Source: Halobacillus litoralis
GTDB lineage: Bacteria; Bacillota; Bacilli; Bacillales; Halobacillaceae
Length of the DNA stretch: 64,000 nucleotides
Reading direction: 5' to 3'
NCBI RefSeq assembly: GCF_020524085.2
Contig: NZ_CP129016.1
Location: 3,032,001-3,096,000, forward strand
The number at the start of each line of letters is the position of its first letter. The first letter of the stretch is position 1. Shown here one piece after another: positions 1-64,000 of the stretch. The notes beneath the pieces are model-generated. The model was not told the origin of the DNA. It made no database searches and was given only the letters and a program-made list of their open reading frames with translations. Made by a program: the position numbers and the translations under genes.

Positions 1-20
1 CATTCTATTGTATCCAGCAT
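1..20 (-). CDS. fliR: Flagellar export apparatus protein FliR, first codons only
   Basis: An ATG at 20-18 opens a frame reading MLDTIE before the window ends. A GGTGGG ribosome binding site lies a few bases upstream, inside the end of fliQ. In Bacillus fla/che operons fliR directly follows fliQ, so position and start signal support the call. Nothing more of the protein is visible. Confidence 0.6.
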
Positions 21-21
21 A

Positions 22-291
22 TTATCCCACCAGGATATTTAAGTTGTTAAAAATATTGGCTGTGAATTCAACCATATTGGTAAGCATCCAAGGGCCAAAG
101 ACAATGAGACCAATCATAACCGCTACGATTTTCGGTATGAAGGCAAGTGTCTGTTCCTGAATTTGCGTTGTAGCCTGAAAGATACTGACAAGTAATCCGA
201 TGGCTAGCGCCAAAACCAATAATGGGCCAGAGATAAGGAGAACGGTATAAATGCCTTCTTTAGCAAACGTGATCACCATATTACTGTTCAT
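22..291 (-). CDS. fliQ: Flagellar type III export protein FliQ
   Basis: This 89-residue protein has two hydrophobic membrane segments (about residues 15-38 and 50-75) separated by the conserved polar stretch ATTQIQEQTL, which is the FliQ signature. FliQ joins FliP and FliR in the membrane core of the flagellar protein export gate. Length matches the family. It lies 17 nt behind fliP and just ahead of fliR, the standard Bacillus order, so cotranscription with the fla/che operon is expected. Confidence 0.96.
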   Translation of the reverse strand: MNSNMVITFAKEGIYTVLLISGPLLVLALAIGLLVSIFQATTQIQEQTLAFIPKIVAVMIGLIVFGPWMLTNMVEFTANIFNNLNILVG

Positions 292-308
292 TCTTTAATC
301 CTCCGTTC

Positions 309-974
309 TTAGAAGCCTTCCAATAATGATTTTGATATTAAATACCAGCCATCGACTAAAACAAAGAGCAGAATTTTAAATGGCAGGGAGATCATGACCG
401 GTGGCAGCATCATCATTCCCATGGACATAAGGACACTTGCGACAGCCATATCAATGACGAGAAACGGAACGAAGATCATGAACCCCATTTGAAATGCCGT
501 TTTCAATTCACTGATGGCAAAGGCCGGGACAAGAGTCGTCAGCGGGACATCCTGGATGCTTTCAGGTGCTTCCAACCCTGAGTAATTCATAAATAAAGCA
601 AGATCTTTTTGTCTCGTATGTTTTCCCATGAATTCTTTCATAGGTTCACTCGCTTCCTCGTAAGCTTCATCCAAAGTAATTTCTTCATTAAAGAGCGGTG
701 TCAATGCTTGTTCGTTCACTTCCTGAAAAGTAGGAGCCATTATGAAGAAAGTGAGGAATAATGCTATACCAATGAGGACTTGATTGGGGGGCATGGATTG
801 AGTAGCCAATGAAGTCCTGACAAAAGACAACACAATCAAAATTCTTGTGAAGCTTGTCATTAAAATTAAAATGCCCGGGGCCTGGGATAGGACCGTCAGC
901 AGTAAAAGCAACTTGACCGAAGTTGCTACGCTTTCCGGGTCGGAACTTGAGAAGATATCAATGAATTCATTCAT
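309..974 (-). CDS. fliP: Flagellar type III export protein FliP
   Basis: FliP is the main subunit of the flagellar export gate. The sequence has the conserved block FTRILIVLSFVRTSLATQSMPPNQVLIGIALFL (residues about 40-72, quoted in parts: FTRILIVLSFVR and PPNQVLIGIALFL) and the C-terminal hydrophobic pair ending in the DMAVASVLMSMGMMMLPP region. I chose the ATG at 974 (221 residues), because AGGAGGG lies about 8 nt upstream. An in-frame ATG at 998 sits ahead of that site. The start overlaps the end of fliO by 8 nt, suggesting translational coupling. Confidence 0.95.
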   Translation of the reverse strand: MNEFIDIFSSSDPESVATSVKLLLLLTVLSQAPGILILMTSFTRILIVLSFVRTSLATQSMPPNQVLIGIALFLTFFIMAPTFQEVNEQALTPLFNEEITLDEAYEEASEPMKEFMGKHTRQKDLALFMNYSGLEAPESIQDVPLTTLVPAFAISELKTAFQMGFMIFVPFLVIDMAVASVLMSMGMMMLPPVMISLPFKILLFVLVDGWYLISKSLLEGF

Positions 975-1626
975 GCTCAGAATCCCTCCTCTTCTCATCC
1001 ATGACTTTCTTCCTTTTACCTTTCATTTCGTTCAATTGATTTTCAAACAGCTGTTGAAATTGTATGGAAGAATCACTTCCTGATTCTTGCCTGTCTTTCC
1101 ATTTTTCTGTCCATTTTTTTATGTTCAATTGAGGAGGAGATCCTCCATTGTTATCTTGATTCATCAACGTCTGCTTCGTCTCTTCTTCCGTAATTTCTGT
1201 AATGATCTGAACCGTTTCCCCCACTCCCAAAATAAAGACCTGTCCTCCAATACGAACGGCCTGGATGGAACGGTTCGGACCCAGGTTCATTCCTCCAAGA
1301 TTCTCCATCGTACGGTTTTGGCTGAACATTTTATTTTTTTGGTTAAAGAATTTAAGCAGACCATATAAGAGAGCTACCACAAAAATCAATGCAAAGATCA
1401 ACTTGACCACATTCCAGACTAGACTGCCCCCGGCATCCATTTCTACAGGGGAATTTGATGTTTGTTGATCCTCTTTTTGCCCACCTTCAGATGAAGGACA
1501 ACCCTCAAGTTGAGGGTTCTCCAAACATTCAAAGGCTGTGGGCTGCGCAAGTCCCTGGACAGGAAATGCACTCATCATCAAGATGAACAGGATAACTGCA
1601 ACTGTCACTCTTGTTGTATAAACCAT
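967..1626 (-). CDS. fliO: Flagellar biosynthesis protein FliO (FliZ)
   Basis: FliO (called FliZ in Bacillus) is a bitopic membrane protein that helps assemble the FliP ring of the export gate. The N-terminus is a signal-peptide-like hydrophobic segment. An acidic, Cys-containing extracellular stretch follows (residues about 30-65), then one transmembrane helix (about 68-88) and a cytoplasmic domain with the conserved NRSIQAVRIGGQVFILGVGE stretch. A GTG at 1632 overlaps the ribosome binding site AAGGAG, so the ATG at 1626 is preferred (219 residues). It sits between cheY and fliP as in B. subtilis. Confidence 0.9.
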   Translation of the reverse strand: MVYTTRVTVAVILFILMMSAFPVQGLAQPTAFECLENPQLEGCPSSEGGQKEDQQTSNSPVEMDAGGSLVWNVVKLIFALIFVVALLYGLLKFFNQKNKMFSQNRTMENLGGMNLGPNRSIQAVRIGGQVFILGVGETVQIITEITEEETKQTLMNQDNNGGSPPQLNIKKWTEKWKDRQESGSDSSIQFQQLFENQLNEMKGKRKKVMDEKRRDSEHE

Positions 1627-1638
1627 GGGCACTCCTTC

Positions 1639-2001
1639 TTAACTCAACGCTTTTTGGATAGCCTCGATCACTCGATCAGCCTGGAATGGTTTAACGATAA
1701 AATCTTTCGCTCCAGCTTGAATGGCATCCACAACCATGGCTTGCTGCCCCATAGCTGAACACATAATGACTTTGGCATCCGGGTACTGGCCTTTGATTTC
1801 TTTCAATGCCGTAATTCCATCCATCTCAGGCATCGTGATATCCATCGTGACCAAATCCGGTTGCTCCTCTTTATATAGTTCTACTGCTTTCTTGCCGTCT
1901 TCCGCTTCTCCAGCAATTTCGTAGCCATTTTTCGTTAAAATATCTTTCACCATCATTCTCATAAATGCCGCATCGTCTACGATTAAAATTCTTTCTGCCA
2001 T
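1639..2001 (-). CDS. cheY: Chemotaxis response regulator CheY
   Basis: This is a 120-residue stand-alone receiver domain. It has the acidic pair at the N-terminus (ILIVDDAAFMR), the phospho-acceptor Asp in DLVTMDITMPEMDG, the conserved Ser/Thr region (CSAMGQ) and the Lys of the KPF motif (IVKPFQ). Phospho-CheY binds the switch proteins FliM and FliY to control rotation. It lies between fliY and fliO, exactly as in the B. subtilis fla/che operon. Confidence 0.97.
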   Translation of the reverse strand: MAERILIVDDAAFMRMMVKDILTKNGYEIAGEAEDGKKAVELYKEEQPDLVTMDITMPEMDGITALKEIKGQYPDAKVIMCSAMGQQAMVVDAIQAGAKDFIVKPFQADRVIEAIQKALS

Positions 2002-2028
2002 GTTAAATCCTCCCTAGTAATCCATTGT

Positions 2029-3249
2029 TTATCGTAATTTTGTCAAACGTTCTTTCGGACTCAAAATATCTGTCACCCGCACGCCGAAGTTCTCATCTAT
2101 GACGACAACTTCTCCTTTGGCCATCAATTTTTCATTGACATGGATGTCCACGGGCTCTCCCGCTAATTTATCAAGTTCCAGCACTGAGCCTGATGATAAT
2201 TCCAGTATTTCTCTGACAGAACGCTTCGTACGACCAAGCTCTACCGTTACTTTCAACGGAATGTCCATCAACATATCCAAGTTCTTTTGTTCAGACCCGT
2301 TCAATTGAACAGGGGCGAAACTTTGAAACTCTGCGGTTTGGACATTTGCGTCTTCAGCTGTCTGGCCGGATGGTCCTCCAACGTATTGTGGAGTATGAGA
2401 AGCCTCTGTTTTAGTAGAAGATTCATAGAATGTGTTGTCAGGCAGGCTGTGTCTCTGTTCTTCTTGTTTCTGAGAAGAAGACTGCTCTTGGACCGGTTCA
2501 GGTTCGTTCTTTGAAGAAGGTTCTTCTGAAGTCTTGAAACTCTCCTCAGCCGCGGTCTCTTCCTGCTGTGGATTCATTAATTCTTCCACAAGTTCTTTCG
2601 CAAAACTCACTGGAATGAGCTGCATGATATTTGAATCGATTAAGTTCCCTACTTGGAGCTGAAAGGAGACTTTTACAAGCACTTCCTCATCAGGAATCTT
2701 ATGAGTACCTTCATCTTCCTCCAGATCCAGCACATCAATAGCCGGGGGTGAGATGTCCACTTTCTTGTTGAAAATTGTTGACATACTCGTAGCCGCGGAA
2801 CCCATCATTTGATTCATCGCTTCTTGCACAGCACTCAATGCAATTTCATTCAGATGCTCATCCGGGTCAGTCCCGTCACCTCCAAGCATCAAATCTGCAA
2901 TGATGGCGGCATCCTTCGTTCGTATGACCAGTACATTTTGCCCTGAAAAGCCGTGTGTATAGGTAACACCTACCGCTACATGCGGCTTCGGGAATTCATC
3001 ATGTAAGTCTTTCCTTTCTAAGACTGAAATCTGCGGCGTTGTAATATCAACCTTTTGATTTAAAAGAGAAGATAGTGCAGTCGCTGAACTTCCGAAAGAA
3101 ATGTTGCCAATTTCACCTAAGGCGTCTTCCTCCAACGACGAAATCGTTTCATCTCCTGTAAATTTCGAGAGGCCCTCTTCGTTGTCTTTGTCACCCCCGC
3201 CGTTCAAAAGCGCATCAATTTCATCCTGGGATAACATATCATCACTCAT
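2029..3249 (-). CDS. fliY: Flagellar motor switch phosphatase FliY
   Basis: FliY is a C-ring switch protein that also dephosphorylates CheY-P. The N-terminal peptide MLSQDEIDALL is the CheY-P binding motif shared with FliM. Two CheC-like phosphatase repeats follow (E..N motifs in DALGEIGNISFGSSA near residue 45 and SAVQEAMNQMMGSAA near 145). After these comes a long acidic, Gln/Ser-rich linker (about 225-310) and a C-terminal SpoA/FliN domain (about 325-406). The ATG at 3249 is preferred over a GTG at 3261 that overlaps the ribosome binding site. It overlaps fliM by 8 nt. Confidence 0.95.
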   Translation of the reverse strand: MSDDMLSQDEIDALLNGGGDKDNEEGLSKFTGDETISSLEEDALGEIGNISFGSSATALSSLLNQKVDITTPQISVLERKDLHDEFPKPHVAVGVTYTHGFSGQNVLVIRTKDAAIIADLMLGGDGTDPDEHLNEIALSAVQEAMNQMMGSAATSMSTIFNKKVDISPPAIDVLDLEEDEGTHKIPDEEVLVKVSFQLQVGNLIDSNIMQLIPVSFAKELVEELMNPQQEETAAEESFKTSEEPSSKNEPEPVQEQSSSQKQEEQRHSLPDNTFYESSTKTEASHTPQYVGGPSGQTAEDANVQTAEFQSFAPVQLNGSEQKNLDMLMDIPLKVTVELGRTKRSVREILELSSGSVLELDKLAGEPVDIHVNEKLMAKGEVVVIDENFGVRVTDILSPKERLTKLR

Positions 3250-4244
3250 TTTCTCCGGCACCCCCTTGATATTCCTCTAATACTTGCACAGCCAGCTTAT
3301 TCTTTGATTTCCCTGGCTGTATGTGAAATTTAACTTCATCATCCACCTTCAATTTCAGCGGTTGGTCGATAGGCTGGTCAAGCCGGATGACATCTTCTTT
3401 ACTCAATCCTAAAAACTGTTCGATGCTCATATCAGCTTCTCCCAGGAGTGCCCGAACATCCAACTCCGCTTCCTTGATCGTATGGCTGATGGCTTGGACT
3501 TCTTCAGGGTCCCGTTCTTTCGGCTTTTCTTTTTGCATCCAGTAGTGGACGGATAACCTCGGGATAATAGGTTCTAGAACGACATGCGGAATGCATATAT
3601 TGATCATCCCGCTTGTCTCTCCTATGGTTGTGTTCAATGAGACGACAACCACGGTTTCATTTGGTGAGACCATCTGAAGAAATTGCGGATTCACTTCAAA
3701 TTCTTCCAGTAAAGGATCAATATCAACAATCGACCCCCACGCTTCTTGATAATTCTCTAAAGACCTTTCAAATAGATGAGACATGATCGTCGTTTCAATT
3801 TCTGTCAGGTTCTCTATTTTATTGACACTGCTTCCTTTCCCCTCCAAGCACACGATCCATCATGGCATAAGAAACGTTCGGGTTTGCTTCTAACAGGATC
3901 CGTCCTTCAAGGGGAGGCACGCTGAAAATATTCAAGATTGTCATCGTAGGAATCGATCGGATAAATTCTTCATAAGGTAACTGATCCACCGAGGCCACTT
4001 CAATGTTCACATATGTTCTCAGCTGTGCTGAAAAATAGGTAGTCAACAACCTGGAGAAGTTTTCGTGTATACGTGTTAAACTTCTGATTTGATCCTTAGA
4101 AAAGCGGAGTGCTCTCTTAAAATCATAAACTCTAACCTTCTTTTCCTTCTTTTCATTCTTTAGCTCTTCTGCATCCATCTCCCCTGTAGACAGGGCTGAA
4201 AGCAATGAATCGATCTCATTCTGCGAGAGAACCTCTTCTGCCAA
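3242..4244 (-). pseudogene. fliM: Flagellar motor switch protein FliM, frameshifted
   Basis: FliM is the central C-ring protein that binds CheY-P and FliG. The 5' part (4244 to about 3840) begins with the CheY-P binding peptide VLSQNEIDSLL and runs to the conserved MMDRVLGG, then leaves frame and stops at 3819. The 3' part (about 3842-3242) resumes with NKIENLTEIETTIM and includes the C-terminal SpoA domain. Removing one base from the C4 run at 3839-3842 (G4 on the coding strand) restores a 333-residue protein, the usual FliM length. The lesion is a single +1 indel in a homopolymer, so a sequencing error is as likely as a real mutation. Confidence 0.93.
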
Positions 4245-4272
4245 AACCTCACCCCCCCTTTCTTCTTCTCTA

Positions 4273-4689
4273 TTATTGAAGGACTTTGTTAACCGTGTAG
4301 ACGTCTGTCACTTCTCCTTCAGACATGAACTCATTCAGTTTCAACTTGACCTTCGCTTCCAAGTCAGATAATCCAGATTGAAACGTCTCAGAATCCATGG
4401 CTGATAATTCTTTCAGCAAAATATTCTGCATTTGAAAGTCTCTTTTTTTCAATTCTTCCATAGATTCTTTACTGTCCGTCACAACACGGAAGCTGATGCG
4501 GACATAATCTCCATTTTGCAAGTCTGTTGTGATTTCCTCTGTTGAAAAAGAGGCTTCACGAATATCATCGATGGATCTTTCTCCACTCGCTTCGCTTTCT
4601 CCATTAAAGTTGAGCACAAGCACAAGCGCTACGACACCGATGACAGTCAACGTACTTAGCGTAATCACCATCACCTTAAATCCATTCAC
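4273..4689 (-). CDS. fliL: Flagellar basal body-associated protein FliL
   Basis: This 138-residue protein has a short cytoplasmic start, one transmembrane helix (about residues 5-27) and a periplasm-facing FliL domain with the family pattern YVRISFRVVTDSKES and repeated short helices. FliL stabilises stator units around the motor and supports swarming. Its start overlaps the end of swrD by 4 nt, and it is followed by fliM, as in B. subtilis. Confidence 0.93.
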   Translation of the reverse strand: MNGFKVMVITLSTLTVIGVVALVLVLNFNGESEASGERSIDDIREASFSTEEITTDLQNGDYVRISFRVVTDSKESMEELKKRDFQMQNILLKELSAMDSETFQSGLSDLEAKVKLKLNEFMSEGEVTDVYTVNKVLQ

Positions 4690-4901
4690 TTGTCTTCACC
4701 TTCCTTGTCTGACGCCCTGACGATACCGATTTCTTTGTAAAAACCAGTGATCTTTTCAACAACCTGTTCCTCACTCTCTTTCACGAGGAACGTCCGTCCG
4801 GTAGTTGTCATCACTGTCGTATCAGGGTTCGATTGGATTTGCTCTATGTAAATCGCATTGAAGGTAAAAGGTTGGCCATTTAATTTAGTTAAAGTAATCA
4901 T
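4686..4901 (-). CDS. swrD: Swarming motility protein SwrD (FlbD family)
   Basis: This 71-residue protein starts MITLTKLNGQPFTFNAIYIE and carries the phrase TTGRTFLVKES, both typical of the FlbD/YlzI (SwrD) family. In B. subtilis SwrD raises flagellar motor power and is needed for swarming. The gene sits between the hook gene and fliL, the family's usual place, with a 4-nt overlap into fliL. The C-terminus is charged and unstructured. Confidence 0.92.
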   Translation of the reverse strand: MITLTKLNGQPFTFNAIYIEQIQSNPDTTVMTTTGRTFLVKESEEQVVEKITGFYKEIGIVRASDKEGEDK

Positions 4902-4945
4902 TCTTATATAGAGAGGGGCATTGATTCAGACCCCTCTATCCCCTT

Positions 4946-5887
4946 TTATCGTTTCAAGTTGACGAGCTCTTGTAAGATTTCATCCGATGTGGTGATGATC
5001 CTTGTGTTTGCCTGGAACCCACGTTGAGCAGTAATCATTTCAGTGAATGATTCTGCAAGGTCGACGTTGGACATCTCCAGGGCTCCGGATACCATCTGGC
5101 CCGTTCCGTTTTGTCCAGCAATAAGCAGGTCATCAAATCCAGCAATAGGTTCTCCAGCATTTTGAGTATACTGGAAGCTATTCCCCCCTAACTTTTCCAA
5201 TCCACTCGGGTTCGGAAAGTTTGCTAATAAGACCCGTCCGGCCACTTGTGGGTTTCCGTTTTCATCAACGTAGTTAACCGTACCATCTGTTTGAATGCTG
5301 AAACTTTGCGCACTTTCAGGAATGGTAATAATCCCAGCAGTTTCTTCACCTGCAGCATTAAGTATGGGTTCTGAGCTCGTAGTATCATTATCATTTGTAA
5401 TAGATTCATAAGGCTGCCCAATCAGATACTTTCCTTCACTGCTCACAATCGCTCCATCAGAATCGAGATAGAAATTACCTGCACGTGTATAACTCTGATT
5501 GACACTTCCTAAGTCAACCGTTTTTACAGTTGGGTCAATGAACCCGTCCCCCGCTTCAGCGAGTACGAACATCCCATCACCCTCAAGAGAAAGGTCGAGT
5601 GGACGATTGGTTGTTTGTCGGTTCCCTTGTGTGTGTATCGTATCGATCGAGCCTACCTGTGAACCTAGACCGACTTGTGAAGGATTGAGTCCACCTCTTA
5701 CATTTCCACCATCTCCGGCAATCGGTCCTTGAGCTGCAGACATCGTCTGACTCATCATATCCTGGAAGGTGACTCTTCCTTTTTTGTAACCATAAGTGTT
5801 GACGTTTGCGATGTTGTTTCCAATTGTATCGAGCTTTGTCTGAAAACCTTTCATACCAGAAATCCCAGAGTACATTGAACGTAGCAT
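4946..5887 (-). CDS. flgE: Flagellar hook protein FlgE (FlgG-like)
   Basis: The N-terminus MLRSMYSGISGMKGFQTKLD with IGNNIANVNTYGYK is the flagellar rod/hook N-terminal domain. The C-terminal part has GALEMSNVDLAESFTEMI and the closing coiled-coil with QRGFQANTRIITTSDEILQELVNLKR. The sequence is 313 residues, somewhat longer than the 264-residue B. subtilis hook protein, with extra sequence in the middle domain. It forms the hook filament. I chose the ATG at 5887; the open frame continues upstream to 5929 without family similarity. It has also been called flgG in older Bacillus annotation. Confidence 0.9.
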   Translation of the reverse strand: MLRSMYSGISGMKGFQTKLDTIGNNIANVNTYGYKKGRVTFQDMMSQTMSAAQGPIAGDGGNVRGGLNPSQVGLGSQVGSIDTIHTQGNRQTTNRPLDLSLEGDGMFVLAEAGDGFIDPTVKTVDLGSVNQSYTRAGNFYLDSDGAIVSSEGKYLIGQPYESITNDNDTTSSEPILNAAGEETAGIITIPESAQSFSIQTDGTVNYVDENGNPQVAGRVLLANFPNPSGLEKLGGNSFQYTQNAGEPIAGFDDLLIAGQNGTGQMVSGALEMSNVDLAESFTEMITAQRGFQANTRIITTSDEILQELVNLKR

Positions 5888-5970
5888 ATTGACGACATTC
5901 CTTTCTTTTGTTGGATTCATCTGCATCAATCGGTCAGCAGATGTTCAAGGCCTCCCACTCAGGGTCCAGC

Positions 5971-6336
5971 CTATTCGTTTATAAAAATCGTTCCATTGAT
6001 GTTCGTGAATATTTGAGACTGTGCTTCGTTGCGATCCATGGCTGTTACGACCGTTCGTTTTTTTGAGCTGACTACAAGCGCCGCATCGTTGAGCACGACC
6101 AAGGATTGGTCCACCCCTTTTTTACTCGCTTCGGTCATTTTCTCTCCAATTTTTGACCAGGTTTGTTCCCTGATCTCTATCTTGCGGTCTCTCATCCGCT
6201 CCATCGCATGCTTACTCAATTTAATTTCTTTTGCTTCGTGAAGGAACTGTTGAAAGGAGACGTTAGCTTTTTGGTTCAGAGGTCCCTTTCTCGGTATGGG
6301 TAATGGTCGATGTATAGATTGTATACGCGGGTCCAT
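5971..6336 (-). CDS. Flagellar operon protein of the TIGR02530 type
   Basis: This is a protein of about 121 residues with the core VSFQQFLHEAKEIKLSKHA and a strongly basic helix (HAMERMRDRKIEI). Later come LVVLNDAALVVSSKKRTVVTAMDR and FTNINGTIFI. I recognise it as the small flagellar operon protein found between flgD and the hook gene in many Firmicutes; its function is not established. A hook-assembly role is only inferred from position. The ATG at 6336 has AGGAA just upstream and overlaps the stop of flgD, suggesting coupling. B. subtilis lacks it at this site. Confidence 0.8.
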   Translation of the reverse strand: MDPRIQSIHRPLPIPRKGPLNQKANVSFQQFLHEAKEIKLSKHAMERMRDRKIEIREQTWSKIGEKMTEASKKGVDQSLVVLNDAALVVSSKKRTVVTAMDRNEAQSQIFTNINGTIFINE

Positions 6337-6337
6337 A

Positions 6338-6805
6338 TTATTCCTCATTGACTGTGTTCTCAGTTTTACCGTCTACTTCTCCCACTTTGGTAATGTATTC
6401 CACTGAGATTTTCTCCCCTGATTCGAGTTCTAAGTAAGTTTCAGCCCCATTCTGATTGACAGCTTGGACGATATCCGATTCCATTCGCTCAAGTAATCCT
6501 GTTTCCTGGTCATAAACAGGATAAGAAACTTCTTTGCCGATCAGTCCACTGTATTGAATAAGGGGAGGAAGGTTTTGACTGTCCATAAACCTTTGGAAGG
6601 ACTGCGACATATTGGTCATTTGTTCCAGGCTTGAAAACTCTGTCATTTGTGAAATAAACTCTTTGTCTTTCATAGGGTCCAACGGATTTTGGTTTTTAAT
6701 TTGTGCCATAAGGATTTTCAAGAAGTCATCCTTACCGAGTGTGCTGCTTCCAGTACCTCGAACCTGTTGATTTTTCAAATATAGAGAAGGGTCAATACTT
6801 GTCAT
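6338..6805 (-). CDS. flgD: Hook assembly scaffold protein FlgD
   Basis: This 155-residue protein has the FlgD N-terminal signature: LGKDDFLKILMAQIKNQNPLDP followed by DKEFISQMTEFSSLEQM, residues about 24-65. FlgD caps the growing hook and is needed for polymerisation of the hook protein. The C-terminal part is short and lacks the full Tudor/FnIII domains seen in proteobacterial FlgD, as is usual in Bacillus. It follows fliK by 8 nt. Confidence 0.94.
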   Translation of the reverse strand: MTSIDPSLYLKNQQVRGTGSSTLGKDDFLKILMAQIKNQNPLDPMKDKEFISQMTEFSSLEQMTNMSQSFQRFMDSQNLPPLIQYSGLIGKEVSYPVYDQETGLLERMESDIVQAVNQNGAETYLELESGEKISVEYITKVGEVDGKTENTVNEE

Positions 6806-6813
6806 ACCATCAC

Positions 6814-8244
6814 CTATACTTTCTCATTCATTAATATTTCTTGGAAACTGAGTTCTTCGTTTTCCGGATCTTTCCCTTCGTCTTGTTCATAATCATGATT
6901 GTGATCCCGTGGTTGACCCCGGTCTTTATTGCTGCTCTCCATCTGCTCTTGGAGATGTTGCTGGACGGCAGAGGCTTCGACCTTCTCTATCACCACTTGC
7001 TGTGGTGAAAACATATGTCTTAATTGAGTTTTGTTCCCTTCAAGCATTTCTTTCGCAGCTTGACTCGTGACCAGTATTTTCACTGCCATTTCACCATTGA
7101 TTTGAGCAAATTTCACAGTAAGATCTCCCAGGTTCCCTGGTTTCAACTTGATCAGCATTTCCATGTTGCCTTTTGGATTCGTGAACATACGACTAGATTG
7201 TATGATTCTCTCCAGCTCGTGGATCACCTGTTTTTGTGAAGATGAGGCCTCTTGACTTTGGTTCAAATGAATGACGTACTGTTCCACTTTTGTCATGGGC
7301 ATCGTTGATCCATTGGATAATGGCTGATTCTTAGAAGCTTGAAGTTTAGCATCCTGCTGAACTTCTTCTCCCAATGCCTGCTTTACCCATCTAACAACTT
7401 CCTTCCCTGTTACCGGTGTCTGTTGATGATAGGTTTTTGGAACTTCCATTCGGTTTTGATACATCTGGATCAACTTATTGAACACCTTTTGTTCTTCATT
7501 AGACGCTTTTTTCATAACCCTTTCCAGTACATCCTGCCCCACACCGTTTTCTTTGTTCGTCAAAGAATTAACGAGTTGCATGAATTTCTGCATCAACTCT
7601 TTCATATCTTTACCAGCTTTATGAGATAGGTGTGGCGAGGGGTCCTCTTCAATAAAAGTCTGAATGGTTTTCCTCATTACCTGCCATGTCTTATGTAAGT
7701 TTTCTTCTATGTTGACAGGATTGGAAGAGGATAAGGTTTCTTTCCCATTGAAAGATGAAGGAAGACGTAACAATGAGCTTTCATTTTTCCCAGTAACTGT
7801 GGTCATCAGGGATGTCAGTTCCTTGAATGCCAGCCCCAGATTTTGTTTTTCAACGGTTAAATCAGAAAAATTGTCTTCCGGTATGAATCTCTGTCCCAAC
7901 TGGACCATAGGTGAAATAATATTTGAGAAGAGTCCTTCAGAAGCCGCTTCTTTAGCTCGTTGGATCGTTTCTCTCCAATCCAACCCTTCTCCACCAGACC
8001 ATTCCCCTTGTTCGACTAGGTTCGAAATTAACGTCTCGATTTCTTCAATGAGCTCTATGATTTTCTCTGTATTTTCTTCTATTTTGACTTCTTTTGAGTC
8101 AGTCAATGAGGTCATCCCTTGAAATTCGATGAGTAGGGACCCAAAGAGAGCTCCTTCCAACTTGTCTTCACCTTTTTGTTTCGTATTAGGGTTCATGACC
8201 ATTTTTTGAGAATTTCCTAAAATCGTCATCATACCTGTATTCAC
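6814..8244 (-). CDS. fliK: Flagellar hook-length control protein FliK
   Basis: FliK is a secreted molecular ruler that switches export specificity when the hook is complete. The protein is poorly conserved for most of its length, Gln/Lys/Ser-rich, as the family usually is. The C-terminal domain (about residues 360-430) has the FliK pattern MEMLIKLKPGNLGDLTVKF and the following hydrophobic stretch. I chose the GTG at 8244 (476 residues), with AAAGGGGGTG upstream; longer frames reach back into ylxF. The C-terminal tail is acidic and hydrophilic. Confidence 0.88.
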   Translation of the reverse strand: MNTGMMTILGNSQKMVMNPNTKQKGEDKLEGALFGSLLIEFQGMTSLTDSKEVKIEENTEKIIELIEEIETLISNLVEQGEWSGGEGLDWRETIQRAKEAASEGLFSNIISPMVQLGQRFIPEDNFSDLTVEKQNLGLAFKELTSLMTTVTGKNESSLLRLPSSFNGKETLSSSNPVNIEENLHKTWQVMRKTIQTFIEEDPSPHLSHKAGKDMKELMQKFMQLVNSLTNKENGVGQDVLERVMKKASNEEQKVFNKLIQMYQNRMEVPKTYHQQTPVTGKEVVRWVKQALGEEVQQDAKLQASKNQPLSNGSTMPMTKVEQYVIHLNQSQEASSSQKQVIHELERIIQSSRMFTNPKGNMEMLIKLKPGNLGDLTVKFAQINGEMAVKILVTSQAAKEMLEGNKTQLRHMFSPQQVVIEKVEASAVQQHLQEQMESSNKDRGQPRDHNHDYEQDEGKDPENEELSFQEILMNEKV

Positions 8245-8269
8245 TTTTCCACCCCCTTTCAAGGAAGCC

Positions 8270-8842
8270 TCAGTCTTCAATAAGAATACTCGCGATGTTG
8301 GCTGCTGTTTCCGCATCCATCTGACCAAGGATTTCTCCTCTTTCCTCACTAGCTACATCACTTAAGACTTGCACCGCTAAATTTTCATTCATACTTTCAA
8401 GAATCGGGGCAGCCTCTTCCGGCTCCATTTCCTGAAAAGATCGAGCCATATCTGCCGCTTTTGAATTGTCGCTCTCACCCTCTGATCTTGCGTCTTCCAA
8501 ATCAGCTTTCAACTGCACCACCTGTTGTTCCAACTCATTCATTTGATGCTGTTTACGATCAGATTCTGATTGCAGTTCTTCCATCTCCGCTTCTTTGTTG
8601 GCAATAATGGCCTTCAACCGGTCCACTTCGCCAGCTTTTGTATCTTCACCTTCAGATGAAACTGCAGTGGATAGTCCTGGAATACGACTGGCATACTTCT
8701 CAGCCTCTTCAAAAACATTGACGCCACTTAACGTGAGGACGATCAAGGTCAGCGTAATAATGAAAATCAGTGGAGTGAAAATGGCAGCGATGATTTTTAA
8801 AAAAGATTTCTTGTTTTTTTTCGTAGGATCACTCTTCGCCAT
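8270..8842 (-). CDS. ylxF: YlxF/MotE-like flagellar operon protein (MgtE N-domain)
   Basis: This 190-residue protein has a basic N-terminus, a transmembrane helix (about residues 14-38), a coiled coil rich in Glu, Gln and Lys (about 72-120), and a C-terminal segment. That segment resembles the MgtE intracellular N-domain: ARSFQEMEPEEAAPILESM with repeated VLSDVASEERGEILGQMD. It sits between fliJ and fliK as ylxF does in B. subtilis. MotE-type proteins are thought to assist motor or stator function; the exact role here is inferred. Confidence 0.85.
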   Translation of the reverse strand: MAKSDPTKKNKKSFLKIIAAIFTPLIFIITLTLIVLTLSGVNVFEEAEKYASRIPGLSTAVSSEGEDTKAGEVDRLKAIIANKEAEMEELQSESDRKQHQMNELEQQVVQLKADLEDARSEGESDNSKAADMARSFQEMEPEEAAPILESMNENLAVQVLSDVASEERGEILGQMDAETAANIASILIED

Positions 8843-8846
8843 TTCA

Positions 8847-9296
8847 TCACCTATTCTGGAAATTTAAGTATTGTTGCATGGATAGTTCATCCATCTGCTT
8901 ATTTTCTTCACTTTTCATAAGATGCCATTGCTCATCCCGCTTATGCTCTACAATTTTTTCAAATTTTTTCACTTCCATATGGGCTTGAGAAAGTTTGGCT
9001 TGTTTTTGTTGCATATTTATCCTTGCCTTTTGGACAACGGGCTGAAGGTGATCGATCGTCTCCTGTAAACCTTGTATGTATCGCTGATGTCGGACGATGG
9101 CGTCTGCTCTCACCGTGTGGTATTTCATTTCCTGCTCAAAGCGTTTTTCCGCTGTTTCCTTCTTCTTCAGACATTCATAAAGTTCTTCTGCATGTTTTTC
9201 AAAATGATTGACAGCTTCCTGATATAACTTCTGGGTCTTTTGCTTCTCTCGATCTCGTAAATCTCTAATTCTTTGGAATGTTTGAATATCAGCCAT
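8847..9296 (-). CDS. fliJ: Flagellar export chaperone FliJ
   Basis: This is a 149-residue, almost entirely alpha-helical coiled-coil protein with high Lys, Glu and Gln content. It starts MADIQTFQRIRDLRDREKQ, typical of FliJ. FliJ inserts into the FliI ATPase hexamer, like the gamma subunit of F-ATPase, and hands substrates to the export gate. Its place directly after fliI is diagnostic. Confidence 0.9.
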   Translation of the reverse strand: MADIQTFQRIRDLRDREKQKTQKLYQEAVNHFEKHAEELYECLKKKETAEKRFEQEMKYHTVRADAIVRHQRYIQGLQETIDHLQPVVQKARINMQQKQAKLSQAHMEVKKFEKIVEHKRDEQWHLMKSEENKQMDELSMQQYLNFQNR

Positions 9297-9309
9297 ATCT
9301 AGCGGCCTC

Positions 9310-10614
9310 CTAAACGAACAGATTTCTCAAATCTTCCACTGACTTCTCAAAGCTTGCCGGCTCGTGAATCCCTTGTCTTAAAAATTGAATGATGGCAGAG
9401 TGATAGGATATCGCTTGATCGATTTCCATACTCGATCCCTTTTTGTAAGCTCCAATTTGGATCAGCTCACTATTTTCTTCGTAAGTAGCTAAAAGGGCGC
9501 GCAGCTTCTCAGCAGATTCTTTATGGTCGGGAGCAGCAATTTGCTTCATCACGCGGCTGATCGATCTTAAGATATTGATAGCTGGAAAGTGACCCTGCTC
9601 TGCGAGTTTCCGATCGAGAACAAAGTGACCATCGAGAATTCCCCGTACGGTATCAGAAATTGGCTCATTCAAGTCATCGCCGTCAACTAAAACCGTATAA
9701 AAAGCAGTAATCGTTCCGTTAGTACTTGACCCTGTCCGTTCTAAAAGTTTCGGTAATAGAGCAAAAACAGATGGCGTATAGCCTTTTGTGGTGGGTGGTT
9801 CGCCTGTAGCGAGACCGATTTCACGTTGAGCCATAGCAAAACGTGTGACGGAATCCATCATCAAATTGACGTTGTACCCTTGGTCACGAAAATATTCACT
9901 AATGGCTGTCGCTGTGTATGCACCTTTCACTCTCATTAGAGCAGGCTGATCTGAAGTGGCAACGACGAGGATGGAGTTTTTCAACCCTTCTTCACCAAGG
10001 TCATTCTCAATAAACTCTCTCACTTCTCGCCCTCTTTCACCGATCAGAGCGATCACATTCAAATCGGCGGAGCTATTTCGAGCGATCATCCCCATCAATG
10101 TGCTTTTACCAACTCCACTCCCTGCGAAAATACCGACTCTCTGTCCTTTTCCGACAGTCAGCATCGTATCGACAGCTCTCACACCGACTTGAATGGGTTC
10201 ATGTATCGGTGGCCTCATGAGAGGATTAGGAGGGTTTTGATCTGTCGGATACCCTTTTAAACCGAGCGGCATTGACATTCCATCTAACGGGTGCCCGGTC
10301 GCATCAAGGATCTTTCCAATAAGGCCCATTCCGACTTTAATTCGCATAGGTTCACCGGTTGCCTCAACAATGCTACCTGGACGAACTTCTTTCACTTCCC
10401 GAAAAGGCATCAAGAGGATGTTTTCATTGTTGAAACCGACGACCTCGGCTGCAATCTTTTCTTTTTGTTCAGACGTATGGATATAACACAAATCCCCGAC
10501 AGAGGCTTCCGGGCCTTTTGATTCAATCATGAGTCCGACAACTCTATGAATTTTCCCATACCTTTTCATAGATTCAGCATTGGAAATCGCATCAAAATAA
10601 CGCTGACTATTCAT
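9310..10614 (-). CDS. fliI: Flagellum-specific ATPase FliI
   Basis: FliI energises the flagellar type III export system. The 434-residue protein has the F1-ATPase beta-like fold. It has a Walker A motif GIFAGSGVGKSTLMG near residue 165, IALIGERGREVREFIE, and a Walker B region VNLMMDSVTRFAMAQREIGLA. The type III ATPase hallmarks GEPPTTKGYTPSVFALLPKL and LDRKLAEQGHFPAIN are also present. The ATG at 10614 follows AGGAG by 7 nt and overlaps fliH by 8 nt. It is intact and of normal length. Confidence 0.97.
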   Translation of the reverse strand: MNSQRYFDAISNAESMKRYGKIHRVVGLMIESKGPEASVGDLCYIHTSEQKEKIAAEVVGFNNENILLMPFREVKEVRPGSIVEATGEPMRIKVGMGLIGKILDATGHPLDGMSMPLGLKGYPTDQNPPNPLMRPPIHEPIQVGVRAVDTMLTVGKGQRVGIFAGSGVGKSTLMGMIARNSSADLNVIALIGERGREVREFIENDLGEEGLKNSILVVATSDQPALMRVKGAYTATAISEYFRDQGYNVNLMMDSVTRFAMAQREIGLATGEPPTTKGYTPSVFALLPKLLERTGSSTNGTITAFYTVLVDGDDLNEPISDTVRGILDGHFVLDRKLAEQGHFPAINILRSISRVMKQIAAPDHKESAEKLRALLATYEENSELIQIGAYKKGSSMEIDQAISYHSAIIQFLRQGIHEPASFEKSVEDLRNLFV

Positions 10615-11368
10615 TTCCCATCTCCTCATTCGCAATAGAGAGCAGTTGTTGTCTGAGTTCTGATAACTGTGTATCTATACTTCCATCAAGCCTTCCAAAC
10701 TGTGACTCCACGATACAGGCGTTAGATTCTAACTCTTCATGTGCATAGATGCTTAGATAAGAAGATGGTGTGACCAGCCGTTCAAGTTCGTCAGACTGTT
10801 TATGGACGAGGTCGTATTTTTCTGGATGAACATACAAAGCGACTTCAGGTTGGCCTTTAACCTCTTCAATCACTTTTTTGACCAATGGTATAAACAAAGT
10901 CGATTCTTCTTCAAGTTTCGCATGAAGGATTTTCTCAGCTGTTTTCATGGCCACTTCTACAATGGTTCTTTCACTATTTGTAACCGTACGGTCATGCGAA
11001 GCTTTCGCTTGCTGGATGATATCGTTAGCCTGGGATAGTCTGGTTTGTAAGGCGTCGATTCCCTCCTCATGACCTTTTTGAAAACCTTCTTTCAACCCTT
11101 TTTGGAAGGCTTCATTTTCAATCACTTTTCTCTCTTCTTCCCAAGTAGCTTTAAGAGACTTTATTTCTTGTTCCGTGGATCGAATCAACTGTTCTCTTTG
11201 ACTCTTTGCTGCTTCTAAGTCTCTTTGGGCTTGTTCCAGCTCTTGATTGATTTGCAGACTTTTTTGCTCCTGTTCATTTTCCTGAGCGCTCGGTCCTTGA
11301 ATATGAACGGGCTTTAAGCCGATGACTCGACCATTTGATGAAGGTCTACCTTTAGACAATGATGTCAT
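10607..11368 (-). CDS. fliH: Flagellar export stator protein FliH
   Basis: FliH is the peripheral stalk-like negative regulator of FliI. The protein (253 residues) has a long Gln/Glu-rich coiled coil (about residues 30-90). It also has the glycine-spaced repeat GLKEGFQKGHEEGIDALQ that is typical of FliH, then a globular C-terminal domain with EVAMKTAEKILHAKL. The ATG at 11368 is preferred; a GTG at 11377 in the same frame is possible. It overlaps the end of fliG by 17 nt and the start of fliI by 8 nt. Confidence 0.92.
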   Translation of the reverse strand: MTSLSKGRPSSNGRVIGLKPVHIQGPSAQENEQEQKSLQINQELEQAQRDLEAAKSQREQLIRSTEQEIKSLKATWEEERKVIENEAFQKGLKEGFQKGHEEGIDALQTRLSQANDIIQQAKASHDRTVTNSERTIVEVAMKTAEKILHAKLEEESTLFIPLVKKVIEEVKGQPEVALYVHPEKYDLVHKQSDELERLVTPSSYLSIYAHEELESNACIVESQFGRLDGSIDTQLSELRQQLLSIANEEMGNE

Positions 11369-12365
11369 CTCCTCCACCTCTTGCTATCACAATTTCACCA
11401 ACATCCTCTAAACGGCGAATGGTAGAAACCACTCTCGTTTGAGCTTCCTCCACATCCCGAAGCCTGACGGGTCCCATGAACTCCATCTCTTCTTTAAATG
11501 TGGTCGCCATCCGTTCAGACATATTACTGAATACGATGTCTTTAACTTCTTCACTGGACACTTTAAGCGACAAACGCAGATCATCATTTTCCACATCACG
11601 GATGATTCTCTGGATCGCCCGGTTATCAAGAGCAACGATATCTTCAAAGACGAACATCCGCTTCTTAATTTCTTCCGCCAGTTCAGGATCCTGTATTTCA
11701 AGGGAGTCAAGAATCGTTCTTTCTGTACTACGATCGACACCATTCAAAACTTCCACAACGGCTTGAATGCCACCCGTTTCTGTATAATCCTGTGTTACTG
11801 TGGTCGATAACTTTTTCTCAAGAATTTGTTCAACCTGACTGATCACTTCAGGGGAGGTCGAATCCATTGTGGCAATTCTCCGAGCCACATCTGCCTGAAG
11901 TTCTTGTGGAAGTTCTGATAAGATCTGTCCGGACTGTTCAGGGTCGAGGTAGGACAGAACGAGCGCTATCGTTTGTGGGTGCTCGTTTTGAATAAAGTTC
12001 AGAATCTGGTGAGCATCTGCTTTTCTAGCAAAATCAAACGGCTTCACCTGCAAAGACGAAGTGAGACGTCCGATGATGTTAGACGCTTCATCGGAACCGA
12101 GCGCTTTCTCAAGAATGGTTTTGGCATAACCTATCCCCCCCTGAGAAATGTAATCCTGAGCTAAAGCAATTTGATGGAACTGGTCCAGAATTTCTTCTTT
12201 TTCTTTACTATCCACTTTTTGAACAGAAGAGATTTCCAACGTCAATTGTTCAATCTCTTCTTCATCTAAATGTTTGTACACTTGAGCAGCGACATCCGGC
12301 CCAAGGGAAATCAACAGGACAGCCGCTTTCTGCTTACCTGTCAACACTGACTTTCTCAAGGCCAT
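11352..12365 (-). CDS. fliG: Flagellar motor switch protein FliG
   Basis: FliG is the rotor protein that contacts the MS ring through its N-terminus and the stator through its C-terminus. The 337-residue sequence has the three FliG domains. The N-terminal part carries KAAVLLISLGPDVAAQVYKHL and the middle has the EHPQTIALVLSYLDPEQ motif. The C-terminal charged torque helix follows DLRLSLKVSSEEVKDIVFSN (residues about 270-290). Length and order (after fliF, before fliH) are standard. Confidence 0.97.
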   Translation of the reverse strand: MALRKSVLTGKQKAAVLLISLGPDVAAQVYKHLDEEEIEQLTLEISSVQKVDSKEKEEILDQFHQIALAQDYISQGGIGYAKTILEKALGSDEASNIIGRLTSSLQVKPFDFARKADAHQILNFIQNEHPQTIALVLSYLDPEQSGQILSELPQELQADVARRIATMDSTSPEVISQVEQILEKKLSTTVTQDYTETGGIQAVVEVLNGVDRSTERTILDSLEIQDPELAEEIKKRMFVFEDIVALDNRAIQRIIRDVENDDLRLSLKVSSEEVKDIVFSNMSERMATTFKEEMEFMGPVRLRDVEEAQTRVVSTIRRLEDVGEIVIARGGGDDIIV

Positions 12366-12377
12366 ACAGAGACCTCC

Positions 12378-13986
12378 TTAATCTTCCGCAATCCATGATC
12401 GCAATAGTTTCGCAAAATCTTCCGGTTTTTCTTTCGCCATTTTTTCCAACTGTTTCCGTTTACGTGTTCCTTCATCTTCACGTTCTTCTATAGAAGGCAC
12501 TTCCTGAGGCTTGGATTCATGGACCTCTTTTTCAAACATCATGTACTCTTCGTCATTATCTTCCTTAGCTCTCTTTCTGCGAGTAAGAACGATGAGAAGG
12601 ACGATAATTGTAAATAGGAGTAAACCTCCTATTACATAAGCCCAAAGTGGGATGCCCTGACCTGAATCAGGGAACTCAGGTTCTCCGTTGAACTCTTGGA
12701 AAACAATCGATACTTTTTCTTGTGTGTCTATTTCTCCGTACTGGCCATTAATCGATGTTGTAATCATTGAATCCACAATGGACTGTACGCTCTCTTGAAC
12801 AGTTTGTTGCTCCGCAGCAGTCAGGTATTCGATTTCTCCCTCTGGACCCACACTTTTCGTATTATCGATGGCTACTTGAATCCCCTAGGTCCCTTACCTT
12901 ATATGGGCTTTCTTCGATATTCTTTTTTATGCGGTTGAACTCGTTGTTAATGGTTTCGCGATTCATTTCGTAATCGCCACCTGAGCCTTCTGTGCCAGCG
13001 GGGTATTCAGGTATGTCCCCTTCTTCCGTGCCTACAGGACCACCCTCAGGCACACCACCTTCGTAGGTCTCTTCAATTCTTTCTACACTTACAGGCAGCC
13101 CTTCCATCGTTTCAGGATCTACCGGTTCTACCAGTTCTTCTACGCGGTTTTCTTTTGTGAAATCTATGTCCGCAGTTACGGTAGCGATTACTTTTTGTTG
13201 ACCGATCATCATTCCAAGCATGCGTTGCAAACGCTGCTTAATGTCTCTTTCAATGTCTTTTTTCACATTCTGCTGATATGTATAAGCATTTTCTGAGCTA
13301 CCTAACGGTGATTCATTTATATCAAAATAGTTAAAATTTTGATCCATAATGACGATATTATCTTTAGGCAGGTTCGGTACAGACTTGGAAGCTAAATTAT
13401 AAAGAGCTTGGATTTGACCATTTTCGATTTGATACCCAGGCTGTACATTCAGCACAATTGAGGCTGAAGCCGGTTGCGCCGATTCAGAAACAAAAACCTG
13501 CTCTTCAGGCATGTTAATCATGACCTGAGCGTCCTGAATGCCTGTGATGCCCTTCATTAAATTTGCAAGTTCAGTCTGCATCGCATCCAGCTTGATGACA
13601 TCAAACTCATTATCCGTCATCCCCCAAGAAGTATTACCACTGAAGAAACCATAATCGATCGTTCCACTATTGGGCAGCCCGGCGGCTGCGAGATCCACAA
13701 GCAAACCTTCTGCCTGTGTGTCTGGAACAAGGATGGTTGAACCTCCCTGTTCAAGTTCATATGTAACCCCTCTTGTTTCAAGTTCCGTTTTGATTTGACC
13801 AATTTCCTGTAAAGTAAGATCCCTGTATAAAGGGACCATCTTCGTACTTGAAGCGAAGACACTTGTTAGGACAAGGATGAAAATGATAGCAGCTATTCCG
13901 CCAATCATCCAACCCTTTTGCGATTTTTTCCGCTCTTTCCAAAAGGTTGTCATTCTTTCTTGATATTTTTTTATTTTTTCTTTCAT
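12378..13986 (-). pseudogene. fliF: Flagellar MS-ring protein FliF, frameshifted
   Basis: FliF forms the membrane MS ring on which the flagellum is built. The 5' part (13986 to about 12886) has the first transmembrane helix (about residues 23-43) and the secretin-like ring-building domains, ending YKVRDLG before the frame breaks and stops at 12862. The 3' part (about 12881-12378) reads IQVAIDNT in the shifted frame. It then has the second transmembrane helix (IPLWAYVIGGLLLF) and the C-terminal FliG-binding tail ending DFAKLLRSWIAED. Removing one base from the C4 run at 12882-12885 restores 535 residues, the normal length. Sequencing error is a serious alternative. Confidence 0.94.
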
Positions 13987-14048
13987 AGTTGCCCCCAAAA
14001 AAAGCACGACCTAAGCGAATGGTTTAGTGCGAATTAAATATAGTAGAG

Positions 14049-14354
14049 TCACACTTGCATACGCATGACTTCTTTATATGCTTCTACGACTTTACTCTGC
14101 ATTTCCACAGCTGTTTTCATAGTGATGCTTGCCTTTTGTGAAGTAATCATCACATCATGCAAATCATTGATTTCTCCTTGAGCAAGAGCCTTTGTCTTAT
14201 CATTAGATGAAATTTGCGCTTCGTTCACCCCTGCAATTGCATTCTTTAACTGACTGGCAAATGCAGCGTGAGCTTCACCTGGAGAAACATTTTTCTTCCA
14301 TTGCGTTTGAGAAGGTTGGCTTAAGGGGATGGTGTTAACTAGATGGTTTGACAT
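14049..14354 (-). CDS. fliE: Flagellar hook-basal body complex protein FliE
   Basis: This is a 101-residue protein with a helical C-terminal domain containing LHDVMITSQKASITMKTAVEMQSKVVEAYKEVMRMQV (in parts: DVMITSQKAS, MRMQV), the FliE signature. FliE links the MS ring to the rod. AAGGAGAA lies at proper distance from the ATG. It lies between flgC and fliF as expected. Confidence 0.95.
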   Translation of the reverse strand: MSNHLVNTIPLSQPSQTQWKKNVSPGEAHAAFASQLKNAIAGVNEAQISSNDKTKALAQGEINDLHDVMITSQKASITMKTAVEMQSKVVEAYKEVMRMQV

Positions 14355-14371
14355 TGTAAATTCTCCTTACC

Positions 14372-14824
14372 TTATCTTCCGATTTCCAATGCTTTCATTA
14401 ACATACTTTTCGATGCATTGACGGCCGTAACATTCGCCTCATAAGAACGAGTGGCACTCATCATATCGACCATTTCTTTTAAAGGATCGACATTCGGTAG
14501 TTCTACATAGCCATCCTCGTTCGCATCCGGATGATTCGGGTTATACACAAGTTTAAACGGCTCATCATCTTCAACGATTTCGGTTGCTTTCACACCACTT
14601 CCTTGCGATGAATCAGTGGCTGCTTTATGTAAAAAACTTTTGAAATTGTTTTGAGACGGCTCGAAAACAACCATTTTGCGCTGATAAGGCTGCCAGTCTC
14701 CGTTCTCATCAAGAGTGGCACGCGTTGTGTTAGCGTTCGCCATATTCGATGAAGCCACATCCATTCGTAAGCGCTGAGCTGTGAGAGCGCTAGCACTATT
14801 ATTCATAGCATGAAAAATACTCAT
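14372..14824 (-). CDS. flgC: Flagellar basal-body rod protein FlgC
   Basis: This 150-residue rod protein has the N-terminal helix MSIFHAMNNSASALTAQRLR and the motif VASSNMANANTTRA (the rod/hook consensus region). Its C-terminus reads EMVDMMSATRSYEANVTAVNASKSMLMKALEIGR (partial: TRSYEANVTA). It forms part of the proximal rod. It is directly behind flgB with only a few bases between them. Confidence 0.96.
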   Translation of the reverse strand: MSIFHAMNNSASALTAQRLRMDVASSNMANANTTRATLDENGDWQPYQRKMVVFEPSQNNFKSFLHKAATDSSQGSGVKATEIVEDDEPFKLVYNPNHPDANEDGYVELPNVDPLKEMVDMMSATRSYEANVTAVNASKSMLMKALEIGR

Positions 14825-14827
14825 CCG

Positions 14828-15220
14828 TTAATTCCCTCCTCTGATTACGGACTCCAGGCTACGGAATTTCCCACTCATACGATCAACCAGAGCCTGATAT
14901 TGAATTTGATTTTGTGCTAGATCATTCATTTCTTTATCAATGTCCACATTATTTCCATTATGATTGTATACCGTATTCGTTTTTGTAAAAGTCCGATACG
15001 GTTCACCAGAATCATTTTTGAAGGGTAAATGCCGTTCATTCGTCCTTTTTGCTTGCAGGAACGAATGTTCTTGATCTAACACATCCTTAAAAGCGACGCC
15101 TTTTGCTTTATACCCTGGCGTATCTACGTTGGCAATATTATTAGAGATCGCTCTATTTTTCGCTGATGAATAGTCTAAAGCATTCTCTAAACTTGTAAAA
15201 GTACTACTGAAAAGAGTCAT
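14828..15220 (-). CDS. flgB: Flagellar basal-body rod protein FlgB, first gene of the fla/che operon
   Basis: This proximal rod protein (130 residues) starts MTLFSSTFTSLENALDYSS and carries the conserved AISNNIANVDTPGYKAKGV. The ATG at 15220 has GAGGTGG just upstream; the longer frame to 15241 lacks a ribosome binding site. It opens the flagellar operon that runs to the left edge of the window, and follows codY across a 0.7-kb gap. Confidence 0.95.
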   Translation of the reverse strand: MTLFSSTFTSLENALDYSSAKNRAISNNIANVDTPGYKAKGVAFKDVLDQEHSFLQAKRTNERHLPFKNDSGEPYRTFTKTNTVYNHNGNNVDIDKEMNDLAQNQIQYQALVDRMSGKFRSLESVIRGGN

Positions 15221-15262
15221 TACTCCACCTCTATTCGACAATTTTCTATACTCACAGACATA

Positions 15263-15292
15263 ATTGTAAAAAAATTCACGTACTTCTGTCTA
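15263..15292 (-). promoter_or_regulatory. Candidate SigA promoter of the fla/che operon
   Basis: On the minus strand TAGACA (15287-15292) and TACAAT (15263-15268) are separated by 18 nt, and lie about 45 nt upstream of the flgB start. The -10 is one base from consensus. The position suits the main vegetative promoter of the operon. No transcription data are available to me. Confidence 0.6.
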
Positions 15293-15880
15293 TACAAAAT
15301 TCCACTTTTTTACGAGAGTATTACAAACACCCCAAAGGAACCTGGGACAATTTCCTTACTTTTTGGCTTTTGTTTCCATGTGTCGAAAACTTTCCCATAA
15401 TGAACATTATTACATAACTTTTTGTCGAATAGTGAATATATTATGGATATTTTTAAAACACGACATAAGATAGTGAAAATAGGTTAAATCTGTTAAAAAA
15501 ACACTCTGTTACATGCATGGATTGGTTACTAGTCATTATAATAAATGACAGGATTGTGGAAGCATGAATGTCGAGGGGGGGCCTTTTAGCTTAACGGCAG
15601 AGGAAAAAGGTTTTCTTACCACATGGACTTATACGAGTTGTGGTGGTTCGATGTTGGCACAAATATGCCGAATATAATCGAACTTCCTTTATCCTTTTGA
15701 GCCTACTCAGCCTTTATCCTGTAAGGTCTCAGCTTTCCAGGGTCCCCAGAGGAGTTAAAGCCCCTTTGCCATATGAGGTTCTCAAACTCCCCTGCAAACT
15801 CATTCATCAAGTCCGTCTAAAAACAAAATACGTGAGGGAAGTAGAATTAAAAAATCCTCACAGAAAATAAATTTAAACGT
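15293..15880. other. Intergenic region between codY and flgB, no convincing gene
   Basis: The stretch is AT-rich near flgB and more mixed toward codY. Short open frames on the plus strand (a 25-codon frame from 15623 and a 76-codon GTG frame from 15640) have no good ribosome binding site and no family I recognise. A tRNA-like 5' motif (AGCTTAACGGCAGAG) lies near 15587, but no matching acceptor stem or T-arm follows. I see no repeat element of the type found in the other gaps. Confidence 0.5.
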
Positions 15881-15917
15881 AAAAAAACGCCACTTTTATA
15901 TAAAGTGGCGTTTTTTT
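15881..15917. terminator. Intrinsic terminator downstream of codY
   Basis: A hairpin with stem CGCCACTTT/AAAGTGGCG lies at about 15888-15910, flanked by A7 on one side and T7 on the other. It can act in both directions. It lies immediately after the codY stop codon and separates the codY operon from the fla/che operon. Confidence 0.9.
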
Positions 15918-15918
15918 C

Positions 15919-16698
15919 TTAATTGGTACGAAGTTTTTGAAGCTCTAGTAGGAAATTATTATTCAATACTTTAATATATGTTCCCTTCATACCTAAAGAA
16001 CGGGACTCGATGACACCAGCGCTTTCCAGTTTTCTCAACGCATTAACAATCACTGACCTTGTGATTCCAACACGATCGGCAATTTTACTTGCTACAAGCA
16101 GTCCTTCGTTCCCTTCCAGCTCTTCGAAAATGTGTTCGATCGCTTCAAGTTCACTGTAGGATAGAGAGCTGATCGCCATTTGTACGACAGCTTTGCTTCG
16201 TGCTTCCTGCTCAATTTCCTCTGTTTTTTCATGAAGAATTTCCATACCAACTACGGTAGCACCGTATTCCGCAAGAAGTAGGTCATCTTCATTGAAATTG
16301 CTGTTTAGACGGCTTAAAATTAGCGTACCTAGACGCTGTCCACCACCGATAATCGGTACGATTGTCGTCAGTCCATTCTCAAACAGTTCACGATTTTCTA
16401 CAGGGAAAGCTGTGTATTCACTGTTAATATCTATATCCGGTGTTGTTTCTTCTATTTTGAAAAGGTTTTGTGTGTACTCTTCCGGAAATTGACGCTCTGA
16501 AAGCATGGCCTTCATTCGCTCATTTTCAATTTCCTGATTGATGGCAAAGCCTAAAAGCTTTCCTCGGCGGCTTAATACGAATGTATTCGCCTCAATCACA
16601 TCTCGCATCGTTGCGGACATATCATTAAAGTCCACCGATTTTCCGGTTGTTTTTTGTAGCATTGCATTGATTTTACGTGCACGGTCTAATAGTTTCAT
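15919..16698 (-). CDS. codY: Global GTP- and branched-chain amino acid-sensing regulator CodY
   Basis: CodY represses many stationary-phase and nutrient genes when GTP and branched-chain amino acids are plentiful. The N-terminal GAF domain has [14 protein letters not shown] sequence ([15 protein letters not shown]) and [17 protein letters not shown]. The C-terminal winged helix has [38 protein letters not shown] (partial: [13 protein letters not shown]). The ATG at 16698 gives 259 residues, as in B. subtilis, with AAGGAGG 8 nt upstream. It is last in the xerC-hslV-hslU-codY operon. Confidence 0.98.
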
Positions 16699-16723
16699 GT
16701 TCATTTCCTCCTTGTTGTTCACC

Positions 16724-18121
16724 CTATAAAATAAATCGACTCAAATCTTTGTTTTTTACGATTGATGATAGTTTGCTGTCTACATACTGTGGTGTGATTT
16801 CAATGGTTTCCATCGTAACGTCAGGTGCTTCAAAGGATAAATCCTCCAGCAGTTTTTCTAAAATCGTATGCAACCTCCGCGCCCCGATGTTGTCTGTTTC
16901 CTGATTTACTTCATGAGCGATTTCTGCGAGTCTAGTAATAGCATCGTCAGAAAATTCAACCTTTATACCTTCTATTTCAAGTAATGCCTTATATTGTTTC
17001 AAAAGAGCATTTGAAGGCTCTGTTAAAATGTTCTTGAAGTCTGAAACACTGAGTTTATTCAACTCTACGCGAATCGGAAACCTTCCCTGCAGTTCTGGGA
17101 TTAAATCCGATGGCTTAGCCATATGAAACGCACCCGCAGCAACAAATAGAATATGGTCAGTCGCTACTGGTCCATATTTCGTCACAACCGTTGAGCCTTC
17201 GACAATCGGAAGGATGTCTCTCTGTACACCTTCACGGGAAACATTCGCCTGGTTATCGCCCTTCGCCGCAACTTTATCGATCTCATCAATAAAGATCATT
17301 CCTGCCTGTTCTACTTTAGCGACGGCATCCTGACCGACTTCGTCCATATCCACCAACTTGCCTGCTTCTTCCTGTGTTAATACTTTTCGTGCTTCGGAAA
17401 CAGGAAGTTTACGTTTCTTTTTCTTCTTCGGCATGAATTGACTGAATGCATCCTGCATGTTCATACCCATCTGTTCCATACCGGAGCCTTGCATCATATC
17501 AAACATGGAAGATTGAGATTCTTCCACTTCGATGGTTACCATTCGGTCTTCCAGCTCACCAAGATCCAATTGATGACGAATACGGCTTCTTTTTGTCTCT
17601 ATTTCCGCTTCTTCACTCTTCTCATCAGGATCCACTTCCTGCTGACTGCCTTGATTAAAGATCATCTCAAATGGATTTTTGAAGTTATTGGACTGCTTTT
17701 TCTTAGAAGGAACGAGTAGTTTTACAAGCCGTTTGTTTGCTTGTTCTTCCGCTCTGTCTTTCACAGCTTCCATTTTTTCTTCCTTCACCATACGTACGGC
17801 CATTTCCACCAAGTCGCGTACCATAGATTCAACATCTCGACCAACGTATCCGACTTCAGTGAATTTCGTGGCTTCCACTTTTACAAAAGGAGCCCCGACT
17901 AGTTTTGCCAACCGACGGGCAATTTCAGTTTTCCCTACTCCCGTAGGACCCATCATCAGGATATTTTTCGGTACGATTTCATCTTTCAAATCATCCGTCA
18001 GCTGCATGCGACGATATCTGTTCCGAAGAGCAATGGCTACAGATCGCTTGGCGCTTTCCTGGCCAATAATATATTGATCGAGTTTTTCAACAATTTGTCT
18101 AGGAGTCAAGTTTAATGACAT
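16724..18121 (-). CDS. hslU: HslU (ClpY) ATPase subunit of the HslUV protease
   Basis: This 465-residue AAA+ unfoldase feeds substrates to HslV. It has Walker [16 protein letters not shown] near residue 55, the pore motif GYVGRDVES, and an inserted I-domain (about 110-245). Walker B is [13 protein letters not shown], and the sensor region with GRFPIRVEL follows. The C-terminus ends SRFILLL-like (SRFIL), the tail that docks on HslV. It lies between hslV and codY. Confidence 0.97.
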
Positions 18122-18133
18122 TCATGGTCCCCC

Positions 18134-18679
18134 TTAATCGAGAACTTCCGGGATTATTTGATCATTGGTAAACACACAAATCTCTCCTGCAACCTCAAGA
18201 GCTGCTCTAGCAATTTGAGAAGCAGATTGTTCCGGTGAATAACGTTTCAAAGCTCGCCCTGCACTTAAAGCGAAGTTTCCACCTGAGCCGATAGCAAGAA
18301 TACCATCGTCCGGTTCTATTACTTCCCCAGTACCCGATACAAGAAACATATTTTCTTTATCCATAACAATCAACATCGCTTCTAATTTCCTTAGAACACG
18401 ATCACTACGCCACTCTTTGGCAAGTTCCACAGAAGCTCTTGCCAAGTTTCCGTCATAGCTTTCCAGTTTTCCTTCAAACTTCTCAAAAAGAGTAAAAGCA
18501 TCGGCCACAGAACCAGCGAAGCCTGCTAATACTTGATCATTAAATAGTCGACGAACTTTTCTTGCCTTATGCTTCATCACTACTTGATTACCTAATGTTA
18601 CCTGGCCATCTCCGCTCATCGCACACTCTCCATTGTGCTGTACGGCAAAGATCGTTGTTGCATGAAATTGCTGCTCCAT
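18134..18679 (-). CDS. hslV: HslV (ClpQ) peptidase subunit of the HslUV protease
   Basis: This N-terminal nucleophile hydrolase has the family start [13 protein letters not shown] and [13 protein letters not shown] block ([12 protein letters not shown]). It also has [26 protein letters not shown] and [20 protein letters not shown]. The ATG at 18679 (181 residues) follows AGAGGTG. B. subtilis ClpQ begins MSSFHATT and uses an N-terminal Ser; here the start is MEQQFHATT, with no Ser, so Thr in TTIFAV is the only obvious nucleophile. The stop of xerC lies 6 nt upstream. Confidence 0.95.
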
Positions 18680-18684
18680 TGTTT

Positions 18685-19581
18685 TCACCTCTTATTCGCT
18701 CGGGGATGACTGTTCATATAAACATTTTTTAACCGATCTTTTGATACGTGTGTATAGATCTGAGTTGAAGAGAGTCGTTCATGCCCTAACAATTCTTGTA
18801 CTGAGCGCAAATCTGCTCCTTCGTTTAGCAGATGGGTAGCAAATGAATGCCTCAATTTATGGGGATGAATATCGACTGTCATTGCTGCCTTTTCCACCAT
18901 CTTTTTCAATATGAGCCTGATTCCATCAGCTGTTAGGGGCCCACCTTTAGCATTCAAAAACAATCGTTTACTCGATTCATTTTTCTTAGAAGCCAATTGT
19001 TTTCTGCCATCATTTATATATGTCTGAAGTGCTTTTGCAGCAAACTGCCCGTAAGGAACGTAACGATCTTTACTTCCTTTCCCATGAACAAGTGCTGTGT
19101 TCAATGAAAAAGGTCAGGGAGTTCCATTTTCACGCATTCACTAACACGTACACCCGTTCCATAGAGAAGTTCGATAAGAGCCTGGTTTCTCTGTCCTAAA
19201 AGGCGTATGCAAATCACTCACTGTGAAAATTTTCTCCAACTCTTCTTCATAAAAGAAGTTGGGAATAGGACTTTCCTTCTTTGGCAATACCACATTCAAA
19301 AATGGGTTTTGAACGACAATTTCTTCTCGTTCCAAGAAACGGAAATAGCTTCTCAAACTTGATATTTTTCTGGAAACTGTCCTTCTTGAGTACTGCGCTT
19401 CATATTGCTTAGATAAAAAGATTCGGATGACAGGATATTCACATTCCAGAATCGTTAATCCTTCTGATGTGAGAAAGGATTCAAATTCTTCTAAATCCCT
19501 TCCGTAGTGTTTTAATGTAAGAGGCGAAGCGTTTTTCTCAATTTGAAGGTATTCCATAAAAAGCTCTTTGTAAGACTGCAT
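18685..19581 (-). pseudogene. xerC: Tyrosine recombinase XerC (CodV), broken by two frameshifts
   Basis: XerC, with XerD, resolves chromosome dimers at dif. The N-terminal SAM-like domain (from 19581, MQSYKELFMEYLQIEKNAS) is intact to about LHTP. An extra base in the A4 run at 19198-19201 then breaks the frame. The shifted frame still encodes QALIELLYGTGVRVSECVKMELPDL. A second indel in the A5 run at 19107-19111 moves it again into NTALVHGKGSKDRYVPYG. The C-terminal part keeps HKLRHSFATHLL and LGHERLSSTQIYTH with the catalytic Tyr. Total length fits the roughly 300-residue family. Both lesions are in homopolymers. Confidence 0.92.
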
Positions 19582-20170
19582 AATTCCTTCCACCTCTCAA
19601 AGGCGTCTAAATTTTATCACAACATTCATTGACATAACAATGCATTTAATAAAAATGTAACAAAATTCTGAATTGTTTCCAACTCTAATGAATCAAGTAT
19701 TTAAAGAAATCGTACTTTAGCAGGATCAAGTGTCAAGTATGTATACTTACCAAAGCGTAATTATAGCGCCCCACATTATTGCTGTCAATCAAAAAATAGC
19801 GTCCCTTTAAAACACAACACTCATTTACATAAACTCTCCCTATTATGGAAAATTCAGTGCCGAGATAAATAGCGAATGTTGACTCGTTAATTGTAGAGGA
19901 CTAAGAAATAAGGCTTTCCCCAAGAGGGATTGTTTTCTACTATTCCCATCTAATAAGCGTAAAGTTTACTATACCAAGCTATTTTAATCCAAAGACCTGA
20001 CGAGGATGTTTAGTACCCCGCTTTTATAAGATGGATACCCGTTGTAGTTTTAAGACACTTGTTTTGAACCATTTCCTTCAGCCCTCAAACTCATTCAAAC
20101 ATCTCGAAATCGCGGCTTCCGCAATCCTGCCTTGTCCTTTAGTCATGAATAACATCAGCGTTAAATAAAA
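19582..20170. other. Gap between xerC and topA where trmFO is expected
   Basis: In B. subtilis the tRNA methyltransferase gene trmFO (gid) lies between topA and xerC. Here there are about 640 nt with no coding sequence of any length resembling it. The left half is AT-rich with no recognisable signal; the right half holds a decayed copy of the interspersed repeat (19920-20131) and the topA terminator. Confidence 0.7.
19920..20131. repeat. Decayed copy (D) of the interspersed element family
   Basis: This region aligns by eye with the core and right end of copies A, B and C: a motif resembling TTCCACTATCCCA, then ATAAGCGTAAAG, CCAAGCT and AATCCAA, and a closing AATCGCGGCTTCCGCAATCCTGCC. The structured right-hand module found in the other copies is missing or unrecognisable. 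It looks like a deleted remnant. Confidence 0.6.
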
Positions 20171-20214
20171 CCCAAAAGAAAAAGAGTCTACAACTAAAAG
20201 GATAGTCATAGACC
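20171..20214 (-). terminator. Intrinsic terminator of topA
   Basis: On the minus strand a hairpin GGTCTATGACTA...TAGTTGTAGACT (20185-20213) is followed by CTTTTTCTTTT. It lies about 20 nt after the topA stop codon. The stem has G-U and mismatched pairs but the U-rich tract is clear. Confidence 0.7.
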
Positions 20215-20232
20215 CTTGGTTTTATAACTCGA

Positions 20233-22308
20233 TCATGATTGAGGCTCTTCTTTATAGTCACATTCGGTACACTGAATCTGTGTCCCCTTCTTCGACTTCT
20301 TCTCCACAAGCAAAGATTCACATTTCGGACATGGCCTACTAATTGGCTTATCCCAGGAGATGAAGTCACAATCAGGATAGTTCTCACAACCAAAGAACTT
20401 GCGGTTTTTCTTACTCTTCCGTTCGACGACTTCTCCATCCTTACATTTCGGACAAGTGACTCCGACTTTTTTAAGAATGGGTTTTGTATTGCGGCAGTCT
20501 GGGAAATTTGAGCAGGCAAGGAACTTTCCATACCTTCCCATTTTATATACCATTTCATGCCCACACTTTTCACAGTCAATTCCTGCAGGCTCATCTTTAA
20601 TTTCAATTTCTTCCATTTCTTTTTCCGCTTTTTCTAAGCGAGGCTGAAAGCCCTCATAGAAATGACTGATGATATTCACCCAGTCCTCTTTTCCATCCTC
20701 GATCGCATCAAGGTCATCTTCCATGCCCTTCGTAAAGTCGACATCGATGATTTCCGGGAAGTACTCTCGTAGTTGTTCAAGGACGATTTCTCCAAGCTCC
20801 GTTGGTATAAAACGCTTATTATCAAGGGCAACATAACCGCGACGCTGAATGGTATCAAGGGTGGGTGCGTAAGTGGACGGCCGACCAATCCCTAGCTCCT
20901 CAAGCGTCTTTACAAGACGTGCTTCCGTGTAGCGTGGTGGAGGTTGTGTAAAGTGCTGGTTCGGTTTGATTTCTTCTGCTTTAACGGTCATCCCTTCTTC
21001 AAGATGAGGCAGAAGCTTGTCTTTCTCTTTTTTGTTATCATCCCGACCTTCGATATAAACCTTCATAAAACCTTTGAATTTCACTTCAGAACCTGTAGCT
21101 CTGAACTCCACACCTTCGTTATAAAGGTGGACCGTCATCGTATCCAACACTGCTGGAGCCATTTGGCTGGAAATGAACCTGTCCCAAATCAATTTGTATA
21201 GACGATATTGATCACGGGATAATATACTCTTCATTGCTTTTGGATCACGGTCTGCACCCGTTGGCCTAATGGCCTCGTGAGCGTCCTGGGCCCCTTCTTG
21301 CTTTTTAGTTCCTTTACTTTGTCCAAGAAACTCTTTCCCGAAATTACCTTCGATGTACTGCTTAGCATCCTCTTTGGCTGAATTCGAGAGTCTAGTGGAA
21401 TCCGTACGCATATACGTAATCAAACCAGTGGTTCCTTGCTTCCCTCCAAGGTCAATACCTTCATAAAGCTGTTGGGCAATCATCATCGTTTTCTTCGCAC
21501 GGAAATTTAATTTACGTGCTGCTTCCTGTTGTAGTGAAGAAGTGGTGAAAGGAAGAGATGGATTCCTTTTTCTCTCTCGTTTGTTTACTTTATCTACAGA
21601 GAAATCTTTCCCTTTCATCCGCTTTTGAATTTGGTCGACATCGTCCTGCGTTTTTAAATCCTTCTTCTTACCATCAACACCATAAAAAGAACCTTCGAAT
21701 GTCTCTTTATCTTTTAAGAAATCTCCTTCAATCGTCCAATATTCTTCTGGCTGGAATTTTTTTATCTCATTTTCACGATCAATAATGATTTTAACAGCCA
21801 CTGATTGAACACGGCCTGCACTTAAGCCTTTTTTAACTTTTTTCCAAAGAATTGGGCTAATGTTATATCCCACAAGGCGGTCAAGAATCCGGCGAGCCTG
21901 TTGGGCATCAACCAGGTCTGAATCGATCGATCTCGGTTGTTTAAATGAATCTTTAATGGCTTCCTTAGTGATTTCATTGAAAACAACTCTACAATCTGAT
22001 GTATCGTCAATTTCCAAGCTGTGGGCTAAATGCCAGGCAATTGCTTCCCCTTCGCGGTCGGGGTCGGCAGCAAGATAAACTTTTTTTGCTTTTTTGGCTG
22101 CTGTCTTTAGTTCTTTTAAAACAGGACCTTTTCCCCTGATGGTTATATACTTAGGGCTGAATTCATTCTCTACATCCACGCCCATTTGACTTTTAGGCAA
22201 GTCACGCACATGACCAAGAGATGCTTTCACTTTATATTTCTTTCCAAGGTACCGTTCAATTGTTTTTGCTTTCGCTGGTGATTCTACTATTACCAGATAA
22301 TCTGCCAT
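20233..22308 (-). CDS. topA: DNA topoisomerase I
   Basis: This type IA topoisomerase relaxes negative supercoils. The 691-residue protein (same as B. subtilis) has the Toprim domain ([20 protein letters not shown], then [17 protein letters not shown]). It has the active-site region [14 protein letters not shown] with catalytic Tyr at about residue 300. Three C-terminal zinc-ribbon modules follow ([45 protein letters not shown]). The ATG at 22308 has GGAGGAAC upstream. It has its own terminator and is followed by a gap instead of trmFO. Confidence 0.98.
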
Positions 22309-22612
22309 ATATGTTCCTCCCATAGAGGTGTTTTCTCTTTATGTTTCATACACTCTTTTTATATTCTCGTTTTTAATTTACCTTTTGCTGTTTAACTTTA
22401 TCTAATGAAAAGGAAGCTTAACCTGTCCTATATCCAAAGAGAAAAAGTCGCTCTAACATCGTTTTTTTTCATGTAATTGGTTGAGTTTGCTTTTTATAAA
22501 ATAAATCTTCCCTATTATTAAATACAATGAAACCGTTTGTCAAACATATATTTTTCAAAAAAGTCTCAAATTGGTCCAATCTCACCCTTGAATGTAACAC
22601 CTTTGTAACGGA

Positions 22613-23494
22613 TTATTCAAATTTTTCTAACCAATCTTCCAAAATGTCATGATACGTATGAACTAATTTTGCGCCTTCATTAATCATTTTATGACAACCT
22701 TCACTCGTTATCCTACCTGCAGGTCCCGGTAGTGCGTAAACATCTTTGCCTTGTTCTAAAGCTTGATCCACAGTAATTAATGTTCCGCTTTTCAGTCGTG
22801 CTTCGATGACAAAGGTACTGGGGGTCAATCCCGCGATCAGTCGGTTACGCTCAGGGAAATGATATTTTTTCGGTGCACAGTCTGGAGGATATTCACTTAC
22901 GACCAAATGTTCTTGAGCCAAAGTATTATATAAAATAGGGTTGTTCTTAGGATAAATATGCTGAAATCCCGAACCGAGAACGGCAATTGTTTTTCCATTA
23001 TATTCAGTTGCTAACTTGTGAGCAAGCTGATCGATTCCCTGAGCCATACCACTCACAATAGTAAACCCGGACTGGATAAGTGGGACAAGGACTGATTTCA
23101 TAGCCGGAAATGCATAAGGAGAAGGCTTACGAGTGCCGACCACACTGATGGAAAGCGGTGTATGCAATAAAGATACATCCCCTTTCGTGTAAAGGACATA
23201 AGGAGGGTCTGGAATCGTTTTTAAATACAAGGGGTATGTGTGATCGAACACGGTTACAATTGTATATTTTTGGTCATATATGTCGAGTTTCTTCATTATA
23301 TTAGGGTCCGTTATATGTCGTAGGATGGATTGAGCTCTTAAAAGGGGAATAGATAGGTCTTTGGATAACTGTGCAGGGGGATTTGAAAAGGGGTAAAGTA
23401 AAGAAGCATCGACCTGCAGTAATTTTCTAAGGAGAGGTCTCGTCATATGAGGAGAATCGTGAAGGAGGAGTAAGCGTGTTCTACAGTCTTTCAT
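22613..23494 (-). CDS. dprA: DNA processing protein DprA (Smf)
   Basis: DprA binds incoming single-stranded DNA during transformation and loads RecA. The Rossmann-like core is clear: SVVGTRKPSPYAFPAM, SGMAQGIDQLAHKLA, IAVLGSGFQHIYPKNN, and FPERNRLIAGLTPSTFVIEA with DVYALPGPAG. The length (293 residues from ATG 23494, RBS AGGTG) matches B. subtilis. A short N-terminal helical domain precedes it. It lies between sucD and topA as expected. Confidence 0.95.
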   Translation of the reverse strand: MKDCRTRLLLLHDSPHMTRPLLRKLLQVDASLLYPFSNPPAQLSKDLSIPLLRAQSILRHITDPNIMKKLDIYDQKYTIVTVFDHTYPLYLKTIPDPPYVLYTKGDVSLLHTPLSISVVGTRKPSPYAFPAMKSVLVPLIQSGFTIVSGMAQGIDQLAHKLATEYNGKTIAVLGSGFQHIYPKNNPILYNTLAQEHLVVSEYPPDCAPKKYHFPERNRLIAGLTPSTFVIEARLKSGTLITVDQALEQGKDVYALPGPAGRITSEGCHKMINEGAKLVHTYHDILEDWLEKFE

Positions 23495-23561
23495 CAGGCA
23501 CCTCATTTACATAGTTTAGAGGCCGTACCTGTTCAACGATACGGCCTCTTTCTTCATTTAT

Positions 23562-24464
23562 TTAGTGTGTTTTACATTTTTCAAATAGATCCTGGTCTCT
23601 CAGGACTTGAATCAATGTTTCACCCATAACTGAAGGTGTTTCAGCCACTTGAATTCCACATTCATTCATGACACGAATTTTTTCATCAGCGGTCCCTTTA
23701 CCACCAGAAATAATCGCACCAGCATGACCCATACGTTTTCATGGAGGAGCTGTACGGCCGCCAATAAAGCCTACAACCGGTTTGCTCATATTCGCTTTCA
23801 CCCATTCAGCTGCTTCCTCCTCGGCTGTTCCGCCGATTTCACCAATCATGATGACAGCTTCTGTATCAGGATCTTCATTGAAAGCTTTCAATACGTCTAT
23901 GAAATCGGTCCCATTCACAGGATCTCCACCAATGCCGACCGCTGTGGATTGACCGATTCCAGCTTCAGATAGCTGATGAACGGCTTCGTATGTTAGCGTA
24001 CCAGAACGAGAAACAACGCCGACATGACCTTTTTTATGGATGTAGCCAGGCATGATGCCGATTTTACACTCATCAGGTGTAATGACTCCAGGACAGTTAG
24101 GCCCAACGAGGCGTGTTTTCTTTCCTTCCATATAACGTTTTACTTTGATCATATCCAATACAGGGATATGTTCTGTAATGCAAATGGCAAGATCCATTTC
24201 TGCATCTGTCGCTTCCATTATAGCATCCGCTGCAAACGGTGCAGGGACATAAATGACGGAAGCATTCGCTCCTGTTTTTTCTACAGCTTCCGCAACTGTA
24301 TTAAATACAGGAATTCCCTCAACTTCGGTGCCGCCTTTACCAGGTGTGACACCGCCCACGATTTGTGTCCCATACTCAACCATCTGTTTTGTATGGAAAA
24401 GTGCTGTGGAGCCTGTAATACCTTGAACAATGACTTTTGTGTTCTTATCAATATATACACTCAT
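23562..24464 (-). pseudogene. sucD: Succinyl-CoA synthetase alpha subunit SucD with an in-frame TGA
   Basis: SucD, with SucC, converts succinyl-CoA to succinate with substrate-level phosphorylation. The frame runs normally through the CoA-binding domain ([15 protein letters not shown]), PNCPGVI and the catalytic His region ([13 protein letters not shown]). It then hits TGA at 23741-23739 in the ligase motif [22 protein letters not shown]. The frame continues without a shift to TAA at 23562, giving exactly 300 codons as in other SucD. The family has Gly (GGA) at the stop, so one G-to-T change explains it. A base-call error is possible. Confidence 0.93.
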
Positions 24465-24481
24465 CTGATTCCCCGCCTTTC

Positions 24482-25642
24482 TTACTTGACTAGTTCAACG
24501 ATTTTTTGTGCGCCTTCTGCCATAGAATCTGCAGAAGTGATGTTCAAGCCTGATTCATCAAGAATTTTCTTCCCAGCATCTACGTTCGTACCTTCTAAAC
24601 GAACAACGAGCGGCAATGTGAGTCCGATTTGTTTCGTTGCTTCGACCACACCTTCAGCGATAACATCACACTTCATAATGCCACCGAAAATGTTAACGAA
24701 GATTCCTTTGACATTTTCATCAGAAAGGATGATCTTGAAAGCTTCGGTTACTTTTTCAGTTGTAGCGCCGCCTCCGACATCCAGGAAGTTAGCAGGATCT
24801 CCATTATAGTGTTTGATTGTGTCCATCGTAGCCATCGCAAGACCTGCACCATTGACCATACAGCCGATGTTACCATCGAGTGCGATGTAACTAAGATCAT
24901 ATTTAGATGCTTCTACTTCTTTAGGATCTTCTTCTTCAAGATCACGAAGTTCAGCAATATCTTTTTGACGGAAAAGGGCGTTATCGTCAAAGTTCAACTT
25001 GGAGTCAAGCGCCAGTACGTCCCCATCACCTGTTGTAACGAGTGGATTGATTTCTGCAACAGAGCAATCCTTTTGTACAAAAACTTCATAAAGGCCAAGC
25101 ATAAACTTAACCGCTTTTCCTAAAGATTCTTTCGGAATATTAATATTGAATGCAAGTCGACGCGCCTGGAATGGTGTGAGACCTGTTACAGGATCGATGA
25201 CTTCTTTGAAGATTTTTTCAGGAGTCTTTTCTGCGACTTCCTCAATCTCAGTTCCACCTTCTTCAGATGCCATCATCGTCACACGGCTTGTCGCGCGATC
25301 GAGAACAAGACCGACATAGTATTCGCTCTTAATATCGCAACCTTCTTCGATAAGTAAGCGCTTTACTTCTTTGCCTTCTGGTCCAGTCTGATGGGTTACA
25401 AGAGTTTTTCCTAGTATTTCGTCAGCGTATGTACGCACCTCGTCAAGATTTTTAGCAATTTTGACTCCGCCGGCTTTCCCGCGGCCACCTGCGTGGATCT
25501 GCGCTTTGACAACTGTGACATCGCTACCTAATTTCTTCGCTGCTTCGACAGCTTCATCTACGGTATATGCGACGTGTCCATTTGGCACAGATACGCCAAA
25601 ATCACGCATGATTTCTTTTCCTTGATACTCGTGAATGTTCAT
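24482..25642 (-). CDS. sucC: Succinyl-CoA synthetase beta subunit SucC
   Basis: This 386-residue ATP-grasp subunit has [35 protein letters not shown] and [16 protein letters not shown]. The C-terminal ligase domain has [16 protein letters not shown] and [17 protein letters not shown]. It binds ATP/ADP and succinate in the TCA cycle. It is intact and is the first gene of sucCD, with 17 nt to sucD. Its upstream region carries a SigA-type promoter. Confidence 0.97.
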
Positions 25643-25676
25643 GTTTCATCCTCCCATCAAATTTCACTGCATGTAC

Positions 25677-25706
25677 ATTGTATAAAAAAACGCTATCAAT
25701 TGTCCA
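25677..25706 (-). promoter_or_regulatory. Candidate SigA promoter of sucCD
   Basis: On the minus strand TGGACA (25701-25706) and TACAAT (25677-25682) are 18 nt apart, about 35 nt upstream of the sucC ATG. Each hexamer is one base from consensus. The short leader leaves little room for other regulation; I see no clear cre site here. Confidence 0.6.
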
Positions 25707-25832
25707 TACTAAGCTAGATATCTGTCGAAAAATTCACTAGATTAACAGGTATAATATTATGTAAACTAGTTTTGTAGTGTCTTGTTTCCTCTATTCCATT
25801 CCTTCACAAACTCTCCCGATTTCCGGTGCCTG

Positions 25833-26453
25833 GTTGATACTCAGGGGTGGCTGGGAAGCTACTCATCTAGCTCCATCGCCCGGACACTCGCGTCATAAGC
25901 CGAGCAGCAACGGAATAAAAAAACACATTCCTTTGCTGCTCGGCTTATGCCAGTCGTGTCTATCCGGGCGTTTCCGCATTTGAACACTTTCCTGTGGGGT
26001 GCGCCGAGCTTCCTCGCACTGCGTCCTGCGTGGATCCCGCCTATCTCCTTCTCCCACGGGAGTCTCGTACCTTCCCAACCACCCATTCGATGTAAGAGAG
26101 AAACGAACCCCTCTACCGCGAAGGTTTGTATTCCACGATCACTACAACTTATGTGTAAAGCGCACGACATCAAGATTTTAGGCTTTAAATGCTAGCTATG
26201 AATACAATTACTTAACCACTTTCCTTAAGTGTGGATACTGATTATCCCAATAATGATCCGAGAACCTTTTATGGCAAAGGGCGGAGGGGAATGACGAGAC
26301 TCCTGCGGGAATAGAGTGCTTGGTGAGACCCCGCAAGGCGTTAGCCTGAGGAGGCTCACCGCGCTCCCGCGGAAAGCGAGTTATTCACCGTAGCCCCAAT
26401 CCACTCAACAAAAGCTTCGAAATCGAGCCTTCCACTATCCTGCTATATTCTTC
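25833..26453. repeat. Interspersed element copy A, two inverted modules, interrupted
   Basis: The element has a left module (about 25842-26084) starting CAGGGGTGGCTGGGAAGC and ending GTACCTTCCCAACCACCC. A core (GAGAAACGAACCCCTCTACC at 26098-26117) and a right module (about 26276-26397) follow, ending ATCCTGC near 26453. The right module folds as an outer stem closing on a branched interior. It has helix GGTGAG/CTCACC (26322-26327 with 26355-26360) capped by AGGC-GTTA-GCCT (26336-26347). The left module, read on the minus strand, is a homologous unit but carries a roughly 120-nt insertion near its outer end. Confidence 0.85.
25877..25970. repeat. Small palindromic element nested inside repeat copy A
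   Basis: A 23-nt arm at 25894-25916 (CATAAGCCGAGCAGCAA then CGGAAT) is complementary to 25927-25949 with one mismatch and a 10-nt loop. Outside it CGCCCGG (25877) pairs with CCGGGCG (ending 25970), with a looser middle. It splits the left module of copy A at the point corresponding to GGGAAGC-ACTC/CTTTCCTGTGGGG in copy B. Its size and shape suggest a miniature mobile or extragenic palindromic element. Confidence 0.75.
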
Positions 26454-26461
26454 AAGGAAAA

Positions 26462-26731
26462 TTATTTCTTATCTTGCTGGTCAACGTTGTAAATGAAGGC
26501 GAAAACTTCAGCGACGACTTGGTAAAGATCTTCCGGGATTTGTTCGTTGATGTTCAACTCTGATAGCAATTCGACGAGCGTGGCGTCTTCTTGTACGGGT
26601 ATTTGGTGCTCCTCTGCGGCTTTTAGGATATTTTCAGCTATGATGCCCTTCCCTTTGGCCACTACCTCAGGAGCAGCCGCTTTTTCGGATTGATAGGTCA
26701 ATGCAATGGCTTCTTTTCTTTTTTCATTCAT
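26462..26731 (-). CDS. ylqH: YlqH, FlhB-like cytoplasmic domain protein
   Basis: This 89-residue protein resembles the cytoplasmic C-terminal domain of FlhB/YscU export proteins without the membrane part: EAIALTYQSEKAAAPEVVAKGKG, then IPVQEDATLVELLSELNINEQIPEDLYQVVAEVFAFIY. It lacks the NPTH autocleavage motif. The B. subtilis orthologue sits in the same rnhB-ylqG-ylqH order. The start overlaps the end of ylqG by 4 nt. A role in flagellar export is inferred from the fold only. Confidence 0.9.
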   Translation of the reverse strand: MNEKRKEAIALTYQSEKAAAPEVVAKGKGIIAENILKAAEEHQIPVQEDATLVELLSELNINEQIPEDLYQVVAEVFAFIYNVDQQDKK

Positions 26732-28587
26732 ATTCTGATATCCAGCCCTTCTTCCACCGCCATTTGGTTGTTAGCACTAGAGGTTTTTGAAACTACACTC
26801 GTGACGCGTGCCTTTATAGAGTTCAGTTTATATCCGACGTTTTCCAAACCCTCTTCTAACTTCTTCTGATACGGCTGAAAAAGCTTTTCAAGTTCTGGGT
26901 TTTCATTATATACGACGATAGATACACGGCGTTCAACAATATTTAAGTCTATGATGGTTTCCTCAAGCTGAGAAAGGTGTAAGTAGAACATCACATGACA
27001 ATAGTCAGAATCAATCTGCCCATCGTCATTTTTCCGCCCTTCCATGTTCATATGTACATCCTTTAGAGCCCCAATGAAATCACCCGGGAATTGAAGCGCT
27101 ATTTGTAAGGTTTCGGAATTATCCGAGTAGGAAGCGAGTTGAGTGCCATTTATTAAGTTTATCAGCCGATTTGCCGTCTCTGCTTTCACCTCTGAACCTT
27201 CAGTTAAACCCTTTAACAGCAACGATTTTAATGAGTTTTCTGTCTGGGCGGATGCATCTGTCAGTTTGGAGGAGCTTGAAAGAAGATCATGCTCGTCATT
27301 GAATCCTAGCTCATTCATCATTGTTCTCATGTGGAGCCACATTCTATCTTTGTCAGACAGCTGTATGTTTTGGCTTAATGACTGCAGCAAATGAACGAGG
27401 AGCTTTTGTTGTACATGAGGAAGTTGTTTTCCTAACAAATCTTGAATATCAGAATGATAAGACTTGAATTCAGCTTTTGTAAAAGGGTATGTATCTCTCT
27501 TCTCATTACCTAATAGAGTGACGGCTTTTTCAATAAAAAGCTTTGTGGATTCCTGAAAATACGGGGTTAAACGTTCCAATATCTTTTGGTTCACTACTTT
27601 TTTGAAAGTCTCCGTCCATTGTTTACGTGTTTGTTCAGACAATGTTGAAAAATCAGGATTTGAAGGTTGTTGAGTCCAGAGCGACAGCAGTCTTTCCGAC
27701 GTATGAGCCCATTGTTTGATCGTTTGATTTTCTGATGGGGATATTGGAAGTTGATTTTGTAACAGCTCTTGTAAAGAAGCAGCTACTTGTTCTTTAGTGA
27801 ATGGTAATCTTTCCATACTGGGATTTAGACGAGACCAATTTTGCTTGAACGATGAATAGGTATCCTTGGTATCTATGATTCCGGATTTCTTAAATAGCTC
27901 AAAAGTAGTGCTCGATCCATTCGCTAAGTCGGATTTTATTTTTTTTAGAATCATACCTTCAGCGTTTTGATTTTGTTCTGCACGCAATGTCTGGACCATA
28001 GATTTAATTTTTTCATCGGAAGCAGAAAGTGATTTTTCTCCCAATTGCTGCGTAACATCTGATAAAACTTGAGAATATTCGGCTGTGTATTTAGCAGATA
28101 GCGCAGAATACACAGAAGGTTGAATGGGCATTTTCCTGCTAATCATATGTAGCAATATATCACGTGAAACTCGTTGATTGGCCGAAGACTGAACCAACTT
28201 GAACACTCGGGCTAAATCTTTTTTATCTAATGGCACTTTCAAGTCAACGATCGCTTTCATCAGTGAGAGGTTGTCTTTGTTCTCTTGTACTCCTATTTGC
28301 TTTAAAAGCGATGATAGACCCAATGGTCCCGAACGCTCTTCAGAAACCGTTATGGGCCGTAATACGAGATCAGGTTCTACCTGTTCTACTTGAAATAAGT
28401 AGGAGGAACCTTTGACCAACGGTTGATTCACCTTAGCTTCCACACTTTTCATGCCCATGCTCACCACAAATTTGTTGTATTGTAGGGACTGTATGACTTT
28501 CCCTTTTATCAGTTGGCCTGATTTCGGTTTAACAGGCAGGGCTGAATGTGTAGACAAGCGAGTAAGACTATTGATCAAATGGTTCAT
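26728..28587 (-). CDS. ylqG: YlqG-like protein, possible hook-length-control relative
   Basis: This is a 619-residue hydrophilic protein. It is conserved in its N-terminal segment (LIKGKVIQSLQYNKFVVSMG) and in a C-terminal part (about residues 495-600) that has the FliK-like flavour: IALQFPGDFIGALKDVHMNMEGR and FYLHLSQLEETIIDLNIVERRVSIVVYNE. The middle is Gln/Ser/Leu-rich. It is paired with the FlhB-like ylqH, as FliK is functionally paired with FlhB. The function is unproven; I identify it mainly by its fixed place between rnhB and ylqH. Confidence 0.8.
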   Translation of the reverse strand: MNHLINSLTRLSTHSALPVKPKSGQLIKGKVIQSLQYNKFVVSMGMKSVEAKVNQPLVKGSSYLFQVEQVEPDLVLRPITVSEERSGPLGLSSLLKQIGVQENKDNLSLMKAIVDLKVPLDKKDLARVFKLVQSSANQRVSRDILLHMISRKMPIQPSVYSALSAKYTAEYSQVLSDVTQQLGEKSLSASDEKIKSMVQTLRAEQNQNAEGMILKKIKSDLANGSSTTFELFKKSGIIDTKDTYSSFKQNWSRLNPSMERLPFTKEQVAASLQELLQNQLPISPSENQTIKQWAHTSERLLSLWTQQPSNPDFSTLSEQTRKQWTETFKKVVNQKILERLTPYFQESTKLFIEKAVTLLGNEKRDTYPFTKAEFKSYHSDIQDLLGKQLPHVQQKLLVHLLQSLSQNIQLSDKDRMWLHMRTMMNELGFNDEHDLLSSSSKLTDASAQTENSLKSLLLKGLTEGSEVKAETANRLINLINGTQLASYSDNSETLQIALQFPGDFIGALKDVHMNMEGRKNDDGQIDSDYCHVMFYLHLSQLEETIIDLNIVERRVSIVVYNENPELEKLFQPYQKKLEEGLENVGYKLNSIKARVTSVVSKTSSANNQMAVEEGLDIRI

Positions 28588-28605
28588 CTCTAATCCATCC
28601 CTTTC

Positions 28606-29370
28606 TTAAAGCAGATCTTTTACAGGGGCAAATGTTTTTCTATGAACTGGGGAGGGCCCATAAGCTTTTAATGCTTCCACGTGTGGCTTTGTTCCATATC
28701 CCTGGTTATTACGGAATTGATAAACCGGATACTGCTCATCTAATTCTGCCATCATCCGGTCCCTCGTCACCTTGGCGATTACACTAGCAGCAGCGATTGA
28801 AACACTTCTCTCGTCCCCTTTAATAAGTTTTGTTTGAGGACTTCGTATCGCGTCCAATTCCATCGCATCAATCAGCAAATGCTCCGGTTGGCCAGAAAGA
28901 TTTTCGACAGCTCTCTGCATGGCAAGTTTTGTTGCTTGATAGATGTTGATTTGATCAATCTCTTCATTTGTGACAATCCCTATACCCCAGTCAGCATCTG
29001 CTTTGATCCGATCAAAGTAGGCTTCACGACTTTTTAAAGAAAGTTTCTTCGAATCATTCAGTCCTTCTAAGTAATAATCACGAGGTAAAATGACAGCACC
29101 TGCCACGACAGGACCTGCAATCGGCCCTCGCCCAGCTTCGTCTATGCCTGCTACATCGGTAAAACCACGGTGAAAGAGATTTTCTTCAAACGTCATCATC
29201 ATCTCATACTGCCTTTTCAGCTCTTGTTTTTGCTTGATCTCCTTATCGTAACGTTTCATGAGCTGTTGGACACCTTTTCTGGAATCCTCTTTAAACACAG
29301 CTAACTCATGAGCGCTCAATTCATCGTCATTCAGTTTTTCTTTTACCTGGGCTACAGTCAATTGGGTCAT
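28606..29370 (-). CDS. rnhB: Ribonuclease HII
   Basis: RNase HII cuts RNA in RNA-DNA hybrids and removes misincorporated ribonucleotides. The catalytic core is clear: VAGIDEAGRGPIAGPVVAGAVIL (the DEAGRG acidic pair), LNDSKKLSLKSRE, LLIDAMELD and KGDERSVSIAAASVIAKVTRD. The Bacillus-type N-terminal extension (about 70 residues) is present. The ATG at 29370 gives 254 residues; the family is about 255. Confidence 0.97.
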   Translation of the reverse strand: MTQLTVAQVKEKLNDDELSAHELAVFKEDSRKGVQQLMKRYDKEIKQKQELKRQYEMMMTFEENLFHRGFTDVAGIDEAGRGPIAGPVVAGAVILPRDYYLEGLNDSKKLSLKSREAYFDRIKADADWGIGIVTNEEIDQINIYQATKLAMQRAVENLSGQPEHLLIDAMELDAIRSPQTKLIKGDERSVSIAAASVIAKVTRDRMMAELDEQYPVYQFRNNQGYGTKPHVEALKAYGPSPVHRKTFAPVKDLL

Positions 29371-29540
29371 GAAACATAAACCCTCCATTTCTTATCATAT
29401 CGGACGTTTGTCATCATTCTAAAATCAAATTTCACTTGTTTTTCTATCCCCATCACTTTTCATCCTTAGAGGTGTGTCCCTTAGGTGGCTGTCACATACA
29501 CCCCTCTATGATACTTCAGATGAATGGAAGAAATAACCTC

Positions 29541-29579
29541 ACAAAGAAAGCGCAAGGGGCAAGGGCCTCTTTGCGCTTT
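29541..29579 (-). terminator. Intrinsic terminator between rbgA and rnhB
   Basis: A hairpin with 9-bp arms AAAGCGCAA (29547-29555) and TTGCGCTTT (29571-29579) lies 4 nt beyond the rbgA stop codon. On the minus strand it is followed by a short U-containing stretch (CTTTG). It separates lepB-rbgA from rnhB. Confidence 0.75.
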
Positions 29580-29582
29580 GGT

Positions 29583-30428
29583 TTATGAGTCAGGGCGTTC
29601 AAGGGTAATCATTCCGAGCTTCCCTGTCCTTAAGTCTTGCAAAATAATATCAGATACTTTTTCAAAATTAATGCGGCCTCCACTTTCGAGGCAACCTCGT
29701 TTTTTCCCGATGGTCTCAAAAGCCTCCAACATGTCATCCACATTCTCAAGACTAAACCTCTCTTCAAGTCGATCCGGGTAGGATTGATGGAGGAAATTAA
29801 GGACATAAGCTGCTACATCTTCTTTAGGAAGGATTTGATCTTTAATCGTGCCAATCGCTGCTAAGCGATACCCCACTTCCTCTTCCTCAAATTTCGGCCA
29901 TAGAATCCCAGGTGTATCAAGCAATTCGAATTCTTTCTTCACCTTGATCCATTGTTGCTTCGTAGTAACGCCGGGTTTATCCCCTGTTTTAGCCATTTTC
30001 TTGTTAGCGAGTCTATTGATCAATGTAGACTTACCTACATTCGGGATTCCTATGATCATCGCCCGCGAAGCTCTTGGGCGGATGCCTTTCGCTTTAAGTT
30101 TGTCCATTTTTTCTTTGCCTAACTCTTTCGCTAGCTGGACAACTTTTTGCACATCCTGTTTGTGATTCGCTTCAATCTCCACGGCCGGAATTCCTTTTTC
30201 TTTAAAATGTTCAATCCATTCACTGGTGATTTGGGTGTCGGCGAGATCTTTTTTCATCAGCACCATCATTTTGGGCTTTTCTTGTAAAGTATTATGAAGC
30301 ATAGGGTTCTGAGAAGAGAGTGGTGCACGTGCATCAACGAGTTCAATGACAAAATCCACGAGCTTAAGCTTCTCAGCGACTTCCCTTTTTGCTTTGGCCA
30401 TATGGCCTGGGAACCATTGAATGGTCAT
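29583..30428 (-). CDS. rbgA: Ribosome biogenesis GTPase RbgA (YlqF)
   Basis: RbgA is a circularly permuted GTPase needed for late assembly of the 50S subunit. The permuted order is visible: the G4-like region (MVLMKKDLADTQ) comes first. Next is G1 (MIIGIPNVGKSTLINRLANK), then the switch region with TTKQQW and G3 (LLDTPGILWPKF). The N-terminus IQWFPGHMAKAKRE is typical. It is 281 residues, normal length, and follows lepB by 10 nt. Confidence 0.97.
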   Translation of the reverse strand: MTIQWFPGHMAKAKREVAEKLKLVDFVIELVDARAPLSSQNPMLHNTLQEKPKMMVLMKKDLADTQITSEWIEHFKEKGIPAVEIEANHKQDVQKVVQLAKELGKEKMDKLKAKGIRPRASRAMIIGIPNVGKSTLINRLANKKMAKTGDKPGVTTKQQWIKVKKEFELLDTPGILWPKFEEEEVGYRLAAIGTIKDQILPKEDVAAYVLNFLHQSYPDRLEERFSLENVDDMLEAFETIGKKRGCLESGGRINFEKVSDIILQDLRTGKLGMITLERPDS

Positions 30429-30438
30429 GTAGATCCTC

Positions 30439-30990
30439 CTAATTCACAAGCTGGATGCGATTTAATGGCCAGTAGGAAACAACAGCTTCCCCTACCATCT
30501 GGTCTTGATCAATCATGCCAAGCATCCGGCTGTCTGTCGAGTTGTTGCGGTTGTCGCCAAGTACGAACAATTGTCCTTCAGGCACTTCTTCGTACTCACC
30601 TGGTAAATTTTCCAAAGTGAAGTCATCAGTCAAAGGCCGGCTTCCGCTTAATTGTTGTTTTCTTTCATTTAGAAATGGCTCTTCCACAGGTTCTCCATTC
30701 ACATAGAGTTGATCATCTTCATAGGCAATATGATCTCCAGGAAGTCCAATCACGCGTTTAATATAGTCTTTACGTTCTGTTGCATGAAATACAACAACAT
30801 CAAAACGCTCCGGCGATCCAATCTTATAATTGAGCTTACTGACAATCAAGTGATCCCCGCTATGTAAGGTGGTCAACATGGAAGGCCCTTCAACGACGAC
30901 CGGTGCAAACAAGAACACTCTTACGATCACAGCCAAAACGCCGGCGATAAGAAATGCTTTCAACCAGTCCAACCATTGTTGTTTCATCAT
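30439..30990 (-). CDS. lepB: Type I signal peptidase
   Basis: This protein of about 183 residues has one N-terminal membrane helix (residues about 9-29) and an extracytoplasmic catalytic domain. It has the catalytic Ser in VEGPSMLTTL and the catalytic Lys in DYIKRVIGLPGD. The later box is FVLGDNRNNSTDSR. It removes signal peptides from secreted proteins. It resembles B. subtilis SipS/SipT. Two adjacent ATGs (30990 and 30987) follow GAAGGG; either may be used. Confidence 0.94.
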   Translation of the reverse strand: MMKQQWLDWLKAFLIAGVLAVIVRVFLFAPVVVEGPSMLTTLHSGDHLIVSKLNYKIGSPERFDVVVFHATERKDYIKRVIGLPGDHIAYEDDQLYVNGEPVEEPFLNERKQQLSGSRPLTDDFTLENLPGEYEEVPEGQLFVLGDNRNNSTDSRMLGMIDQDQMVGEAVVSYWPLNRIQLVN

Positions 30991-31274
30991 TATCCCTTCT
31001 TCCTTGAATGAAGGAGTCTGGAGCGGCAAAACCATAGTGTACGGGCTGTAGTAGGCACAACCTTTTTTAAAATATATGGTTACAATTGCTGCTAAACGCT
31101 CTCATGTTTTATCTTCGTCTTTCAAATCATATCATAAAATTCTTTACCCTTGTTTCTATTTCCGTTTAGTCCCCTATGGTTGAAAACTCAGTTCTGTGAT
31201 GTTTGTGTGCGTTTAAGGGCTCTTGGAAATCTATGAAACGGGAACTTTATTTTTGTGAAACCTCTAGATAAGTA

Positions 31275-31307
31275 GAAAAAAGGAGCTTGGCATCGCAAGC
31301 TCCTTTT
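31275..31307 (-). terminator. Intrinsic terminator of rplS
   Basis: The hairpin AGGAGCTTG/CAAGCTCCT lies at 31281-31304, followed on the minus strand by T6. It sits about 10 nt after the rplS stop codon and ends the rRNA/tRNA-processing and ribosomal protein operon. Confidence 0.93.
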
Positions 31308-31315
31308 GACTGAAA

Positions 31316-31660
31316 TTAGATAATTTCTTTAATACGTGCAGCTTTACCGCGTAGGTTACGCAAGTAGTAAAGTTTCGCACGACGTACTTTACCACGACGA
31401 GAACGCTCAATCTTAGCGATACGTGGAGAATGAACTGGGAATGTACGCTCAACACCTGTACCGTAAGTAATCTTACGAACAGTGAATGTTTCGCTGATTC
31501 CGCCGTTCTGACGCTTGATGACAACACCTTCGAATACCTGGATACGTTCACGTGTGCCTTCGACAACTTTCACGTGTACTTTTACAGTATCACCAGGACG
31601 GAAATCTGGGTGATCCGTACGAAGTTGTTCTTTTGTAATGTCATGAATCAATTGTTGCAT
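31316..31660 (-). CDS. rplS: 50S ribosomal protein L19
   Basis: The sequence [22 protein letters not shown], then [42 protein letters not shown] and [26 protein letters not shown] (in parts) is L19 throughout. The ATG at 31660 (114 residues) lies 8 nt after AAGGAG; the GTG at 31669 overlaps that site. L19 lies at the 30S-50S interface. It follows trmD but has its own promoter and leader. Confidence 0.98.
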
Positions 31661-31747
31661 GATTTTCACTCCTTTTTAACTAATGCTCTTGTCTTCTAAG
31701 AGGCAGCGGAACATCGTTTTCCACTTAAACCGTACGTTTAAGCACAA
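31661..31747 (-). ncRNA. Candidate ribosomal L19 leader RNA
   Basis: The 5' untranslated region of rplS contains GTGCTTAAACGTACGGTTTAAG, which can form a stem. It also has GTGGAAAACGATGTTCCGCTGCC, with GTGGAA/TTCCGC complementarity. It resembles, from memory, the L19 leader family of Firmicutes, in which L19 may bind its own message. I could not run a covariance model. Confidence 0.45.
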
Positions 31748-31752
31748 AATTT

Positions 31753-31781
31753 AATATACCATATCTAGAGACAAACATCAA
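31753..31781 (-). promoter_or_regulatory. Candidate SigA promoter of rplS
   Basis: On the minus strand TTGATG (31776-31781) and TATATT (31753-31758) are 17 nt apart, just after the trmD stop codon. It would produce the leader RNA in front of rplS. Confidence 0.55.
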
Positions 31782-31787
31782 CAATAC

Positions 31788-32519
31788 TCAGCTATTTTTC
31801 CACTCTTCCAACCACGATTGTTCTTTAGCCGATAATTCTCTTCCTTCGAGCAGATCCGGTCTTCTTTCGAAAGTACGCTTCAATGACTGATAGTGACGCC
31901 ACTCATCAATTTTGGCATGATTCCCTGATAAGAGGACATCCGGTACTTTGCGCCCTCGAAAATCAGCCGGTCTCGTATAATGGGGATGCTCTAGCAAACC
32001 GTTTGAGAAAGAGTCCATCGGTGCCGACTGTTCATTTCCGAGAACCCCCGGAAGAAGACGAACAACAGAATCGATGACCACCATGGCACCGAGCTCTCCA
32101 CCAGTAAGGACATAATCACCGATGGAAATTTCATCGGTCACCAATTCCTGTCTGATCCGTTCATCATATCCTTCATAATGGCCGCAAATAAAGACAAGAT
32201 GATCTTCTTCGGAAAGTTCTTCCGCTTTTTGCTGGGAGTAGGGTTCTCCCTGCGGGCAAAGAAGCACGACACGTGGAGGTTTTTCCGCTGAATCTTTGAT
32301 GGACTGAATGCTGTCAAAGATGGGCTGCGGGGATAGAACAAGCCCCGCTCCTCCACCATAAGGGTAATCATCAACTTTATTGTGCTTGTTTTCAGTGTAA
32401 TCACGGAAATTGACATACTGATGTGAAAAGGCGCCTTGTTCCTGAGCACGCTTCATGATGGAATTCTGCAGTACACCATCAAACATTTCTGGAAAAAGTG
32501 TCAGAATATCAATATGCAT
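31788..32519 (-). CDS. trmD: tRNA (guanine-N1)-methyltransferase TrmD
   Basis: TrmD methylates G37 of tRNAs and prevents +1 frameshifting. The 243-residue protein has the SPOUT trefoil-knot sequences [57 protein letters not shown] (in parts: [10 protein letters not shown]) and the C-terminal [15 protein letters not shown]. The start overlaps the end of rimM by 1 nt (32519). Confidence 0.97.
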
Positions 32520-33034
32520 TAGTCTAGCAGCCCCTCTATTGGATCGATGATGATTGTCTTCCGCTCCGTATCCACTTCTTTAACGACAGGTTCGATATAC
32601 GGAATGAGAACATCCGGTTGATTTTTCCGCTTCACAACCCAAACGTCATTCGCGCCAGGAGTAAGAATTTCTTTGATTTCACCTAATTCTTCCCCTGACT
32701 CTAAAAATACGGTACACCCGATGATTTCATAAAAATAGAATTCATGGTCACCAAGCTCTTCTTGATGCTCTTCTGATACCATCAGCTTTCCATTCTTGTA
32801 TCCTTCGACATCATTAATCGTAGGATGATCTTCGAAGCTTACAAGGTCGAAACCTTTATGAATTCGGTGTGTTCGAATTACGAGTGGCTTCGGATCCTTT
32901 TTATCACTTACCCAATACAAAAGCTGACCTGGTTCGAAACGTTCATCAAAATCTGTAACGCGATGAACTTTCACTTCTCCTTTGATGCCATGTGTGTTAA
33001 TAATTTTACCAACATTGAATAACTGTTTCTCCAT
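32519..33034 (-). CDS. rimM: 16S rRNA processing protein RimM
   Basis: RimM binds S19 and assists maturation of the 30S head. The N-terminal RimM domain has [24 protein letters not shown], and the C-terminal PRC-barrel has [30 protein letters not shown]. The ATG at 33034 gives 171 residues; upstream in-frame codons resemble nothing. It sits between ylqD and trmD. Confidence 0.95.
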
Positions 33035-33042
33035 GAATGCAA

Positions 33043-33429
33043 TTACCTCGCTCGTATGACTTTTCCGTCTTCCACGACGATTTCTCGATCCTGAATGACT
33101 TCTTCCCATTGATCGCCTTCTTCAACTTCAATCAGCGCCTGTACTTCGTCCGTTTCAAGCTCACTTCCATCAGGCAGGATATCCAATTGTCTGCGCTGAT
33201 ATTCAAGCCACTTCAGTTGATCTTTTCTGCGCCCGATTTCCTTTGAAAACCGGCGCTCCACTTCCTGTCTTGAGACCCCGGGCTTGCGTTCCAATTTTTT
33301 CTGCTCAAAGGAAAGCTGCCTGCATTCCCGGTCCAGACGTTGATATCTTTCATCGAACTTTCCCTTAATCTGCGCACGACTCGTCTCTGTCAAAATCTGT
33401 TTGACAGGTACTGTTCGGATGATCTGCAT
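33043..33429 (-). CDS. ylqD: YlqD family protein
   Basis: This hydrophilic protein of about 128 residues starts MQIIRTVPVKQILTETSRAQ and has a long, highly charged helical middle (ERYQRLDRECRQLSFEQKKLE). It ends with a small domain (QALIEVEEGDQWEEVIQDREIVVEDGKVIRAR). The position between khpA and rimM and the start sequence identify it as YlqD. Its function is unknown. The ATG at 33429 is the family start; the frame extends upstream without similarity. Confidence 0.88.
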   Translation of the reverse strand: MQIIRTVPVKQILTETSRAQIKGKFDERYQRLDRECRQLSFEQKKLERKPGVSRQEVERRFSKEIGRRKDQLKWLEYQRRQLDILPDGSELETDEVQALIEVEEGDQWEEVIQDREIVVEDGKVIRAR

Positions 33430-33520
33430 CTTTTCGCCCGCCCCTCTGCCGTTCCTTGAGAATAGTAAAAAAGGGAAAAGGTTTCCCTTCTCCCTTCTTA
33501 CACCAATAAAATTAGTTCTC

Positions 33521-33748
33521 TTACATGATATCCAAATAGATTCGTTTTTCAGAATCTGAACCTGCCGCATAAACGACAGTCCGAATCGCTTTCGCAATCC
33601 GCCCGTTCTTACCGATTACTTTCCCTACATCATCCGGGTGGACCGTAAGATGATAAACCACTTTGTGATCTTCTTCTTTCTCATCCACCACGATGTCATC
33701 TGGATAATCGACAAGCGGAGTTACGATCGTTTCGATCAAGGTTTTCAT
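33521..33748 (-). CDS. khpA: KH-domain RNA-binding protein KhpA (YlqC)
   Basis: The 75-residue protein is one KH domain with the GXXG loop in VIGKNGRIAKAIRTVVYAAGS. The N-terminus is LIETIVTPLVDYPDDI. KhpA forms a pair with KhpB and affects RNA metabolism and cell division in Firmicutes. It lies between rpsP and ylqD, its usual place. Confidence 0.95.
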   Translation of the reverse strand: MKTLIETIVTPLVDYPDDIVVDEKEEDHKVVYHLTVHPDDVGKVIGKNGRIAKAIRTVVYAAGSDSEKRIYLDIM

Positions 33749-33770
33749 GGAATCACCACTACTTTATGAT

Positions 33771-34040
33771 TTATTGGTTTTTCTTATCGTGGAACTGCTT
33801 CATGATGCCTTCGTTAGAGAATAGGTTACGAACAGTGTCGCTTGGCTTCGCGCCGTTTGACATCCAGTCGATCGCTTTCTCAGCATCAAGTTTAACCTCT
33901 ACAGGGTTAGCAACTGGGTTATATGTTCCGATTTGCTCGATGATACGTCCATCACGAGGAGAACGAGAATCAGCAACTACTACACGATAAAATGGGTTAC
34001 GCTTAGATCCCATACGTTTTAGGCGAATTTTTACTGCCAT
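33771..34040 (-). CDS. rpsP: 30S ribosomal protein S16
   Basis: The sequence [47 protein letters not shown] and [18 protein letters not shown] is S16 throughout (89 residues). The ATG at 34040 follows GGAGG by about 9 nt; a 3-codon longer frame lacks a good start. It lies between ffh and khpA. Confidence 0.98.
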
Positions 34041-34124
34041 TTTTAACAACCTCCAAATTTCTTTAATGTTTCACACAGATTTAGATTTTAGCAGAACTTC
34101 AAGGGTGTGTAAAGGTTTTTTCCA

Positions 34125-35465
34125 TTACATAAAAGGAAATTTCATTCCTTTGCCTTTTTTCCCTTTGGTATTGCTCATTTGTTTCATCATTTTCTTCATT
34201 TCTTCAAACTGCTTCAACAGTCTGTTGACCTCTGAGACAGAGGTTCCTGAACCTTTAGCAATCCGCTTCTTACGGCTTGCATTCATCACAGAAGGGTCCT
34301 GTCGTTCATTTTTTGTCATTGATTGGATAATCGCTTCAACATGAACGATCTGCTTGTCATCGAAGGACACATTCTGAAGACCTTTCATTTTGTTCGCACC
34401 AGGAATCATGTTCAAAATTTCATCCAGTGGTCCCATGTTCTTCACTTGCTCCATCTGTTCAAGGAAATCCTCAAAAGTAAAGGACGCATTACGCATTTTC
34501 GACTCCAGCTCTTTCGCCTGTTTCTCATCGACTTGCGTTTGTGCTTTTTCAATTAATGTAAGCATGTCGCCCATTCCAAGGATTCTTGAGGCCATACGCT
34601 CGGGGTGGAAGGTCTCAAGCTGGTCGAGCTTTTCCCCCATACCCGCGAATTTAATCGGTTTACCTGTCACAGCTTTGATGGATAATGCAGCACCACCACG
34701 GGTATCTCCATCTAGTTTTGTGAGAAGCACACCGGTGACGTCAAGCTGCTCATCGAAGCTCTCTGCAACATTCACCGCATCCTGCCCCGTCATAGCATCG
34801 ACAACAAGGAAGATTTCATCAGGGTTGACGGCTTCCTTAATCTCTTGCAATTCACCCATCAAGTCGCCATCAATATGCAAACGGCCAGCGGTATCGATGA
34901 GCACATAATCATGGTGCTCCTCTTTGGCCTTGGCAACCGCATTTTTGGCAATATCGACAGGATTCGCTTCGGTGCCTTCCTCATGGACAGGCATATCCAG
35001 CTGTTTACCAAGTGTCTGTAATTGCTGGATGGCAGCTGGTCGGTAAACATCGGCTCCTACGAGTAACGGCTTCCTGTTGTAGCTTTTGCGCAACAGGTTC
35101 GCAAGCTTACCGGTCGTCGTCGTTTTACCTGCACCCTGTAAGCCGACCATCATGATGACCGTCGGAGGACGCTTGGCGACAGCGATTTTACTTTCATCGC
35201 CACCCATTAGCTCTGTGAGCTCTTCTTTAACAACTTTGATGACCTGCTGTCCAGGGGTCAGGCTTTCCATGACCTCCTGACCGACGGCACGTTCACGTAC
35301 GCGCTTCACAAAATCTTTAACGACTTTAAAGTTTACATCGGCCTCAAGGAGGGCGAGACGGACCTCCCTGGTCATCTCTTTTACGTCTTGTTCGTCTACC
35401 TTCCCTTTGCCTTTGATTTTCTTGATCGTTTCCTGCAAACGGTCGGATAAACCCTCAAATGCCAT
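34125..35465 (-). CDS. ffh: Signal recognition particle protein Ffh
   Basis: Ffh binds 4.5S-like RNA and signal sequences and targets ribosomes to FtsY. The 446-residue protein has the N domain and the G domain with GLQGAGKTTTTGKLA (Walker A), DTAGRLHID, TKLDGDTRGGAALS and GMGEKLDQLETF. A Met-rich M domain follows, with RIAKGSGTSVSEVNRLLKQFEEMKKMMKQM. It is downstream of ylxM and upstream of rpsP. Confidence 0.98.
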   Translation of the reverse strand: MAFEGLSDRLQETIKKIKGKGKVDEQDVKEMTREVRLALLEADVNFKVVKDFVKRVRERAVGQEVMESLTPGQQVIKVVKEELTELMGGDESKIAVAKRPPTVIMMVGLQGAGKTTTTGKLANLLRKSYNRKPLLVGADVYRPAAIQQLQTLGKQLDMPVHEEGTEANPVDIAKNAVAKAKEEHHDYVLIDTAGRLHIDGDLMGELQEIKEAVNPDEIFLVVDAMTGQDAVNVAESFDEQLDVTGVLLTKLDGDTRGGAALSIKAVTGKPIKFAGMGEKLDQLETFHPERMASRILGMGDMLTLIEKAQTQVDEKQAKELESKMRNASFTFEDFLEQMEQVKNMGPLDEILNMIPGANKMKGLQNVSFDDKQIVHVEAIIQSMTKNERQDPSVMNASRKKRIAKGSGTSVSEVNRLLKQFEEMKKMMKQMSNTKGKKGKGMKFPFM

Positions 35466-35478
35466 CGAAGATCCCCTC

Positions 35479-35808
35479 CTATTCTAATTCTTGTAATTCG
35501 TGCAGCCATGATTCATAAGGGGCTGGCAGCTCGTCTTTTTTAAACTGAGCTTCCATCTCCTTAATCACTTTCTGGCGTTTTTCAAACTTCCCATATAGAT
35601 GAAGCTTTTTTTCATATTCTTCAAGCATCGTCTCTGTCCGGCGAATATTATCGTACACCGCTTGTCGTGAGACATCAAAGGTTTCCGATATTTCACCAAG
35701 AGAGTAATCTTCGAGATAGTATAACTCCATGTAATTTCTTTGCTTAGGAGTCAACAACGATTGATAGAAATCAAAGAGATAATTAATTCGTGTCGTTTTT
35801 TCAAGCAT
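35479..35808 (-). CDS. ylxM: YlxM, putative helix-turn-helix component of the SRP pathway
   Basis: The 109-residue protein has a sigma-70 region 4-like helix-turn-helix: [49 protein letters not shown] (in parts: [19 protein letters not shown]). It is the UPF0122 family protein always located between ftsY and ffh, with 13 nt to ffh. In streptococci it is linked to SRP function. Confidence 0.94.
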
Positions 35809-35883
35809 GCTTGAAGCACTCCTTGTTAAGTGAAATACCTTTACACATAAATACTAAAGGAACATGTACCTACATGTCAAGGC

Positions 35884-37203
35884 TTAAGAAAGTTCTTCTT
35901 CTTCCTCATACTCTTCAATCATATCTGCAAACAGTCCATAAACAAAGGCATGAGCATCAAAGGCTTCAAGATCGGTCACTTTTTCACCAAGGCCGACAAG
36001 TTTCACCGGGATTTCCAATTCATTTCGAATCGCAAGAACAATCCCGCCTTTCGCTGTTCCATCCAGTTTTGATAGGACAATGCCGGATACATCCGTTGCT
36101 TCGGAGAATGTTTTCGCCTGGCTCATAGCATTTTGCCCTGTTGTAGCATCGAGGACAAGGAGAACTTCATGAGGAGCACCAGGGACTTCACGCTCAATCA
36201 CACGTTTCACTTTGGAAAGTTCGTTCATCAGGTTCACTTTATTTTGCAGACGCCCGGCAGTATCACAAATGAGAACATCCGCATTCTTCGATTTTGCCGA
36301 CTGGATGCCATCGTAAATGACAGCAGCTGGGTCGCTTCCTTCACTATGCTTTGTAACATTCACACCAACACGTTTGCCCCACTCTTCCAGTTGTTCTATC
36401 GCACCTGCACGGAACGTATCTCCTGCGGCAAGTGTGACGTTCTTACCTTCGCTTTTCAGTCGGTGGGCGAGTTTACCGATGGTCGTCGTTTTCCCTACCC
36501 CATTCACACCAACAAACAGGTAGACTGTCAAACCATCTGGGTTTTCATTCAACCCTTCGATCTCTTCAGCCCGGTCATCACCATAGTAGATTTCTACAAG
36601 CTTTTCGGAAATGATTTCTTTTACTTTTTGAGGGTCCTGAACGTTCCTGCGCTTCACTTCCATCTCAAGCTCCTCAATCATTTCCATCACGGTCGTAACC
36701 CCGACATCAGCAGAGATCAACACTTCTTCAAGTTCTTCGAAGAAGTCTTCATCAACGGTCCGGTAGCGTGCGACGAGATCATTGATCTTAGTCGAGAATG
36801 AATTCCTCGTTTTAGCCAGACCCATTTTAAACTTGGAGGCAATCGAAACTTTTTCATCCTCTTCATGGCTCTCTAGATGATCATCTTCTGTCATAGATTC
36901 ATCACGAGCTACTACATTCTCCTCGTCATCATCAAACACAGATGATTCTACAGACTCTTCTTCTTCCACTTCTGGTTCAGCTGCGTCTTCTCCATCCAAG
37001 GAGTCTTCCGTTTCTGGTATTTCTGTTTCTCCCTGAAGGTCTGTCACCTCTGGATCTGCACTATCTGAGAGTGGTGCATCCGATTCCAGAGAATCTTCCC
37101 TATCGTCAGAATCCTCTGTTTCATGGACCTGCTGTTCCTCTTTTTCTTCTTCCGACTCAGGACCTTTCACGAATTTTTCTTTCAGTTTCTTAAAAAAACT
37201 CAT
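35884..37203 (-). CDS. ftsY: SRP receptor GTPase FtsY
   Basis: The first 115 or so residues form a very acidic, Glu/Asp/Ser-rich region, longer than in B. subtilis (which has 329 residues; this has 439). The NG domain follows, with FVGVNGVGKTTTIGKLAHRL, AAGDTFRAGAIEQLEEW, DTAGRLQNKVNLMNEL and LSKLDGTAKGGIVLAI. FtsY receives the SRP-ribosome complex at the membrane. The acidic domain is common in halophilic relatives. It follows smc by 13 nt. Confidence 0.97.
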   Translation of the reverse strand: MSFFKKLKEKFVKGPESEEEKEEQQVHETEDSDDREDSLESDAPLSDSADPEVTDLQGETEIPETEDSLDGEDAAEPEVEEEESVESSVFDDDEENVVARDESMTEDDHLESHEEDEKVSIASKFKMGLAKTRNSFSTKINDLVARYRTVDEDFFEELEEVLISADVGVTTVMEMIEELEMEVKRRNVQDPQKVKEIISEKLVEIYYGDDRAEEIEGLNENPDGLTVYLFVGVNGVGKTTTIGKLAHRLKSEGKNVTLAAGDTFRAGAIEQLEEWGKRVGVNVTKHSEGSDPAAVIYDGIQSAKSKNADVLICDTAGRLQNKVNLMNELSKVKRVIEREVPGAPHEVLLVLDATTGQNAMSQAKTFSEATDVSGIVLSKLDGTAKGGIVLAIRNELEIPVKLVGLGEKVTDLEAFDAHAFVYGLFADMIEEYEEEEELS

Positions 37204-37216
37204 CGACTCATCCTTC

Positions 37217-40200
37217 CTATGCTTCCAATAATTCCGGTGTTTCTTCTAGTCTGACGGATACAAGTTTAGATACGCCTGACTCTTGCATGGTGACCCCATA
37301 AAGAACATCCGATTCTTCCATCGTCCCTTTTCTGTGGGTGATCACAATGAACTGTGTCTTCTCACTGAATTCTTTCAAAAACTTAGCAAAACGATCCACG
37401 TTCGCTTCGTCCAATGCCGCTTCCACCTCATCAAGGACACAGAATGGGACGGGCCTGACGCGTAAAATCGAGAATAACAAAGCGATTGCTGTCAGAGCGC
37501 GTTCTCCGCCGGATAACAAACTCATATTTTGCAGTTTCTTCCCCGGAGGCTGGGCAACAATATCGACCCCTGTTTCTAACATGTCATCCGGGTCAGTGAG
37601 TTGCAGATCGGCTCGCCCTCCACCGAACAAGGTACGGAAAACTTCACCGAATTCAGCACGGATCTTCGTAAAGGTATCTTCGAATTTCCGCTTCATTTCA
37701 CCATCCATTTCATTGATGACCGTATGAAGTGTTTGCTTCGCTTCAAGTAAGTCATCCTGCTGCCCTTTCAAAAATTCGTAACGCTCTTTAATCCGATCAT
37801 ACTCATCGATGGCACCCAGATTTACGGTTCCAAGCTCTTCAATGGCCCGCTTGATCAGCTTGACCTTTGTCGATGCTTCATCAATATCGTCTACACCAGG
37901 GTAGTCCCTCTTCGCTTTCTCAAACGTCATCACATACTCTTCCTGCAAGTATTGAAGCATATTCTCAAGCTCTACATCCAGCCGGTTGGCCTTGACTTCC
38001 TTTTGCTGCAAGTCTTGTATGAAGTTTTGATGCCTGCGCTTCCGTTCCTTCAATTGTTGTTCGGCTTGCTGAATGTCCGCAGCCAGCTCTTGACGCTCTT
38101 TTCTCTTCGTTTCAATCGACGAAGTGGTCTCTTCCTTTGCCGATCTCATACTTTCTATTTGAGCCTGAATTTCATCTTCTGTCTGATTCGACTCCTTGAC
38201 TTCCATCAGCTGTTGATAAGAAACACGGTTCCCCCGTAATTCCTGCTCGATAAGATCTTTCTCCTGCTGATAACGGTCCGCTTTTTCTTTTTGGTTGTTT
38301 ACCGCTGACTCTTGCTCGGCTAATTGTATTTGGAGCTTCTGTCTGCGTTCCTGCAAGTTAGCCTCGTCTTCTTTTTGACGTTCTTTTGTTGTCGTCAACT
38401 CTTCGATCTTTGTATTAATAGAAACGAGTTGCCCCTCAAGGGTAAGCAAGGTATCGTCAAGCTCGTTCAACTGCTGATCTGCGTGATGAGAATCTTGATC
38501 GTACTGGGCCTGATCTTGGTCAAACAATTGAAGCTGATCATTCAAATGGTCCAGTTTCAACTGTACTTCCCTTTGATCAGACTGCTTTTCGTACTCTTCT
38601 CTCTTTAACTCAGAGAGCTTTACATTCCACTGTTCTTTTTCCTCTTCTTGCTCAGCTAAGGTCGTTTTCAGCTTTTTCACTTTACTCTCAACATCCAACG
38701 CCTTCGCCTCGTAAGCGACGATTTTCTCACTAAGTTCCTGCAATTCCTTTTCTCTTGTGAACAAAGATTGTTTGGATTGTTTTTTCGCTCCTCCTGACAT
38801 CGAACCACCAGGATTGACGACATCTCCATCAAGTGTTACAACCCTGTACTTTCGATTCAATACACGGGCAATTTGGTTTGCATGTTCTAACCCTTCAGCA
38901 ATGACGATATGACCTAGGAGGTGCTGGATCGGTTTTGAATGGGCCGCATCATATTGGATAAGATCTGCTGCCACTCCTACATACCCTTCTTGCTGTGAGA
39001 GCGATGCACTCCCATGGACAGAACGAGGTTGAATGGAGGTAAGAGGAAGAAAGGTAGCTCTTCCTTTATTGTTCGATTTCAACCAGTGAATCGCTTGTCT
39101 TCCGGTTTGTTCGTCCTCCACGACAATATGCTGGGCCTGTGCACCAAGTGCTGTCTCAATCGCTGTTAAAAGGTGGGAAGGTATATCAATCAATTCGAGC
39201 ACAGCTCCATGAATCCCCTGTAACTGGCCTTTTTGCGATGCCTTTAATACTTCACGAACGCCATGGAAATAACCTGAGAAGTCTTCCTTCATCTCTTCAA
39301 GCATTTCCTTCTTCGATCGCATATTTTCCAAATATTGATACCCTTTATAAAGCTTCTCCTGCCACTCTTGATACGTCTGTTTATTCTTTTCGTATCTTTT
39401 GCTTAACTCTTGGACTTGAGACTCCAGGCTTTCCCGCTGTGTGGTCAGGTTTTCCAACTCATTTGTCATAGAAGTCAACTGCTCTTCAAGCTTAGCACGT
39501 TCACTTCTAAGATCTTTGAATTTGTCAATTTGACTGCCTTTTTTGGAGTGAATTTGGTCCAGCTGTTTTTCTAAGAGTTGTTTCTCATTCCGTTTAGCTG
39601 CCTGCTTATTCAGCAGTTCAATATATTCACTCTTCAAATCTTCGATCTCATCTTCGATCAAATGAAGGTCCTGTTTTAACGCCTGTGTGGTTTGGTTTAA
39701 CTCTTGTTTCGTATGTTCTCTTTTTTCTTTGATCTGTTTTAACTTTTGAGCTTCTTCTTCGGCAATCGTCTTTAAATTCACCAGTTTGTCAGAGAGGTCT
39801 TCATAGGCTTCTTCCAATTTGGATTTGTTTTCTTCAAAATGCTTATGGCGCTCTTTCATCAGTTGCTTTTTCCCCTCAAGATTTTCGAGGTCTCTCGTTA
39901 GTTCAAGCAACTTCGCCTGCATATTTTCTATAGAAGTATCCAGACTTTCCACATGATCCCTTTTACTTTTCAATGAAACCTCATCAGACTCGATCTTCTC
40001 ACTCAACTCGTTTTCCTGGCTTTTAACTTCTTCCAGATCTTTGAGAATTCTTTCCCATTCTCCGTGAACCTGCTGTATTTGAGTGATCAATAAAGAGATT
40101 TCCACGTTTTTAAGCTCATCTTTTTTCTCTAAGTAATCTTTTGCAACAGCCGCTTGCTCTTTTAACGGTTCAAGCTGACCATCAATCTCCCATATGATAT

Positions 40201-40777
40201 CTTCCACACGGTTCAGATTTTCCTGTGTTTCCGACAACTTATATTCCGCTTTTTTCTTCCGCTGTTTGTATTTTAGTACTCCCGCGGCTTCTTCAAAAAT
40301 GGACCGGCGATCTTCTGCTTTTGAGCTGAGGATCTCTTCCACTTTTCCTTGGCTGATGATAGAGAATGCTTCTCTGCCGAGCCCGGAGTCCATGAATAGA
40401 TCGACGATATCTTTCAAACGGCAAGTCTGATTATTTATATAGAACTCACTTTCACCAGAGCGGTAAACACGTCTCGTCACACTGACTTCATGGTAATCCA
40501 AAGGCAGAGCCTGATCCGTATTATCAAGAGTCAACGTCACTTCTGCCATATTCAAGGGTGCCCTGCTCTCACTACCTGCAAAAATGATATCTTCCATTTT
40601 ACTACCGCGGAGCGACCGGGCTGATTGTTCACCTAATACCCAACGAATCGCATCCGTTATATTACTTTTTCCACTACCATTCGGCCCGACGACAGATGTG
40701 ACTCCAGAAACAAAATCAACAGTCACACGTTCGGCAAATGATTTAAAACCTATCGTATCTAATTGTTTGAGGAACAT
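37217..40777 (-). CDS. smc: Chromosome partition protein Smc
   Basis: Smc with ScpAB compacts and segregates chromosomes. The 1186-residue protein (same length as B. subtilis) has the N-terminal ATPase head (FLKQLDTIGFKSFAERV, Walker A GPNGSGKSNITDAIRWV) and long coiled coils. The hinge (about residues 515-660) has VVEDEQTGRQAIHWLK and NPGGSMSGG. The C-terminal head has the signature LSGGERALTAIALLF and Walker B FCVLDEVEAALDEANVDRF. The ATG at 40777 follows AGGAGG by 6 nt. In B. subtilis rnc precedes it; here a repeat element and a plus-strand gene intervene. Confidence 0.98.
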   Translation of the reverse strand: MFLKQLDTIGFKSFAERVTVDFVSGVTSVVGPNGSGKSNITDAIRWVLGEQSARSLRGSKMEDIIFAGSESRAPLNMAEVTLTLDNTDQALPLDYHEVSVTRRVYRSGESEFYINNQTCRLKDIVDLFMDSGLGREAFSIISQGKVEEILSSKAEDRRSIFEEAAGVLKYKQRKKKAEYKLSETQENLNRVEDIIWEIDGQLEPLKEQAAVAKDYLEKKDELKNVEISLLITQIQQVHGEWERILKDLEEVKSQENELSEKIESDEVSLKSKRDHVESLDTSIENMQAKLLELTRDLENLEGKKQLMKERHKHFEENKSKLEEAYEDLSDKLVNLKTIAEEEAQKLKQIKEKREHTKQELNQTTQALKQDLHLIEDEIEDLKSEYIELLNKQAAKRNEKQLLEKQLDQIHSKKGSQIDKFKDLRSERAKLEEQLTSMTNELENLTTQRESLESQVQELSKRYEKNKQTYQEWQEKLYKGYQYLENMRSKKEMLEEMKEDFSGYFHGVREVLKASQKGQLQGIHGAVLELIDIPSHLLTAIETALGAQAQHIVVEDEQTGRQAIHWLKSNNKGRATFLPLTSIQPRSVHGSASLSQQEGYVGVAADLIQYDAAHSKPIQHLLGHIVIAEGLEHANQIARVLNRKYRVVTLDGDVVNPGGSMSGGAKKQSKQSLFTREKELQELSEKIVAYEAKALDVESKVKKLKTTLAEQEEEKEQWNVKLSELKREEYEKQSDQREVQLKLDHLNDQLQLFDQDQAQYDQDSHHADQQLNELDDTLLTLEGQLVSINTKIEELTTTKERQKEDEANLQERRQKLQIQLAEQESAVNNQKEKADRYQQEKDLIEQELRGNRVSYQQLMEVKESNQTEDEIQAQIESMRSAKEETTSSIETKRKERQELAADIQQAEQQLKERKRRHQNFIQDLQQKEVKANRLDVELENMLQYLQEEYVMTFEKAKRDYPGVDDIDEASTKVKLIKRAIEELGTVNLGAIDEYDRIKERYEFLKGQQDDLLEAKQTLHTVINEMDGEMKRKFEDTFTKIRAEFGEVFRTLFGGGRADLQLTDPDDMLETGVDIVAQPPGKKLQNMSLLSGGERALTAIALLFSILRVRPVPFCVLDEVEAALDEANVDRFAKFLKEFSEKTQFIVITHRKGTMEESDVLYGVTMQESGVSKLVSVRLEETPELLEA

Positions 40778-40960
40778 ATTCATCCTCCTGTATTTTCACA
40801 AATCTTTCATTCACTCAACTTATATATTTTATCATAAAGAAAGCCCCTACGGTAGGAACCGAGAGCTACTTTTATAACACCATGGTAAATCTCCTTGTTC
40901 CATAAAAGCTCCCTTTTCTTGAAGACTCGATTTCTAGATGCTTTTGGGTTTCGTTGCCGA

Positions 40961-41461
40961 GGTTGAGCGTCAGGGGTGGCTGGGAAGCAACTCGCTTTCC
41001 TGTGGGGGAGTGGCGAGCTTCCTCGGGCTAACGCCCTGCGGGATCTCGCCGATCTCCTTTCTCCCACGGGAGTCTCGCAGCTTCCCAACCACCCCATTCG
41101 ATATAGGTGAGAAACGAACCCCTCTACCAAGAAGGAGGGCTCCCATTATCCCCTCCCAAGCAGGACCAAAGAGCTTTGTATCAATCATTTACGCTCTAAA
41201 TCCCCGCTGGCGAGAGTTAATATCATCCACTTCCCACAATCATATAAGCTGATTTTTCCAGTAGCAGTTTCGAGAATCTTCCTTGGTAAAGGGGCGGAGG
41301 GGAATGGCGAGACTCCTGCGGAAAAAAGTGCATGGTGAGACCCACAGGACGCAGTCCGAGGAGGCTCACCGCGCTCCCGCGGAAAGCGAGCTATTCCCCA
41401 TAGCCCCGATTCACTCAACAAAAGCCTAGCAATCGTGTCTTCCACAATCCTGCCATTCACT
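40961..41461. repeat. Interspersed element copy B, two inverted modules, best preserved
   Basis: The left module (40971-41096) begins CAGGGGTGGCTGGGAAGC and ends GCTTCCCAACCACCCC. A core with GAGAAACGAACCCCTCTACC lies at about 41110-41127, and the right module is at 41291-41407. The right module has outer pairs GGGGC/GCCCC (41291-41295 with 41403-41407) and GGGGAAT/ATTCCCC (41299-41305 with 41393-41399). Inside is helix GGTGAG/CTCACC (41334-41339 with 41365-41370) capped by GGAC-GCA-GTCC (41347-41357). The left module, on the minus strand, has a 16-bp outer stem with one G-T pair, helix GGCGAG/CTCGCC and cap GGGC-GTTA-GCCC. Confidence 0.87.
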
Positions 41462-41559
41462 TTAACAAACTATAATATTAATGAAGGGTTTCAAAATTCG
41501 GCAAAGTCCTTTATCATATGTAATAGCCTAGATAACGAGCCTTGAAGGAGGATTCATTT

Positions 41560-41781
41560 TTGAGTTTACAAGAAGCTAACCAAGAAAACTTAGAAGTCAT
41601 CATCAATGATATGGCAGAAAAACTGCAGGTCGTGAACCGTTCCCTTATGGACCCAGAGGACTACGATCTCAACAAATATGAAGAAATCAAATCTCTTCAC
41701 GACATTATTGAAATGAAGGGTTCACTGAGTGTTTCTGAAATCCAGGTATTCGTTCAGGAACTTGGACAATACAGAAAATAA
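41560..41781 (+). CDS. DUF1128 (UPF0435) family protein
   Basis: This 73-residue protein reads SLQEANQENLEVIINDMAEKLQVVNRSLMDPEDYDLNKYEEIKSLHDIIEMKGSLSVSEIQVFVQELGQYRK (in parts: MDPEDYDLNKYEEIKSLHDII, FVQELGQYRK). I recognise it as the small UPF0435/YfkK-like family, function unknown. A TTG at 41560, 8 nt after AAGGAGG, is the best start; the TTG at 41542 precedes the ribosome binding site. It is on the opposite strand to its neighbours smc and rnc, so it has been placed inside the usual rnc-smc unit. Confidence 0.85.
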   Translation: MSLQEANQENLEVIINDMAEKLQVVNRSLMDPEDYDLNKYEEIKSLHDIIEMKGSLSVSEIQVFVQELGQYRK

Positions 41782-41793
41782 CCAATTGCTACT

Positions 41794-41839
41794 AAAAAGA
41801 CCGTTTTCGAAGGTTTCCTCCGAAAAACGGTCTCTTTTT
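41794..41839. terminator. Bidirectional intrinsic terminator between the DUF1128 gene and rnc
   Basis: A hairpin with stem AGACCGTTTTCG/CGAAAAACGGTCT has A-rich and T-rich flanks on both sides (AAAAA before, TTTTT after). The two genes converge on it. Confidence 0.9.
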
Positions 41840-41858
41840 GATTCTTTTTAATGGCGGA

Positions 41859-42551
41859 TTATAAATGGGCTCCTTGGTTTTCCAATGCTTGCTGAGCCGC
41901 TTTTTGTTCCGCTTCTTTCTTTGTACGGCCTACACCAATCCCGCCAATCTCATCCTGGATCAATACATGCGCGATAAACTCACGGCTGTGTGCAGGTCCT
42001 CTCTCTTCAACGATTTCATATTCAATTTTGCTGTTCTTATCCCGTTGAATAAATTCTTGTAGCTGACTTTTGAAATCCATCGCATGAGAAAAAGCACCTT
42101 TTTTCACTTTTGGATACACATACGTTCTTAAGAACTGTATAACTGCATCATAACCCTGGTCTAAATAAAGAGCTCCGATAAACGCTTCAAAAACATCAGC
42201 AAGCAATGCTGGTCGGTTGCGACCTCCTGTCAGCTCTTCTCCTTTACCAAGTAAAATCAGGTCTTGGAAATTCAGCTCATTTGCAAATTCCACTAATGAG
42301 ACTTCACACACAATCGAGGCTCTGAACTTCGTAAGCTCTCCTTCAGCCATGTCCGGGAACTCCCGGTACAAATACTGAGAGACTCCTAGTTCAAGAACGG
42401 CATCTCCCAAGAATTCCAGCCGTTCATTATCCTCCCGATCGGTTTTCCGATGCTCATTCACATATGATGAATGTGTAAAAGCCTGTTCCAGTAACGAGAT
42501 ATCATTAAATTGTAAGTTTATCTTTTTCTGGAAACTGGAAAAATCATCCAT
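41859..42551 (-). CDS. rnc: Ribonuclease III
   Basis: RNase III cuts double-stranded RNA in rRNA and mRNA processing. The 230-residue protein has the catalytic signature [20 protein letters not shown] and [20 protein letters not shown] with the metal-binding acidic residues. A C-terminal dsRNA-binding domain ([11 protein letters not shown] to [13 protein letters not shown]) follows. It is downstream of acpP. It ends in a bidirectional terminator rather than reading into smc. Confidence 0.96.
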
Positions 42552-42598
42552 AAATCACCTTGTCCTTTGCAATGAATTTCTTGAAAAATATAGGAAAG

Positions 42599-42621
42599 GC
42601 TGCCCGAAGAAAACGGACAGC
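42599..42621 (-). terminator. Possible terminator between acpP and rnc
   Basis: A hairpin GCTGTCCG/CGGGCAGC (G-U and one mismatch) lies between acpP and rnc, followed on the minus strand by CTTTCC. It lacks a strong U-tract, so it may only attenuate. Confidence 0.4.
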
Positions 42622-42628
42622 GATCCTA

Positions 42629-42862
42629 TTACGACTGGCTGCTTATGTAATTCACAGCGTCGCCTACTGTATTGATTTTTTCAGCTTCTTCATCAGAAAT
42701 TTCCATATCAAACTCGTCTTCAAGCTCCATTACAAGCTCAACGACATCAAGAGAGTCTGCTTCTAGATCTTCTTTGAAGGAAGCTTCCATAGTCACTTTA
42801 GACTCATCAACATCAAGACGATCGACGATGATTTGTTTTACACGATCAAATGTTTCTGCCAT
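42629..42862 (-). CDS. acpP: Acyl carrier protein
   Basis: The 77-residue, very acidic protein has the phosphopantetheine attachment Ser in [18 protein letters not shown]. It starts [26 protein letters not shown] carries growing acyl chains in type II fatty acid synthesis. It follows fabG, as in B. subtilis, with a 133-nt gap that could hold a promoter. Confidence 0.98.
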
Positions 42863-42995
42863 TGGAACCTCACCTCCCTTCAGTAATTATAGTAATGTGT
42901 AGTCAAAAGCGCAAGAGGCTGTTTTGCTCCGACTTCCAGCAGAAATCGTAATCTCTTTGATTCAATAGAGATCAGCGCCTAATAAGAGCCATGTT

Positions 42996-43736
42996 TTACA
43001 TGACCATACCACCATCGACATGTAATGTTTGACCTGTCATGTATGCCGCATCTTCAGAAGCTAGGAAACGCACAACGCGTGCCACATCCTGTCCTTCTCC
43101 TAGACGCTTCAGCGGAATCAGGGCAAGCATCTGCTCACGCTGCTCGTCTGTAAGGGCATCTGTCATATCTGTAGCGATATATCCCGGGGCAACCGCGTTT
43201 ACCTGGATGTTTCTAGCTGCCAATTCTTTAGCGTTCGATTTCGTCATCCCGATTACACCAGCTTTAGCAGCGACGTAATTCGCCTGCCCTGGATTCCCGG
43301 AAACACCTACGATTGAAGCCACATTGATGATACGTCCATATTTCTGCTTCATCATCTGACGTGTCACCCCTTTAGTACAGAGGAAAACGCCTTTCAAGTT
43401 CGTATCAATCACTGAATCAAATTCTTCTTCTTTCATTCTCATCAAAAGATTATCCTTCGTAATCCCTGCATTGTTGACAAGGATATCCAGACGTCCGAAT
43501 TCATCAACGACTGTTTTTACCATACGTTTGACATCTTCATCATTAGAGACATTGGCCTGTATTTTGATGGCCACACCGCCCTGTTCATGAATTTCCTGAA
43601 CAACTGCCTCGGCTTTATCTTCGCTTCCCGCATAGTTGACGGCAACTTTAGCTCCTTGTGCAGCAAGTTCAAGAGCAATAGCTTTTCCGATTCCTCGAGA
43701 TGCTCCTGTTACGAGAGCCACCTGGTCTTGTAACAT
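42996..43736 (-). CDS. fabG: 3-oxoacyl-ACP reductase FabG
   Basis: This 246-residue short-chain dehydrogenase has the cofactor motif [34 protein letters not shown], and the catalytic Ser in [21 protein letters not shown] with Tyr and Lys. It ends [14 protein letters not shown]. It reduces 3-oxoacyl-ACP with NADPH. The start overlaps the last base of fabD (43736). Confidence 0.97.
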
Positions 43737-44677
43737 TACGATTCCTCCTTATACCAATCGATGAATGTTTCCAGTGAATCTGGGTCTTGCACGCTGAACG
43801 TTTTCATGCGACGTTTCACTTTTCTAACAAGGCCACTCAACACTTTCCCTTGTCCAACTTCTACAATAGCTTCGACATCTTCCTCGACAAATGCCTCAAG
43901 GATTTGTTGAAACCTTACAGGTGAGTAAAGTTGCTCCACGAGAAGCTTTTCTATTTCTTCAGCATTTGTCACTGGCGCTGCCGTTACGTTCGCATACACA
44001 GGGACATCAGCGTCATGGATGGTCGTTTCAGACAAATGGTCAGCAAAATCATCACTAGCTGATTTCATAAGACGGGAATGGAATGGACCACTGACATTGA
44101 GTGGAAGTACACGCTTCGCCCCTGCCTCTGACAATTGCTCAGAAGCCTTCTCCACGCCTTCCTTTGTACCAGAAATGACAATTTGACCTGGACAATTGAT
44201 ATTGGCAAGGTCCACGGCCAGCTCCCCGTCAAAGTCACGCAGAACTTCTTCTATTTCTTCTTGTGACAGACCAAGTACAGCCGCCATCGTTCCCATCCCT
44301 GTTGGATATGCTTCCTCCATCAACTTTCCACGGACATGAACAAGCTGAACAGCTTCCATTGGATCCAGTGCTCCCGCTGCAACCAAAGCACTGTACTCTC
44401 CAAGACTGTGACCTGCCGTCATAGCAGGAGCCACCCCTTCTTGCTGTAGTACTCGTTGAATGGCTATACTATTCAATAGTAATGCCGGCTGAGCATTTTC
44501 TGTTTTTGTTAATTCTTCTGAGGGTCCTTCGAACATTAAACGAGTCAAAGAATAACCAAGGGCTTCATCCGCTTCATCAAACAATTGTTTCACCGCAGGA
44601 TAAGCCTCATACATCGCCTTCCCCATTCCTACTTCCTGAGACCCTTGCCCAGGAAAAACACATGCGATTCGCTTCAT
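43736..44677 (-). CDS. fabD: Malonyl-CoA-ACP transacylase FabD
   Basis: This 313-residue transferase has [15 protein letters not shown] at the start and the nucleophile elbow [16 protein letters not shown]. It also has [27 protein letters not shown] with catalytic His, and [15 protein letters not shown]. It makes malonyl-ACP for elongation. It overlaps plsX by 4 nt and fabG by 1 nt. Confidence 0.97.
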
Positions 44678-45678
44678 GATTCATCCTCCTCTTTGTTCAT
44701 TTTAGAAAGTGTTGCGGAAATTGTATTCGTTACATCAAGCTCAATCATGTGGCAAGCCTGACGGATCGCATTCAATACAGCTTGATCATTGGAAGAGCCG
44801 TGTGCTTTAATAACAGGCGCGGCCAAACCAAATAACCCCGCTCCGCCATATTCACTATAATCGAGTTGGGCTTTTAAATTCCGCAAATCATTTTTTGCTA
44901 AGCCAGCTGCAATTTTAGTTTTAAAGTTACTCATAAATGTTTGCTTGATCATCGAAAACATCGTCATTGCCGTTCCTTCAATCGTCTTCAAGGTTACATT
45001 ACCTGTGAACCCATCAGTCACGACTACATCGGCTACACCTTCAAGTAAATCACGAGCCTCGACGTTTCCGACGAAATTGATTGGAGCTTCCTTCATCAGA
45101 TCAAACGCTTTTTTGGTCAAGTCACTACCTTTGCCATCTTCCGTACCGACATTTAAAAGACCGACCCTCGGTTGTTTGATTTTGCGTACATTTTCAGCAT
45201 AGATACTTCCAATCACTGCATATTGCAATAAGTGATCAGGCTTGGCATCCACGTTCGCCCCGACATCCAGCATAAGGAATCCTTTGCCATCTGATGTTGG
45301 AAGGGTTGGACTGAGGGCAGGCCTATCCACACCCTTCATGCGACCGACGACAAACAACCCTGCACTCATCAAGGCCCCTGTATTTCCAGCGGATATGCAA
45401 CCATCCGCCCGTCCTTCTTTCACTTCAGTTGCAGTGAGAACCATAGAGGACTGCTTCTTTCTCCTTACGGCTCTTACCGGTTCATCATCTGCTGTAATGA
45501 CTTCTGTTGTATGTAATATGGACACATTCGACTGCCCTGTTAAAAAAGGTTTGATTTGTGCTTCATCACCTACAAGAGTGATTTCCAAGCCGTCAATTGT
45601 GTCTGCGGCCTGGACGGCTCCTTTTACGATCGCTTCAGGAGCGTTGTCACCGCCCATAGCGTCAATGGCTAGCTTCAT
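44674..45678 (-). CDS. plsX: Phosphate acyltransferase PlsX
   Basis: PlsX converts acyl-ACP to acyl-phosphate, the first step of phospholipid synthesis with PlsY. The 334-residue protein has [57 protein letters not shown] and [16 protein letters not shown]. The start overlaps fapR by 4 nt. It belongs to the fapR operon. Confidence 0.97.
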
Positions 45679-46256
45679 TCTCGATCCATCTCCTTCTGTT
45701 GGTTCGAACGATACATCTCAAACGTACCCGCAAATACTTCTTCGTTACCTACGTAACTATGCACATTCACAAGTGTTCGCCCCTTTTCATCTTCCCCTTT
45801 GACCGTCGCTTTGGCCACCACTCGTTCTCCAAGCTTTACTGGCCGTGTGAATGTAATCTCCGACTGCGCAGTAAGCGCGAGTTCATCATTGATCAAGGCG
45901 ACGGCAAGAGAGTTTGCCTGTGCAAATAAATAGTGGCCTCTGGCGATATGGTTTCTGGAAAAAACATGTTCCGGGCGGATGTCCAAAATCGAAATGGCAC
46001 GGTCGTCCAGTTCCAGGTCGACCACTTCTCCGATGATTTCTTCCACAGGCAAAGCTTTCACTGTTTCATTCCATTCCTGCGTGGCGACCGACTTGATCCT
46101 TTGCCGTAATTCCGGAATTCCGAGTTCCATTCGATCGAGCCTTATCGTCTGAATGCTGACCCCGAATGTCTTTGCTAGTTCTTCGTCTGTAATGAAGGGG
46201 GTATGGTCTATTTTCGCTTTCAATTCTTCCTGACGTACTTTTTTAGACTTCTTCAT
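45675..46256 (-). CDS. fapR: Fatty acid biosynthesis transcriptional regulator FapR
   Basis: FapR represses lipid-synthesis genes and is released by malonyl-CoA. The 193-residue protein has an N-terminal DeoR-type helix-turn-helix ([31 protein letters not shown], in parts) and a hot-dog ligand domain. That domain has [24 protein letters not shown] and [20 protein letters not shown] sequence. The ATG at 46256 follows GGTGG. It is autoregulated: a near-consensus FapR operator lies upstream. Confidence 0.96.
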
Positions 46257-46293
46257 ACATATGCCACCGTTCATTTAGTCATAATGTCATCAC

Positions 46294-46312
46294 CTTATGA
46301 CTAGGTACTAAT
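46294..46312 (-). promoter_or_regulatory. FapR operator upstream of fapR
   Basis: On the minus strand the site reads ATTAGTACCTAGTCATAAG, closely matching the FapR box (ATTAGTACCTRNTCTTAAT, from memory) and containing an imperfect inverted repeat around CCTAG. It lies just downstream of a -10 box, so FapR bound there would block initiation. Confidence 0.85.
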
Positions 46313-46315
46313 AGT

Positions 46316-46344
46316 AATATATAATACCAAATTCAATTACGCAA
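46316..46344 (-). promoter_or_regulatory. Candidate promoter of the fapR-plsX-fabD-fabG operon
   Basis: On the minus strand TTGCGT (46339-46344) and TATATT (46316-46321) are separated by 17 nt. The FapR operator starts 4 nt further downstream, the arrangement seen in other FapR-controlled promoters. Confidence 0.6.
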
Positions 46345-46425
46345 GGATTTGCTTAGGATTCCCTATTTTCTTCTCAATAGTAACCCCACTCCATTTTCTC
46401 ACTTAAAAGAGTTTGTTCGGGAAAT

Positions 46426-46455
46426 GAAAAACACCCGGCCCATATGCCGAGTGCT
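46426..46455 (-). terminator. Intrinsic terminator of recG
   Basis: A hairpin with stem CACTCGGC/GCCGGGTG and loop ATATG is followed on the minus strand by TTTTTC. It lies about 40 nt after the recG stop and separates sdaAB-sdaAA-recG from fapR. Confidence 0.85.
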
Positions 46456-46495
46456 TTGTAGTTAGTCCAACACATTGCCGAGAAGGTGCCGGTCA

Positions 46496-48509
46496 CTATA
46501 TACGTGTTTTTTTTAGTGATTGATATCGTTCGTCATTATCCAGCGTGTTCTCCATAATCATTTCAGCAGCATCTTTTCTTGCCGTTTCGAGAGCTCGGTA
46601 ATCGTGGACCATGTCACCGACCCTAAATTCAGGCAGACCGCTTTGTTTTTTGCCGAAAAAGTCACCAGGACCACGAAGCTTCAAATCTTGTTCGGATAAT
46701 TCGAAGCCATCATTTGTTTCGGTCATAATTCTCATCCGTTCTTTCCCAACGTCTCCCTTTGGATCACCAAGAAGTATGCAGTAACTCTGATCGGCTCCAC
46801 GCCCTACTCGTCCTCTTAACTGGTGAAGTTGAGAAAGACCGAACCTCTGTGCATCATAAATGACCATAACGGTTGCATTTGGTACGTTCACCCCTACCTC
46901 GACAACCGTTGTAGATACGAGAATTTTCAGCTCATTTGCAGCAAACTGTTGCATAACGCTCTCTTTTTCTTCGTTATGGAGGCGACCATGCATCAACCCG
47001 ACTGATGTGGAAGGTTCAAAAACAGCGCTAAGCTGATCATAGAGGTCGATAGCATTTTGAATATCAAGTTGGTCCGACTCTTCGATCAATGGACAAATGA
47101 CGTAAGCCTGGTGCCCCTGATCAATCTCTTTCTGGATGAAGCTCAACACGCGGTTGGTCATTTCCCCTTTAACCCAATACGTATCTACAGGCTTTCTTCC
47201 CGCAGGCATTTCATCAATAACACTTACATCCATATCTCCGAATGCCGTAATCGCGAGTGTTCTCGGGATAGGTGTTGCTGTCATAAATAGGACATCCGGG
47301 GAGAGACCTTTATCCCGTAATGACCTGCGCTGTTCAACCCCAAACCGGTGCTGTTCATCAACGATGACGAAGCCAAGATTTTTAAAAACGACCTCGTCCT
47401 GAATGAGCGCATGGGTGCCGACCAAGATATCGATCTCCTCCTGCTCGACGGCTTCAAGAATTTCTCTTCTCCGCTTCCCCTTAATAGATCCTGTCAGCAA
47501 AGCAACTCTGGCACGTCCTTCAAACATTTCTTTCAAGGAATGGTAATGTTGTTCTGCCAAGATTTCTGTCGGAACCATGAGAGCCCCTTGATGACCTGCT
47601 GTAATCGATGCGTAAAGAGCAATCGCGGCAACAGCTGTCTTTCCTGATCCAACATCCCCTTGTAGTAAACGGTTCATTCTGTGTGGACTTTTCATGTCGT
47701 TTAAAATTTCTGCCAGGGACCGTTTCTGCGCAGAAGTCAATTCGAATGGCAGTGATTGAACAAAAGCTGTCAACTGATCGTTATTATACGTTTGAACAAT
47801 TCCTGATGTCGATTCACGGTTATGCTTCCTTAACAACTGCATCTTCAATTGAAATAGAAGAAATTCTTCATAAATAAAGCGACGTTTTGCATGCTTCAGC
47901 ATGACCCTGGTCTCCGGATAGTGCATTTGATTCAAAGCTTGAGGACGCTCTGGAAGCTTATACGCAAGAGCCAGATCTTTAGGAAGAATGTCGGGAATAT
48001 CCTCACTGTAGTCTTCAAGGGCGTTTTTAATCACTTTCCTCAATGTGTTGAGGTTCACCCCTTCTTTCAACGTGTACACAGGCTGGATAGGTTCCTGACT
48101 TTTGGACTCTCCTTTTTTTAAATTGGCTGACCGTTATTTGGAGTCTTTGCTGATCCCATTTCCCTGTCACCGTAACCGTGTCCCCCTGATTCAATTGCTT
48201 CTTTGCAAAAGCACGATTGAACATGACAGCTTTTACCGCAAACTGATCGACTTGAAGGGTAAAAGTCAGCCTTGATTTCTTCCTGCCATAAAAACTTAAA
48301 GCAGGTTCAGAGACGATTTCCCCTTCGATGGTCGCCTTCTCATTGTGCGTAAGTTCAGTAAGAGGCTTCACTTCATAGGAATCATAACGGTGCGGAAAAT
48401 AGAATAATAGATCCTCTACTGTAAAGAGTCCAAGCTCATTTAATTGTGATTGTAGTTTGTCCCCTACTCCTTTGACTTCACTGATCGTTTGCTGCAACAC
48501 GTCATTCAC
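46496..48509 (-). pseudogene. recG: ATP-dependent DNA helicase RecG, frameshifted
   Basis: RecG reverses stalled replication forks. The 5' part (48509 to about 48120) encodes the wedge/OB domain (KGVGDKLQSQLNELGLFTVEDLLFYFPHRYD). The 3' part (from about 48112) continues VYTLKEGVNLNTLRK. It has the helicase motifs: Walker A RLLQGDVGSGKTAVAAIAL, DEQHRFGVEQR, TATPIPRTLAI, STTVVEVGVNVPNATVMVI and QLRGRVGRGADQSYC. One base too many in the T7 run at 48113-48119 joins the two; six bases would give QFKKGESKSQEPIQPVYTL in frame and 670 residues. The gene starts with a 4-nt overlap on sdaAA. Confidence 0.94.
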
Positions 48510-49390
48510 TCTTTCTTCAACGATATTCCGTACACTTTGGCTTCTAATTCACGTCCTGTTGGTGTTGCTGCAAGTCCTCCTTGTGCGGTTTCCCTGAACG
48601 CTGACGGCATGCGCTGTCCGACTTTGTACATCGCATCTATAACCTCATCACAAGGAATTCGACTCGTCACACCCGCAAGAGCCATATCCGCAGCTACAAC
48701 TGCGTTGGAGGAGCCCATAGCATTCCTCTTCACACACGGCACTTCTACCAGGCCTGCAACCGGATCACAAATAAGTCCGAGCATGTTCTTCAAAGTAATA
48801 GCCATCGCTTCGGCAGATTGTGAAGGAGTTCCCCCAGCCATTTCAACGATTGCAGCAGCAGCCATTCCAGCAGCTGAACCGACTTCTGCCTGACAGCCTC
48901 CTGCCGCTCCGGAGATAGAAGCATTATTGGCAACCACAAATCCAAAGGCACCTGAAGTAAACAAGTAACGAACCATTTGTTCACGTGTAGGGTTCAGTTG
49001 ATTTTTTACAGCAAATAGGGTTCCGGGAACACAACCTGCGCTTCCTGCAGTAGGAGTAGCACAGATGGTTCCCATTGCTGCGTTTACTTCATTAGTTGCA
49101 ACAGCTTTACTGACTGCATCCATAAGAAGGTTTCCGGATAATGGGGTATGGTTTTTCATGTAGTTTTGGATGAGTACCGCATCTCCACCTGTCAATCCAC
49201 TGTGAGATTTAACACCTTTCAAGCCATCCTCAATCGCTTTTTCCATAACATCGAGGTTTCTTTCCATTTGAGAGAACACTTGCTCCCTCGTTAGTTGTTT
49301 CACTTCCATCTCCTGACGAATCATAACTTCAGAGATTTGGATATTTTCACTTTCTGCTAATTCTACGAGTTCAGCGACATTTCGAAACAT
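48506..49390 (-). CDS. sdaAA: L-serine dehydratase alpha subunit
   Basis: This iron-sulfur enzyme converts L-serine to pyruvate and ammonia. The 294-residue subunit has SHSGLTGGDAVLIQNYM, NAAMGTICATPTAGSAGCVPG and LMLICDPVAGLVEVPCVKRNA-like sequence (LGLICDPVAGLVEVPCVKRN), whose Cys residues ligate the Fe-S cluster. It has a C-terminal YKVGQRMPSAFRETAQGGLAATPTG. It lies between sdaAB and recG, overlapping recG by 4 nt. Confidence 0.96.
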   Translation of the reverse strand: MFRNVAELVELAESENIQISEVMIRQEMEVKQLTREQVFSQMERNLDVMEKAIEDGLKGVKSHSGLTGGDAVLIQNYMKNHTPLSGNLLMDAVSKAVATNEVNAAMGTICATPTAGSAGCVPGTLFAVKNQLNPTREQMVRYLFTSGAFGFVVANNASISGAAGGCQAEVGSAAGMAAAAIVEMAGGTPSQSAEAMAITLKNMLGLICDPVAGLVEVPCVKRNAMGSSNAVVAADMALAGVTSRIPCDEVIDAMYKVGQRMPSAFRETAQGGLAATPTGRELEAKVYGISLKKE

Positions 49391-49408
49391 GCGACCTCTC
49401 CTTTCATT

Positions 49409-50071
49409 TTAGTCCGATATTTTAGCTACTTGCGTAATGTGATCCGCTCGCTCTAGTTCATCGAGAATGGAATCATCAATATTCTGGTCCACTTCAATGA
49501 CCATCAAGGCCTGTTCGCCCTGCGCTTTGCGCGATACTTCCATGCGTCCGATATTAATTTCGTTTTTTGCTAAAATGGCCGTTGCCGAGGCAATCGCACC
49601 ATAGCGGTCATTGTGAATAAGCAGGATTGCCGGGTGACTTCCAGATAAACGAAGTTCAAAACCGTTCAACTCTGTTATTTCTGCTTTCCCTCCCCCGATG
49701 GAGATTCCGACTAACTCGAGCTCACCATTATCATCACCGATTTTAACTCTTGCTGTATTGGGATGATCCGTATGAGCATCCTCTTCATGAAACCTTATCT
49801 TCATTCCATTTTTCCTAGCCGTAACAAGTGATTGACTGATGCGTTCATCATACGTATCATAGTCGAGCAGTCCACCAATTATAGCTACATCTGTTCCGTG
49901 ACCTTTATAGGTTTTCGCAAAGGAACCATACAAATGGATATGGGCATATTTTGGTTCCCTTCCAAATAAATGGCGTGCGGCACGCCCGATTCTGGCCGCC
50001 CCAGCGGTGTGGGAACTGGATGGTCCAATCATGACGGGACCAATAATATCGAATACTGAACGATATTTCAT
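49409..50071 (-). CDS. sdaAB: L-serine dehydratase beta subunit
   Basis: This 220-residue subunit has KYRSVFDIIGPVMIGPSSSHTAGAARIGR and HLYGSFAKTYKGHGTDVAIIGG. A C-terminal ACT domain (ILLIHNDRYGAIASATAILAKNEINIGRMEVSR, in parts) follows. The ATG at 50071 is the family start; a GTG at 50080 overlaps the ribosome binding site. A promoter and a cre-like site are immediately upstream, fitting catabolite control of serine breakdown. Confidence 0.96.
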   Translation of the reverse strand: MKYRSVFDIIGPVMIGPSSSHTAGAARIGRAARHLFGREPKYAHIHLYGSFAKTYKGHGTDVAIIGGLLDYDTYDERISQSLVTARKNGMKIRFHEEDAHTDHPNTARVKIGDDNGELELVGISIGGGKAEITELNGFELRLSGSHPAILLIHNDRYGAIASATAILAKNEINIGRMEVSRKAQGEQALMVIEVDQNIDDSILDELERADHITQVAKISD

Positions 50072-50107
50072 GAGAATCACCTTCCCTTTTCATCTATATA
50101 TAAAGAA

Positions 50108-50121
50108 AGAAAACGCTTTCT
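50108..50121 (-). promoter_or_regulatory. Candidate CcpA cre site upstream of sdaAB
   Basis: The minus-strand sequence AGAAAGCGTTTTCT is close to the cre consensus TGWAANCGNTNWCA, differing at the outer bases, and is nearly palindromic. It lies between the -10 box and the start codon, a position where CcpA would block transcription. Confidence 0.65.
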
Positions 50122-50126
50122 ACTAT

Positions 50127-50154
50127 ATTATAATCCTTTTATATCTTAACACAA
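50127..50154 (-). promoter_or_regulatory. Candidate SigA promoter of sdaAB-sdaAA-recG
   Basis: On the minus strand TTGTGT (50149-50154) and a perfect TATAAT (50127-50132) are separated by 16 nt. The cre-like site begins 5 nt downstream of the -10. Confidence 0.6.
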
Positions 50155-50200
50155 ACTGTTGTTCTACACCTCATTTTTTACAAAAAGCGAACAAATTAGG

Positions 50201-50229
50201 TTGATAGATTCTCCATTTACAAGTAAAAT
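50201..50229 (+). promoter_or_regulatory. Candidate SigA promoter of the purine permease gene
   Basis: TTGATA (50201-50206) and TAAAAT (50224-50229) are 17 nt apart, about 63 nt upstream of the permease ATG. It is divergent from the sdaAB promoter. I see no purine riboswitch in the leader. Confidence 0.55.
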
Positions 50230-50292
50230 AAACGTTTGTGGGTTACTCGGTAACCGGGCGGGAGAGGGATAAATTTCATAGAGGAGATTCAA

Positions 50293-51561
50293 ATGCTCAA
50301 TCAGCATCATCAAAAAGTGAGCTGGAAGAAAGAAGGATTGGCTGGGTTAATCGGTTATTTCACGACCGTCTACATCGTGGCCGTAAACAGTCAGATCCTT
50401 CATAGTGCAGGTCTGCCGCTTGAGAGCGGTATGATTGCAACGATTCTTGCCAGCGCACTCGGCTGTTTGATCATGGCCATATACGCCAATGCGCCTATGG
50501 TTCTCATTCCAGGAATGGGTGTCAACGCTCTATTCGCTTACTCCATCGTTGAAGGTTCGGGAATGACTTTTCAGGAAGGGCTGGCTGTTGTATTCGTCGC
50601 CTCCCTCATCTTTCTAGTCACAGCTTTCACCAAACTTGGGGACTGGTTGAAACATGCGATACCCGCTTCCCTGAAACATGCGATTACAGTTGGTCTTGGA
50701 TTGTTTTTGACGTTGATCGGATTAGAAAAAGGCGGCCTTGTTGTAAGAGGAGAACATTCTTTGATTACTCTAGGCAATCCTTCTTCTGCGATTGTCATCA
50801 CAAGTATCCTCACCTTGTTTATTGGGATTTTCCTTTTCACCAGAAACGTCCCTGGTAACTTCTTGGTGACGATGATTGCAGGGACCATTATCGCTCATTT
50901 CACAGGAGTATTGGGTGAACGGGGAGATTCTCTCGCACTCAGCGAACAATCCTAGGTTTTCATGCCGGACTTCACAAGTGTGACCGGCTTCGGGTTCTGG
51001 ATGGCTGTTTTCCCACTTGCGATTGTTCTCATTTTTGAGAATATGGGTCTCATCCATGGACAATTGGATATGCTGGATCAACAAAACAAATTCAAAAAGT
51101 CCTATCAGGCCTCTGCCTTTTCGGCATTAAGTACGGGATTCCTCGGTACATCACCGACGGTTTCTTCAGCTGAGAGTGCAGCAGTCATTGCCTCCGGAGG
51201 AAAGTCAGGACGAGCAGCACTAACGATGGCTGTCTTATTCATTGGCACCATCTTTTTGATTCCTTGGATTTCCATGGTTCCATCTACCGCTATCGCACCG
51301 ATCCTCATCATCGTCGGAGCTTTGATGGTACAGAACATTAAGGAAATTCCACTGGATCAATTATCTGAAGCGATGCCAGCCTTCTTGATTATTGTGATGA
51401 TTCCATTCACCTACTCCATCGCTGATGGAATGGCTTTTGGATTTATCGCTTACCCGATTGTAAAGTTCGCCATTGGAAAGCAAAGAGAACTAACTACGCC
51501 AGTCGTACTCATCGCCATGGTCTTTCTCATTGAATTTATCATGCGTTCGCTTGGTCATTAA
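50293..51561 (+). pseudogene. AzgA-type purine (guanine/hypoxanthine/adenine) permease with in-frame TAG
   Basis: This NCS2/AzgA transporter is split by TAG at 50953-50955. The first part has GLAGLIGYFTTVYIVAVNSQIL, MVLIPGMGVNALFAYSIV, AITVGLGLFLTLIGLEKGGLV and several membrane helices. After the stop the same frame continues VFMPDFTSV, IFENMGLIHGQLDML, GTSPTVSSAESAAVIASGGKSG and further helices to 51561. Together they give 422 residues, a full AzgA-family length. A downstream ATG at 50968 is unlikely to make a working transporter. A single base change explains the lesion. The ribosome binding site is GAGGAG. Confidence 0.9.
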
Positions 51562-51575
51562 TATTTAGTAGCAAT

Positions 51576-51616
51576 ACAATAAACCCCGTACATCCAGGAT
51601 GTACGGGGTTTATTGT
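51576..51616. terminator. Bidirectional terminator between the permease and a convergent gene
   Basis: A perfect 20-bp inverted repeat (51576-51595 with 51597-51616, stem ACAATAAACCCCGTACATCC) is A-rich on one side and T-rich on the other. The stop codon of the convergent gene at 51610 lies inside the hairpin. Confidence 0.92.
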
Positions 51617-51990
51617 ATTCTCCACCTTAGAACAATAGTTAACTGACAGCACTCTACCTGTTGATTACTTGCAGACAAATGGATTTTCATCCGGTCTGGG
51701 TTATATTCTGCTTGAAAAGGGGATTCTACACCAGAACTTCGAATCAAAGTGTTTACTTTCGATTGATCTGACTCCTGAGCAGCCCCCATCATGTCATTAG
51801 CAAAATCATGAGAATTACTGATTTTTTCTACCACTCTACTGGCATCTTCCATTAACTTTTCCATCTCGGAGGCAGACTGGACAAACATGTCCTCATTAAC
51901 TTCTGGATACAAACGGCAACAGTGAGGGTAATGACGGTAAACATTCGGATATACGATAGGGACATAGCACGGAACCCACACGACATACAT
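51610..51990 (-). CDS. Conserved hypothetical protein with C-terminal CCxLTIVLRW motif
   Basis: This 126-residue protein has an N-terminal Tyr/Pro/Val/Cys-rich stretch (about residues 1-28) like spore-coat or exported proteins. A helical middle (SASEMEKLMEDASRVVEKISNSHDFANDMMGAAQESD, in parts) and a conserved end with YNPDRMKIHLSAS and ECCQLTIVLRW follow. I have the impression of a Bacillaceae hypothetical family with this ending but cannot name it. The stop codon lies within a terminator hairpin shared with the permease. A spore or surface role is speculative. Confidence 0.75.
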   Translation of the reverse strand: MYVVWVPCYVPIVYPNVYRHYPHCCRLYPEVNEDMFVQSASEMEKLMEDASRVVEKISNSHDFANDMMGAAQESDQSKVNTLIRSSGVESPFQAEYNPDRMKIHLSASNQQVECCQLTIVLRWRIQ

Positions 51991-52078
51991 TCAAAAACCC
52001 CCCGGGTCCTTTAAAACATTTCCTCCCTTTTTAAACCATTATTAAATATATGTACCCCACATAATTTCAGAAGCCTCA

Positions 52079-52455
52079 AATCTCCCCCCCATTCTATGAA
52101 GGTGAGAAACGAACCCCTTTACCCAATTGGGTTGTCTTCCACTATCCCACTTATAAAAGCATAAAGCGCTCTGTATCAAGCTCTCAGAATCCAAATACCT
52201 AGGCATGAGAGTTCTAACCTTATAATCCTATTAAACTGAATCACTTCATATTCTAGAAGTAGTTTAAAGACACTCATATGGCCAAGGGGCGGAGGGAAAC
52301 GGTGAGACTCCTATGGGACGTGTGGGACAGGTGAAACTCCACAGGACGAAGTCCGAGGAGGCTCACCGCCCGCCCCATGGAAAGCGAACGGTTTCCCGGA
52401 GCCCCTAAACACATACAAACATCTTGAAACAGATTCTTACACAATCCTGCCATTT
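52079..52455. repeat. Interspersed element copy C, right module only
   Basis: The left module is reduced to its inner edge (CCCCATTCTATGAAGGTGAG), followed by the core GAGAAACGAACCCCTTTACC and the CACTATCCCAC-type spacer. The right module (52286-52405) is complete, with outer stems GGGGC/GCCCC (52286-52290 with 52401-52405) and GGGAAAC/GTTTCCC (52294-52300 with 52391-52397). Helix GGTGA/TCACC (52330-52334 with 52363-52367) is capped by GGAC-GAA-GTCC (52344-52354). It ends with AATCCTGCC like the other copies. Confidence 0.85.
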
Positions 52456-52490
52456 AGCTTAATAACACAATAATGGATAGAAAATCACCT

Positions 52491-52522
52491 AAAAAGCGCC
52501 CAGGAATTCTGGACGCTTTTTT
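52491..52522 (-). terminator. Intrinsic terminator of hsp20
   Basis: A hairpin AAAAAGCGTCCAG/CTGGGCGCTTTTT (one G-U pair) is followed by a U-rich tract on the minus strand, about 15 nt after the hsp20 stop codon. Confidence 0.9.
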
Positions 52523-52534
52523 CTATGTGCGAGA

Positions 52535-52984
52535 TTATTGATCATCTACATCTATGACCTTGATTGTAGAGTTGTGCTTTGGAAATACAATCGTAAGAAC
52601 GCCACCTTTAAAGGAAGCACTGCTTGCTGTCTCCGCAACAGCAAAGGGAAGGGTTACCACGCGTTCTCTTTGACTTAATGAATGAGAACGGTTGTAATAA
52701 TGTGCCTCTTCATTCTTTACTTCTCGTAGTTGCCGTTCATCTACGCGGATTCGAAGCTGATTCCCAGATCGATCTATGCGTACTTGCTCCCGCGACACGT
52801 TAGGAAGGTAAGCTTCGACAGTGACATCTCGATCTGTTTCGAACACTTCTACAGGGATTGTGGTCTGTTGAAAAAAGTCATGGACGTGCTTAATCGATTC
52901 GTCAAAGAACGAATCGAACGCCTTGACGATGTCACGAAAACTCTTGTCAAACAAATCCGGCAGTTGTTTATGTTTATCATCCAT
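52535..52984 (-). CDS. Small heat-shock protein of the Hsp20 (alpha-crystallin) family
   Basis: This 149-residue protein has an N-terminal helical arm (LPDLFDKSFRDIVKAFDSFFDESIKHVHDFFQQ) and an alpha-crystallin domain. That domain has VEVFETDRDVTVEAYLPNVSREQVRIDRSGNQLRIRVDER (in parts), SLSQRERVVTLPFAV and SFKGGVLTIVFPK. It acts as an ATP-independent chaperone. It lies 73 nt downstream of cysI and ends in its own terminator. No CIRCE element is seen upstream. Confidence 0.9.
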   Translation of the reverse strand: MDDKHKQLPDLFDKSFRDIVKAFDSFFDESIKHVHDFFQQTTIPVEVFETDRDVTVEAYLPNVSREQVRIDRSGNQLRIRVDERQLREVKNEEAHYYNRSHSLSQRERVVTLPFAVAETASSASFKGGVLTIVFPKHNSTIKVIDVDDQ

Positions 52985-53057
52985 ACCTTTGCACCTCTTT
53001 TTACATAAAGTCTGCCCTACACTTTATGCACGGAGCTGGGTTTGGTGAACATTTCAT

Positions 53058-54770
53058 TTATGAATGAAAATCTAGACCTGAAGCCACCGGTTGGATGTAC
53101 CCTTTGCGTATGACAAAATCTCCAAACCTTTCATCATCTTCCCGCTGCTTCGCATAATGAACAAGTAATGGTTTTAACTCTTCTAAGATTTCTCTTTCTC
53201 CAATATTTTCACGGTACAGTTTATTTAGTCTATCCCCTGCAAACCCGGCTCCTAAATAGAGGTTGTATTTACCAGGAGCTTTACCGATAAAACCAATTTC
53301 CGCAAGGGCTGGGCGTGAACATCCGTTCGGACAACCTGACATTCTTATAGTAATTTCTTCATTTCTCAAGCCCACTTCATCCAAGACTCCTTCTATTTGA
53401 TCAATCAGTGAAGGGAGATACCTTTCCGATTCTGCCATGGCCAGCCCACAAGTAGGCATTGCTACACAGGCCATGGAATTCCTTCTTAATGCAGAATTTT
53501 GCTTTCCTTCCGATAACCCATATTCTTCTATCACGGCTTCTATTTCTGGTTTACTCTCTTCCTTTATCTTAGAAAGCGTAACATTCTGATTGGGGGTCAG
53601 CCTGAACTCCCCAAGTCCCAGTTCAGCAATTTCCCTTAATCCTTCCTTTAATAAATAGGTGTCCTCATCCTTAATGCGTCCATTTTGGATGAAAAATGTA
53701 TGGTGCCAATCCCCATCCTCCCCTTTCATCCATCCATACCGATCACCATTATGAGTAAAATGATAGGGTTTCGCCTCTTCCAGCTCCCACCCTGTTCTAC
53801 GGTTCAATTCCTCGCAGATCCAATCCACCCCAAGACGATCTACGGTGTATTTGAAACGAGCGTTCTTCCGATTCGAACGGTTTCCGTAATCACGTTGTAT
53901 CGTCAGGATTTTTTCAGCGACATCTTTTCCTTTTTCTTTCGGACAGAAACCGATGACGCGCCCTAGTTGAGGGTATGTCGTCTCATCCCCATGGGTCATG
54001 CCCATTCCTCCACCGACAACAACATTGAAACCGATCAGCCTCCCATTTTTTTCAACGGATATGAAACCGAGATCCTGTGAGAAGACGTCCACATCATTGG
54101 AAGGGGGAACAGCGACACCGATTTTGAATTTCCGAGGCAGGTAGTGGGAGCCATAGATCGGCTCTTCTTCCTTTTGGCCATCAATCACTTTTTCTTCATC
54201 AAGCCAGATTTCATGGTACGCTCTGGTCTTAGGGAGTAAATGTTCACTTATTTGTTTCGCAAACTGATAGACTTCCGCGTGAAAAGGGGATTGATCCGGA
54301 TTCACGTTTGCCATGACATTACGATTGACATCCCCACACGCAGCAATGGAATCTAACAACGCCTCATTCATTGCCTGTATGCTGTTTTTCATGTTCCACT
54401 TCAGTATTCCGTGGAGCTGGAAGGTCTGCCTTGTGGTAAGTTTCATGGTTCCATTTCCATATTCATCCGCTAACGAATCCATCGTTAACCATTGACCCGG
54501 CGTCGCTACACCCCCTGGAAGACGTACCCGGACCATGAATTGATAAGCGGGCTCTAACTTCTGCTTTCTCCGCTCATTCCTCAAATCACGATCATCCTGC
54601 ATGTAACTCCCGTGGAATTTCAGTAGTTTCGTATCATCCTCGGGGATACTCGCACTGATCTGGTCTTGAAAACTATCCACGAGCGTACCTCTTAAAAGAC
54701 GACTTTCTTCTTTAATCCTCTCCATGTCATCCGGTGGACCTTCTGGCCTAAAGATTTTGTTTTCAGCCAC
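53058..54770 (-). CDS. cysI: Sulfite reductase hemoprotein subunit CysI
   Basis: CysI reduces sulfite to sulfide with siroheme and a 4Fe-4S cluster. The 570-residue protein has the two repeat halves of the nitrite/sulfite reductase family: [33 protein letters not shown] (in parts), [14 protein letters not shown] and [12 protein letters not shown]. The cluster-ligating Cys residues are in [14 protein letters not shown] and [18 protein letters not shown]. It is the last gene of the SAM-riboswitch-controlled cys operon, downstream of cysJ by 28 nt. Confidence 0.97.
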
Positions 54771-54798
54771 TAGCCTTCCTCTCCTTTCATTTTTCCTC

Positions 54799-56598
54799 TT
54801 AATAAACGTCTCTTTGGTAACGCTTCGCTTTTCTCAATTCTTTCAGATACTCCTCTGCTTCTTCGTCGCTGTATTTCCCTTCTTCTTTGACAATTTGCAA
54901 AATGGTGTTGTGGACATCTTTGGCCATATATTTTTCATCCCCACATACGTAGACATAAGCCCCGGCTGCTAACCATTGATAAAATTCTTTCCTATTCTCA
55001 AGCAAGCGGTGTTGGACGTACACTTTTTCTTTCGAATCTCTGGAGAAAGCGACATCCATTTTTGTTAAGACCCCATTTTTTAACCACTGCTGCCATTCCA
55101 CTTGGTAAAGAAAATCCGTGACAAAGTGCTGCTCGCCGAAGAAAAGCCAGGACCTTCCCTGCGCCTCACTCTCTTCTCGCTCTTCAAGGAAGGCTCGATA
55201 TGGCGCCACACCCGTTCCTGATCCAATCATGATGATAGGGAGAGATGGATCGTCCGGGAGCTTGAAATTGTTGTTTTTCTGAACGAAAACAGACAGGTGA
55301 TCTCCCGCTTCTGTCCTTTCTGCACATTGGCCTGAACAGACTCCCGTGCGTATCCGGCCATTGGAATCGTACCTTACTGTCCCGATTGTCAGATGTACTT
55401 CATCAGGGTTTGCTTTGAAACTGCTCGCAATGGAATAAAGCCTTGCCGGAATCTTCCTCAATATACTGACAAACTCCTCAGCCCCCGCATTCCATGGTCC
55501 ATAATCCCTAACAACATCCAACAGGTCTCTTCCATAGATATAAGCATTCATTTTTCCCCTGGAAGCCACCAGTTGTTTGAATTCTTCATGATCTGTGAAT
55601 ACTGCTATTTTTTGTAGTAAGGGTATGGTCAAAGCCGTAATCTCGTAATGAGAGGTCAGAGCTTCCCGTAAAGCACGAACTTCTCCATCTTTGTTTACAA
55701 TGACAGATAAATCAGGGTCCCACTCCATTTCCTCAATCAGCTCATCTACTAGCGCTTCTTCATTGTTCGGATAAATCCCCAGGCTATCCCCCGGCTCATA
55801 ATTAAGATTCGATCCCTCTAGGTCGATCTCCAAATGGCGCGTCTCTTTATTGGAGCCGCGCCCGCTGAGATTGATGTTCTCCAGCACCTCGGCTTGGAAT
55901 GGATTTTTTTTAGAGTACGTCGGTCGATCTGTAACAGCAGAGATTTGTTCAACCGGTGGTGAGACATGTTCCTTCGTATCGCCTAATGTGTCAAGCACTG
56001 CATTCCACCATGCTTCAGCATTTTCTTCATAATCCAGGTCACAATCGATACGTGAATGAATCCGCTCAGCACCAAGTTCCTTCAACCGTTCATCGATTTC
56101 TTTCCCTGTCTGACAAAAGAACTCATAAGAGCTATCACCAAGAGCAAGGACAGCATACCTCACTCCATCTAACTTCTGCGCTCTTTTACTGAATAAGAAA
56201 TCATAAAAAGTCAACGCATTATCCGGTGGGTCTCCATCTCCATGAGTACTTGTTAAAATCAATAAATCCTGTTCATTTTTTAAGTTTTTCGGTTTGTATT
56301 CATCCATATCCAAAACTTTGGTTTCAAAGCCTTTTGCTTTTAACCGGGCTCCATAATCTTCAGCAAGTGCCTGACAGTTCCCGGTGTGTGACCCATACAA
56401 CAAAGTTACCTGCCGGGCAGCCGACTCTTTTTCTTCTCCTTGTTGACCCTGTACAGCAAGGGAAGCAGAGTTCAGGTCGGCAGCTAAATAACCGCTCAAC
56501 CATATTTTCTGTCGATCATCCATCGTCAAAAGCAAACGGTTCAATTGTTCCGTTTGTTCTTGATCAAAAGGACTGTTCCTGACTTCAAGATTCAACAT
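54799..56598 (-). CDS. cysJ: Sulfite reductase flavoprotein subunit CysJ
   Basis: CysJ passes electrons from NADPH through FAD and FMN to CysI. The N-terminal flavodoxin domain has [18 protein letters not shown] and [14 protein letters not shown]. The FAD-binding part has [17 protein letters not shown] and [11 protein letters not shown], and the NADPH part has [19 protein letters not shown] and [15 protein letters not shown]. The ATG at 56598 after GGAGG gives 599 residues. It sits between hemD and cysI. Confidence 0.97.
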
Positions 56599-56618
56599 TG
56601 ACACCTCCACCGTGATCG

Positions 56619-57431
56619 CTATTGGTTCAACACTTCCGATTGAAAATACTTGTCAAGCTCGACAATCATCGCACCCATTTTCGAGCGGTCAGGTTGAACG
56701 ACCGAAGTGACCCCATGGTCATGCAGGGCTTGGGCGGTTACTTTCCCAACAGCTACAGCCTGGACGTGATGATTGAAAGCTTTCAAGACATGTTGAAACC
56801 TGTCTGTTTGAATAAATAAATTTTTAACCTGGGTTTTGCTTGTGAAAACCACCGCATCCAGTTGAGCGTTTGTTATATGATGTGTTAAGTCTTCCACGAT
56901 CGCAGGATCAGGCGGTAGAAACTTGTAAGGGTTAGCTTTGTAAACGCTGTAACCTTTCTTCTCTAATTTACTTATCAAGTACTCTTCATCTTCATTGTAG
57001 GTTTGGAGAAAAATTGATTTTTGCTCTGTTTGATTTACGTCCGGGATCTGACTCAATAGATTTTCCATCGTTCCGTCTGCAGATAGGACATCAGGGAATA
57101 AATCATGGGCTTTTAACCAGTCTTTCGTTTTCGAGCCACGAATAGCAAGAAAGTCTTTTTCCAACTTTTGAAGAAACCTATCGTCCTCTCCGACTTTTAT
57201 CGCGGCGTCCCCTAGTGTCCGAGCCCCAATTCCTGTCGTTAAGATAACCCTGTTGAACGATTGACGAATGTAGTCTCCCACATGACGGCGTGATGCTTTT
57301 TCATCCAGCAGCTGCTTCCCTTGCAGTGGAAAAACATACGGTTTCCCACCCATGTTTGTAATTAGTCTTTCAATCGCATCCGAGCGGCGGTCTGCCGCTA
57401 TGCCAATCTTTTTTCCTTTTAATCCCGACAA
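56619..57431 (-). CDS. hemD: Uroporphyrinogen-III synthase (HemD family)
   Basis: This 270-residue protein has the two-lobed HemD pattern: an N-terminal KGKKIGIAADRRSDAIERL, an interlobe VILTTGIGARTL, and a C-terminal lobe with LDAVVFTSKTQVKNLF and VQAVAVGKVTAQALHDHGV. HemD cyclises hydroxymethylbilane to uroporphyrinogen III, the branch-point substrate for siroheme. The start is TTG at 57431, with GGAGGAAT upstream, overlapping sirC by 13 nt. Placement beside sirC and sumT suggests a dedicated copy for siroheme; whether a second hemD exists cannot be told here. Confidence 0.85.
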   Translation of the reverse strand: MSGLKGKKIGIAADRRSDAIERLITNMGGKPYVFPLQGKQLLDEKASRRHVGDYIRQSFNRVILTTGIGARTLGDAAIKVGEDDRFLQKLEKDFLAIRGSKTKDWLKAHDLFPDVLSADGTMENLLSQIPDVNQTEQKSIFLQTYNEDEEYLISKLEKKGYSVYKANPYKFLPPDPAIVEDLTHHITNAQLDAVVFTSKTQVKNLFIQTDRFQHVLKAFNHHVQAVAVGKVTAQALHDHGVTSVVQPDRSKMGAMIVELDKYFQSEVLNQ

Positions 57432-58045
57432 ATGATTCCTCCTCCTTTTTTATGTATTTCTCCCTTGAGGATCCACTGTTGTTCCCGTTCTAAGTAAGAG
57501 GGATCTAGCATTTTTTCCAGATACATGTCTTTTTCCGCTTTAGACATAGGAGAGGCCTTCACTATTTGCCTGCACTCGTATAAGAAATCCATATACTCCT
57601 TATAGGCAGGCGGAAACCGTTCTTCCCATTCTTCCCGCAAACGGCGGGCCAACTTAGGGCTTGCCCCTTGTGTGGTAACAGAGATGTTAAGTTTTCCCCT
57701 GGAAAATTGGGCAGGAATATGAAGGTTCCCACCATTTCCACCATCCGCCCTGTTCACAAGAGGCACATCCTCCGCAAGCTTGGTGATTCTGTCATTTGTC
57801 TCGTAGTCATTTGTCGCAATTACTATAAGAAAAGCGCCGATTACATCACCACTTTCAAAATGACGGTTCACCCATTGTATTTTGTTATTCATTATCATCC
57901 TTTTCAGACCAGTTGTGATAGCAGGACTGACAATTGTGGTCCTTGCCCCTTCACGCTGTAAAACCTCCGCCCTTTTCTCAGCTGTTTTTCCTCCTCCAAT
58001 GATGATGACATCCTTTTGTTTCAAGTCCACGGAAAGCGAAATCAC
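57419..58045 (-). CDS. sirC: Precorrin-2 dehydrogenase SirC
   Basis: SirC oxidises precorrin-2 to sirohydrochlorin with NAD. The 208-residue protein has the dinucleotide motif KDVIIIGGGKTAEKRAEVLQREGA and VIATNDYETNDRI. It also has PLVNRADGGNGGNLHIPAQFSRGKLNISVTTQGASPKLARRLREE (in parts: SVTTQGASPKLARRLREE). The start is GTG at 58045, overlapping sirB by 4 nt. It carries no chelatase or methyltransferase fusion, unlike CysG. Confidence 0.94.
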   Translation of the reverse strand: MISLSVDLKQKDVIIIGGGKTAEKRAEVLQREGARTTIVSPAITTGLKRMIMNNKIQWVNRHFESGDVIGAFLIVIATNDYETNDRITKLAEDVPLVNRADGGNGGNLHIPAQFSRGKLNISVTTQGASPKLARRLREEWEERFPPAYKEYMDFLYECRQIVKASPMSKAEKDMYLEKMLDPSYLEREQQWILKGEIHKKGGGIICRD

Positions 58046-58800
58046 CTCACCCCCTCCTCCTCTTCCATCCCTTTTTTTAATGCCTGGTTGACTCGATCAA
58101 CCAGGGAGTGGATCATATTCGGATGGTCATTTAAATATGAAGCGAGATAAACATGGTCTCCGTTGTCTCTAGCATCCCGCACACTTTCTTCCAAAGAGTC
58201 AAAGAGGAGGCCGGTAAACCACAAATAAGGGACGACAATCGTTTTAGAATAATTCCTTAGCGATTCTTCAAACGCCTCCGTAAATGGCGGGGAAAGAGCA
58301 GCCAGGTAGCATGTTTGGATATGTGGGATCGAACTCTTTTCTTTCAACGTGCCAGCAATGGATTCAATGGATGTTTTTGTAGCGGGATTCCTGCTCCCTC
58401 TTCCTACGAGTAATACGTTGGTTGTTTCATCGAGTTCGGCAGGAAGTTCTTTCAGACGATCTACCAGTACATCCGTGATTCGTTCCTGCACCCCAAGCGT
58501 TTGACCATAGGTGATTGATATGTCTGGATAAATTACTTTCGCCTTCTCCATTTCACTGGGAATATCCTTGAAATAATGCCCGGCACTTAAGAGCAGAACA
58601 GGGATGATGACGATCTTATCAGCCCCTTTTTCCACAAGTCGGCGGATGCCTTCCAACACATCCGGATCGGCCAACTCAAGAAAACAAATATGAAACAGTT
58701 CGCAATCAATCCTTCGCTGAACTTGGGTTAACAGGTGAATGGCTTCCTCTTTCGCTTGATTTTTCCTACTGCCATGACTGACATATAAAACGGCTTTCAT
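58042..58800 (-). CDS. sirB: Sirohydrochlorin ferrochelatase SirB
   Basis: SirB inserts Fe into sirohydrochlorin, the last step of siroheme synthesis. The protein (about 252 residues) is a CbiX-type duplicated chelatase with MKAVLYVSHGSRKNQAKEEA, the metal-site His in the N-half (VLLLSAGHYFKDIPSEM), and a second-half VLLVGRGSRNPATKTSIES. The ATG at 58800 follows the sumT stop by 13 nt. It is 5' to sirC with a 4-nt overlap. Confidence 0.94.
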   Translation of the reverse strand: MKAVLYVSHGSRKNQAKEEAIHLLTQVQRRIDCELFHICFLELADPDVLEGIRRLVEKGADKIVIIPVLLLSAGHYFKDIPSEMEKAKVIYPDISITYGQTLGVQERITDVLVDRLKELPAELDETTNVLLVGRGSRNPATKTSIESIAGTLKEKSSIPHIQTCYLAALSPPFTEAFEESLRNYSKTIVVPYLWFTGLLFDSLEESVRDARDNGDHVYLASYLNDHPNMIHSLVDRVNQALKKGMEEEEGVR

Positions 58801-58813
58801 GGTACCCCCACTT

Positions 58814-59590
58814 TCACACAATGCCTGTGGCCATGTCTTTAAGGTTTTCTTCCAGGGAAGACTCAAACCATTTCAGACGTTCTCGTAACCGGACTACATC
58901 ACCTACGATGATCATCGCAGGATTCTCGATCATGCTTGATTTTTCGACGATGTCTTCGATTGTACCAGTCACTGTTTTTTGCTCTTCTGTTGTGCCCCAT
59001 TGAACCAAAGCTACAGGTGTATGAAGAGGTCTTCCATATTTCAAGAGTCGTTCACATATGTGAGGCAGCTTCTTTACTCCCATATAAATGCACAAGGTAT
59101 CCATACTTTTTACGACTCGCTCCCAATACGCTTCTTCATCACTGTCTTTTTTATGGACACCTGAAATGAACGCGACCGAAGAACTGTAATCCCTATGAGT
59201 CACAGGAATCCCTGCATAAGCAGGGGCTGCAATGCCTGAAGTGATTCCGGGCACGATTTCATAAGAAATGCTTCTTTTAGCGAGTGCTTCCGCTTCTTCT
59301 CCTCCACGTCCGAATACGAATGGGTCTCCCCCTTTCAAGCGGGTAACCACTTTCCCTTTTAGGGCATGTTTACACAAGAGATGATTGATTGTCGTTTGAC
59401 TAAGGGCATGATGGTCCGGACGTTTGCCACAAAAAATAAGTTCCGCGCCTTCCTTCGCTTCATCCAGAAGCTCTTGATTGATCAGGCGATCATATAGAAT
59501 GACGTCTGCCTTTTGTATGGCTTTCAAGCCTTTCACTGTGATAAGGTCATAATCTCCCGGCCCCGCTCCCACAATATACACGTTTGTCAT
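58814..59590 (-). CDS. sumT: Uroporphyrinogen-III C-methyltransferase (SUMT)
   Basis: This SAM-dependent methyltransferase makes precorrin-2 for siroheme. The start MTNVYIVGAGPGDYDLITVKGLKAI and LYDRLINQELL are diagnostic. Later come VTRLKGGDPFVFGRGGEEAEAL, VPGITSGIAAPAYAGIPVTHRDY and MDTLCIYMGVKKLP. The ATG at 59590 gives 258 residues; an upstream open frame lies inside cysC. It follows cysC by 13 nt. B. subtilis calls the equivalent gene ylnD. Confidence 0.95.
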   Translation of the reverse strand: MTNVYIVGAGPGDYDLITVKGLKAIQKADVILYDRLINQELLDEAKEGAELIFCGKRPDHHALSQTTINHLLCKHALKGKVVTRLKGGDPFVFGRGGEEAEALAKRSISYEIVPGITSGIAAPAYAGIPVTHRDYSSSVAFISGVHKKDSDEEAYWERVVKSMDTLCIYMGVKKLPHICERLLKYGRPLHTPVALVQWGTTEEQKTVTGTIEDIVEKSSMIENPAMIIVGDVVRLRERLKWFESSLEENLKDMATGIV

Positions 59591-59603
59591 CTTCCGGCCC
59601 CTT

Positions 59604-60200
59604 TCATTCCACCCAATTTTTATCTTGTAAGAACTTGAGTACTTGTTCTGCACAGTTTTCAGCATCATACGTTTTCGAATCGAGCAAAAGTTCCGGTTGA
59701 AGCGGTTTTTCATAAGGAGCATCAATGCCTGTAAATTCTTTGATCTCTCCATTTCTAGCTTTCTTATAGAGGCCCTTGGGATCTCGGTTTTCACACTCTT
59801 CCAAAGGACAGTCGACATAAATTTCAATAAAATCCCCAGCCGGAACAGACTCCCTTACCAGGTCACGGTCTTTTTGATAAGGAGAAATGAACGCGGTCAA
59901 AACGATGGTGCCACTATCGGCAAAGAGTTTCGCTACCTCCCCAATTCGTCTGATGTTCTCCTCCCTGTCTGCTTCTGAAAACCCGAGGTCTGAGTTCAAT
60001 CCGTGTCTCACATTATCCCCATCAAGCAAATAGGTTTGGATACCTTTTTCATACAAAGCTTTATTCAAATGATTGGCAATGCTTGATTTTCCTGAACCGG
60101 AAAGGCCTGTAAACCAGAGCACTCCGCTTTGATGCCCATTTTTCCTGCGATAATCTTCGCTGCCAATGGATGCCTCATGCCAGGTAAGATTTCCACTCAT
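59604..60200 (-). CDS. cysC: Adenylylsulfate kinase CysC
   Basis: CysC phosphorylates APS to PAPS. The 198-residue protein has Walker A VLWFTGLSGSGKSSIANHLN, LDGDNVRHGLNSDLGFSEADREENIRRIGEVAKLF (in parts) and TAFISPYQKDRDLVR. It also has EIYVDCPLEECENRDPKGLYKKARNGEIKEFTGID (in parts). The ATG at 60200 has AAGGGTG upstream. It is downstream of sat by 14 nt. Confidence 0.95.
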   Translation of the reverse strand: MSGNLTWHEASIGSEDYRRKNGHQSGVLWFTGLSGSGKSSIANHLNKALYEKGIQTYLLDGDNVRHGLNSDLGFSEADREENIRRIGEVAKLFADSGTIVLTAFISPYQKDRDLVRESVPAGDFIEIYVDCPLEECENRDPKGLYKKARNGEIKEFTGIDAPYEKPLQPELLLDSKTYDAENCAEQVLKFLQDKNWVE

Positions 60201-60214
60201 TGTTTTCACCCTTT

Positions 60215-61354
60215 CTATTCCACTGTTTCTTTCTGCATTCCTTCGATTAATACGTCCACCACTTCAGGGCGGCTGAACGTTTTTGGCGGCTTTTCCCCTT
60301 TACGGAGCAGCTCTCTCACTTTCGTTCCAGACAAGATCATGTGATGTTGTTTGTCATGCGGGCAAGTTTTATGTGAAGCCATCGATTCGCAAGCGTTGCA
60401 ATAAAAACTGTGTTCAAAGAAAAGTGGTGTGATGCCAAGTTCTTCATCTTCATAGTGGCTGAAGATTTTTTGTGCATCGTAAGTACCATAGTAATCCCCT
60501 ACACCTGCGTGATCTCGGCCGACAATGAAGTGAGAGCACCCGAAATTTTTCCTGACGATTGCATGAAAGATTGCCTCCCGCGGGCCTGCATACCGCATCG
60601 CCGCGTTGAAAACAGCCAAGGTGACTCTTTCTTTCGGATAATATTGATCAAGAAGAACTTGATAGCTCTTCATCCGGACATCACTGGGAATGTCATCGCT
60701 TTTGGTCTCACCCACCAATGGATTTAAGAACAATCCATCCACCGTCTCCAGCGCAGCTTTTTGGATGTATTCGTGAGCTCTATGGACAGGGTTCCGTGTT
60801 TGGAAGCCAACAACCTTTTTCCACCCGAGTTTTTGAAAAAGCTCTCTTGTTTCTTCTGGATCCAGATAAAATGTTTTTCCATGTTCGTAAGGAGGTCTTT
60901 GAAATACCTCGATTTCTCCTGCTGCATACCAATCTGCTCGTTTGTATAATTTGTTCACCCCAGGATGCGCAGGATCTGTCGTTAAGTATACGCTTTGAGC
61001 TTCCTTTTCCTTATCCGGTTGAAACCGATCCGTTATGCTGATCGTCCCATACACAACACCGTCCTTGACCAACCGGGCTTTGTTTCCAAGCGTCCGGGCC
61101 TGTGCTTCTGTGATCGGGAGGGTAATAGGTATACTCCATGGTGTGCCATCTTTCAACCTCATTGTATCGACAACAGATTCATAGTCTTCCTTATTCAAAA
61201 ATCCTTTTAAGGGACTATAAGCACCGTTCGCAATTAATCCGACATCACTTAGGGCCATCGAATCAAGCTCTATGATATCTTCCGGCAGCTCCTCCGGTCT
61301 CGTGTCCTTCCACCTGTTCACAAGCGCACCACCGTGCGGAGTTATAATTGACAT
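60215..61354 (-). CDS. sat: Sulfate adenylyltransferase (ATP sulfurylase)
   Basis: Sat makes APS from sulfate and ATP. The 379-residue protein has [44 protein letters not shown] (the QTRNPxHRAHE motif), [19 protein letters not shown] and [19 protein letters not shown]. Zn-ligand Cys and His are in [17 protein letters not shown]. The ATG at 61354 follows GGAGG; the upstream open frame lies in cysH. It begins 13 nt after the cysH stop. Confidence 0.96.
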
Positions 61355-61367
61355 AATAATTCCTCCT

Positions 61368-62102
61368 TTATGAATGTTCCTCTCCCAAAGAATCCGTCGT
61401 GTGTAACCCACATTCAGATTTATTGAACCCTTTCCATCTTCCCGTCCTCCCATCGTCGTCAGCAGGAGCGGTACATGGGATGCACCCCACACTCGGATAA
61501 TTTTGATCGTGCAATTCATTGTAATCCAACCTATTTAGTCGGATATATTGCCATACGTCTGCCCATGACCAGTGAATCAAGGGGCATACCTTAATGGATT
61601 TGAATCTCTCATCCTTATTTACGAAATTCGTTTTCTGACGGCTGGGGGATTGTTCACGTCTCAGCCCCGACATCCATGCCGTTCTTCCTCTAAGGGCATC
61701 TTCGAGCGGTTTAATTTTACGGATGTAACAACATTGATCGGGATTCCGTTTCCAAAGGGCGGAACCGTACTGCCCGGCTTGTTCTTCCAGCGTAATTTCA
61801 GGTTTTATCATCCTTATGTTTAACTTCGGATACCTTTTTTTCACTTTTTCTATCAGTTGATAAGTTTCTTGAAAATGGAGATCTGTATCTAGAAAAACGA
61901 CTTCAGCATCTGGTTTCTCCTTGGAAATCAAATCGATGAGAACGATCCCTTCTGCTCCGAAACTGCAGGCATACACAAGATCCTCATATTGAGTATAGGC
62001 CCAACGAATGACCTCCTCCGCTCCTTTCGTATCGTCGTCTTTCAGTTGATCACCTTTAAATGGATTTTCAAAAGATTGGTAGGTAACAAATGGTTGTTTC
62101 AT
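61368..62102 (-). CDS. cysH: APS/PAPS reductase CysH
   Basis: CysH reduces activated sulfate to sulfite using thioredoxin. The 244-residue protein has [20 protein letters not shown] and [18 protein letters not shown]. The paired Cys in [18 protein letters not shown] and CxxC in [10 protein letters not shown] together ligate a 4Fe-4S cluster, which marks the APS-reducing type. The catalytic Cys is in SECGLHTTD. The ATG at 62102 lies just after a riboswitch terminator, with GGAGGAGG upstream. It is the first gene of the cys operon. Confidence 0.95.
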
Positions 62103-62127
62103 TTCCTCCTCCTTTCTAAAAAGAAAA

Positions 62128-62160
62128 AATGCCTTTCTCCGTGATAAGAAGAAAGGCATT
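62128..62160 (-). terminator. Riboswitch-controlled terminator in front of cysH
   Basis: The hairpin AATGCCTTTC/GAAAGGCATT is followed on the minus strand by T5-6. Its loop contains CTTATC (62142-62147), which can pair instead with GATAAG (62187-62192) of the aptamer's closing stem. This gives a ready alternative antiterminator. Confidence 0.9.
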
Positions 62161-62185
62161 TACGAATAAACGTATACTACATTCT

Positions 62186-62290
62186 CCTTATCTTCTCAAG
62201 CTCTAACACTTGCTGGAATTGGCACAGTACCTGTATAGATCCGTTGCCGAGGCTTCAAAGGGCCAGTCCCTCCACCTCTCTAGATAAGAA
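62186..62290 (-). promoter_or_regulatory. SAM riboswitch (S-box) controlling the cys operon
   Basis: On the minus strand the sequence has the S-box elements in order: P1 strand CTTATC, AGAGAGGTGGAGGGACTGGCCC, the GAAGCC..CGGCAAC junction, GGTACTGTGCCAATTCC with AGCA, and the returning P1 strand GATAAGG. With the terminator downstream this is a transcriptional off-switch: SAM abundance stops the sulfate assimilation genes. Confidence 0.96.
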
Positions 62291-62326
62291 TAAGTATGAA
62301 ATTTTCTGAAAAACAAGTTGATACAA

Positions 62327-62355
62327 ATCATATGCTCCTAAACATCATATGTCAA
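62327..62355 (-). promoter_or_regulatory. SigA promoter of the cys operon
   Basis: On the minus strand a perfect TTGACA (62350-62355) and TATGAT (62327-62332) are separated by 17 nt. The aptamer begins about 36 nt downstream of the -10. Confidence 0.85.
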
Positions 62356-62403
62356 TGCCTTTTTAGGGAAATCAAAAAAATTCTGACTTTTTATACTATA
62401 TGA

Positions 62404-62432
62404 TTGACAAACAAAACCATGTTCGTTAGTTT
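62404..62432 (+). promoter_or_regulatory. Candidate promoter of the TauE/SafE gene
   Basis: TTGACA (62404-62409) is perfect; the best -10 at 16-17 nt is weak (TTAGTT or TAGTTT at 62426-62432). The aptamer begins about 30 nt later. It is divergent from the cys promoter. Confidence 0.5.
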
Positions 62433-62461
62433 AAGAATTATTCTTCAATTACACATACAAT

Positions 62462-62556
62462 CCTTATGAAGAGTCGGGGGAGGAAACTGGTCTGAAGATC
62501 CCGCAGCAACCTGAAAAAGGTGCTCATTCCAGCAGCCAAAAGGCTGAAAGATAAGG
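62462..62556 (+). promoter_or_regulatory. SAM riboswitch (S-box) controlling the TauE/SafE gene
   Basis: The S-box order is present: P1 CCTTAT, GAAGAGTCGGGGGAGGAAACTGG (in parts), TCTGAAGATCCCGCAGCAACC, AAAGGTGCTCATTCCAGCAG, CCAAAAGGCTGAAAG and the P1 return ATAAGG. It diverges somewhat from the cysH copy, so it is not a recent duplicate. Confidence 0.93.
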
Positions 62557-62563
62557 TGTGGTT

Positions 62564-62598
62564 ACTCCTCCTTCTTTCAGACGGAGGAGTATTTTTTT
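62564..62598 (+). terminator. Riboswitch-controlled terminator upstream of the TauE/SafE gene
   Basis: The hairpin ACTCCTCC...GGAGGAGT (62564-62590) is followed by T7. Its loop holds CTTTCAG (62574-62580), which is complementary to CTGAAAG (62544-62550) in the aptamer's 3' side and can form an antiterminator. Confidence 0.88.
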
Positions 62599-62675
62599 GA
62601 TTAAAAAACCAAGTAAATACATAGGAATAATAAAATATCTTTCAAACATGGAATGATTAAAAGGAGTGGTACATT

Positions 62676-63557
62676 TTGCATAAATTGACGATTTTCACTT
62701 TGATTGGCTTTATAGCTCAATTAATGGATGGAGCACTTGGCATGGGGTTTGGACTCAGCTCATCAACCATCCTCTTATCGTATGGACTTGCTCCTGCTGT
62801 AGCCTCGGCTTCTATTCATATGTCGCAGATTGCCACCACGGCTGTTTCAGGATTTTCCCACTATAAGTTTGGCAATATCGACAAACGGCTTGTCATGATG
62901 ATCGCCGTTCATGGAGCTATCAGTGCCTTTTTAGGAGCCGCATTTTTAAGCTATATCCCAGGGGAATTCATAAGACCGTACATATCCATATTCCTACTCA
63001 CACTAGGGGTTTATATCGTAGTTCGTTTTCTATGCTTCTCGAGAAAAACTCACGTTAATGAAAAAAAGTCAGTAAACAAACGTTTCCTCTTGCCACTTGG
63101 AATAGCAGGAGGCTTTTTGGATAGTGTCGGCGGGGGAGGATGGGGACCGGTGAATACTCCCGCGCTTCTTTCTCAATCGGGAATTGCTCCTAGAAAAGTC
63201 ATTGGAACAGTGGATACAAGCGAATTTCTGGTAACGATTTCAGCAACGGCTGGTTTCTTAATCTTTTTAGGGCATCATTCATTCAGCTGGCTACTCATTG
63301 CATCGTTCGTTATTGGTGGTGTTATAGCAGCACCCATTGCCGCCTGGCTTGTCAAAATCCTTCCTTCTGCTATTCTTGGAGTATTAGCTGGAGGTTTTAT
63401 TATCCTTACTAATGCAAGGACTTTATTATCTTCCATCCAAGTCAGTGATTCGACATTAATGTTTGTCTACACTTTACTGATCTCCGGCTATCTCTTAATC
63501 GTCTTTGTTTCAATAAAAAATCACCTTCGAGTCAAGATGGTTCAAAAGCAAACATAA
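62676..63557 (+). CDS. TauE/SafE family sulfur-compound transporter
   Basis: This 293-residue membrane protein has about eight hydrophobic helices in two halves. The family signatures are IAQLMDGALGMGFGLSSST in the first half and GGFLDSVGGGGWGPVNTPALL in the second. Members export or import sulfite, sulfonates and related anions. Control by a SAM riboswitch and its location opposite the cys operon point to sulfate uptake or sulfite handling; no CysP or CysTWA is present here. The start is TTG at 62676 after AAGGAGTGG. Confidence 0.9.
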   Translation: MHKLTIFTLIGFIAQLMDGALGMGFGLSSSTILLSYGLAPAVASASIHMSQIATTAVSGFSHYKFGNIDKRLVMMIAVHGAISAFLGAAFLSYIPGEFIRPYISIFLLTLGVYIVVRFLCFSRKTHVNEKKSVNKRFLLPLGIAGGFLDSVGGGGWGPVNTPALLSQSGIAPRKVIGTVDTSEFLVTISATAGFLIFLGHHSFSWLLIASFVIGGVIAAPIAAWLVKILPSAILGVLAGGFIILTNARTLLSSIQVSDSTLMFVYTLLISGYLLIVFVSIKNHLRVKMVQKQT

Positions 63558-63584
63558 AAAAACGCAGCTCCAGGAGCTGCGTTT
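63556..63584. terminator. Bidirectional terminator between the TauE/SafE gene and yloV
   Basis: A perfect hairpin AACGCAGCTCC/GGAGCTGCGTT (63561-63571 with 63573-63583) is flanked by A7 and by TTT. It has a strong U-tract on the minus strand and is weaker on the plus strand. It ends yloV transcription. Confidence 0.88.
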
Positions 63585-63593
63585 CAGAACGAT

Positions 63594-64000
63594 TTATTCT
63601 ATTGAGAAGATATAGGAGTATATTGGCTGTCCACCATTGTGGATTTCCACTTCCAAATCTTCGTATGTTTCTTCAATGAATGACTCAAGTTCTGCGATCT
63701 CTTTTTCGTCGGCTTCTTCACCAGTCAAGATAGTCAGAATTTCATCTTCATCTTCATCGATCATTTGGTTCAACAACGTTTTAGCCGTCGTCAAAGCATT
63801 TTTGTCTGTAGCTGAGATTTTACCATCGGCAATTCCCATGAAGTGGCCTTTGGAGATATCCAACCCATCAATTTGCGTATCTCTGACGGCATACGTAATT
63901 TGTCCTGTTTTCACTTCAGACATAAGGCTGAGCATTTCTTCTTTATTCGCATCAAGGTCTGCTTCCGGGTTGAATCCAAGAAGTGCGCTCATTCCTTGAG
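63594..64000 (-). CDS. yloV: YloV (FakA-like, DAK2 domain) C-terminal fragment
   Basis: The frame runs to the right edge without a start that fits the family, so it is a partial gene; about 135 residues are visible. It has the YloV C-terminal domain: ALLGFNPEADLDANKEEM, VKTGQITYAVRDTQIDGLDISKGHFMGIADGKI, then the acidic EDEDEILTILTGEEADEKEI. The B. subtilis protein has 553 residues. FakA-type proteins phosphorylate fatty acids bound to FakB. In B. subtilis sdaAB follows directly; here 13 kb intervene. Confidence 0.93.
   Translation of the reverse strand, partial: QGMSALLGFNPEADLDANKEEMLSLMSEVKTGQITYAVRDTQIDGLDISKGHFMGIADGKISATDKNALTTAKTLLNQMIDEDEDEILTILTGEEADEKEIAELESFIEETYEDLEVEIHNGGQPIYSYIFSIE

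Follow-up and report, generated by a model that had tools for sequence, protein, structure and literature searches.

Structured repeats of Halobacillus as probable non-coding cassettes of an integron-like recombination system

The window analysed in this work is a stretch of 64,000 nucleotides of the Halobacillus litoralis chromosome (contig NZ_CP129016.1, positions 3,032,001 to 3,096,000). Upstream of mfd it includes copy B of an interspersed element, whose two modules are mutually inverted; the mfd genes closest to that of the window, with 95–97% identity, belong to Halobacillus. The initial annotation had described four copies, A to D, sharing one module. This description holds for copies A, B, and C, in which the quoted helices are present in the sequence, although copy C has only the right module, its left rod not being found by profile; in copy D (19920–20131) the profiles detected no module, only two weak ends. 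On the left side of copy A there is no end A above the profile threshold. An insertion of some 120 nt, predicted to fold into a long hairpin (−62.4 kcal/mol over 130 nt), interrupts the left rod of this copy, and arms like those of this hairpin are also found in the stretches L166, L175, and L210. The coordinates of all these features are collected in Table 1, together with one remnant absent from the initial annotation. Elsewhere, the window contains a divergent pair of SAM riboswitches as well as an L19 leader.

Table 1. Element copies and other features of the 64-kb window, with positions counted from its first nucleotide.
Feature	Position	Strand	Score or remark
Copy B, whole element	about 40892 to 41468		extends beyond 40961–41461
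Copy B, end A: outer arm, spacer GCTCCC, inner arm, core	40892–40940	+	profile endA, 40.9 bits
Copy B, left rod, conserved reading outward	40973–41095	−	profile lm, 134.2 bits; fold z −4.4
Copy B, variable centre	41096–41290	.	changed or inverted in 4/5 close relatives having the element
Copy B, right rod, outward reading	41291–41407	+	profile rm, 117.9 bits; fold z −6.3
Copy B, end B: core, inner arm, spacer CCTGCC (+ strand), outer arm	41435–41468	−	profile endB, 26.5 bits
Copy A, left rod, split by insertion (25866–25984)	25844–26084	−	profile lm, 9.1 + 67.0 bits
Copy A, right rod	26279–26397	+	profile rm, 112.7 bits
Copy A, end B	26417–26458	−	profile endB, 30.6 bits
Copy C, right rod	52287–52405	+	profile rm, 67.4 bits
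Copy C, end B	52418–52466	−	profile endB, 36.4 bits
Copy D, end A, degenerate	19823–19866	+	profile endA, 21.4 bits
Copy D, end B, degenerate	20098–20141	−	profile endB, 25.8 bits
Further remnant, end B and rod piece	15531–15755	.	endB 15.4, rm 13.9 bits
Split XerC-like tyrosine recombinase	18685–19593	−	ORFs 18685–19104 and 19141–19593
SAM riboswitch	62185–62290	−	
SAM riboswitch	62461–62557	+	
L19 leader	31680–31717	−	

The complete element has about 570 bp and is composed of two outward-reading rods between unlike inverted ends, named A and B. Its anatomy was established in 486 kb of stretches chosen round copies, which contained 104 elements with two paired ends. The ends were paired as A/B in 103 of them, as B/B in one, and as A/A in none; 76 elements presented two rods, 15 presented one, and 13 had none above the score used, with a median length of 568 bp. 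The rods read outward in all 76 two-rod elements, and the orientation of the interior relative to the ends was divided 47 to 27 among the 74 clear cases. Each end is formed by an inner arm, a 6-bp spacer, and an AT-rich outer arm. An 18-nt core (GAAGACTCAGTTTCGAGA) is common to ends A and B and lies on the inner side, while the tips are unlike, GCTCCC in end A and GGCAGG in end B; 34 of the 162 end matches fit neither tip exactly. None of the 104 elements is located within a spanning ORF of at least 150 aa, and the copies are 75–97% identical. The flanks of 12 recent copies, inspected by eye, revealed no constant target duplication. A preference for sites behind genes was considered and dropped, since the flanking gene ends of 84 classified elements were 81 3′ ends and 87 5′ ends.

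A Halobacillus genome carries about 100 copies of the element. The genome of the window is far richer than the four copies first described, with at least 150 modules and 212 end cores. All 150 scored candidates were module matches, a number that is a lower bound, as these were scored from 1432 candidates in all; the end cores were counted with up to two mismatches, and the reversed control pattern gave a single match. Modules were found in 35 of 41 genomes, including all 22 of the genus, all three from the rest of the family, and 10 of the 16 from other families of the order. The named records bearing modules are from Ornithinibacillus, Oceanobacillus, Paucisalibacillus, and Pontibacillus, and modules are also present on plasmids of Priestia, Peribacillus, and Niallia. 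In the other families, several of the copies inspected are single rods with GTTGATT...AATCAAC ends. Phage records presented neither module nor site matches. A search of Rfam 15 showed no family at gathering score for the element, the three matches in the window all falling outside the copies, and under a lax threshold the copies in stretches L001 to L006 gave only below-threshold matches inside them. No description of the element or of the system proposed below was recognised among the openly licensed papers listed by motif-letter and topic searches.

The modules share a fold. A rod of 42 pairs is common to 12 modules of the window's genome, and for 19 of its pairs at least one sequence has both partners changed. 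Internal loops interrupt this rod, and model R1 has no branch points, unlike the branched fold that had been described. Six of six modules folded one by one were more stable than all 200 shuffles, with z from −4.4 to −7.2. For the fold test, the structure derived from the 12 modules was transferred to 48 modules (47 of them from other genomes) that had been aligned by sequence only, and 40 of the 42 pairs could be mapped. In this alignment pairing cells amounted to 86.8%, against 38.2–47.5% when one side was slid by one to three columns; cells changed on both sides were 382, against 120 in shuffles; and the covariation score was 0.519, against at most 0.127 in the slid controls. The weak helix consists of four pairs beside the inner stem, which are 57% paired. 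A structure-blind scan returned 22 column pairs above the Watson-Crick covariation threshold, 19 of them belonging to the fold. The stretches GACTCC, GGAAAGCGA, and GAGGAGGCT remain near-invariant while the helices change.

The paired changes in helices noticed in the initial annotation are far above the controls, and selection on the fold is strongly supported, also by sequences outside the genome that gave the structure. Given an unbranched fold and a copy D that lacks the module, the earlier observation as a whole is only partly confirmed. Its proposal of a fold selected, or needed for propagation, in RNA or single-stranded DNA was right as to selection and overlooked the putative larger mobile unit with its cassette-related ends.

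As the loops are kept while the helices covary, the rods probably act in folded form, either as RNA or as single-stranded DNA. Regarding the strand, G-U departures from Watson-Crick pairing exceeded A-C departures by 41 to 17 in the structure-blind pairs and by 57 to 36 (p 0.04) in the pairs of the given structure, in both cases among sequences that are not independent; because of this relatedness, the excess is a weak sign only that the modelled strand is the one that folds. The same counts on RNAalifold pairs were set aside, since these pairs lean to G-U by construction. The rods reach families where the strict site described below was not found, so that they are likely to be older than their link with A/B-type sites.

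These data also bear on whether the rods are structured non-coding RNAs with a cellular role, spread together with the ends and with mobility as a secondary matter, a reading that would be compatible with the element being a cassette. We regard it as a real but minor possibility: near-invariant loops with covarying helices across families, the G-U excess, and the single rods lacking A/B ends in other genera agree with such a role, whereas the presence of at least 150 modules in one genome, the lack of an Rfam match at gathering score, and the promoter-like sites in copy B (none found, 0.5 expected) do not.

At locus B, an element with the same kind of ends is present in five close relatives. 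The interior is inverted in L209 and L210, where the end cores mark the breaks in the alignment; L206 and L207 have another centre between flanks that are 91–93% identical; and L208 is co-linear, with 90% identity. Six more distant Halobacillus have no element at this locus and are too diverged for the junction to be placed. Inverted sites would explain the inversion of the interior, and shared sites would explain its replacement. Homologous recombination between copies would be another possible source of such inversions and swaps, and drift alone would leave a locus such as that of L208, the unchanged one of the five.

The ends of the element resemble a site of about 45 bp located 3′ of small genes in Halobacillus cassette arrays, which consists of TATCTcGAAnTCnAGTCTTnnAnnAAcGGGGGC followed by a less conserved right arm. 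The strict pattern of this site occurs in 24 of the 41 genomes, all from the family of the window's genome, and presents a strand bias (35 vs 0 in G008 and 29 vs 3 in G011); these are not counts of arrays alone, because with one mismatch the pattern also catches A ends of the element, as in G001. Ten array regions from five genomes were studied, picked for clusters of the same motif that was later profiled, and in these 167 of 186 site matches are on the majority strand, with a median site spacing of 717 bp in arrays. A same-strand ORF lies at most 120 nt before 88 of the 134 clear-core sites, compared with 12 for the other strand and 16% for random places. The cassette products include acetyltransferases, phosphotransferases, and other small enzymes, and a phosphotransferase gene bounded by sites recurs in the window's genome and in G011. 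The arrays have 38 segments in common. In both sequences, a core marks the start of 14 of these, the end of 18, and both limits of nine; 500 shifted controls gave at most two starts, three ends, and one of both. On plasmids of four genera, a same-strand gene is found at most 100 nt before the site in 4/4 records; one longer site consensus matched no plasmid, and another matched four records.

In the ten arrays, 12 of 17 inverted site matches score best as end B, and 16 of the 17 overlap a forward site or lie within 20 nt of it. The middle of these double sites reads GGGCAGG in five of seven and GAGCAGG in the other two. The double site resembles two fused halves, one of type A and one of type B, and such a junction is expected if A and B ends recombine. 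In many array sites (e.g., G011:C21:316688–316753) the right half is continued by a hairpin and T run resembling a terminator, so that such a site might also insulate one cassette from the next. A left-half hairpin was tried and dropped, its dyad not being compensatory (C..A 20, C..G 19, T..G 11, T..A 8).

Judged from this likeness of sequence and arrangement, the element looks like a gene-less mobile cassette, in which rods and site stand in place of gene and site, between inverted B and A sites. At E<0.01, the array-site profile recognises 81 of 103 A ends but only 50 of 105 B ends, and the latter count speaks against this reading.

MITEs and other small interspersed repeats of Bacillales are short, non-coding, intergenic, present in many copies, and foldable, as is the element studied here. 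It might then be an ordinary non-autonomous transposon of this type, moved by some transposase not seen in this analysis, with interiors inverted and exchanged by homologous recombination or template switching among about 100 copies and with array genes that merely share the end sequence; its size, intergenic position, copy number, and level of identity conform to that, and its long imperfect inverted modules could pair. We consider this unlikely, since the interior breaks coincide with end cores, the A/B rule is followed by 103 of 104 paired elements, the ends are homologous to array sites, and these sites bound segments shared between arrays. Unlike MITEs, moreover, the element has two unlike ends, which have the core in common and differ at their tips; its interior is subject to inversion or replacement while the ends stay in place, and these ends are related to the sites of gene cassettes.

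For the cassette proposed here, a candidate enzyme is found at three Halobacillus loci (G010, G008, and G002). In each, a 280-aa Xer-like tyrosine recombinase lies 79–101 bp ahead of an array-opening double site and reads into the array, and GGGCAGG is found between two inverted inner arms in 3/3; the link of recombinase and array comes from these three loci and a few plasmids. The proteins of G010 and G008 are 84% identical, the best models of the three are XerA, XerC, and XerD, and the G010 protein aligns with Escherichia coli XerD over most of its length. The recombinase was reached with a Peribacillus plasmid integrase as query; this integrase, beside a site and with relatives on 102 plasmid records, was itself discarded as the candidate.

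The 280-aa protein has 1721 homologues, of which the 120 listed are 67–100% identical. Those named among the matches listed include Halobacillus, Lysinibacillus, and the Bacillus cereus group, which we take to be Bacillaceae and close kin. Five of eight plasmid records bearing a homologue were inspected for sites. Sites of the form TTCAACTAA-spacer-TTAGTTGAA surround the homologue on plasmids of Sporosarcina, 'Arthrobacter citreus' NEB 577, Metabacillus, and Niallia, with low scores of 7–26 bits, and a Peribacillus simplex plasmid has only doubtful ones; a profile-free repeat search recovered the site families in the two regions examined. The plasmid labelled Arthrobacter citreus NEB 577 (L341, CP053689.1) has Bacillaceae-type sites and a recombinase sharing 61.8% identity with that of Halobacillus, and the label of this plasmid may be wrong. 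Its repeat families D2 and D3 include at least two spacer types (CTGCC and GCATCA) in one array, and the spacer type may set which sites recombine. Related proteins of 285 aa in G002 and G021 (L338, 7433–8287, and L337, 5036–5893, both on the − strand) are found in phage-like neighbourhoods, with no array sites near them.

In the window's genome, the integrase-family search returned only XerD, a split XerC-like protein, and a fragment of 73–76 aa, and no recombinase of the 280-aa type; XerD and the fragment are 28% and 26% identical to the 280-aa protein, respectively. The gene of the split XerC-like protein adjoins copy D, and its split is either a real break or a sequencing error. No recombinase was seen beside the three arrays of this genome (G000) or beside both double sites of the inspected G007 stretch. 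Therefore, the many copies in the window's genome need earlier or foreign activity, or Xer.

The pdif (dif) modules of Acinetobacter, which are moved by XerC/XerD, also lie between inverted short sites made of two arms and a short spacer. That the host Xer pair recombines the Halobacillus sites in the same way, with the 280-aa protein as a bystander, is improbable in spite of the two inverted arms round a 6–8-bp spacer and of a window genome having XerD and an XerC-like protein without the 280-aa recombinase, because the array sites are not dif-like in this genome (12.9 of 28 matches to its dif, 13.3 for shuffled dif, and 82 of 100 shuffles as high) and the dedicated 280-aa recombinase stands at the array start in all three loci inspected.

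The arrays share several features with integrons, as they are composed of small genes, mostly in one orientation, with a recombination-type site after each (167/186 and 88/134, as given above), and a tyrosine recombinase lies beside a special, primary site at the array start in the 3/3 Halobacillus loci inspected. The arrays of the window's genome, with no integrase nearby, are similar to CALIN. On the other hand, the Halobacillus recombinase reads into the array and is below the cut-off of the IntI model: the three proteins reach 95.6, 102.5, and 97.5 bits with TIGR02249, whose cut-off is 265 and which no protein of the 22 genomes passes. The model NF040815, with Xer recombinase and integron integrase in its title, is passed by two of the three and also by the XerD of the window's genome (248.6). 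The array sites lack the R boxes of attC, since in 134 of them GTTRRRY occurs in 10, RYYYAAC in five, and both in none. A further difference from integrons is that about 100 non-coding units are scattered over the chromosome. The recombinase looks like a kind of its own, of which no description was recognised among the openly licensed papers listed. According to the IntegronFinder 2.0 report, integrons are rare in Firmicutes, with one complete integron and few CALIN in its set (PMC9024848).

Then, on the basis of these sequence comparisons, we propose that the element is probably one of the non-coding cassettes of a site-specific recombination system that would operate in the manner of integrons in Bacillaceae and close kin. 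The 280-aa recombinase would act on A- and B-type sites; between direct sites it would exchange gene cassettes, and between the inverted ends A and B it would invert or swap the rod-bearing interior. The elements of the window's genome would be left from earlier activity or would depend on activity in trans. The action of the rods as folded RNA or single-stranded DNA would be the least certain step.

The wider proposal, to which we give an even chance, is that Bacillaceae and kin may own an integron-like system in which a cassette recombinase of 280 aa, derived from Xer, is combined with primary sites of the double type, mobile genes arrayed with a non-attC site, and about 100 chromosomal non-coding cassettes, each with a pair of conserved folded rods (RNA or single-stranded DNA) and an interior inverted or exchanged in place. 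If true, such a second system of cassette capture would alter the current picture of gene exchange in these bacteria, and would provide a testable origin for a structured repeat present in 35 of 41 genomes.
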